Below, in pieces: positions 1-32,195 of a stretch of 32,195 nt of DNA; position 1 is the first letter of the stretch; each line of letters begins with the position of its first letter. The position numbers and the translations under genes are program-made. The stretch lies in assembly GCA_011051685.1 (NCBI GenBank), contig DRKQ01000037.1, forward strand, positions 1 to 32,195, given 5' to 3'. The notes below the pieces were generated by a model. That model searched no databases and was not told the origin of the DNA. It saw only the letters and a list, made by a program, of their open reading frames with translations. This stretch comes from Gammaproteobacteria bacterium (GTDB lineage: Bacteria > Pseudomonadota > Gammaproteobacteria > SZUA-152).

Positions 1-1
1 C

Positions 2-118
2 AGGTGCCCACATTGCATAACAGTGTTTGAGGCAGATCCGGAATACTATATAAATCGATTAGCTGGGAAAATCGAGTTTACTGGCGTTTTTTCTGAGGGG
101 CGGAGGTATTGCACGTAA
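2..118 (+). CDS. Possible 3' end of an unidentified gene cut by the window edge
   Basis: Frame 2 is open from the first bases to a TAA at 116-118. It reads as a plausible protein tail of 38 residues that starts with a Cys-Pro-His-Cys pair and ends Arg-Tyr-Cys-Thr. The composition (CxxC pair, few low-complexity residues) looks more like coding sequence than the other two frames, which stop early. There is no start codon in the window, so it could only be the end of a gene lying to the left. It is too short to assign a family, and chance is a real alternative. Confidence 0.3.
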   Translation, partial: RCPHCITVFEADPEYYINRLAGKIEFTGVFSEGRRYCT

Positions 119-514
119 TAAAAGTCAAAATATGACTGCTGTCCCACTAACGGCACTGGGCTTTTACGCAGTTGCTGAAGTCATTGCGGATCAGACAAAT
201 TGGCCCAATCTGAGACATGAATATTGCTGCTCTTTATTCCGGCATTCCTGCGCAGGCAGGAACATAAGCGCGAAGCAAGTTGAACTCCACAGGCAGCCCG
301 AAGGGTGAGCGCAGCGAATAATCCAGTGGTGTCAATGAGTGACGGGATCCCGGCCGCTGCCTGTCCCGGCAAAGGCCGGAGCCGGGATGACAAAACTGAT
401 GTATATGGGATGGCAGTGAGAAAATATATAATAAGATCATCCAACTCGGACATGCCTCCATGGACTTATGGGTGGCGCTTGGCGTAGAGGCGAACGAAAG
501 GAGATTAATCAACC
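119..514. other. Non-coding stretch with dispersed intergenic repeats
   Basis: No convincing gene was found here. ORFs in this stretch run through two palindromic repeat units and read as the low-complexity Arg/Leu/Pro-rich peptides such repeats give. The right end carries the ribosome binding site of the gene that begins at 515. Confidence 0.5.
236..391. repeat. Pair of palindromic intergenic repeats (REP-like)
   Basis: Two palindromes bound this segment. The first, near 243-261, has the core CCTGCGCAGGCAGG. The second, 341-391, reads on the minus strand as GTCATCCCGGC, then CCGGCC, and ends GGGATCCCGTC. This is the common proteobacterial layout of GTCATCCCGGC...GCCGGGATCC dispersed repeats. 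Assignment rests on pattern resemblance only; copy number elsewhere in the genome is unknown. Confidence 0.5.
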
Positions 515-1768
515 ATGCACACTTTTGCAGAGAGATCCACGACGGCTCAGCAGACCACCTCTACCAAGTCTACAACACCCAGGCGAACTCACTTTGGACG
601 ACGCCTTGGGGTAAATCAGACCCTCCAATTACAGCATACGCTAACGAATCAAAGTGCATTACGAGGAGTGAACTATCAAGTTCACTTATCTGATCCAGCT
701 GATGAAAAGCAAGCAACGGACCATCGATTGACTTCCATTGTATCAGCAGGAGTTCAGGACGCAGTAACTTCCACTGGTCAACCCCTCGAATCTTCGACAC
801 GCTCTTTTATGGAGCAGCGTTTTGGCCATGATTTTAGTCGCGTCAAGGTTCACACGGATACGAAAGCCATTGAGTCTTCTGCCGAATTGAATGCCCGAGC
901 ATATACCGTAGGTTCTGACATCGTGTTTGGAGAAGGGGAGTATGCGCCGGGAACACGCAACGGCCGCAGTCTAATTGCGCACGAACTCGCACATGTGGTT
1001 CAACAGCAGGAATCCACTTTATCAGCATTAAGTATGGTAGATGCAAATGATCCAAGCGAACAGGAAGCCGAGGCGGCTTCATCTGCCATCATGAACGGAA
1101 GGACTGTACCTTTTCTCCAACCTGGACTTGCCCGAATTGCTCGCCAGGAGGACACCACAGGTCGGCCTTCCGCACCAGCGGCTGAGGGTCGCGCTTATCC
1201 TAGGGTTAAGGTCTGGATCAACTCTTTTATCCCTCATGAGAAAGTAAATGGCCCGCCCGGCTATGAGTGCTTTTCGGGAGACAACCGCAGTTTTTCGAAT
1301 GACATTCACGCATCGTCGAGAACACATCAAGAGATAGAAGTTCAACCAGATTTAACACCCACGATCAACTGGAAGCACATCGGAACAACGCACGAAATCG
1401 ACTGTGAGACAGGTAGGGTACTCAAGTCAGATACCGCATCGACAGATGAACTGACCAACGGCCCGATCCGCGCCGGTCGAACAAGTGCGGACGTTCTTAT
1501 TTCTTTTTCAGGAGCGGCCAGCAATCCACTCGTGTTTGGTGCACCAGCTATAGATTTCCGCGCACTCTTTAGACTAAACTTACTAACACGCCAGTGTGAT
1601 CTAGAAATTGAGCACGATGGTTTTCCCGCCTACGAGGCATATGTTACTGCCAACAGCGGCGCTGGAGTCACAGTTTATACATATGACCCTATTGCGGCCG
1701 GGGAAGGTATTAACGCTCTATTCCCTCCCATGGATAAAAGCGGGAGTGCACGCAATATCTCATTCTGA
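515..1768 (+). CDS. DUF4157 (eCIS-core metallopeptidase-like) protein with separate C-terminal module
   Basis: A 417-residue protein with an AAGGAG ribosome binding site 11 bases before the ATG. Residues about 90-165 form a DUF4157 domain: the MEQRFGHDFSRVKVHTD signature (residues 99-115) is followed by the zinc-protease motif HELAH at 156-160. DUF4157 proteins are known to be linked with extracellular contractile injection systems (eCIS), as cargo or accessory proteins. A polar, Ala/Glu-rich linker follows (about 165-225). The C-terminal part, about 225-417, is rich in aromatic and beta-prone residues and contains GPPGYECFSGDNRSFS, which loosely recalls DUF3238-type domains. No signal peptide is seen, consistent with loading by a contractile particle rather than Sec export. 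No eCIS structural gene lies in the window, so the delivery link is inference. Confidence 0.75.
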   Translation: MHTFAERSTTAQQTTSTKSTTPRRTHFGRRLGVNQTLQLQHTLTNQSALRGVNYQVHLSDPADEKQATDHRLTSIVSAGVQDAVTSTGQPLESSTRSFMEQRFGHDFSRVKVHTDTKAIESSAELNARAYTVGSDIVFGEGEYAPGTRNGRSLIAHELAHVVQQQESTLSALSMVDANDPSEQEAEAASSAIMNGRTVPFLQPGLARIARQEDTTGRPSAPAAEGRAYPRVKVWINSFIPHEKVNGPPGYECFSGDNRSFSNDIHASSRTHQEIEVQPDLTPTINWKHIGTTHEIDCETGRVLKSDTASTDELTNGPIRAGRTSADVLISFSGAASNPLVFGAPAIDFRALFRLNLLTRQCDLEIEHDGFPAYEAYVTANSGAGVTVYTYDPIAAGEGINALFPPMDKSGSARNISF

Positions 1769-1855
1769 CTACTATGTTGCCCTAACCCTTTACTGCAGCC
1801 GACTACCTGCCGCGCCCGGTGGCGGTTGAGCTTGAACGCTGGCTAACAAATACGA

Positions 1856-2272
1856 ATGGACATTGAGTATAAAATCAACAAACCAATAACTTCCAATCAA
1901 TTCATTGGGTTATTGGAGAGATCAAGGCTTGCTGAACGCAGGCCCATTCATAATTTAGAATGCATGGAAGGTGTTGTTAATAATAGCAATCTTGTTGTAA
2001 GCGCATGGGATGCTGATGAATTGATCGGAATAGCCCGTTCAGTCACGGATTTTCATTACGCCTGCTATCTATCAGATCTTGCGGTAGATCAAAAACAACA
2101 AGGTAAGGGGGTTGGTAAAAAGCTGCTAGCCCTTACACAGGAGCAATTAAATGAGGAATGTAAATTAATTCTTGTGGCCGCTCCGAATGCGAACTCATAT
2201 TATGAGCATTTAGGGTTTGAAAACATCCCCAGGTGTTGGACCCTAGATCGTGAGAAGAAAATAATCTGCTAG
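1856..2272 (+). CDS. GNAT-family N-acetyltransferase
   Basis: A 138-residue protein of usual GNAT length. The acetyl-CoA binding motif A is clear near residues 76-91: a beta strand LSDLAVD followed by the Q-x-x-G-x-G pyrophosphate loop QQGKGVG and the helix KKLLALTQEQL. The C-terminal part ends with NANSYYEHLGFENIPRCW, the usual motif B region with YxxxGF. The substrate cannot be told from sequence. The gene is AT-richer than the housekeeping genes to its right and sits 87 bases after the DUF4157 gene on the same strand. A toxin-neutralising or modifying role for that neighbour is possible but has no direct support. Confidence 0.85.
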   Translation: MDIEYKINKPITSNQFIGLLERSRLAERRPIHNLECMEGVVNNSNLVVSAWDADELIGIARSVTDFHYACYLSDLAVDQKQQGKGVGKKLLALTQEQLNEECKLILVAAPNANSYYEHLGFENIPRCWTLDREKKIIC

Positions 2273-2340
2273 CAACCACATCAGCCGCTCCGCTTTGCGG
2301 CGCGTGCTTGTGGATCATCATGTGTAAATCGCAACACCTT

Positions 2341-2370
2341 AGAGACCTTTGATTAATTCATGGAACGCGA
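2341..2370. repeat. 30-bp repeat, copy 1 (element-end-like)
   Basis: This 30-bp stretch recurs at 22664-22693 in the same orientation with 27 of 30 bases matching. The shared core is GATTAATT, then T/C-ATGGAACGCGA. It lies between two genes, just before the ribosome binding site of the DUF4396 gene. It could be the end of a lost insertion sequence or part of a small non-autonomous element. No transposase remnant is seen beside it. Confidence 0.55.
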
Positions 2371-2412
2371 GACCGTTGCATAAGCCCACCACACAAAAAC
2401 CCAGGAAAAAAT

Positions 2413-3252
2413 ATGTTATCAGGAGTAATGCTGCTTTGGTTTATTCTTACGGCTATTTCAGTACTGTTTGTCGCCATTGACAGCATAAAGACACCAGAGT
2501 CGCCAGTCTTAAAATGGGGCTTCATATTACTTACAGCATACACGGGGCCCGTTGGCGCATTCCTCTATGTCCTGGGCTGCCGCGAACCACTTCCCGGCCT
2601 ACATGAAAAATATACGCAAACACTCTGGCGCCAGGTGCTGGGCTCCACGATGCATTGTGTTGCCGGTGACGGTCTGGGAATTATCGCCGGCGCCATACTT
2701 GGCGGAATCATTCACTTATCCAAGCCCGCGGAGATAGGGCTTGAATACCTTCTTGGTTTTGGCTTTGGCTGGACGATTTTTCAGGCCTTATTCATGAAGG
2801 ACTCGTCCGGGGGCTCGTTCTTCAAGGCCTTGAAAAATACTTTTATTCCCGAGCTGGTCTCCATGAACTACCTGATGGCCGCGATGGTCATCATAACGAG
2901 CTTCGGGATGAGCATGGTGCCCGGAAGCAACAATCCACTAAACCCGGAATTCTGGTTTATCATGTCTATGGCGTTACTCGTAGGATTCATTGCGGCTTAT
3001 CCGATTAACTGGTGGCTGGTATCCAACCACATGAAACATGGCATGATGACGGTACGGCCCAGCGACGATGATGGCACAGGCATGCAAGGCCATCCTGTGA
3101 CAGGCCATTCCAGTCACGCAGTCACTGCTGAAGAACATACCCATGAAAAGCATGAAAGCAGGGTAACGCACGGCATGATCGGATTCATGGTGGCTCTGTC
3201 ATTTGTCGTATTGGGCATTGGCGTCAGCATTGCTATTTTCTATGGCGCATGA
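2413..3252 (+). CDS. DUF4396 domain integral membrane protein with His-rich tail
   Basis: A 279-residue polytopic membrane protein with about six or seven hydrophobic segments (near residues 3-22, 31-51, 83-100, 108-125, 147-167, 178-200 and 256-277). The central portion, including STMHCVAGDGLGIIAGA and VSMNYLMAAMV, matches what I know of DUF4396, whose function is not established. Between the last two membrane segments is a stretch of about 50 residues rich in histidine (GHPVTGHSSH, EEHTHEKHESR), suggesting metal binding or metal-dependent regulation. An AGGA ribosome binding site precedes the ATG. A cytochrome c gene follows 128 bases downstream on the same strand. Confidence 0.75.
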   Translation: MLSGVMLLWFILTAISVLFVAIDSIKTPESPVLKWGFILLTAYTGPVGAFLYVLGCREPLPGLHEKYTQTLWRQVLGSTMHCVAGDGLGIIAGAILGGIIHLSKPAEIGLEYLLGFGFGWTIFQALFMKDSSGGSFFKALKNTFIPELVSMNYLMAAMVIITSFGMSMVPGSNNPLNPEFWFIMSMALLVGFIAAYPINWWLVSNHMKHGMMTVRPSDDDGTGMQGHPVTGHSSHAVTAEEHTHEKHESRVTHGMIGFMVALSFVVLGIGVSIAIFYGA

Positions 3253-3380
3253 AGCATTAGCTCGAATACCACCAAATAATGGCACCAACAAGCAGTGCCA
3301 AAAGATACCTTCACGAACTGCTGGTATCATGAAGTATCATTGCCCGAACCTCCCAGTGACTCAAAAAGCCACAGATCGAA

Positions 3381-3815
3381 ATGATCAACAAATATCCCTA
3401 TACACTACTCTACACACTTCTGCTGACCACCACACTGCTGAGCGTCGACACCCTCGCCGAGACCGGCAAACGCCCCGATGTGGCTAGTGCTAAAAACGGT
3501 AAGCCACTCTACGAAACCTATTGCCAGTCCTGCCATGGTGAGCAAGGCGTGGGCGAACCGGCCCCGCCCATGAGTATCCGTGACCCGTCCTTTTTCTTCG
3601 CACCGGCACTGGATGACAGCCAGCATGCCTGGCATCACAGCGATGAAGACCTGGTGAAATTCATTCTCGAGGGATCGCCACGCACGCCGCGCATGGTGGC
3701 CTGGAAAAAGGTGCTCTCCAGAACGGACGTGAGGAACATCGTTGCCTACATAAAGAGCCTGTGGGGAGATCGCGCCATCAAGTGCCAGGGTCCCAAGCAC
3801 ATGTCGTGTATGTAA
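3381..3815 (+). CDS. Small class I c-type cytochrome
   Basis: A 144-residue exported protein. An N-terminal hydrophobic stretch (residues about 8-22) serves as signal peptide or anchor. It is followed by a single haem attachment site, CQSCH at 48-52, in the usual YCQSCHGEQGVGEPAPP context. Met105 in TPRMVAW is the likely axial ligand. The C-terminal helix has the standard DVRNIVAYIKSLW form. It probably works as a periplasmic electron carrier; no oxidase or dehydrogenase partner lies beside it. The gene converges on the redoxin gene, with 20 bases between the two stop codons. Confidence 0.88.
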   Translation: MINKYPYTLLYTLLLTTTLLSVDTLAETGKRPDVASAKNGKPLYETYCQSCHGEQGVGEPAPPMSIRDPSFFFAPALDDSQHAWHHSDEDLVKFILEGSPRTPRMVAWKKVLSRTDVRNIVAYIKSLWGDRAIKCQGPKHMSCM

Positions 3816-3835
3816 GATTCCCTGGCAGCCGGGCG

Positions 3836-4345
3836 CTATTTCCCGCTCTCTTTTTCAATAAACGACTCGATCAGCTTCACCGGCACGGCGCCCACCTGCG
3901 CGGCGCGCAGTTCGCCGCTGGGGGAGTAGACCAGGAAAGTGGGAGTGCCCACCCAGGGCTGACCGGTGAGCTGGGTGTAGAGTCCCATCACGGTTTGTGG
4001 CTCGCCAATGAGATTGTCGAAACTGACCTTGTGGCGCTGAATGAATTTTTCCGCCTCGGGTTTTTTCTCTGAGCCATCCAGGGTCACTCCGAGGATGACG
4101 GCGTCCTTGTCCTTGTGGGCGCGATGAAAGGCGTCGTAGTTTTCAGCCTCGGCATTGCACACGTGGCAGTCGGAGGCCCAGATCATAACTACGGTCCATT
4201 TTCCCTTACCGGTGTAGTCGTTCAGGGTGTGGAGGTTGCCGTCGAAGTCCTGCAGCAGGCCCATGCCTGAGATGGCGGCTATTGCCGTGCCGGTCAGCCA
4301 GAAGGCGGCGAGGGCGAGGATGCGAAGCGGAGTCGTGTGTTTCAT
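3836..4345 (-). CDS. TlpA/ResA-like periplasmic thioredoxin-fold protein
   Basis: A 169-residue protein with an N-terminal signal peptide (residues 1-24, ending AIAA). A redoxin fold follows: the beta strand KWTVVMIWAS leads to the active site DCHVC (Cys60, Cys63), and the cis-proline loop VGTPTF lies near residue 134. CHVC is not the thioredoxin CGPC, which points to an adapted redox potential. TlpA-like proteins reduce periplasmic disulfides, for example in cytochrome c assembly or copper handling. An AAGGAT ribosome binding site supports the start. It lies about 186 bases downstream of gshA on the same strand, separated by a palindromic repeat. Confidence 0.82.
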   Translation of the reverse strand: MKHTTPLRILALAAFWLTGTAIAAISGMGLLQDFDGNLHTLNDYTGKGKWTVVMIWASDCHVCNAEAENYDAFHRAHKDKDAVILGVTLDGSEKKPEAEKFIQRHKVSFDNLIGEPQTVMGLYTQLTGQPWVGTPTFLVYSPSGELRAAQVGAVPVKLIESFIEKESGK

Positions 4346-4437
4346 TGGTTATCCTTTTATCGCTTGTGTCTGTTGGTGATTTCGAGAGGGTAAGGGGAAA
4401 AGCTTTCCATCCAGTCATTCATTCTGCCCGAGGCTGT

Positions 4438-4482
4438 CACCCCTCACCTCGGCCCTCTCTCCTCAAGGGGAGAGGGGGTATT
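4438..4482. repeat. Palindromic repeat between gshA and the redoxin gene
   Basis: A stem is formed by CCCTCTC (4453-4459) and GAGAGGG (4470-4476), set in a context starting CCCTCACCTCGGCCCTC. This is a widespread proteobacterial intergenic repeat type. It could stop or protect the gshA transcript, but there is no clear U-run on either side, so I call it a repeat and not a terminator. Confidence 0.5.
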
Positions 4483-4531
4483 CACTGCACTGTTCCTCAG
4501 TCGCACCAGCGGCCGGTTTGTGACAAGAGGA

Positions 4532-6121
4532 TCAACCCGCCTGGGCGAAATAGCGCTGCAGGTAGCTGGCAAAGGGCTCGGTACTTTCGGCCTCCAGTGC
4601 ACGCTGGCGGGCCCAGGATTCCTCCGCCAGTTGTACGAAACGGGCCTGTAGCTGCGGGTCTTCGGGCAGGGCGCGGAAATAGTGCTGGTGCTGTTGCGAC
4701 ATGCGCAGGGCGAAGTGGAAGAACCCCTCGCCGTTGGCGCGCATCTCCGCCAGCATGCGCGCCGAGGGGGTGCGGTCCGGGTCCTGCACCTTGTCCGCCT
4801 GGCGGGCCAGGGCTTTGCTGTAAGGAGCATTGGTGTGACCCTCGTCCAACACCTCACATATACCCCTCATGGCCTCAAGGATTTCCGCGGCCCACTCCCT
4901 AAGGCGCACCTTTTTACCCTGGCGATGGAGCATGAGCCGCGGGTCGCGGCCGCGGTGGGCGGTGGCCAGTTCGTTGTGATCGATGTCCTTGCGCTCCCGG
5001 GCGTCGATGAGCGGGCTTTCGTGCAACAGGCAGAACACCAGGAAGGCCTCGAGGAAACGCAGCTGGTACTCGTTGATGCCCAGTGGGTCGTAGGCGTTGA
5101 CATCGATGGAGCGCAGCTCCACGTATTGCACACCGCGCCGGCGCAGGGCGTGGATGGGCTTTTCGAACACGTCGGTGAGCTGCTTGGGGCGGATGGTGGA
5201 GTAATACTCGTTTTCGATCTGCAGGCGGTTGGGATTGAGCTGCTGAAAATAACCGTCCACCTCCACGCCCAGTTTTTCGTAGTCGGGGTGCGGGGTTTCC
5301 ATGGCCTGCTCCAGGCTGGCGGTGTAGCTGGTCAGGCTGTCGTAGCTGGCCTTCACTCCCACCTCCGCCTCCTTGTTGTTCTGATATCCGATGTCGCCCA
5401 TGCGCAGCGAGGTGGCGTATTCCTGGTAATAGGTGTTTTCGTTGAAGGTATCGAGTTGGGTGGGTTTGCCTCCAAGGAAGGATTTACACACTGCCGGGGA
5501 GGCGCCGAACAAATAGGGCACCAGCCAGCCGAAGCGTTGCAGGTTGCGGATCAGGGCGAAATACTGCGCAGAAACAAAGTCTTTGGCGGCGCCCCTGTCC
5601 TGTTCCAGATACTGATAGGCAGGCCAGAAGTCATCCGCAAAGGAATAATTGAAATGCACCCCGGCGATGACCTGCATCACCCGCCCGTAGCGCAGGCCCA
5701 GGCCGCGGCGGTACACGGTTTTCATGATCCCGGGATTGGAGCTGCCGTACTGGGCGATGGGGATGCTGGTCTCGCCGGCCACCACGCAGGGCATGGAGGT
5801 AGCCCACAGCAGTTCGTTGTCGGTCTCGGCATCCAGTACGCCATAGACGAATTGCTGGGTGTCACGCAGGAAATCCAGGGCCGGGGGAATGCCGTCACAG
5901 GGGGGTGTGACAAATTCCATCATCGCCTCGGAATAGTCGGTGGTGATGTAGGGGTGGGTGAGCGGTGAGCCCAGCGCATGGGGATGTGGGGTCTGCGCCA
6001 GGCTGCCCTCGGGGGAGACACGCAGACTCTCTTTCTCCACGCCGATGCGGCTTTGCGCCAACAGGCGCTTGCCCCCGTGATTCAGTAGTTTTGAGAGCCG
6101 CTGTTCAGCGATGCGATACAA
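4532..6121 (-). CDS. gshA: Glutamate-cysteine ligase (gamma-glutamylcysteine synthetase)
   Basis: A 529-residue protein, close in length to E. coli GshA (518). It catalyses the ATP-dependent joining of glutamate and cysteine, the first and rate-limiting step of glutathione synthesis, in the cytoplasm. Family features seen in order: RIGVEKESLRVSPEGSLAQTPHP near the N-terminus, YITTDYSEAMMEFVTPP (substrate site), GVHFNYS, and QIENEYYSTIRPK followed by GVQYVELRSIDVN. All are hallmarks of the gammaproteobacterial class I GshA. gshB is not in the window. The next gene downstream on the strand is the TlpA-like redoxin. Confidence 0.97.
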   Translation of the reverse strand: MYRIAEQRLSKLLNHGGKRLLAQSRIGVEKESLRVSPEGSLAQTPHPHALGSPLTHPYITTDYSEAMMEFVTPPCDGIPPALDFLRDTQQFVYGVLDAETDNELLWATSMPCVVAGETSIPIAQYGSSNPGIMKTVYRRGLGLRYGRVMQVIAGVHFNYSFADDFWPAYQYLEQDRGAAKDFVSAQYFALIRNLQRFGWLVPYLFGASPAVCKSFLGGKPTQLDTFNENTYYQEYATSLRMGDIGYQNNKEAEVGVKASYDSLTSYTASLEQAMETPHPDYEKLGVEVDGYFQQLNPNRLQIENEYYSTIRPKQLTDVFEKPIHALRRRGVQYVELRSIDVNAYDPLGINEYQLRFLEAFLVFCLLHESPLIDARERKDIDHNELATAHRGRDPRLMLHRQGKKVRLREWAAEILEAMRGICEVLDEGHTNAPYSKALARQADKVQDPDRTPSARMLAEMRANGEGFFHFALRMSQQHQHYFRALPEDPQLQARFVQLAEESWARQRALEAESTEPFASYLQRYFAQAG

Positions 6122-6165
6122 TCCGTGCCCCTATTATCCGTGCGAAGCGGCTAATTGTGCCGCAA

Positions 6166-6573
6166 TCAGGGCAGAAAATCACTTCGCTCCGCCATCACCG
6201 GGGCGCTGGCCGCACACTCGTAAAACACCTTGACGGCATAGCTGTGCGGTGATCCCTGCCACAAGTAGGCCGCCAGCATGAGACTCAGCACCGGCTCATC
6301 GAAACGGGTGTCGGCATCGGCCACCCAATTCTCATCGCTACCTGCCAGGCGGGTCATGCGGGCAGTGAGCTCCACCACGTGTTCCGGCGGCACCCCCAGG
6401 CGGGCATTGATCACCGAATCCATACCGATCATGGCATGGGAAAAACAGGTTTGCATGTGACCGCTGAACACCGGCACATCGGACGGGCCATTGCCCCACA
6501 CCTGCGTATCAAAGGCCTGCGCCGTGGTGCTCATGCAGATTGCGATAACGATCATCCATTGGCGGTACTTCAT
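6166..6573 (-). CDS. Small exported protein of unknown function
   Basis: The start at 6573 is chosen because a strong AGGAGG lies 7 bases before it and a clean signal peptide follows (MKYRQWMIVIAICMSTTAQA). The reading frame continues upstream but lacks such signals. The 135-residue product would be about 115 residues after cleavage, with two cysteines (in MQTCFSH and YECAAS). It has helical segments (VPPEHVVELTARM, EPVLSLMLAAYLW). I do not recognise a family. It lies 44 bases upstream of gshA on the same strand and could share its transcript. Confidence 0.7.
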   Translation of the reverse strand: MKYRQWMIVIAICMSTTAQAFDTQVWGNGPSDVPVFSGHMQTCFSHAMIGMDSVINARLGVPPEHVVELTARMTRLAGSDENWVADADTRFDEPVLSLMLAAYLWQGSPHSYAVKVFYECAASAPVMAERSDFLP

Positions 6574-6940
6574 GGTGCGCCTCCTGTGGCTTGTCCACGA
6601 CGACCTTGCGGTACGGCAGACAATGCAGTTGGTGCGCCCCCCTCGCATCATTCATCATTTGACTGTCAGACAGTAACTCTTTGCTGCAGTCTTGTTACAG
6701 ACCGGTTTGTTAAAGCATAGCTGGCTTTTTAATCGACGCGAGAAAACCTGTCTGTAAAACACAGATGCATGATGACACTGCGTGTTACGCAGCATACGCG
6801 GCAATAGCGGCCAATAAATAAAGTTTATATTGTACAGCGAGGAACACTCGGTGCAGCTCATGCCCGAGGCGAGAACCGATAGAACAATTTAATCAGCTCT
6901 GGATTTGAAAAAGGTTCGAAAGGTGTGACGCAAAAGACGC
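6574..6940. other. 367-base intergenic region
   Basis: No gene is supported here. The one ORF present has low-complexity content and no ribosome binding site. The region holds a perfect 13-bp palindrome at 6662-6674 and a tight hairpin at 6778-6792 (CTGCGT, GTT loop, ACGCAG). It probably carries the promoter of the exported-protein gene that starts at 6573. Confidence 0.5.
6662..6674. promoter_or_regulatory. Perfect palindrome, operator-like
   Basis: ACTGTC A GACAGT is a perfect 6-1-6 inverted repeat about 90 bases upstream of the minus-strand gene starting at 6573. The size fits a dimeric repressor site. No matching site was seen elsewhere in the window and no regulator gene is adjacent, so this is only a candidate. 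Confidence 0.25.
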
Positions 6941-7219
6941 TCAGTCACAGTAACAAAAACGACCACAGCCCAGGGCATCGATATCCCCGGCCTTCAGACG
7001 GGTGGTGAGTTTTTCAGTGGGGGGCACGTTTTCCATGCCATCGGAGAGTTCGGGATGGATGAGACCAATAAACTCGTCACCATCGATATCGGTAATCTCT
7101 ACCCAGACATTGCGTTCCGTCCACTGGATACGCACGTAACAGCCCGGACCAAGGTCTTCCAGCCTTTTACAATCGGGCGCTGTAAACGGATCTGCAACTA
7201 CGTTTGAATACGTTGTCAT
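6941..7219 (-). CDS. Small hypothetical protein with Cys-rich C-terminus
   Basis: A 92-residue acidic protein of no family I recognise. The middle (YVRIQWTERNVWVEITDIDG, then EFIGLIHPEL) reads as a small beta barrel of alternating hydrophobic and polar residues. The last residues are CGRFCYCD, three cysteines within eight residues, which could bind a metal or be a redox site. A GGGGAAG ribosome binding site precedes the ATG. It is divergent from msrB, with 130 bases between the two starts that must hold both promoters. Confidence 0.7.
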   Translation of the reverse strand: MTTYSNVVADPFTAPDCKRLEDLGPGCYVRIQWTERNVWVEITDIDGDEFIGLIHPELSDGMENVPPTEKLTTRLKAGDIDALGCGRFCYCD

Positions 7220-7349
7220 CGACTTCCCCAGGTCGGTTCAACAAACCTCCGCTGACACTACCACTGGGGCAGATACAGTAATCATTCATCCCTCTCACAA
7301 CAGAGTATACTGAACACCATCAATATCGCGCCACCCCCGGGAGACCCGC

Positions 7350-7739
7350 ATGAGCAATGAAACCTGGAAAGACAAACTCAGCGCGGAACAATACCGCATC
7401 ACCCGGGAAGGTGGCACCGAACCGCCTTTTAGCGGCGCCTATTATGCGAATAAAGAAGCCGGCTCTTATCACTGTGTGTGCTGTAACGCGCCACTGTTTC
7501 ATTCCCGGCAAAAGTACGACTCCGGCAGCGGCTGGCCCAGTTTCTGGGCACCCGTGAAGGAGTCCGCCATCAAGACGCTTGCCGACCATAGCCACGGCAT
7601 GCTGCGTACCGAGACCCGCTGTGCTCAGTGTGACGCACACCTGGGCCACGTATTCGAGGATGGTCCGCCGCCCACGGGGCTACGATACTGTATCAACTCT
7701 GCTGCACTGAACTTTGTGGCGGACGATGAACAGGACTAA
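7350..7739 (+). CDS. msrB: Peptide-methionine (R)-S-oxide reductase
   Basis: A 129-residue cytoplasmic MsrB, full length for the single-domain form. It reduces the R-epimer of methionine sulfoxide in proteins. Seen: the structural zinc site as two CxxC pairs (CVCC near residue 32 and CAQC near 81), the conserved [10 protein letters not shown], the RTETRC segment, [18 protein letters not shown], and the catalytic cysteine in RYCINS. A GGGAG ribosome binding site precedes the start. The next gene begins 14 bases inside this one, suggesting translational coupling. Confidence 0.97.
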
Positions 7740-8421
7740 ACCCAGCGTCTGCTTCATTGGCACCAGTAGTGATTTTTCACGCAGCGCGCTCAACACGCTT
7801 TGCGCACAAGGTGTCCACATTTCACAGATCATCCTTGCGGGACACGCCCCCGCCTCCCCTCCTGCGCACAGCCTCCCCGTCGATTCGGGTAACAGCAAAC
7901 AGAAAGCACATAACTACATATTGCAACTGGCGCAACACCGGCGTCTCCCGCTAAGCTTTCTCGGTTTGCCACGGGAGCACACACAACGCTGGCGGCACAT
8001 CTGCAACGGGCCATCACCAGACTTTATATTTATGGCCTGCTTTCCAGAAAAACTGCCATCTCTGGTTTTACACTGGCCGCGCCGTTACTGTATCAATCTG
8101 CATCCCTCGCTGTTGCCCCGCTATCGGGGGCCGGATCCCGTCTACTGGCAATTACGCCATGGTGAAACCCACACCGGAGTGAGTCTGCACATGGTCAGTA
8201 AAGACTGGGATGCCGGGCCCATCGTGCATCAACAGGGCGTGCCCTTTCCGCCCCAGGCCAGCCGCAGAGAACTCGATGTACTGCTGGCGCAGGAAGGCGC
8301 CCTGGCCTTTGCCCGTTGCCTGGCAACGGACTCCTTCAGCGCCACGGTACAGGATGAACGCTTAGCCACCTATCAACCCCGCCCCGGCCTCGACGGTGAA
8401 GCCGCACGCAAATCCCTTTAG
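7726..8421 (+). CDS. Methionyl-tRNA formyltransferase-like protein (formyltransferase domain only)
   Basis: The 231-residue product starts at the ATG at 7726, inside the end of msrB; a TTG at 7714 is the alternative. It carries the folate-dependent formyltransferase fold. The catalytic Asn-His-Asp set is visible: Asn124 and His126 in [13 protein letters not shown], and Asp162 in KDWDAGPIV. It lacks the C-terminal tRNA-binding domain of true Fmt (usually about 310 residues), so it probably formylates a small molecule, such as an amino sugar or amino acid, rather than initiator tRNA. The glycine-rich N-terminus (CFIGTSSDF) also fits the fold. Overlap with msrB suggests co-expression. The substrate is unknown. 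Confidence 0.8.
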
Positions 8422-8453
8422 AATAGACAGCAAAGTCTTCACGGAAACCAAAC

Positions 8454-8942
8454 ATGAACCAGGACACCACCTGCCCCTGTGGCAGCCAAAACGATTTCAG
8501 CAATTGCTGCGAACCCTATCTCACCGGCCAGGCCATCCCGCCCACCGCCGAGGCCCTGATGCGCTCGCGTTATACGGCCTACACGCGCATGGACGATGCC
8601 TACCTGCTGGCCACCTGGCACCCGGACACGCGTCCCAATACCCAGCATCCCAGCGACGATGGCGACAACACGGTGTGGACCGGGCTGTCCGTTCTGCGCA
8701 CCGAGGCCGGCCAGCCCGGCGACAAGACCGGCGTGGTGGAGTTTATCGCCAGTTGCACAGTGGGCACCAAGCCCTTCAACCTCCACGAGATCAGTGAATT
8801 CATTCATGATGGCGAGCGCTGGTATTACGTGGAAGGCTACGACCAGCAACCCATTCGCCGCGAGACACCCAAGGTGGGACGCAACGATCCCTGTCCCTGC
8901 GGCAGCGGCAAGAAATTCAAGAAATGTTGTGGGGCAAATTAG
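8454..8942 (+). CDS. ychJ: YchJ-family (UPF0225) protein with two SEC-C motifs
   Basis: A 162-residue protein matching E. coli YchJ in length and layout. An N-terminal zinc-binding SEC-C-like motif [13 protein letters not shown] (residues 5-17) is followed by the family signature [13 protein letters not shown], a central NTF2-like alpha/beta domain ([19 protein letters not shown]), and a C-terminal canonical SEC-C motif [20 protein letters not shown] motifs bind zinc and contact SecB or the ribosome in other proteins. The function of YchJ itself is not established. It starts 32 bases after the formyltransferase gene on the same strand. Confidence 0.93.
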
Positions 8943-9085
8943 GGCTCTTTATTATGGATCCCAAAATAGGTTTAACAGACATCGGTGGGCATTTTCCCGC
9001 CAGGGAATACCTGAAACGGCAGTGAGTAAACCAGCGGTGAATAAACTCAGGTTATCCCATAGCGCACTTCTCCAATGGCAAAAAC

Positions 9086-9136
9086 TGTGGGAGTGCCTTT
9101 CCAGACGCGATTCGCGCCTGGAAAGGCACTCCCACA
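9086..9136. repeat. Intergenic hairpin repeat, copy A
   Basis: A near-perfect stem with 19-bp arms: TGTGGGAGTGCCTTTCCAG at the left and its exact complement at the right, with a 13-base loop containing GCGATTCGC. It is one of three family members in the window (the others start at 10684 and 24618). The arms differ between copies in a compensating way. Upstream it shares AGCGCACTT with copy B. It lies between the convergent ends of ychJ and the protease gene. Confidence 0.85.
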
Positions 9137-9204
9137 CGGGGAAATAACACTAAACTGTTACGGCAGATTCCTGGCATTCTGGTACGATGACCGACGGATA
9201 GCTG

Positions 9205-9771
9205 TCAGCGGGCCAAATCGGCGGAAGGATACTGACGAATAATCAGCGTATCGCCGCGCTGGGTGAATTCCAGGTGCTTGAGAAAACTCATGCCCAGCAA
9301 CACCTCGTTACCCTGCATCCCGGGATTAATGGAAGCGCGCACATTGCGCAACACAATACCGCCCAGATCCACCCTGTCCAGCCGTGTGGCATAGACCTTG
9401 AGAGGGCCGTTGGCGGTCTGGTACACCATGGATCGGCCCCGCTGCAGGCCGATGGCCCGAGCCAGGTCGGCCGGCACAGAAATGTCGCTGGCGCCGGTGT
9501 CCAGCAGGAATACCACCGGCACACCATTGATTGTTCCACTGGCCACGTAATGCCCGAAGCGATTGCGCTGCAGGCTAAGTTCACGCACCCCGTCGGCACC
9601 ACTGACCAGCGACAAATTCTGGTTAGGGTTGTTTTGCTTTTCCCACCAGTCCTGGAAAAACAGAGTGAGCAGCCCCAGCACCACCACCCACATGGCAATG
9701 GTCATGCCCATGCCCATGCGGCGGGGCAGGTTGTCTTCCTCCGGGCCAGGCGGGCGTGTCCCGTCAGCCAT
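9205..9771 (-). CDS. Membrane-anchored retropepsin-like aspartic protease (TIGR02281 type)
   Basis: A 188-residue protein with one membrane segment near residues 23-40, after a short cytoplasmic N-terminus, and then a periplasmic clan AA aspartic protease domain. The active-site motif is FLLDTGASDISVP with Asp91. The flap region (GPLKVYATRLDRVDLGGIVLRNVRA) and the LLGMSFL motif near residue 160 follow, as in this single-domain family, which would dimerise to make one active site. The start codon lies inside the 3' end of the upstream receiver-like gene (8-base overlap), so the two are probably translated together. The substrate is unknown. Confidence 0.85.
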   Translation of the reverse strand: MADGTRPPGPEEDNLPRRMGMGMTIAMWVVVLGLLTLFFQDWWEKQNNPNQNLSLVSGADGVRELSLQRNRFGHYVASGTINGVPVVFLLDTGASDISVPADLARAIGLQRGRSMVYQTANGPLKVYATRLDRVDLGGIVLRNVRASINPGMQGNEVLLGMSFLKHLEFTQRGDTLIIRQYPSADLAR

Positions 9772-10153
9772 CGCCCAGGGCCTCCCGCACAGCAGATTCC
9801 AGTTCGGCCTCGTCGATGGGATAGGCCATCACCCTGAACACCGAAAACTGTTGCAGCAGTTTGTCCAGTTGATGCCGGGTATCCTGTTCATAAAACACAA
9901 TGGCCTTGGTGTTGGCGTAACGCTCCAGGGTGGCGAGCATGGATTCCAGAGTGCTGGTGCGGTCACGAAAATCCGACTGGTAATTGAATTCCGCCACCAG
10001 CACGTCCGGCGGGCGTTTCTTGATGGCGGCGATGGCCTTGCGTGGCGTAGTCACCGTTGTCACCTTGAACCCGCAGCGCTGGTAGAGCGGAGTGAAATCG
10101 GGATAGCCCCCCAGCTCGATGATGGATAACAGGGTGGGTGCAGTGTCGTGCAT
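9764..10153 (-). CDS. Degenerate receiver-like domain protein
   Basis: A 129-residue protein with the alternating strand-helix layout of a CheY-like receiver: TLLSIIELG, helix, KVTTVTTPRKAIAAI, PPDVLVAEF, TKAIVFYEQD, then VFRVMAYPIDEAELESAV. The position where the phospho-accepting aspartate is expected (PDVLVAE) holds Glu55, and the acidic pair after strand 1 is weak. It may therefore be locked or act by protein contact rather than phosphorylation. No output domain is present. The gene overlaps the protease gene by 8 bases. Assignment to the receiver fold is from pattern only. Confidence 0.6.
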   Translation of the reverse strand: MHDTAPTLLSIIELGGYPDFTPLYQRCGFKVTTVTTPRKAIAAIKKRPPDVLVAEFNYQSDFRDRTSTLESMLATLERYANTKAIVFYEQDTRHQLDKLLQQFSVFRVMAYPIDEAELESAVREALGDG

Positions 10154-10214
10154 TGCGGATCCCCTGGCAGACTCAATGGATGCGCCGGGTGCGAAAATGG
10201 TTCATCATGAGCCC

Positions 10215-10604
10215 ATGTTAGCACGCTGGTTTCTATCCCTGAGCCTGGGCCTGCTGGTTGCCTGTACGGATCCGGATCTAAACATCCCGGACAGCACCAG
10301 TATCGGCGCCTCCCAACCCCTCATCGAGATCTATTCCCCCGCGGGGGACGCGGTGCTGCCCGCCGGTCTGCCCTTTGTGCTGGACTACGCCATCCTGCGC
10401 AGCCCGCGAGGCCATCACGTCAAAATCCGCATCGACGGCGGGAAACCGCAAATCGTGGTCCGCCGCCGGGGCAAGCATCGCATTCACGGCCTACCTCCCG
10501 GTGAACACCGCATCAGCATCGTAGAGTACACCAAGGAGGGCGAGAAGACCGGCGGCGCCATTACCCTGCGTGTGACCATGCGGGCACAGCCGCAGACCTA
10601 TTAG
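10215..10604 (+). CDS. Small lipoprotein with beta-sandwich-like domain
   Basis: The start at 10215 is chosen because it gives a proper lipoprotein signal: MLARWFLSLSLGLLVAC with lipobox LVAC and Cys17. A start at 10197 would add six residues. The mature part has alternating beta strands and turns (IEIYSPAGDAVLPAG, HHVKIRIDGGKPQIV, GEHRISIVEYTKEG), as in small Ig-like domains that bind carbohydrates or outer-membrane partners. Asp19 at +2 after the lipid-modified cysteine would favour inner-membrane retention by the E. coli rule. It is divergent from the receiver-like gene. No specific family was recognised. Confidence 0.7.
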   Translation: MLARWFLSLSLGLLVACTDPDLNIPDSTSIGASQPLIEIYSPAGDAVLPAGLPFVLDYAILRSPRGHHVKIRIDGGKPQIVVRRRGKHRIHGLPPGEHRISIVEYTKEGEKTGGAITLRVTMRAQPQTY

Positions 10605-10683
10605 GCTGGCCATCCGTGGAATGCCGGAAGGTGCAGTGAGTGATCGCAGACTGATTGCAAAGCGCACTTACTGAGACAATACA

Positions 10684-10732
10684 GTGGGAGCGCCTTTCCC
10701 AGGGCGAATCGCGCCTGGAAAGGCGCTCCCAC
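10684..10732. repeat. Intergenic hairpin repeat, copy B
   Basis: The stem begins GTGGGAGCGCCTTTCC and ends with its complement GGAAAGGCGCTCCCAC, with one bulged base near the loop. Relative to copy A the arm reads GCGCC/GGCGC in place of GTGCC/GGCAC, a paired change. The segment just after it (AGCAATTATTT, then AGAGAC) is shared with copy C, so the real unit is longer than the stem. It lies between the lipoprotein and pepN stop codons. Confidence 0.85.
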
Positions 10733-10783
10733 ACAGGGGAATGACCCTATAGCAATTATTTAGAGACCATTAATCATGCCGGG

Positions 10784-13462
10784 TCAAGAATCAGCCGTCA
10801 GGCTCTTTGACATCACCTCGTACACATCCCGCGACAGGCCGGGCTCGGCCAGCACCCGGCGCATCTGCTGTTGCATCAGTGCCTGGCGCTGCGCGTCGTA
10901 ACGCCGCCACTGACTGAAGGCATTGCTCATGCGCGCCGCCACCTGCGGATTGAGCTTGTCCAGGGCAATGACGTGGTCGGCGAGGAAAGCATACCCCGCC
11001 CCATCCCGGGCGTGAAACTGCGCCGGATTTGCCGAGCAGAAGGCGCCGATGAGGGCTCGCACCTTGTTGGGATTCCTGAGACTGAAGGCCTCGTGACGGG
11101 TGAGGGCCTGCACGGTCTGCAACGCCCCGGGCAGGCGTGAACTGGCCTGCAGGCTGAGCCACTTGTCCACCACCAGCGGGTCTTCCCGCCATTGATCGTA
11201 AAACGCCGCCAGGGCGTTGTCCCGTTCCGGGCCCTCGCTGTTCACCAGGCAACCGAGGGCGGCCATCACATCGGTCATGTTGTGGCCCGCCTCGAACTGG
11301 CTCACGCACAGCTCGCGCAGGCCGGGCTCGTCCAGCTCCATGAGATAGGACAGGCAGAGGTTCTTCAGGGCCCGCCGGCCCATGGCCTCGGCATCGATGC
11401 GGTATTCGCCTTCGTCCTGGTTTTCCCGGTAGGCCTGCAGCAGTTCGTCACGCAGGACCTCCGCCAGTCGGCGGCGCACGAAACGCCGCACCTCGTGCAG
11501 GGCCACGGGGTCGATAACCTCGACGAACTCGCCCAGGTACACCTCCGAGGGCAGGCTCAGGGCCGCGGCGATCAGCGCCTTGTCCAGACGGGGGTCCTGC
11601 AGGGTCTTGCCCATGGCGCGGATGAAGGCATCATCCACGCGCAGCGCCTCGCCCCGCTGCTGTTTTTCCACCAGGCCGGTGATGATCTTCACCGCCATCT
11701 GCTGGCCGGCCTCCCAGCGGTTGAAGGGGTCGGCGTCGTGGCCCATGAGAAAATAGAACTGCTCGTCGCTCAGGTCACTGTGCAGCTTCACCGGCGCGGA
11801 GAAGCCGCGCAACAACGATGGCGTGGGCGCGCAGGGGATGTCCTCGAACTCGAACACCTGCTCCGTCTCGCGCAGCGCCAGCACGCGGGTGCCATGGATG
11901 TCGCCGGGGGCATCCTCGCCGCGCAGGCGCAGCGGCAGATCCTTGCCCGCCTCGTCCAGCAGGCCCACCGCCAGGGGAATGTGGAAGGGCTGTTTTTCGG
12001 CTTGTCCCGGGGTGGGCGGGCAGCTTTGTTTCACCGTCAGGCGAAAGCGCCGCTGCCGGGGATCGTAATCCTGACTCACCTCCAGCACCGGGGTGCCGGC
12101 CTGGCTGTACCATAACTTGAATTGGGAGAAGTCGGCCTGGTTCGCGTCCTCGATGGCGGCGACGAAATCATCGGTAGTCACCGCCTGGCCGTCGTGGCGC
12201 TCGAAATACAGGTCCGTGCCACGACGGAAACCCTCATCCCCCACCAGGTGGGCCAGCATGCGCACTACCTCGGCGCCCTTGTTGTACACGGTCACCGTGT
12301 AGAAATTGTTGATCTCCACGTAGGACTCGGGGCGCACCGGGTGGGCCATGGGCCCGGCGTCTTCGCGGAACTGGTGGGTGCGCAGCACGTTGACGTCCTG
12401 GATGCGTTGCACGCCCCGGGAATTCATGTCGGCGCTGAACTCCTGGTCGCGGAACACGGTGAAGCCTTCCTTGAGGCTCAACTGAAACCAGTCGCGGCAG
12501 GTCACCCGGTTGCCCGACCAGTTGTGAAAATACTCGTGGCCAATGACGCCCTCGATGCCCTGGTAATCCGCATCCGTGGCGGTATCCGGCCGCGCCAGCA
12601 CGTAGCGCGAATTGAACACATTGAGGCCCTTGTTCTCCATGGCGCCCATGTTGAAGTCGTCCACCGCGACGATCATGTACAGGTCGAGATCGTATTCCCG
12701 GCCGTAGACCCTTTCGTCCCAGGCCATGGCATTCTTCAGCGAGCGCATGGCGTGTTCGCACTTGTCGGTGTTGTGGTGCTGCACGTAGAGATGCAGATCC
12801 ACTCTGCGCCCGGACATCGTGGTAAAGCTGTCCTCGATACGGGCCAGGTCGCCGGCCACCAGGGCGAACAGGTAGGCCGGCTTGGGAAAGGGGTCCTGCC
12901 AGGTGGCCCAGTGCCGGCCGTCGTCCAGCTCGCCGGTGGCCAGCAAATTCCCGTTAGACAATAGCACGGGGTACTTCTGCTTGTCCGCGGTGAGGGTGGT
13001 GGTGAAGCGGGCCATCACGTCCGGACGGTCGAGGTAATAGGTGATCTTGCGGAATTCCTCGGCCTCGCACTGGGTACAGAAATTGCCGCCGGAGGTGTAC
13101 AGACCGCCCAAGGAGGTGTTGTCCTGTGGATGGATGCGGGTGATGATCTTCAGGCTGAATACATTGGGCAGGGTTGGAATGCGCAGGGACTCGGTGTCCA
13201 GTTCATATTCACCGGCATCCAACGGGTGGCCGTCGACGCTCACTGACACCAGTTCCAGCTCGCGGCCACTGAGCACAAGACCCGGGTTGCCACTGCTCTG
13301 CTCGTTGCGGCGCACCTGCATCACCGAGGTCACCAGGGTGTCCGCCTCATCCAGCTCGAAGCTCAGCTCCACGGTATCGATGAAAAAATCCGGCGGCCGG
13401 TAATCGGCCAGGTACACGGTCTTAGGTTGTGGGGCAGGTGCTTGAGTGGCTTGCTGGTTCAT
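10784..13462 (-). CDS. pepN: Aminopeptidase N (M1 family zinc metallopeptidase)
   Basis: Start taken at 13462, where AGGAAA lies upstream, giving 892 residues; the frame stays open to 13558 but without signals. E. coli PepN has 870. It removes N-terminal residues from peptides in the cytoplasm. Seen: the exopeptidase motif GAMENKGLNVFN near residue 275, the zinc site HEYFHNWSGNRVTCRDWFQLSLKEG near 310-332 (two His and the distal Glu in KEGF), the N-terminal YLDRPDVMARFTTTLTADK segment, and the Ig-like and long helical C-terminal domains found only in the PepN branch. It is a single gene, divergent from a thioredoxin-like gene. Confidence 0.97.
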   Translation of the reverse strand: MNQQATQAPAPQPKTVYLADYRPPDFFIDTVELSFELDEADTLVTSVMQVRRNEQSSGNPGLVLSGRELELVSVSVDGHPLDAGEYELDTESLRIPTLPNVFSLKIITRIHPQDNTSLGGLYTSGGNFCTQCEAEEFRKITYYLDRPDVMARFTTTLTADKQKYPVLLSNGNLLATGELDDGRHWATWQDPFPKPAYLFALVAGDLARIEDSFTTMSGRRVDLHLYVQHHNTDKCEHAMRSLKNAMAWDERVYGREYDLDLYMIVAVDDFNMGAMENKGLNVFNSRYVLARPDTATDADYQGIEGVIGHEYFHNWSGNRVTCRDWFQLSLKEGFTVFRDQEFSADMNSRGVQRIQDVNVLRTHQFREDAGPMAHPVRPESYVEINNFYTVTVYNKGAEVVRMLAHLVGDEGFRRGTDLYFERHDGQAVTTDDFVAAIEDANQADFSQFKLWYSQAGTPVLEVSQDYDPRQRRFRLTVKQSCPPTPGQAEKQPFHIPLAVGLLDEAGKDLPLRLRGEDAPGDIHGTRVLALRETEQVFEFEDIPCAPTPSLLRGFSAPVKLHSDLSDEQFYFLMGHDADPFNRWEAGQQMAVKIITGLVEKQQRGEALRVDDAFIRAMGKTLQDPRLDKALIAAALSLPSEVYLGEFVEVIDPVALHEVRRFVRRRLAEVLRDELLQAYRENQDEGEYRIDAEAMGRRALKNLCLSYLMELDEPGLRELCVSQFEAGHNMTDVMAALGCLVNSEGPERDNALAAFYDQWREDPLVVDKWLSLQASSRLPGALQTVQALTRHEAFSLRNPNKVRALIGAFCSANPAQFHARDGAGYAFLADHVIALDKLNPQVAARMSNAFSQWRRYDAQRQALMQQQMRRVLAEPGLSRDVYEVMSKSLTADS

Positions 13463-13591
13463 AAGGTTTCCTGCTGGGAATTTTTCGCATTGTAGCTTGT
13501 CCGTCGGTTTTTTTGGCATCACGGCGGGGTTTTTTGTAACGTTCCCGGCATCAACCAAACTAGCCTTTATTATTCACGACCCGAGTACGCT

Positions 13592-13984
13592 TTGCGCGAT
13601 TTCCTGCTCTTTCTCCTCGCCCTCGTTGCCTCGCTGCTGTTCATGCGCTGGCGTGCCCGCGTGGCCGCCCGCAAACTCCAGACGCAGACCCTGCCCGAGG
13701 CCGCCCGGGATTTACCCCAACACCCCCAGGGGATTCTGCTGCTCTTCCATCATCCCCAGTGCGGACCCTGCAAGCCCATGGTGCGTCAGTTTGAAGCGTT
13801 GTCCGCCAGCGCCCCCGGGAGGGTGCAGACCATCAATGTGGCGGAGCAACCCCATCTCGCCCGGGCCTTCGGTATTCGCGTCACACCCACCACCCTGTTC
13901 ATCCAGGACAATGCCGTGCAGGCGGCCTTTATTGGCGCTGTTTCAGTAAAAAAACTCCGCACGCTGCTCGCCCTCACACCGTAG
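13592..13984 (+). CDS. Membrane-anchored thioredoxin-like protein
   Basis: A 130-residue protein with one N-terminal membrane helix (about residues 3-18) and a thioredoxin fold facing the periplasm or cytoplasm (topology not certain: RWRAR just after the helix suggests a cytoplasmic side). The active site is the true thioredoxin motif CGPC (Cys57, Cys60), preceded by LLLFHHPQ. The cis-proline loop RVTPTTLFIQD follows near residue 105. The start is a TTG; no ATG gives the whole membrane helix. The 129 bases between it and pepN hold both promoters. Confidence 0.8.
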   Translation: MRDFLLFLLALVASLLFMRWRARVAARKLQTQTLPEAARDLPQHPQGILLLFHHPQCGPCKPMVRQFEALSASAPGRVQTINVAEQPHLARAFGIRVTPTTLFIQDNAVQAAFIGAVSVKKLRTLLALTP

Positions 13985-14002
13985 TCACACAGGCGGAGGC
14001 CG

Positions 14003-14503
14003 ATGAAAATCGGTTATGCTTCACCCGGCAGCGCGGATGACACACTGGCCCTACACAGACACCCGAGAATGAACGAGCAAACGGAACAGGATCAGCACAC
14101 TTATCGGGAACTCCTGCAGCTCTGGCAGGCGGAGAACCCCATCAAGACCATCAAGCTGCAATTTCTGCTGGCCAGCAATGCGGGCCTGCTGGGGTTTTAT
14201 GCCCTGGCAGAAAACAATGTGGTATTACTGGCATCGGGTGGGGCACTACTGAATCTGGTGTGGACACTGTCCATTGGTCGCACCGTTTTGTTTCAAAAGG
14301 CGTGGAAAAACAAACTGGATGCCATCTCCGCGCGCCACAGGGACGACCCGCGTTTTCAATGTCTCGACCTGCGCGCGGCGGAGGAAAGCACCCCATGCTG
14401 GCTGCGCATAGTGGGCGGTGTCTCCTCTCGCTATTATCTGCTCGGCGCCCCCGCCGGGCTGGGACTGGCCTGGCTGATCCTGGCCCTAAGGGGAATAGCC
14501 TGA
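14003..14503 (+). CDS. Small integral membrane protein of unknown function
   Basis: The start at 14003 is supported by GGAGG 6 bases upstream. A second ATG at 14069 (MNEQTEQDQH) is the alternative and would remove a low-complexity leader. The 166-residue product has three likely membrane segments (about residues 55-68, 73-90 and 145-164), with a charged cytoplasmic-type stretch between the second and third (KAWKNKLDAISARHRDDPRF). No catalytic motif is seen and no family is recognised with confidence. It begins 18 bases after the thioredoxin-like gene, so the two probably form a unit. Confidence 0.65.
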   Translation: MKIGYASPGSADDTLALHRHPRMNEQTEQDQHTYRELLQLWQAENPIKTIKLQFLLASNAGLLGFYALAENNVVLLASGGALLNLVWTLSIGRTVLFQKAWKNKLDAISARHRDDPRFQCLDLRAAEESTPCWLRIVGGVSSRYYLLGAPAGLGLAWLILALRGIA

Positions 14504-14521
14504 AGGGGTGTGGCTGAGGGA

Positions 14522-14716
14522 TCAGGCCTTATCGCCGCGGGTGTTAAAGCCTGCCAGGGGATACAAGGGACACCAGCTGATCAGCCCCGTCAGCAATGCC
14601 GCGCCTCCAATAATCCAGCCCCAGATGCCGATTACACCTGTGAATGACAAGCCGATCAGCACAACACCCAGGGTGATGCGTATGGCCCGGTCGATACCAC
14701 CTACATTTGGCTTCAT
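14522..14716 (-). CDS. DUF2892 (YgaP-type) small membrane protein
   Basis: Start taken at 14716 (MKPNVGGIDRAIRIT), preceded by GAGGG. The 64-residue product has the DUF2892 pattern: MKxNVGxxDRxIR at the N-terminus, two membrane helices (LGVVLIGLSFTGVIGIWGWIIG and AALLTGLISW), and the CPLYPLAG signature at the end of the second helix. Family members are inner-membrane proteins, some fused to rhodanese domains; their role is not established. It converges with the membrane-protein gene to its left. Confidence 0.85.
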   Translation of the reverse strand: MKPNVGGIDRAIRITLGVVLIGLSFTGVIGIWGWIIGGAALLTGLISWCPLYPLAGFNTRGDKA

Positions 14717-14820
14717 GTTCAAATCCCTCTTGTCGATGAAGAAACCATGCATTATACGCAGACCACCAGCAGCGTCTCACAAAAATGATTGATACCTACC
14801 CAAAAATGTCTGGCCAGATG

Positions 14821-15198
14821 TCAGGCCAACAACCACGGACGTTTTGTTATCGCTACGGCAATAATATAGACAAACACCAGCATCGCAATGTTCCAGGCCA
14901 GAAGGCGCAGCTTTTTTGAAAATCCGGCATGCAGGGCCACCATCCCCAGGCCGATATAGACCAACAGGGCGATAATCTTTGCCTGCAGCCAGGGTATGCC
15001 CAGCGCTGCCCAACCCCATTGCGACGCCAGCACAATGGCGCTGGCCAGTAACAGCGTATCCACCACATGGGGTAACACCTTGACCAGCCGCGCCTGTAGC
15101 CAGGGTGAATCACGCCACAGCAGGATGCCACGCGTAAAAAAACCCGCGCCACTCAACAACACGCAGGTCACATGCAGCCACTTGACGGCCTCCATCAT
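14821..15198 (-). CDS. SirB2-family inner-membrane protein
   Basis: A 125-residue protein with four membrane helices and the SirB2 pattern: KWLHVTCVLLSGAGFFTRGILL at the start, LVKVLPHVVDTLLLASAIVLA in the second helix (with the conserved His and Asp), PWLQAKIIALLVYIGLG, and a final helix. SirB2 proteins are of unknown biochemical function; they are common in gammaproteobacteria near invasion-regulator or cytochrome genes. The start overlaps the stop of the CWC gene upstream by 4 bases, which points to translational coupling. Confidence 0.88.
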   Translation of the reverse strand: MMEAVKWLHVTCVLLSGAGFFTRGILLWRDSPWLQARLVKVLPHVVDTLLLASAIVLASQWGWAALGIPWLQAKIIALLVYIGLGMVALHAGFSKKLRLLAWNIAMLVFVYIIAVAITKRPWLLA

Positions 15199-15446
15199 CC
15201 GCGGCTCAGGCGGTGGATGCGCCGCTGATGCTGCCGGTTATTGAATTCACCACGCAGGGACAGCAAACACTCCGCACATAGACAATCATCGTAAAGCGCA
15301 TTGATATATTCCATGTGTTCCGCTGTAAGCACCACCGTCTGACACTGACACAACAAGATCGACCCGGCCTTGCACTCGAATTCCCGCTGGCAACGGGGAC
15401 AGTGTTTGCGCTCATGCTTGGCGCCGGGTGCGCAGGCAGATGACAT
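15195..15446 (-). CDS. Cysteine-rich CWC-family protein
   Basis: An 83-residue protein with the CWC pattern: CPRCQREFECKAGSILLCQC at residues 16-35, then CLCAECLLSL near residues 56-65. These cysteines are arranged as pairs and would bind one or two metal ions. Family function is unknown. The gene lies in a compact minus-strand run: its stop overlaps the SirB2 start, and its start is 2 bases after the preceding gene's stop. Confidence 0.85.
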   Translation of the reverse strand: MSSACAPGAKHERKHCPRCQREFECKAGSILLCQCQTVVLTAEHMEYINALYDDCLCAECLLSLRGEFNNRQHQRRIHRLSRG

Positions 15447-15448
15447 GT

Positions 15449-15733
15449 CTATTCTTCCAGCGCCTGGCGGATCAGCCCCAGCAGCTCAGCAAACCTGTCC
15501 TCGTAATAATAGGGTGAGGTTTGCCCCGGACTGTTCTGGTTTTCCTTGTTCTCGCCATAGATCAGGCCCCGCTCCGTGAGCGCCTTGAATTTTTTCATCT
15601 TCTCCGGGTACTTGGTACTGGGCCGCTCCTTTTCTTCGAGCAGGCCCAGGGACAGCAGGCACTGGTTGGCCTTCACCGTGGATATTCCGGCATTGTGTTG
15701 CTTGAGGAGCTTGGTCATGGAATCGGTTTTCAT
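15449..15733 (-). CDS. Small hypothetical protein, possible winged-helix DNA-binding
   Basis: Start placed at 15733 (MKTDSMTKLLKQ), giving 94 residues; an ATG at 15769 would add twelve. The product is basic to neutral. A first part resembles a helix-turn-helix (TKLLKQHNAGISTVKANQCLL), followed by a segment like phage-type regulators (FKALTERGLIYGENKENQNSPG), and a C-terminal helix (RFAELLGLIRQALEE). I recognise the layout from uncharacterised proteins but not a named function. It is the first gene of the CWC-SirB2 run. Confidence 0.6.
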   Translation of the reverse strand: MKTDSMTKLLKQHNAGISTVKANQCLLSLGLLEEKERPSTKYPEKMKKFKALTERGLIYGENKENQNSPGQTSPYYYEDRFAELLGLIRQALEE

Positions 15734-16035
15734 GGATATACCCGGCGAGGAAATCACTCCATAGGCCATCTGCCTTGACGTTTATAGCGCTTATCTTAAC
15801 CGAAAACCCGCCACCGGTGTGACGCCAATCGGCATGGCTAATCCCTTGATCTAAGACAGCTTGTCAGGAACAAGCAAAACCGGTTTGCACAACAACCCTT
15901 CGTAGAGCATTGAAGAATGTCACCCGTCCGGCCGATAAAAAACCATGAACCTCCCGGAACTTCCCGGCCATGAGTCTCACTAAGCGAGGAGTGACACGAT
16001 TGCCTTATGCCACCCACCGCCGTTAACATGACACG
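15734..16035. other. Intergenic region between divergent genes
   Basis: About 300 bases between the divergent starts at 15733 and 16036. It must carry promoters for the CWC-SirB2 run and for the Cys-rich gene and cus operon. I see no strong palindrome of the CueR/CusR type and no gene. Confidence 0.4.
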
Positions 16036-16476
16036 ATGATGAGAAACCGCACATTTCGCCGCCTGGTGCTGGCCATCACCCTGTTCATGGGACTGTTCAC
16101 ACAGTTTCAGACGGTTTTCGCCTGCGAGCTCAAGGACGGCAAGCTGCAGATCACCTGCTGTTGCGAGACTTCCGGAGACATGTCCCAGGGCTGTGACATG
16201 GGTGGTGGATGTGACCTTCCCGCCGGGCTGGTCAACAGTGATGGCAATTGCTGCGAGACGTCCTACCAGGCCGTACCCGGCGTGACGGCCATTACGCCAC
16301 AGTTGCATGTCCAACAGGTGCTGTTGCTAGATGCACCACAACCGCCACCCGTTCTGGTATCAAGCCTGTCCCACCCTGTTCCAGTCATAACACATTCGTA
16401 CACACTGCCTCACCAAGGCACATCCAGCCCCCTCGGCACTCTTACCTACCTGCGTACCCAGCGCTTGCGCATCTGA
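16036..16476 (+). CDS. Cys-rich exported protein preceding the cus operon
   Basis: A 146-residue protein with a signal peptide (RRLVLAITLFMGLFTQFQTVFA, cleavage after about residue 29). The first 45 mature residues are packed with cysteines: ACELKDG, TCCCETSGDMSQGCDMGGGCD and GNCCETS, nine in all, plus methionines. The rest is Pro/Ser/Thr-rich with several histidines and no clear domain. This composition fits periplasmic binding of soft metals such as Cu(I) or Ag(I). It lies 172 bases before cusC on the same strand, which supports a metal role. No named family was recognised; function is inferred from composition and context. Confidence 0.75.
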   Translation: MMRNRTFRRLVLAITLFMGLFTQFQTVFACELKDGKLQITCCCETSGDMSQGCDMGGGCDLPAGLVNSDGNCCETSYQAVPGVTAITPQLHVQQVLLLDAPQPPPVLVSSLSHPVPVITHSYTLPHQGTSSPLGTLTYLRTQRLRI

Positions 16477-16648
16477 TTCACACCTCCTCTGCTCCCTGCT
16501 GCTGAGCCGCTGCCGCCGCTGAACATCGCGGCAAGCAGAAACATCATCAGCGGGCGCCATGCCGTTTGGGTTTTTACCTGCATCTTGCCAGCGGCATCTG
16601 CAGCGCTTAAGGCCCATCCCCAGTGATCATTGAAGACGAAGGTGTTTC

Positions 16649-17956
16649 ATGAACCCATCAATTTCCCACACGCATCCCCTGCGCGGACTCATCATCCTGC
16701 TGATATGTTTCAGCGGGTTTGCCCAGGCCTCTGAACAGGACGGACTGTTTGCCGGCTCGGCGCAATTGTCCGCCCCACAACTCACCACAGCGATTCTGCG
16801 ACGCAATGCAGATATCACAGCCATGCAGGCAGCCTGGCAGGCGGCGCAGGCGCGTATCGAACAGGCAGGCGCCTTTGACGATCCCATGCTCGCCTATCAG
16901 CTCGCGCCGCAAACCCTGGGCCAGGACAGCATGGACACCGGCCACAAGCTGATGCTCTCCCAGCGCCTGCCCTGGGCGGGCAAACGGAAACTGCGCACCG
17001 CAGTTGCCCGGCATGAGGCCGATGCCTCACGTGAAGGTATCGCCCGCGCCCGCCTGCGCCTGAGCGAGGCCGCACGGCACACCTTTGCCGACTGGTACTT
17101 TGTGTACGCCGCGCTGCGCATCAACCGCATCAACCAATCCTTGTTGCTGGAATTTCAGCACATTGCCGAAACCAACTACGCGGCTGGCCGCAATACCAAA
17201 CAGGATGTGCTGCGTGCCGAGGTGGAGGCCACCTTGCTGGAGCATCGACACATTGTCCTGCAGCGCCAACGCCGCGAGGTCCAGTCTCGCATCAACACCC
17301 TGCTGCAGCGCCTGCCCGATGCCTACCTGCCCCCACCGGCGGCGCTGCCCCAACCTGTCGACCTGCCGAACATTGCCCAGCTACGCACACGGGCATTACA
17401 AAACCATCCCGCACTGCGCGCCTTGCAGGCACGACTACTGGCCGGGCAAAGACGGCTGGCCTTGAGCAAACGCGATTTTTATCCGGACATTACCCTCAAC
17501 GCCGCTTACAACAGTTTATGGAACCAGGAAGAAAAACGCCTGACCCTTGGCGCGGCCATCAATATTCCGTTAGGCGATAAACGCAAGGCGGCCAGCGATG
17601 AATCCCGCGCCCGACTGCTGCGCCTCGATGCACAACAAAAGACCACGGTTGCCGAGATTCTCGATACCCTGCAACGCGCATACGAACAGGTACAGGAAAG
17701 CCGGCATGTCCTGAGGCTCTATACCGACCGTCTGCTGCCGCTGGCCGAGGAAAATCTCGCTGCCGCACGATCCGATTACGAGTCCGGCCGTGGTGGCTTT
17801 CTCGATCTCATCAGCGCGGAAAAAAACCGCATACAGACCCAGCTGCAACAGGAACAGGCTCGGGCGGATTACCACCGCCGCCTGGCCACACTTGAACGCA
17901 CAATGGGTGGCCCATTGAACCCGCAAGACAACTTATCCGGGAGCCCGGCACAATGA
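16649..17956 (+). CDS. cusC: TolC-family outer-membrane efflux protein
   Basis: A 435-residue protein with a signal peptide (RGLIILLICFSGFAQA) and two outer-membrane efflux repeats rich in coiled-coil helices (residues about 45-225 and 245-425). The pattern LSQRLPWAGKRKLRTAVARHEADA near residues 108-131 is typical of heavy-metal TolC partners. It forms the trimeric outer-membrane duct of a three-part pump. A GAAGG ribosome binding site precedes the start. It overlaps the adaptor gene by 4 bases, so cusC, cusB and cusA form one tight operon. The symbol is by analogy with CusC. Confidence 0.9.
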   Translation: MNPSISHTHPLRGLIILLICFSGFAQASEQDGLFAGSAQLSAPQLTTAILRRNADITAMQAAWQAAQARIEQAGAFDDPMLAYQLAPQTLGQDSMDTGHKLMLSQRLPWAGKRKLRTAVARHEADASREGIARARLRLSEAARHTFADWYFVYAALRINRINQSLLLEFQHIAETNYAAGRNTKQDVLRAEVEATLLEHRHIVLQRQRREVQSRINTLLQRLPDAYLPPPAALPQPVDLPNIAQLRTRALQNHPALRALQARLLAGQRRLALSKRDFYPDITLNAAYNSLWNQEEKRLTLGAAINIPLGDKRKAASDESRARLLRLDAQQKTTVAEILDTLQRAYEQVQESRHVLRLYTDRLLPLAEENLAAARSDYESGRGGFLDLISAEKNRIQTQLQQEQARADYHRRLATLERTMGGPLNPQDNLSGSPAQ

Positions 17957-19398
17957 CTCAACGACTCATTTCTCCGACTGTTTATTTTTTCTTCATCCTG
18001 GCAGGCCTTGTGGCTGCCAGCCTGTTGCCCACTAGCCCCGTACTTGCCGGAAATGATGACTTCGTCTCCGCCGGCCCGTACAAGGTGCGCGTGGAAGTGG
18101 ATCCCGAGACGCCCAGGGTGGGACGCAACCATCTCACACTCTGGTTGCTGGATGAAAACGACCAACCCCTGAGTGGTGCCACTCTCAAAGCGGTGGCGGT
18201 GATGCCGGCCATGGGCAGCATGCCCGCCATGTATGCCCCGGCGGAGATGATCGAGACAGCCCCCGGTCGTTACGAGGGTGAGTTCGAACCCTCCATGGCG
18301 GGTGAATGGCCCCTGACCATCGAGATCACCACACCCGCCGGCAGCGGCGAGATTCGCTTTGATCTCGCCACCGGGCGCAAGGGGCTGCGCTGCTCCACCT
18401 GCGGCACACGGGCGGCATCGCCAGGCACCATCCACGTGGATCCTGCGCGGCGCCAGCTCATTGGCATCACCAGCGGTCGGGTCCTGCGCCAGGACCTGCG
18501 CATCACTATTCGCGCCACCGGCAGTGTGAACTATGACGAAACCCGCCTGCACGACGTGGCCCTCAAGTTCAATGGCTGGATCGGTCGCCTCTATGCCAAC
18601 GCCATCGGCAAGCCCGTGAAGAAGGGCCAACCGATGTTCACCGTGTACAGTCCGCAACTGCTCGCCGCCCAAGAGGAATACCTGGAGACCCTCAGGCGTC
18701 TGCGCTCGCGCAACGCCAAGGCCAATCATCTGCTGGCCGCGGCACAACGACGCCTGCGCCTGTGGGACATCACGCCGCAACAAATCAAGGCACTGGAAAA
18801 ACGCGGCAAGGCGCTGGAATATGTGCCCATCGTCGCCCCCACGGATGGGGTGATCGTGAACAAGGCCATTGTCGCCGGCTCCGCCTTCAAGGCCGGCCAG
18901 CGCCTGTTGCGCCTCGCCGACCTGTCCCGGGTGTGGGTGGAGGCTCAGGTCTACGATTATGAGCTGCCGCTGATCAGGCCAGGCATGCCCGCCAGGGTGG
19001 TGTTGCCGGACCTGGAGGATCGCGAATACCCGGGACGAGTGGATTTCATCTACCCCTTCATGGAAAACGACACCCGCAGCGCGCGGGTACGTGTGGTGCT
19101 GGACAACCGCGACGGTTTCCTGCGCCCGGACATGTACGCCCACATTCACCTGGTGGCCGACCTGGGGCCGCGCCTGCTGGTGCCGGAGTCCGCCGTGCTC
19201 TATACCGGGCAGAGCCGGGTGGTATTTCTCGACTTGGGCGAGGGCAAGCTGGCGCCGCGCAAGATCAAGACCGGGCGCCGCAACCGTGACTGGATCGAGG
19301 TGCTGGAGGGCCTGCAGGAGGGCGACAAGGTGATCACCTCCGGCAACTTCCTCATCGCCGCGGAAAGCAAACTCAAGGCGGGGGTCGAGCAATGGTAA
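17953..19398 (+). CDS. cusB: Periplasmic adaptor (membrane fusion) subunit of heavy-metal RND pump
   Basis: A 481-residue protein with an N-terminal membrane or signal segment (VYFFFILAGLVAASLLP). Three parts follow. Residues about 35-135 are a FixH/YtkA-like beta domain (YKVRVEVDPETPRVGRNHLTLWLLD). A short segment at about 139-160 has a single CSTC pair. From about 160 on lies the CusB adaptor core: GSVNYDETRLHDVALKFNGWI, an alpha-hairpin (LAAQEEYLETLRRLRSRN), the lipoyl half (YVPIVAPTDGVIVNKAIVAG) and beta-barrel domains. The usual metal-binding domain with CPMHP is reduced to the CSTC segment. It connects CusC with CusA and can hand metal to the pump. Confidence 0.92.
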   Translation: MTQRLISPTVYFFFILAGLVAASLLPTSPVLAGNDDFVSAGPYKVRVEVDPETPRVGRNHLTLWLLDENDQPLSGATLKAVAVMPAMGSMPAMYAPAEMIETAPGRYEGEFEPSMAGEWPLTIEITTPAGSGEIRFDLATGRKGLRCSTCGTRAASPGTIHVDPARRQLIGITSGRVLRQDLRITIRATGSVNYDETRLHDVALKFNGWIGRLYANAIGKPVKKGQPMFTVYSPQLLAAQEEYLETLRRLRSRNAKANHLLAAAQRRLRLWDITPQQIKALEKRGKALEYVPIVAPTDGVIVNKAIVAGSAFKAGQRLLRLADLSRVWVEAQVYDYELPLIRPGMPARVVLPDLEDREYPGRVDFIYPFMENDTRSARVRVVLDNRDGFLRPDMYAHIHLVADLGPRLLVPESAVLYTGQSRVVFLDLGEGKLAPRKIKTGRRNRDWIEVLEGLQEGDKVITSGNFLIAAESKLKAGVEQW

Positions 19399-22300
19399 AC
19401 CAGAAACAGGGGCCCATCGAGTGGCTCATCGGCTACTGCGCCCGTAATCAACTATTGACCCTGCTTGTGGTGATGGCGGCCACCTTCGCCGGCTATCGCG
19501 CCCTGCTGCAGACCCCGCTGGACGCCATTCCCGATCTCTCCGACGTGCAGGTGATCATCTACACCCAGTGGCCGGGGCGCAGTCCCGACCTGGTGGAGGA
19601 CCAGATCACCTATCCCCTGTCCACTACTCTGTTGGCGGCGCCGGGGGTGGCCTCGGTGCGCGGCCAGAGTTACATGGGCCTGTCCTTCGTCTATGTCATC
19701 TTCGACGAAGACACGGACATGTACTGGGCCCGCTCGCGGGTCATGGAATACCTCAACTCGGCCATGGGCGACCTGCCACAAGGCGTGCGCCCCACCCTCG
19801 GCCCGGACGCCACCGGGGTGGGCTGGGTGTTTCAGTATGCGCTGGAAGACAAATCCGGCAAGCACAACCTCGCCGAGCTGCGCAGCCTGCAGGACTTCAC
19901 CCTGCGATACTGGCTGGAGTCCGTGGAAGGTGTGGCCGAGGTGGCCTCGGTGGGAGGCTTTGAAAAGGAATACCAGATCCAGTTAGACCCCAACAAGCTG
20001 GCGGGCTATGGCATCCCGTTGAAAAAAGTCGCCGAGGCGGTGCGCCGCTCCAACAATGACGTAGGCGGCCGGGTCCTGGAGATCGCCGGCCATGAGCAAT
20101 TCATTCGTGGCCGGGGATACATCAAAAACAAGGAGGACATCGAGGACATCGCCATCGGCCTGGGCAAACAGGGTGTGCCGATCCTGTTGCGCGACGTGGC
20201 CGAGGTCAGTCTGGGCCCGGCCATGCGCCGCGGCGTGGCCGACCTGGACGGCGAGGGCGAGACCGTGGGCGGTACCGTGGTAATGCGCTACGGGGAAGAC
20301 GCCCTGGGTGTCATTGAACGCGTCAAACAGAGACTTGCCGAGGCGCAGAAAGCACTACCCGAGGGCGTGAACATCGTCACCGTGTATGACCGCTCCTCAC
20401 TCATCAATCGCGCCATCGATACTCTCAAAGACACCCTCACGGAAGAGATGATTGTGGTATCGCTGGTGATCGCCCTGTTCCTGCTGCACTTTCGCTCGGC
20501 GCTCATCGCCATTCTCACCCTGCCGGTGGCTATTCTGTTGTCGTTTATTCCCATGTCCGGACAAAACCTGACGGCCAACATCATGTCCCTGGGTGGCATT
20601 GCCGTGGCTATCGGCGCCATGGTGGATGCCTCCATCGTGATGATCGAGAACATCCACAAGCGCCTGGAGGAATGGGAGGAACATGGCAGGAAAACACAGC
20701 GGAGCACGGTAATCATCGAGGCCATGCAGGAGGTGGGACCGAGCATCTTTTTCTCGTTACTCATTATCACCGTTTCCTTCCTGCCGGTGTTTGCCCTGGA
20801 GGGTACCGAGGGCCGCCTGTTCAAGCCCCTGGCCTACACCAAGACCTACTCCATGGGCTTCGCCGCCCTGCTGGCCATTACCTTTACCCCCGCACTGGCG
20901 GTGCTGCTGATCCGCGGCAAGATACGCGGCGACAAGAGCCCCATCAATCGTGCCCTGGTAGCCATCTACACCCCCATCGTGCGCCTGGCGGTGAAACTGC
21001 GCTGGCTGGTGGTGGGAGGCGCCGTGGCTGCCCTCGTCGTTACCGTGCCGGTGTTTTTACAACTGGGCAACGAGTTCATGCCACCGCTCAATGAAGGCAG
21101 TATTCTTTACATGCCCACCGCCACGCCGGGCATGTCCATCACCGAGGCGGGCAAGGTGATGCATGCCATGGACAAGGAACTGAAGGCCTTCCCGGAGGTG
21201 GAGCGGGTGTTCGGCAAGATGGGCCGCTCCACCAGCCCCACGGACCCGGCGCCCCTGTCCATGGCCGAGATCGTCGTCACCTTCAAACCCCGGGATCAGT
21301 GGCGTGAAGGCGTCACCTGGGAGAGCCTGCTGGCGGAGATGGACCAGCAGCTGCGTTATCCCGGCATGCCCAACGTCTGGTGGATGCCCATCCAGACCCG
21401 TACCGAGATGCTCGCCACCGGGATTCGCTCCACTCTGGGCATCAAGGTCTTCGGCGACGATCTGCAAACCGTGGAGGCCACCGGCATCCGCATCGAAAAG
21501 GCACTGCAGGGCGACGAACGCACCGCACCCTACACACGTAGCGCCTTCGCCGAACGCATCAGCGGCGGCTATTTTCTTGACTTCGACATCGACCGCAAGA
21601 AGATCGCCCGTTACGGCCTCAACGTGGCCGACGTGGAGGATGTGCTTATGGCGGCGGTGGGTGGCATCACTGTCTCTGAAACCGTGGAAGGCCGCGAACG
21701 CTATGCCATCAACCTGCGTTACGCGCGCGATTTCCGTGACGATCCTCAGGCCCTGAAACGTGTCCTGGTACCCACTCCCTCCGGCGCGCAGGTGCCCCTG
21801 GCGCAACTGGCGGAGCTCAATTTCCGCACTGGCCCACCCATGCTGCGTAACGAGAACGGACAGTTGGTGGGTTACGTGTTCGTGGATGTCAATGACAAGA
21901 TCGGCATCGCCGACTATGTGAACGCCGCCAGGCAGGTGGTACAGGAAAAGGCCGAGGTACCGCCGGGTTATCGCCTGGACTGGGCGGGCCAATTCAAGTA
22001 CTTCGAACGTGCCAAGGAAAGGCTCAAGATGGTGGTCCCACTGACCCTGTTCATCGTTTTTTTCATGTTGTACGTCAACCGCAAGTCGGTGGTGGAATCA
22101 CTGATCATTCTCCTCGCCGTACCCTTCTCGCTCATTGGCGCCGTGTGGCTGCTGCATTTTCTCGACTACAACCTCAGCGTCGCGGTATGGGTAGGCATGA
22201 TCGCCCTGGCCGGGCTGGATGCAGAAATGGGCGTATTGATGATGCTCTACCTTGGCATGGCCTATAAAAAGCGCAAGGCAGAGGGGCACCTGGTCTCGCG

Positions 22301-22562
22301 TCAGGATCTCAGCGAGGTCATCAGCGAGGGTGCCGGGCGCCGCATACGCCCCATGCTGATGACCGGCATGGCCCTCCTATTGGGCCTGATCCCCATCCTC
22401 TGGAGTGACGGCAGCGGCGCCGATGTGATGAAACGTATCGCCGCACCCATGATCGGCGGTATCGCCTCAGCCCTGGTCACGGTATTGGTGCTGTTCCCCG
22501 CCATCTTCGCCATCTGGCGGGGATTGGGACTGGACACGGCATCAACAGCCAACAAGCAGTGA
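19392..22562 (+). CDS. cusA: Heavy-metal RND transporter, Cu(I)/Ag(I) type
   Basis: A 1056-residue inner-membrane pump of 12 membrane helices and two large periplasmic loops, close to CusA (1047). The proton-relay segment GAMVDASIVMIENIHKRLEEW has the single Asp and Glu pattern of HME4 (CusA), not the Asp-Asp pattern of CzcA. Methionines expected to carry Cu(I)/Ag(I) are present: LYMPTATPGMS, PLSMAEIV and TEMLATGIRS. The RND markers PLDAIPDLSDVQVI and PGVASVRGQS are near the N-terminus. It overlaps cusB by 7 bases. No metal-responsive regulator gene lies beside the operon. Confidence 0.96.
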   Translation: MVNQKQGPIEWLIGYCARNQLLTLLVVMAATFAGYRALLQTPLDAIPDLSDVQVIIYTQWPGRSPDLVEDQITYPLSTTLLAAPGVASVRGQSYMGLSFVYVIFDEDTDMYWARSRVMEYLNSAMGDLPQGVRPTLGPDATGVGWVFQYALEDKSGKHNLAELRSLQDFTLRYWLESVEGVAEVASVGGFEKEYQIQLDPNKLAGYGIPLKKVAEAVRRSNNDVGGRVLEIAGHEQFIRGRGYIKNKEDIEDIAIGLGKQGVPILLRDVAEVSLGPAMRRGVADLDGEGETVGGTVVMRYGEDALGVIERVKQRLAEAQKALPEGVNIVTVYDRSSLINRAIDTLKDTLTEEMIVVSLVIALFLLHFRSALIAILTLPVAILLSFIPMSGQNLTANIMSLGGIAVAIGAMVDASIVMIENIHKRLEEWEEHGRKTQRSTVIIEAMQEVGPSIFFSLLIITVSFLPVFALEGTEGRLFKPLAYTKTYSMGFAALLAITFTPALAVLLIRGKIRGDKSPINRALVAIYTPIVRLAVKLRWLVVGGAVAALVVTVPVFLQLGNEFMPPLNEGSILYMPTATPGMSITEAGKVMHAMDKELKAFPEVERVFGKMGRSTSPTDPAPLSMAEIVVTFKPRDQWREGVTWESLLAEMDQQLRYPGMPNVWWMPIQTRTEMLATGIRSTLGIKVFGDDLQTVEATGIRIEKALQGDERTAPYTRSAFAERISGGYFLDFDIDRKKIARYGLNVADVEDVLMAAVGGITVSETVEGRERYAINLRYARDFRDDPQALKRVLVPTPSGAQVPLAQLAELNFRTGPPMLRNENGQLVGYVFVDVNDKIGIADYVNAARQVVQEKAEVPPGYRLDWAGQFKYFERAKERLKMVVPLTLFIVFFMLYVNRKSVVESLIILLAVPFSLIGAVWLLHFLDYNLSVAVWVGMIALAGLDAEMGVLMMLYLGMAYKKRKAEGHLVSRQDLSEVISEGAGRRIRPMLMTGMALLLGLIPILWSDGSGADVMKRIAAPMIGGIASALVTVLVLFPAIFAIWRGLGLDTASTANKQ

Positions 22563-22663
22563 TAAGGCAGTTACTTTCAGCTAGTTTGCAAGGGGAAAAG
22601 TGAATACTACCTAACTGGAAAAGTCCACATGTAAGAGATGGAATTTATTCAACACATAAACTA

Positions 22664-22693
22664 AGAAACCTCTGATTAATTTATGGAACGCGA
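22664..22693. repeat. 30-bp repeat, copy 2 (element-end-like)
   Basis: It matches 27 of 30 bases of the copy at 2341-2370, in the same orientation. It lies about 100 bases after cusA and 35 bases beyond the stop of the copD-like gene. A shorter match to its left half (AACCTCTGA) is at 24127-24135, just before the cyclic-nucleotide-binding gene. No transposase fragment is adjacent. Confidence 0.55.
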
Positions 22694-22727
22694 TCTTGCG
22701 ACTGAAATCATCCATCGCGGCAGGCAC

Positions 22728-23183
22728 TCATACATATCTGCCTGCACCGGCGATCACCACTACTACAAGCCCCAGGAGCAGATTCACGCCGATAATCACC
22801 CGAATCTGCGCCAGCCGCCGTCCGGCCTCCGGCAGATCATTATTCGCCAATGCCTGCTTCATGCGCCGATAGGGTGCGAAAAACACGTGGAAAAAAAGCA
22901 GCATCATCAGAATACCAAGACCCGCCATCAAATGGACATAAGACCCCACAGAGGCAAAGCCATCAAACACGGAGAATACCATCCAGAAACCTGTGGCCGT
23001 CAGGGTGATCACCGACACCCACACCCAGGGAAAAAAGCGCGCAAAGGTCTGCGACCAGAGCGGTAATCGTTGAGGCGGCTCCAGCAGACTGGCAGCCACC
23101 GGGCGCAGAGCCATGTAGGCAAAAAACATCCCGCCCACCCAGACCACGCTGGCCAACAGATGTAGGGGAATGGCGATAAACAT
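22728..23183 (-). CDS. CopD-family membrane protein
   Basis: A 151-residue inner-membrane protein with four membrane helices. The first helix holds the CopD pattern PLHLLASVVWVGGMFFAY with its conserved histidine. The others include FFPWVWVSVITLTATGFW, YVHLMAGLGILMMLLFFHVFF and VIIGVNLLLGLVVVVIAG. Histidines at membrane edges (HLLAS, YVHLM, FFHVF) could bind copper or haem. CopD proteins are linked with copper uptake or resistance, which fits its position opposite the cus operon (convergent, stop codons 165 bases apart). It follows the decayed yqaA gene by 27 bases on the same strand. Confidence 0.85.
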   Translation of the reverse strand: MFIAIPLHLLASVVWVGGMFFAYMALRPVAASLLEPPQRLPLWSQTFARFFPWVWVSVITLTATGFWMVFSVFDGFASVGSYVHLMAGLGILMMLLFFHVFFAPYRRMKQALANNDLPEAGRRLAQIRVIIGVNLLLGLVVVVIAGAGRYV

Positions 23184-23210
23184 TTCTTTTCTCCTTTCAA
23201 ACAGGCTTTA

Positions 23211-23632
23211 TCATTGGAGGGTCAAATTACCGAGGACGATGTATCGTATCAACTTCTCCGCCGCCACCAAAATAAAAGACCAAAGAATATTGGTTCTCAG
23301 CACCCTCGCAACAACGGTCAGCACAACGCCGATCAACGGCACCCAGGCAAAAGGCAAGGACATCAGCCCTTACTTCCGAAATCGTTCCTCGGCCTTGATG
23401 AAACCCCTTTCCAGTATTTTCAACACTTTGCGCACAACCGCCCTCCTATCCCAAAAGCCCAGCGCATAATTGGCGAATGCGCCCGGTACATTCCCGGTGG
23501 TTGCCCCCGCCACCAACTAAACAGGATTTAACCCGTTTAACAACTGGGTGCTAAAACAAACTCAGAACTGATAGGCAGAAGGGTTAGCGCCGGGAAAAGG
23601 CCGAGATAGCCGAGCTCTGTGAAATGCTCCAT
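23211..23632 (-). pseudogene. Decayed yqaA-family (SNARE-associated/DedA-like) membrane protein gene
   Basis: Reading the minus strand from an ATG at 23632 gives MEHFTELGYLGLFPALTLLP and then ISSEFVLA, the YqaA N-terminus with its LLP-x-SSE motif. The frame shifts near 23541-23548. The next frame then continues LLNGLNPV, an in-frame TAG (23517-23519), LVAGATTGNVPGAFANYALG, a basic helix (KAEERFRK), an in-frame TAA at 23370-23372, and GLMSLPFAWVPLIG followed by TNILWSFILVAAEKLIRY to a TGA at 23211. Order and length (about 140 residues) match intact YqaA proteins. One frameshift and two stops show the gene is dead. Both stops are single-base changes from codons expected in the family (Trp and Tyr). 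It has the same strand as copD and may once have led it. Confidence 0.72.
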
Positions 23633-23733
23633 AATTCACACAATACAACAAGCAAAGAGGCTACCCTTAGCTGCAGCATCAAGAGTTGCAGCATCAAGCG
23701 GCAGAATATTTTGAGACAAGGAAGGATACCGAC

Positions 23734-24051
23734 ATGAAACATTACATCATCACCTACCTCGGTGGAGACATGCCAGCTACTCCTGAAGAAGCACAAAGGC
23801 ATTTCGCAAAATACACGGACTGGCTACTCAAACTGGGAGACGCCGTAGTCAGCCCCACCAATCCCTTCAAGGACACCACAACCATCAAGCCCGATGGTTC
23901 CATCACCCAGGGTAGCACCTCGGCCATGTCCGGTTTCACGGTGATCAAGACAGACTCCATGGATGAAGCACTGAAAGCAGCCAAGGCCTGCCCATTTCTC
24001 GACATCGGCGGCATACTGGAAGTCTCAGAATTGATGCAAATGTCCGATTGA
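23734..24051 (+). CDS. YCII/DGPF-domain protein
   Basis: Start at 23734 (MKHYIITYLGG) with GGAAGG upstream; the frame extends further left without support. The 105-residue product has the ferredoxin-like YCII fold. It shows an N-terminal strand KHYIITYLG, the WLLKLGDAVVSPTNPF segment, SAMSGFTVIKTDSMDEALKAAKACPFLDIGGILEVSEL, and the family's TVIK...EA..aa..CP layout. Family members form dimers and bind small molecules; catalytic roles are mostly unproved. It is a single gene, divergent from the decayed yqaA. Confidence 0.85.
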   Translation: MKHYIITYLGGDMPATPEEAQRHFAKYTDWLLKLGDAVVSPTNPFKDTTTIKPDGSITQGSTSAMSGFTVIKTDSMDEALKAAKACPFLDIGGILEVSELMQMSD

Positions 24052-24141
24052 TTCACTCCAGCGGGAATCTCACAGACCTGACAGCTGTTAATCTCGGCCA
24101 CTGATTCTAGACAGCAATATTTAAGGAACCTCTGAATCGAT

Positions 24142-24573
24142 ATGCAATTGAAAGAACAAGACCACCACAGACTCTTCGATGATCTATTGAATATTGAAGA
24201 TCGCAAATTCCTGCTTAAACATGGAAAGATTCATAATGCAAGCAACGGTGATGTTCTGTGCCATCAAAACCAGATCAGCAACAATTTATTCGTCGTTCTT
24301 CAGGGTGAAGTAGAAGTCTCTGGAAAAACGGGCGAACAATCCAAGGTGCTCGGCACACTCAGCACCGGCGACCTGTTTGGAGAAATCTCCGCACTTTTGT
24401 CCATACCTCGTATTGCTACCGTCACGGCAAAAAAGACCTCAATCATTCTCGAGATCAACATCACTGACTTCGTCAAACTGCTGGAACGATCCCCCAAGCT
24501 GAAAGACATTGTCTATAAACGACTCAGCGAACGATCCATAAAAACATCGATACTTACACAACCAGAAAGCTAG
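24142..24573 (+). CDS. Single-domain cyclic nucleotide-binding protein
   Basis: A 143-residue protein made almost wholly of one CNB domain (residues about 15-130). The beta-barrel turn NNLFVVLQGEVEVSG is present. The phosphate-binding cassette FGEISALLSIPRIATVTA at 79-96 keeps Glu81 and Arg90, which contact the ribose and phosphate of cAMP or cGMP in this fold. There is no DNA-binding, kinase or channel domain, so it would act by binding a partner or as a regulatory subunit. It lies 90 bases after the YCII gene on the same strand. A short match to the 30-bp repeat lies just before its start. Confidence 0.85.
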   Translation: MQLKEQDHHRLFDDLLNIEDRKFLLKHGKIHNASNGDVLCHQNQISNNLFVVLQGEVEVSGKTGEQSKVLGTLSTGDLFGEISALLSIPRIATVTAKKTSIILEINITDFVKLLERSPKLKDIVYKRLSERSIKTSILTQPES

Positions 24574-24997
24574 GATTTTTTTGCAACACCACCTTCTGAC
24601 ACACTAAGGCAAATACTGTAGGGCAACTTTCCTGGGACGAATCACACCAGGAAAGTTGCTCCCACATGGGGAACAAACCCTCAAGCAATTATTTTGAGAC
24701 GATTCTCAAACGACTGTCTGAAATTTTGGGCCCGCTTCTTTGGATATCAACGAAGCAGAAATGATGGCCGTTTTATCCATAGAAAAAATTGCCGGACGAT
24801 GGTTGACCCATCAAATCAGATTAAGCAAAAAGTCTTATTCATAAATAATTATATAACACAGCGTGTTTTATGCTTATTCTTGTGAACATTATGTGTAATA
24901 TCTACTAAACGTTTGATACTTAAAAACAATAAAAACAATGGACTAACGCTCAAATTATATTTATCAGTATAAACATTCGCATAAGGGGGTAATGCTA
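24574..24997. other. AT-rich intergenic region before selD
   Basis: About 420 bases without a supported gene. The first part holds hairpin repeat copy C. The rest, from about 24700, is strikingly AT-rich and must contain the selD promoter. A small inverted repeat AACAC AGC GTGTT lies at 24855-24867. A ribosome binding site AAGGGGG at 24983-24989 precedes selD. No riboswitch or SECIS-like structure was recognised. Confidence 0.5.
24618..24665. repeat. Intergenic hairpin repeat, copy C
   Basis: Left arm GTAGGGCAACTTTCCTGG pairs with right arm CCAGGAAAGTTGCTCCCAC, with one missing base in the left arm. The arm centre reads CAACTTTCC/GGAAAGTTG, changed on both sides relative to copies A and B. 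The segment after it (AGCAATTATTT, then GAGAC) matches copy B. It lies just after the cyclic-nucleotide-binding gene. Confidence 0.8.
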
Positions 24998-26221
24998 ATG
25001 AGAAATAAAACAGGTAGTCGATTTACCGATGGAATAGTCAAAAACGTCAAAGAGACTGATTCGGAGTCCGTTGAAAGTAAGTATCAGGGTTCGTCAAAAT
25101 CTGAAAAAATTGAGTTCTATTCAAGAGACTCAACACCCTCTCCCACATGCGAAGTCAAGCTCACTGACCTGTCAACAGGAGGTGGCTGTGGCTGTAAGAT
25201 CGATCCAGCTGCGCTGCACGAAATGCTTCAGGATGTTCCACATCACCTGGATCACGAGCAGCTACTGGTCGGCATTGCTCACAAGGACGATGCTGCCGTT
25301 TATCAGATAAGTGATGATCTAGCGCTTATTTTCACTAATGACTTTTTTACCCCTATGATCGACGACCCCTATACCTATGGTCGTATCGCTGCAGCCAATG
25401 CTCTGAGTGACGTCTACGCCATGGGAGGTGAGCCCATCATGGCCAATGCCATCGTTGGTATGCCGGTCAATCAGATCCCCATGGAGCACATCCAGCAGAT
25501 CATGAAAGGAGGCGTGGACATCTGTCACGATGCCGGCGTTCCAATCTCTGGAGGACATAGTATCGACAACCCACAGCCCATTTATGGTTTGGCTGTAGTG
25601 GGTAAAATCAATCCAAAGTGCATCAAGGCAAATTCCAGTGCCCGGGAGGGCGATCTATTATTGATGACAAAGGCTCTGGGCGTTGGCGTAATTTCTACCG
25701 CGATCAAGTTAGGTAGGCTTTCTCACCTGGATCACTCAGGATTTTTCGATAATATTACTGCCGTCAACACTGCAGGCCACTGGCTTGGCCGGCAAGAAAA
25801 AGTGCACTCGATGACTGATATCACTGGCTTTGGTTTGGCAGGTCACTTAGTGGAAATGGCTGAAGGGGCAAATGTCACTATGCGTATCGACGCCTTGTCG
25901 GTACCTGTACTTGACGATGTTCATGCCTTTATTGATGAAGGCCTTGTGCCAACGGGCGCATATCGCAACCTTCAGGCATACGATGAAAAGATGTCTTTTC
26001 ACGGAGGTACTTGGGAAGCTGACGATAAGTTGGTATTTACAGATCCACAAACAAATGGTGGGCTACTGTTTTCTGTTGACCCAAGCGCTGTCTCATACAT
26101 TTCCGATGAACTGATAAGCATGGGCCTTGAAATCCCCTCTATTATTGGTGAGGTAAAAAAATATGCCGGCAACGGTCAGCACGTAATCTTTGAAAGAAAT
26201 CACACCACATTGAGACATTGA
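24998..26221 (+). CDS. selD: Selenide, water dikinase (selenophosphate synthase) with N-terminal extension
   Basis: SelD makes selenophosphate from selenide and ATP, the selenium donor for all known specific selenium uses. I place the start at the ATG at 24998, 8 bases after AAGGGGG; an ATG at 24992 sits too close. Seen: the glycine-rich active-site loop GGGCGCKIDP (catalytic Cys64 and Lys67, matching E. coli Cys17 and Lys20; Cys, not Sec), the DDAAVYQ metal site, TNDFFTPMIDDPYTYGRIAAANALSDVYAMGG, and GGHSIDNPQPIYGLAVVGK. About 47 residues before the loop have no E. coli counterpart and are charged and low-complexity. No selA, selB, selU or senA/senB is nearby. The gene is much AT-richer than cus or nrdJ. 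Confidence 0.95.
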   Translation: MRNKTGSRFTDGIVKNVKETDSESVESKYQGSSKSEKIEFYSRDSTPSPTCEVKLTDLSTGGGCGCKIDPAALHEMLQDVPHHLDHEQLLVGIAHKDDAAVYQISDDLALIFTNDFFTPMIDDPYTYGRIAAANALSDVYAMGGEPIMANAIVGMPVNQIPMEHIQQIMKGGVDICHDAGVPISGGHSIDNPQPIYGLAVVGKINPKCIKANSSAREGDLLLMTKALGVGVISTAIKLGRLSHLDHSGFFDNITAVNTAGHWLGRQEKVHSMTDITGFGLAGHLVEMAEGANVTMRIDALSVPVLDDVHAFIDEGLVPTGAYRNLQAYDEKMSFHGGTWEADDKLVFTDPQTNGGLLFSVDPSAVSYISDELISMGLEIPSIIGEVKKYAGNGQHVIFERNHTTLRH

Positions 26222-26294
26222 ATCTCTTAAAGCCTCATCGCGTTACCGCTAATATTTAATAATTAAACATCAACATTTCCGGGATTTATAAGTC

Positions 26295-27386
26295 ATGCCT
26301 TATCAAATGATTGGCACACGCCGAAGCGGAACTAACCTGTTGCGCGTAATGATAGACCAGCTTCCTGGCTTCTCTGCTCCACAAAGCACTCATGAGCTTG
26401 AATACTTTACTCCTCTCGTCCCGTACTACCCTGATCTAAACGTCGACAGCAATTTCATGCAGTTCATCGATGACATGTGTCGCTGTGTCGAGTTGAATCC
26501 GGCAAAATGGGATGGTGTTGTACTGGATCGCTACGAGATCTTCAATCTCTGCAGGGAGCGGAGCATTGTTGCAATATTCGACGCCATCAACGTCACGGCT
26601 GCTTTGCAAGTCAAGGGTGCCAAGGACTGGATGAGCAAATGCCCAAACTACATCAACTATGCAGAAAGCTTTGAGCAATATTGGGGAGAGGATATCAAAT
26701 ATATTTATATGTACCGAGACGGTCGCGACATTGCCCTCAGCTTCACAAAGGCCGTTGCTGGTGACAAACACCATTACTTTATTGCTAAAGAGTGGGCAAA
26801 GACGCAACGCGCTGCCCAGTCCCTCAAGAGACGGATCTCACCTGACAGGTTTTTCAGCGTTTGCTACGAAGAACTGCTGCAGGATCCTGAGGAAGTTTGT
26901 CGTAGGACCGCTGCTTTCCTCGGACAGCCTTATACCCCGGACATGCTGAAATTCTATGAGAACAAGTCGGCGAAGATTGCTGCTGCGTCAAGCTCCTTAT
27001 GGGAAAATATAGCAAGCCCTATCAATACCAATAATTCTAAAAAATGGCTGGCACAATCAAATGAAAGCGATATTCATATCTTTGAGAGTGTTGCGGGTGC
27101 GGAACTGGAGATGCTGGGCTATGAGCGCGTCACAGATTATGACCTGTCCTTTACTGTAGAAGAAATAGAAACCTTTTCCCAAATCAACAATTCGCGCAAG
27201 GAAAAAATTATGAAAACGGCGCATCCAGATGACATGAAAAGGAGAAATGCGCAAAAAGCCCATGCCGACCAGGTTCGAATACGGCTGGGGGTGCCTGATC
27301 ATATTCAATATGATGGCAACATGATCCACAAAAAAACGGTAGTCGGCAACTCAGATCAATCCACTACGACCACTACAATGGCGTAA
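26295..27386 (+). CDS. Sulfotransferase-family protein
   Basis: A 363-residue protein. The N-terminal P-loop-like motif MIGTRRSGTNLL (residues 5-16) fits the 5'-phosphosulfate site of PAPS-dependent sulfotransferases. The 3'-phosphate motif YMYRDGRDIALSF is near residues 138-150. ERFF-type segment PDRFFSVCYEELLQDPEEVCRRTAAFLG and the later NNSKKWLAQ also match the family. The C-terminus (about 300-363) is charged and ends in a Ser/Thr-rich tail. The acceptor is unknown. It lies 73 bases after selD, and its stop overlaps the ATG of the permease gene, so at least these two are coupled. A role with a selenium-bearing substrate is inference from position only. Confidence 0.82.
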   Translation: MPYQMIGTRRSGTNLLRVMIDQLPGFSAPQSTHELEYFTPLVPYYPDLNVDSNFMQFIDDMCRCVELNPAKWDGVVLDRYEIFNLCRERSIVAIFDAINVTAALQVKGAKDWMSKCPNYINYAESFEQYWGEDIKYIYMYRDGRDIALSFTKAVAGDKHHYFIAKEWAKTQRAAQSLKRRISPDRFFSVCYEELLQDPEEVCRRTAAFLGQPYTPDMLKFYENKSAKIAAASSSLWENIASPINTNNSKKWLAQSNESDIHIFESVAGAELEMLGYERVTDYDLSFTVEEIETFSQINNSRKEKIMKTAHPDDMKRRNAQKAHADQVRIRLGVPDHIQYDGNMIHKKTVVGNSDQSTTTTTMA

Positions 27387-28126
27387 TGGATAGCACAACG
27401 ATCATAATCCCGCTTGTTACTTTTTTCACCTCGTTACTCACCGGTGTAGTGGGCATGGGTGGTGGTCTCGTTTTACTGTTGATAATGGCAAGTTTTTTAC
27501 CGTTTGCTGTACTCATCCCGGTTCATGGTATAAACCAGCTTGTTCAGCACGCAACGCGTGCCGCAGTGAGTATTCCTAATATCGACCGGAAAATCGCACT
27601 GGAGTTTGGGGCCGGGGCGGTCATCGGCGCAGCGATCGGGTCACAATTCGTAACCAGCGTAACCGAAGAGCTTTTCAAGATACTCTTGGGAGGTTTCATA
27701 CTGGCTTGCCTTGTTGTTCCAAAACTCAACATCAAGATGCCAAAAATCCCCGGGGAATGGCCCATCATTGGTGCGATAACAAGCTGTGTCGGGCTATTTA
27801 TTGGTAATACCGGGGTATTTATGTCGCCATTCTATCTGAATCGCGGACTCAAGAAGGAACAGCTCGTTGCCACAAAATCCGCCTGCCAGGTTGCTGTCCA
27901 TTCCACAAAGATCGCGGCCTTTGTCGCCCTTGGTTTTACACTCGGCCCCTACCTGCTCCTAGTGATCCTGATGGGTATTGCCTCCTTTGCCGGCTCATAT
28001 TTATCCAAGAAGGTGCTTGGTAAATTGTCCGAGGAGGTTTTTTTGCTGCTCTTCCAGGTAACCATCGTTTTACTTTCCCTGAAATTGATTATTGGTGGCC
28101 TAAACGACATCTATCACCTCTGGTAA
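27386..28126 (+). CDS. TauE/SafE-family anion permease
   Basis: A 246-residue inner-membrane protein with about seven or eight helices in two repeats. The first has FFTSLLTGVVGMGGGLVLLL with the family's G-x-G-GG motif and PVHGINQL. The second repeat has CVGLFIGNTGVFMSPFYLN followed by LKKEQLVATKSACQ and then HSTKIAAFVALGF, the matching family motif. Members move sulfite, sulfonates, sulfoacetate or related anions across the membrane. The ATG overlaps the last base of the sulfotransferase stop codon. Together these suggest export or import of the sulfotransferase product or substrate. Confidence 0.88.
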   Translation: MDSTTIIIPLVTFFTSLLTGVVGMGGGLVLLLIMASFLPFAVLIPVHGINQLVQHATRAAVSIPNIDRKIALEFGAGAVIGAAIGSQFVTSVTEELFKILLGGFILACLVVPKLNIKMPKIPGEWPIIGAITSCVGLFIGNTGVFMSPFYLNRGLKKEQLVATKSACQVAVHSTKIAAFVALGFTLGPYLLLVILMGIASFAGSYLSKKVLGKLSEEVFLLLFQVTIVLLSLKLIIGGLNDIYHLW

Positions 28127-28178
28127 ACTCATATAAAACAACCACTTACACGTCACCCGCCCCGCTCTTGTAACCCCT

Positions 28179-28200
28179 GACCTACATCCGGTCGTTTTTT
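28179..28200 (+). terminator. Weak intrinsic terminator candidate after the permease gene
   Basis: GACC, a 7-base loop, GGTC, then G and six T. The stem is only about 4-5 bp, so termination would be partial at best. It would separate the selD-permease transcript from the sensor kinase gene. Confidence 0.3.
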
Positions 28201-28222
28201 GAACAAAAACATTTAATGAATC

Positions 28223-28260
28223 CGGCGTGTTTGCCGATAAATGTATTGCTTTGTCAATAC
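28223..28260 (+). promoter_or_regulatory. Two small inverted repeats before the sensor kinase gene
   Basis: CGGC GTGTTT GCCG (28223-28236) and GTATTG CTTTGT CAATAC (28243-28260) lie in tandem, 39 bases or more before the ATG at 28299. Each could be an operator half or an RNA hairpin in the leader. Confidence 0.3.
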
Positions 28261-28298
28261 GTTATCGCTGTCAGCTAAGTATAAGAGAATAAACATCA

Positions 28299-30107
28299 AT
28301 GCATTTCAGCCAAACATCTTTCCGTCGAGAGGGTGGTCTATCGAGCTGCCTGATGATCTCGATCTCGCTGATGTTGCTGACTGTGGTATTTCACCAAGCC
28401 GCCCATGCTGCCAGCAATAACAATAATACTCTTCGTGTAGCGGCTACAAATTCATTGCTTGATTCTGGGGTTATGACTGCCCTGCTGGATGACTTCAAGC
28501 GACGTCACCCCGAAATAAAGATTGAAGTCGTACATGGAGGTGCCCTTCAGGTGCTCAAGCAGGCACGCGAGGGAAAAGCCGATATTGTTATCTCTCACCA
28601 CCCTCCTGGAGAGAAGCGCTTTGTTGAACGTGGTTATGGTCGGGATCGTGCCCATTTCGTTTACAGTGAATTTGTACTGTTCGGCCCTCCTGGGGAGATT
28701 CCCGAATTGAGTAAGTCGACAGATATAATTTCGGCGTTAAAAATACTCGCAAGGGAAGAAGTCGATTTTCTCGTACCTTCCTCGCGGTCAGGTGTATTTG
28801 CAATCATTGAAGAACTGTGGGCGGCGGCAGGCATCGACCCCTCCTGGATAGGTTATGAGAACACGGGAATCAGTGGAGCCGCAAACCTCCTGCAAGCTGC
28901 CGACATGGGGGCATATACGATAATGGATTACGGCACCTATATCGTCAACAGAGACAAATACGGAGACAGGGTTGCGCCAATATTTCGCGGGGACATCGCA
29001 TTACGGAATATTTATAGTGTAATTATTGTCAACGGGAAAAAAGTCAATGGTGTAAATGAAAAACTGGCGCAGGTACTTTATGACTATCTCGTGGGTGATG
29101 ACGGACAAAGAGTTGTGGAACATTATGGGGAAGATAAGCTGCACGTATCTTTTCTTACCCCAGCGGCTGCATTCGATCCCTTTTTACGCAGAAAAAGGGC
29201 TGAGGACGCAGCCCGGGAATCAGCCAGAAACCTTGAAATAATGACCACCCTGTTTGCTGGTGTAAGCATTTTACTTGTGCTCACAATCTTATTATTCCTT
29301 CGTGTTCGCTATATCGAGAAAAGAAAAAGGGAATCAGAAAAATTTGCTGAATCATGTGCGGAGGATAGAGATTCAGCACAACATGCCAATGAGTTAAAGA
29401 GCCGCTTCCTGGCCAACATGAGCCATGAAATCCGGACGCCTCTAAACGCCATCATCGGGTATAGTGAATTACTGGAAGAGGACGCGGTCAATGAGGGCAA
29501 TACTCAATATGCACAGGATCTTCAGAATATCGAGTCTGCCGCCCACCACCTGCTTTCCTTAATCAACGATGTACTGGATTTATCCAAGATAGAATCCGGC
29601 AATATGATAATGAACATTGAGGAAGTCGATATCATTGATATTGCCCAGTCAGCTGTATCAACCATCAGACCGCTAGCGGAAAAAAATGGTAATCAGGTGC
29701 ATTGTGATATACGCGCTGAGAATTGTGTGATCCACGCAGACGAAATGAAACTGAGCCAGATCTTACTGAATTTGCTTAGTAATGCGTGCAAATTTACGGA
29801 GAACGGCCATATTTCATTGACCGTCAGCGTGGAGTTCAGCAACAACCAGAAAATATGCGTCTTTGAGGTGTGTGACACGGGCATCGGAATTAATAAGGAG
29901 GCTCAGGCCAGTATCTTTGACGCCTTCGTCCAGGCTGAAGATAGTACATCACAAAAATATGGTGGCACTGGTCTCGGTTTGGCTATCACCAAGAGGTTCT
30001 GCGAGATGATGCATGGTGAAATTCTGTTGCAAAGTGAGGAAGGAAAAGGTAGCTGCTTCATTGTTAAACTACCCGCGGATGCAGAAGTTATACAGGTAGC
30101 AGTGTGA
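28299..30107 (+). CDS. Sensor histidine kinase with TupA-like (tungstate-binding type) periplasmic domain
   Basis: A 602-residue protein. A signal or membrane segment (about residues 15-33) is followed by a periplasmic substrate-binding domain (44-290) that reads like TupA, the tungstate-binding protein: LRVAATNSLLDSGVMTALLD, then ALQVLKQAREGKADIVISHH and RGYGRDRAHFVYSEFVLFGPPG. A membrane helix spans 314-335. The kinase core has the H-box LANMSHEIRTPLNA (His376), N-box LSQILLNLLSNACKFTENG, DTGIGI and GTGLGLAITKRF. There is no receiver domain, and no response regulator gene is in the window. It starts 172 bases after the permease. The ligand is probably an oxyanion (tungstate, molybdate, or possibly a selenium or sulfur oxyanion). 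Confidence 0.88.
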   Translation: MHFSQTSFRREGGLSSCLMISISLMLLTVVFHQAAHAASNNNNTLRVAATNSLLDSGVMTALLDDFKRRHPEIKIEVVHGGALQVLKQAREGKADIVISHHPPGEKRFVERGYGRDRAHFVYSEFVLFGPPGEIPELSKSTDIISALKILAREEVDFLVPSSRSGVFAIIEELWAAAGIDPSWIGYENTGISGAANLLQAADMGAYTIMDYGTYIVNRDKYGDRVAPIFRGDIALRNIYSVIIVNGKKVNGVNEKLAQVLYDYLVGDDGQRVVEHYGEDKLHVSFLTPAAAFDPFLRRKRAEDAARESARNLEIMTTLFAGVSILLVLTILLFLRVRYIEKRKRESEKFAESCAEDRDSAQHANELKSRFLANMSHEIRTPLNAIIGYSELLEEDAVNEGNTQYAQDLQNIESAAHHLLSLINDVLDLSKIESGNMIMNIEEVDIIDIAQSAVSTIRPLAEKNGNQVHCDIRAENCVIHADEMKLSQILLNLLSNACKFTENGHISLTVSVEFSNNQKICVFEVCDTGIGINKEAQASIFDAFVQAEDSTSQKYGGTGLGLAITKRFCEMMHGEILLQSEEGKGSCFIVKLPADAEVIQVAV

Positions 30108-30280
30108 ATACATCTTCGGCTGAGCTGCTCCCGAGCATCCGTTGCTTCCCCGCAATATTAGCATGTCACGCATGGCATTTCGGTCGCTTCTGATATCAGC
30201 AAATCTCTGCCGACCAGCAGGCCTGGTTGGCACACGAAAAACATCACACACGGATTCGCCGAACTCCTCTTAACCGCATC

Positions 30281-30991
30281 TTAACCGCACTTCGAATCAC
30301 CGCAGTTGAGGCACGTCATACACCCATCCATCTTGATCACCGCCTTGGTGCTACACTTGTTACACAACTGCGCACCGGCGGGAAAGTCCGACACGGCATC
30401 GTCGCACTCGGCCTGTTTCTGCTCCGCCTCGAACTGGGCGCGTTTTTCCGCCACCAGTTTCTGCTGATGTTCGTCCAGCCCGTCGTCCTTTATCATGCCG
30501 ATGAGTTTGAGATGGCTTTCGATGGCATCACCCAGCTCGGCCACCAGTGAGGGCATGTACTTGCCGCCCTTCTTGAAATAGCCGCCGCGGGGGTCGAACA
30601 CGGAACGCAACTCGTCCACCAGGAAGGTGACGTCGCCGCCCTTGCGGAATACGGCGGAGATGATGCGCGTCAAGGCCACGATCCACTGGAAGTGGTCCAT
30701 GTTTTTCGAGTTGATGAAGATCTCGAAGGGGCGGCGCAGTTCGTGCTCGGTGCCGGGGTTGAGCACGATGTCATTGATGGTGAGATACAACGAGTGCTCC
30801 GAGAGCGGGGTCTTGATCTTGTAGGTGGAGCCCATGAGCATCTCCGGGCGCTCCACCTTTTCGTGCATGTGCACGACGTTGCTTTCTTCGCTCTCTGTAG
30901 CGGCCGTGGCCGGCGCCACGGCCTCGGGGGTTTCTTCGTCTTCTTTGGCGACGCTGTAGCCGACAATCTTTTTGTCCAGTTTGATAGCCAT
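30281..30991 (-). CDS. nrdJb: Class II ribonucleotide reductase, small split part (NrdJb)
   Basis: Start placed at 30991 (MAIKLDKKIVGYSV) with AGGAG upstream, giving 236 residues. It is the detached C-terminal part of adenosylcobalamin-dependent ribonucleotide reductase, as in Pseudomonas aeruginosa NrdJb. Seen: the TSCPD-type domain (LYLTINDIVLNPGTEHELRR, then EIFINSKNMDHFQWIVALTRIISAVFRKGGD) and the cysteine-rich tail CNKCSTKAVIKMDGCMTCLNCG, whose cysteines re-reduce the active site or bind zinc. An acidic, Ala/Glu-rich linker lies near residues 17-45. It begins 52 bases after the nrdJa stop; both act together in deoxyribonucleotide synthesis independent of oxygen. Confidence 0.92.
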   Translation of the reverse strand: MAIKLDKKIVGYSVAKEDEETPEAVAPATAATESEESNVVHMHEKVERPEMLMGSTYKIKTPLSEHSLYLTINDIVLNPGTEHELRRPFEIFINSKNMDHFQWIVALTRIISAVFRKGGDVTFLVDELRSVFDPRGGYFKKGGKYMPSLVAELGDAIESHLKLIGMIKDDGLDEHQQKLVAEKRAQFEAEQKQAECDDAVSDFPAGAQLCNKCSTKAVIKMDGCMTCLNCGDSKCG

Positions 30992-31043
30992 GTGTCTGCT
31001 CCTGCTGGCGACCGATTCCCTCCGTCGCCTGTTGTTTATTTGA

Positions 31044-32195
31044 TTAAAATTTACCGTAGTAGCCTTCTTTGAGGGCATCGTAGAGATTGGCGGCGGTGTG
31101 GATCTCGCCGTCGTATTCGATCTCTTCGTTACCCTTGGCCTCCACCACGCTGCCGTCTTCCAGGGTGAACTGATACAAGGTGTTTTCCAGGTCCTGTTCT
31201 TTCACCAGCACGCCCTGGAAGGCCTCGGGATTGAAACGGAAGGTGGTGCAGCCCTTGAGGCCCTGGTCGTAGGCGTACATGTAGATGTCCTTGAAGTCCT
31301 CGAAGGGGAAGTCCGTGGGCACGTTGGCGGTCTTGGAAATGCTCGAGTCGATCCATTTTTGCGCCGCGGCCTGCACATCGACATGCGCCTTGGGGACAAT
31401 GTCGTCGGCGGAGACGAAATAGTCCGGCAACTTCTTGCTGGGATCCTCGGCAAAGGGCATGGCCTCGGGATTGACCATTTTCTGATAGGCCAGCAGTTCA
31501 AAGGAACACACGTCCACCTTCTCCTTGGTCTTCTTGCCCTCGCGGATCACGTTGCGCGAATAATGATGGGCGAAGCTGGGCTCGATACCGTTGCTGGCGT
31601 TGTTGGCCAGGGACAGGGAAATGGTGCCGGTGGGAGCGATGGAGCTGTGATGAGTAAAACGGCAACCCACATCGGCCATCTTTTCCACCAATGCGGGATC
31701 CACCTCTGCCACCTTCTGCATGTAGCGGCTGTAGCGTGCGTGCAGCACCTTGCCCTTGACGGTATCGCCCACCTGGTAGCCGTCGGCCTTCATCTCCGGG
31801 CGCTTGCGCAGCATCTCTGCGGTTACCGTGAATTCCTGCTCCATGACGGGCGCGGGACCTTTTTCTTCGGCCAGTTCGACGCCGGTCTGCCAGCCCACCA
31901 TGGCCAGCTCGCGGGTGACCTGTTCGGTGAAGGCCAGGGAGTCATCGTCGCCATAGACCATGCGCAGCATGGTGAGGGTGGAGCCCAGCCCCAGGTAGCC
32001 CATGCCGTGGCGGCGCTTGCTCATGATCTCCTGGCGCTGTCCTTCCAGCGGCAGGCCGTTGATCTCCACCACGTTGTCCAGCATGCGAGTGAAGATGCTC
32101 ACGGTCTTGCGGAACTTGTCCCAGTCGAAACGGGCATTGTCGGTGAAGGGGTCCAGCACGAACCTGGTGAGGTTCACCGAGCCCAGCAGGCAGGA
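31044..32195 (-). CDS. nrdJa: Class II ribonucleotide reductase, catalytic part (NrdJa), 5' end outside the window
   Basis: The frame is open to the right edge; the codons at the edge read SCLLGSVNLTRFVLDPF, an internal part of the class II reductase barrel, so the apparent start at 32177 (a GTG) is not a real start. About 383 residues are visible. Family segments seen: SKRRHGMGYLGLGSTLTMLRM, RFTHHSSIAPTGTISLSLANN (with the PTGTIS loop), NGIEPSFAHHYSRNV and DQGLKGCTTFRFNPEA. These belong to the 10-stranded reductase barrel. It converts ribonucleotides to deoxyribonucleotides using adenosylcobalamin. It is followed by nrdJb, the separate C-terminal part. Confidence 0.95.
   Translation of the reverse strand, partial: SCLLGSVNLTRFVLDPFTDNARFDWDKFRKTVSIFTRMLDNVVEINGLPLEGQRQEIMSKRRHGMGYLGLGSTLTMLRMVYGDDDSLAFTEQVTRELAMVGWQTGVELAEEKGPAPVMEQEFTVTAEMLRKRPEMKADGYQVGDTVKGKVLHARYSRYMQKVAEVDPALVEKMADVGCRFTHHSSIAPTGTISLSLANNASNGIEPSFAHHYSRNVIREGKKTKEKVDVCSFELLAYQKMVNPEAMPFAEDPSKKLPDYFVSADDIVPKAHVDVQAAAQKWIDSSISKTANVPTDFPFEDFKDIYMYAYDQGLKGCTTFRFNPEAFQGVLVKEQDLENTLYQFTLEDGSVVEAKGNEEIEYDGEIHTAANLYDALKEGYYGKF

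Follow-up and report, generated by a model that had tools for sequence, protein, structure and literature searches.

Some bacterial sulfation systems, NodPQ-NodH and RaxPQ-RaxST among them, pair genes for PAPS synthesis with a sulfotransferase of their own and a means of exporting the product, and are sometimes plasmid-borne. Among the permeases that handle anions, the proteins of the TauE/SafE and CHR families usually transport in the direction of export. On the sensing side, AioX and ArrX detect arsenic oxyanions in the periplasm as parts of signal transduction systems (PMC5908839), and in the true tungstate-binding protein TupA the substitution R118E abolished binding, R118Q weakened it, and R118K kept tungstate (PMC5517513). 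Finally, an orphan SelD, i.e. one with no known use for its selenophosphate, has been recognised in at least 26 organisms (PMC5029168).

The window, that is, the whole stretch of DNA that was analysed, is an entire gammaproteobacterial contig of 32,195 nucleotides, assigned to a genome assembly of 3.36 Mb (308 contigs, 93.65% complete).

Gene content and base composition of the locus

A preliminary description of the sequence had named four same-strand genes, namely selD, a sulfotransferase gene (ST), a TauE/SafE permease gene (TauE) and the gene of a sensor kinase with a TupA-like domain. All four were confirmed, with the families stated, by open reading frames and profile searches (Table 1), and so was the stop/start overlap of ST and TauE, which have one base in common. 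It should be noted that the selD start given there (24998) is the second in-frame ATG, the first being at 24992; a GGGGG ribosome-binding-like stretch precedes the selD ATG. The gap between selD and ST is 73 bp and contains no plus-strand terminator-like site. Given the hairpin located between TauE and the kinase gene, the latter may be transcribed separately; this hairpin is, however, weak evidence, because 13 terminator-like sites were found on the two strands of the window against 6.3 expected in shuffled sequences.

Table 1. Position and supporting matches of the features of the locus, including the gene to its left.
Feature	Position	Strand	Evidence
cNMP-binding-domain protein	24142..24573	+	PF00027 2.6e-18, sole family found; GC 0.438
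selD, selenide water dikinase	24992..26221	+	TIGR00476 386 bits; NF002098 417 bits
PAPS-dependent type sulfotransferase (Sulfotransfer_3)	26295..27386	+	PF13469 9.8e-21; RRSGTNLLR and YRDGRD motifs
TauE/SafE-family anion permease	27386..28126	+	PF01925 8.8e-23, 81.6 bits (cut-off 32.6)
Terminator-like hairpin and T run in the TauE-kinase gap	28178..28194	+	Terminator-like site scan
Sensor histidine kinase: TupA-like periplasmic domain (about 28410-29130), HisKA, HATPase	28299..30107	+	Pfam and structure-sequence match

The four genes have a GC content of 46-48% and a GC3 of 0.47-0.55, as compared with 57-64% and 0.68-0.82, respectively, for the outer membrane efflux gene and the gene following it at 17953-19398, the RND pump gene, the TSCPD gene and nrdJ; for nrdJ, the efflux pump genes and the M1 peptidase gene, the values are 59-64% and 0.68-0.83. 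The AT-richness that had been noticed with respect to the flanks is therefore real, but it is not unique to the four genes, as lower values are also displayed by the genes of a DUF4396 protein (50%), a YciI-like protein (51%), the product of 22683-23066 (55%) and the cNMP-binding protein (44%). Because of these other low-GC genes, the low-GC stretch starts to the left of 24998. The four-gene stretch is probably acquired DNA, and the cNMP-binding gene, in whose product Pfam found no DNA-binding domain, is possibly its left part. No convincing repeats flanking the borders of the block were present among the matches listed.

Searches with SelD, ST and TauE revealed no close counterpart of the block in the 23 other genomes of its order. 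At E 1e-8, TauE had no match in any of them and ST no close one, a single distant sulfotransferase (26%) being found in G064; at E 1e-60, SelD had no match in 22 of the 23, and in the one that does contain it (G666) selD lies directly upstream of selU/MnmH. In plasmid records, SelD matches were numerous (149 records) but all below 60% identity to the SelD of the window, the best TauE identity was 34.5%, and ST matches occurred in 11 records, with only two Serratia plasmids being close (42%); the kinase matched at least 5000 records, and among the matches listed none covers 80% of the query. An occurrence of ST on viral contigs was also considered and discarded, as none of 25 pattern matches was confirmed.

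The sulfotransferase family and its gene neighbourhood

The ST protein displays the motifs RRSGTNLLR and YRDGRDIALSF, whose core residues are invariant in its family; we take RRSGTNLLR to be the 5' phosphosulfate loop and YRDGRD to be the 3' phosphate motif. On the basis of these motifs, a PAPS-dependent sulfotransferase activity can be predicted for ST. Outside the PAPS loops, the family conserves the motifs PHPPH and DDVCRLVELNPVPW. By profile comparison, the nearest solved structures are those of the CurM ST, of a second polyketide synthase domain (4gox) and of TPST.

A search of 274 genomes of the class, including that of the window, returned four other STs scoring 228-298 bits, all the remaining ones scoring 91 bits or less, and all four adjoin a CHR-family gene. 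These four proteins, chosen by ST score and not by their neighbours, were aligned (alignment A1), and a pattern scan with A1 of one genome per species (84,980 species) yielded 55 loci. The family loci are labelled as Pseudomonadota, Nitrospirota, Bacteroidota and Cyanobacteriota. Addition of L087, L180 and L181 gave a neighbourhood set of 58 loci; the window, L088 (a near copy of L087), L182 (a duplicate of L079) and L183 (a duplicate of L077) were dropped from the 62 target entries. As controls, 24 of 27 places with distant STs were used (three were omitted); some of them have short flanks, and they come from one class only, as opposed to the four phyla of the family.

A CHR transporter gene lies within 3 kb and on the strand of ST in 50 of the 58 family loci and in none of the 24 controls (P 3e-14; this and the following P values treat loci as independent, and many rows are related). 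These neighbour counts are lower bounds, because full flanks of about 7 kb are available in only 28 loci; of the loci with such flanks, 24 have CHR and not one has SelD. Within 3 kb, an APS kinase (APSK) gene was found in 17/58 family loci versus 0/24 controls (P 0.002), and a gene for a PhnD/AioX-like binding protein in 21/58 versus 0/24 (P 2e-4), although only 8 of these 21 share the strand of ST. The differences were not significant for CysQ (7/58 versus 1/24 within 7 kb) and for an arylsulfotransferase (ASST; 7/58 versus 0/24 within 3 kb, P 0.1). Protein cluster 7 occurs at eight family loci, and the one member run through Pfam is a Crp-type regulator with an HTH.

The genes are arranged in 13 order patterns, through which membership persists; one pattern is ST alone (five loci, including two with short flanks, in which the 6 kb around ST contain no CHR, APSK, ATPS, CysQ, TauE or ASST gene on its strand). 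The two Serratia plasmid records, which are near-identical and one of which is pJSRIV004_1, contain the self-contained single run ATPS-APSK-TauE-ST-CysQ-CHR. This is the only other locus of the 58 with TauE beside ST, as judged by a TauE profile built from two sequences. In Bacteroidota, ASST belongs to the same run in seven loci (ST-ASST or ASST-CHR-ST), and ST is directly followed by ASST in L078 and L081. This suggests that an exported sulfated compound could donate its sulfuryl group to ASST outside the cytoplasm, and thus a source of sulfuryl donor for this extracytoplasmic enzyme.

Of the cluster originally proposed, therefore, one part stood and one did not. ST, permease and anion sensor recur, with CHR for TauE and PhnD/AioX-like proteins for the TupA-like domain, and the order ST-CHR-PhnD::HisKA of the Nitrospirae locus L086 matches the order ST-TauE-TupA::HisKA of the window; selD, in contrast, is found within 7 kb of ST at none of the 58 loci. 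The recurrence points to a widespread, apparently undescribed module that unites a sulfotransferase with a permease and a sensor for anions, as far as can be judged from sequence. Because the window has no CHR match, and TauE replaces the adjacent CHR gene, we regard its locus as a variant rather than a member of the ST-CHR module.

The ST of the window is, by sequence, a protein of the CHR-linked family, to whose members it shows up to 49% identity, with a wide score gap separating the family from distant STs. It is, however, strongly diverged. In a midpoint-rooted tree (the split ST of L080 excluded and 10 of the 24 control STs included), it is placed on a long branch within a 39-row set with support 86/92, which is under the star threshold of the tool, and 2 of the 10 controls also sit on the family side of the midpoint root, on long branches. 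Its terminal branch (1.48) is the longest in the family, and it departs from the consensus at 10 of the 59 columns in which at least 95% of the remaining 57 rows agree, the next worst row departing at 5. Because of this long branch its sister is not settled; the Serratia ST, which was a candidate since both are accompanied by TauE, is not its sister in the tree. The divergence of ST, together with the changed families of permease and sensor, therefore indicates a variant whose acceptor may differ. The substrate of this ST may not be that of its relatives, and the protein may have lost their function.

SelD and the anion sensor

SelD scores 386 bits against a curated cut-off of 125, and is the only SelD above cut-off in the genome. 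Apart from about 50 extra residues at the N-terminus, its alignment with E. coli SelD (3u0o) covers almost the full length, and it keeps GCGCKI and GGHSID; its GGGCGCKI, aligned to GAGCGCKI of the E. coli protein, is presumably the catalytic Cys/Lys motif. The remark that no gene of known selenium use adjoins selD held good genome-wide for selA, selU and senB. In the 93.65% complete assembly, selA and yqeB gave no match, the best scores for selU (22.5 bits versus a cut-off of 220) and senB (38.6 versus 300) were far below threshold, and the best tRNA-Sec candidate reached 43.8 bits versus a gathering score of 47, with scores computed for 150 of the 518 candidates of the first look; among the five highest hits in this genome, ARAGORN identified four as tRNA-Ser/Leu. 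Because of these results selD looks orphan in this genome, and a role of SelD in the supply of selenocysteine, selenouridine, selenoneine or a selenium-molybdenum hydroxylase is not supported. That a selA elsewhere in the genome accounts for selD is likewise not supported by this assembly, so that a use of selenium is not explained away.

The preliminary description had called for a survey of the adjacency of selD, ST and permease genes. The SelD side comprised the 29 best-scoring others of 101 matching genomes plus L153, i.e. 30 loci with flanks of about 1.5 kb, in none of which was an ST, TauE or TupA-like gene found. With the 0/58 count from the ST side, a conserved selD-ST unit is rejected for the loci examined, and the proposed selenium pathway through ST and TauE gains no support from conservation. 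In addition, the four genomes of the class with the closest STs contain no selD above cut-off. A CHR gene is located near SelD in one of the 30 loci (L132).

As for the sensor kinase, the closest solved relative of its periplasmic domain by sequence is the tungstate-binding protein 3lr1 (E 2e-34). The pocket that in TupA consists of TTTS, H59, R118, T124 and D170 reads ATNS at the first of these sites, with P and V in place of R118 and T124; only four of the eight residues are therefore kept (T10, S12, H59 and D170), the changes being T9A, T11N, R118P and T124V (aligned to the residues named in PMC5517513). The absence of R118 makes tungstate-like binding improbable, although an arginine three residues past that position could stand in for it. 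The ligand is probably bound otherwise than tungstate in TupA, and a plain tungstate sensor is doubtful. No receiver domain was found in the kinase, and the neighbouring genes that were scanned do not include a response regulator. TupA-like genes are absent within 7 kb at all 58 ST-family loci. The PhnD-like neighbour from L058 has PtxB as its best structure match, followed by phosphonate binders, AioX and ArrX, while the one from L032 gave only weak matches (HtxB, E 0.004).

Possible functions and relation to known systems

The explanation to which we give an even chance is that the low-GC block is a variant of the PAPS-sulfotransferase/anion-permease/anion-sensor module, with selD as a passenger or add-on. 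The TupA-derived sensor kinase would read a periplasmic anion, and PAPS would be supplied by the APS kinase of the genome itself, which is indeed encoded there (228 bits). ST, judging from its family and motifs, would use PAPS to sulfate a small acceptor, and TauE, which replaces the CHR of the relatives, would export the resulting anion, as the tight pairing of the two genes and the usual transport direction of both permease families suggest. The selD gene would have come with or next to the block; intact as it is, no user of its selenophosphate was found in the genome, and there is no sign that it takes part in the work of the module.

Rather unlikely, in our estimate, is that CHR and TauE move an inorganic anion, either sulfate inwards for PAPS synthesis or a sulfite- or chromate-like anion outwards, with ST and the sensor forming part of an oxyanion stress response. 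All five CHR proteins tested from ST loci pass the cut-off of TIGR00937, the NCBI chromate efflux subfamily, sulfate activation genes lie within the module, and the L058 protein is nearest to binders of phosphite, phosphonate, arsenite and arsenate. Nevertheless, this leaves unexplained the constant presence of an ST with conserved motifs outside the PAPS loops, and, among the neighbour proteins run through Pfam, CHR was the sole one of a type linked to resistance to metals or arsenic. A mere juxtaposition without shared function, in which the low-GC acquired stretch received selD, ST with TauE, and the kinase gene from different sources, appears less probable again: the zero counts for selD and for TupA-like kinases near the 58 STs, the hairpin ahead of the kinase gene and the other low-GC genes of the window would fit, but not the recurrence elsewhere of ST with permease and anion sensor, nor the similar GC of all four genes.

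The idea that selenophosphate from SelD enters a selenium metabolite, modified by ST and exported by TauE, would imply a new trait of selenium use, and we consider it improbable. It has in its favour an intact and apparently orphan SelD, of a kind recognised in other organisms, the position of selD just before ST on the same strand, the low GC common to the genes in a block with no close counterpart in its order, and an ST whose deviations at conserved positions are compatible with a changed acceptor. Against it stand both adjacency surveys and the lack of selD in the genomes with the closest STs; moreover, no selenium-inserting enzyme is visible beside selD. Its most elaborate form, in which selD was added to a pre-existing sulfation-export module, so that selenophosphate would be built into a molecule sulfated by the divergent ST and exported by TauE, while the TupA-derived sensor would respond to selenium or another oxyanion, is slightly more improbable still.

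Among the open-access papers searched, none combining sulfotransferase, chromate transporter and adenylylsulfate kinase was found, nor was a description of the module in the titles and abstract openings listed, and the words "sulfotransferase" and "TauE" are absent from the main text of PMC5322559 (on candidate selenium genes), PMC9312934 (a review) and PMC5029168. Through the module, the CHR and TauE permeases, which are poorly understood, and a family of oxyanion-sensing proteins are linked with a single conserved ST in four phyla, and this link gives these proteins a testable physiological role. In addition, the apparent orphan selD marks a place where a selenium trait can be examined.

NodPQ-NodH and RaxPQ-RaxST resemble the module in combining PAPS genes, a dedicated ST and an export route. 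However, they export via NodIJ and RaxABC, respectively, while the module has CHR or TauE and linked binding-protein sensors, and no gene for a Nod or RaxX substrate was found among the neighbours scanned. The organisms with orphan SelD in PMC5029168 are alike in having SelD without known selenium traits, but there the named neighbours of selD encode isochorismatase-like proteins, an ABC ATPase and cysteine desulfurase-like proteins, instead of ST and TauE as in the window. The three-component arsenic oxyanion sensing systems of AioX and ArrX (PMC5908839) share with the module the combination of a PhnD-superfamily periplasmic sensor and a histidine kinase, and relatives of these sensors adjoin the ST-CHR genes; the sensor domain of the window, on the other hand, resembles TupA and forms a single protein with the kinase, and arsenic genes are not seen. 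Compared with TupA (PMC5517513), the domain of the window belongs to the same sequence family and has half of the eight named pocket residues, but it is fused to a kinase, has T9, T11, R118 and T124 replaced, and is not accompanied by tupBC. Finally, the permeases are of the same families as the CHR chromate transporters and the TauE/SafE exporters, but are here coupled to a sulfotransferase.

Chemoreceptor genes near the sulfotransferase

Chemoreceptor (MCP) genes were found near the pair formed by the PAPS-type sulfotransferase (ST) gene and the "chromate" transporter gene (CHR), and near genes for PhnD/AioX-like anion-binding proteins, in L039-L043, L033, L034, L054 and L057 (loci from other genomes or plasmids). 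Those of L033 and L054 were recognised with Pfam, while for L039-L043, L034 and L057 the assignment comes from sequence clustering. This arrangement suggests chemotaxis toward the same ligand.

Further neighbours of the sulfotransferase and SelD genes

At four loci (L032, L035, L046 and L050) the family ST is accompanied, no more than a few kb away, by a second, more distantly related ST paralogue, and in the tree these second paralogues form a supported group of their own. The set of genes on the Serratia plasmid is adjoined by transposases. The gene order in the two Bacteroidota loci raises the possibility that the cytoplasmic sulfotransferase is linked to an extracytoplasmic one. In another genome of the same phylum (L132), a match to the CHR profile is located at most about 1.5 kb from a SelD gene.

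Features of the window and of the compared loci
Feature	Location	Remarks
eCIS_core (PF13699) + DUF3238 protein	window 515-1768	Pfam domains
Outer membrane efflux protein, further gene, RND pump gene	window 16649-22562	run of three genes
ATPS-APSK, TauE, ST, CysQ, chrA	L087:5994-12035	self-contained set; conjugative Serratia plasmid
ST, then directly PAPS-independent arylsulfotransferase	L078:6956-9377	Bacteroidota
ST, then directly PAPS-independent arylsulfotransferase	L081:6911-9741	Bacteroidota

Other genes of the window

The efflux genes, which correspond to the cus genes in the preliminary description, have a higher GC content than the block composed of selD, ST, TauE and the sensor kinase. 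The protein with the eCIS_core and DUF3238 domains is of a type linked with extracellular contractile injection systems.
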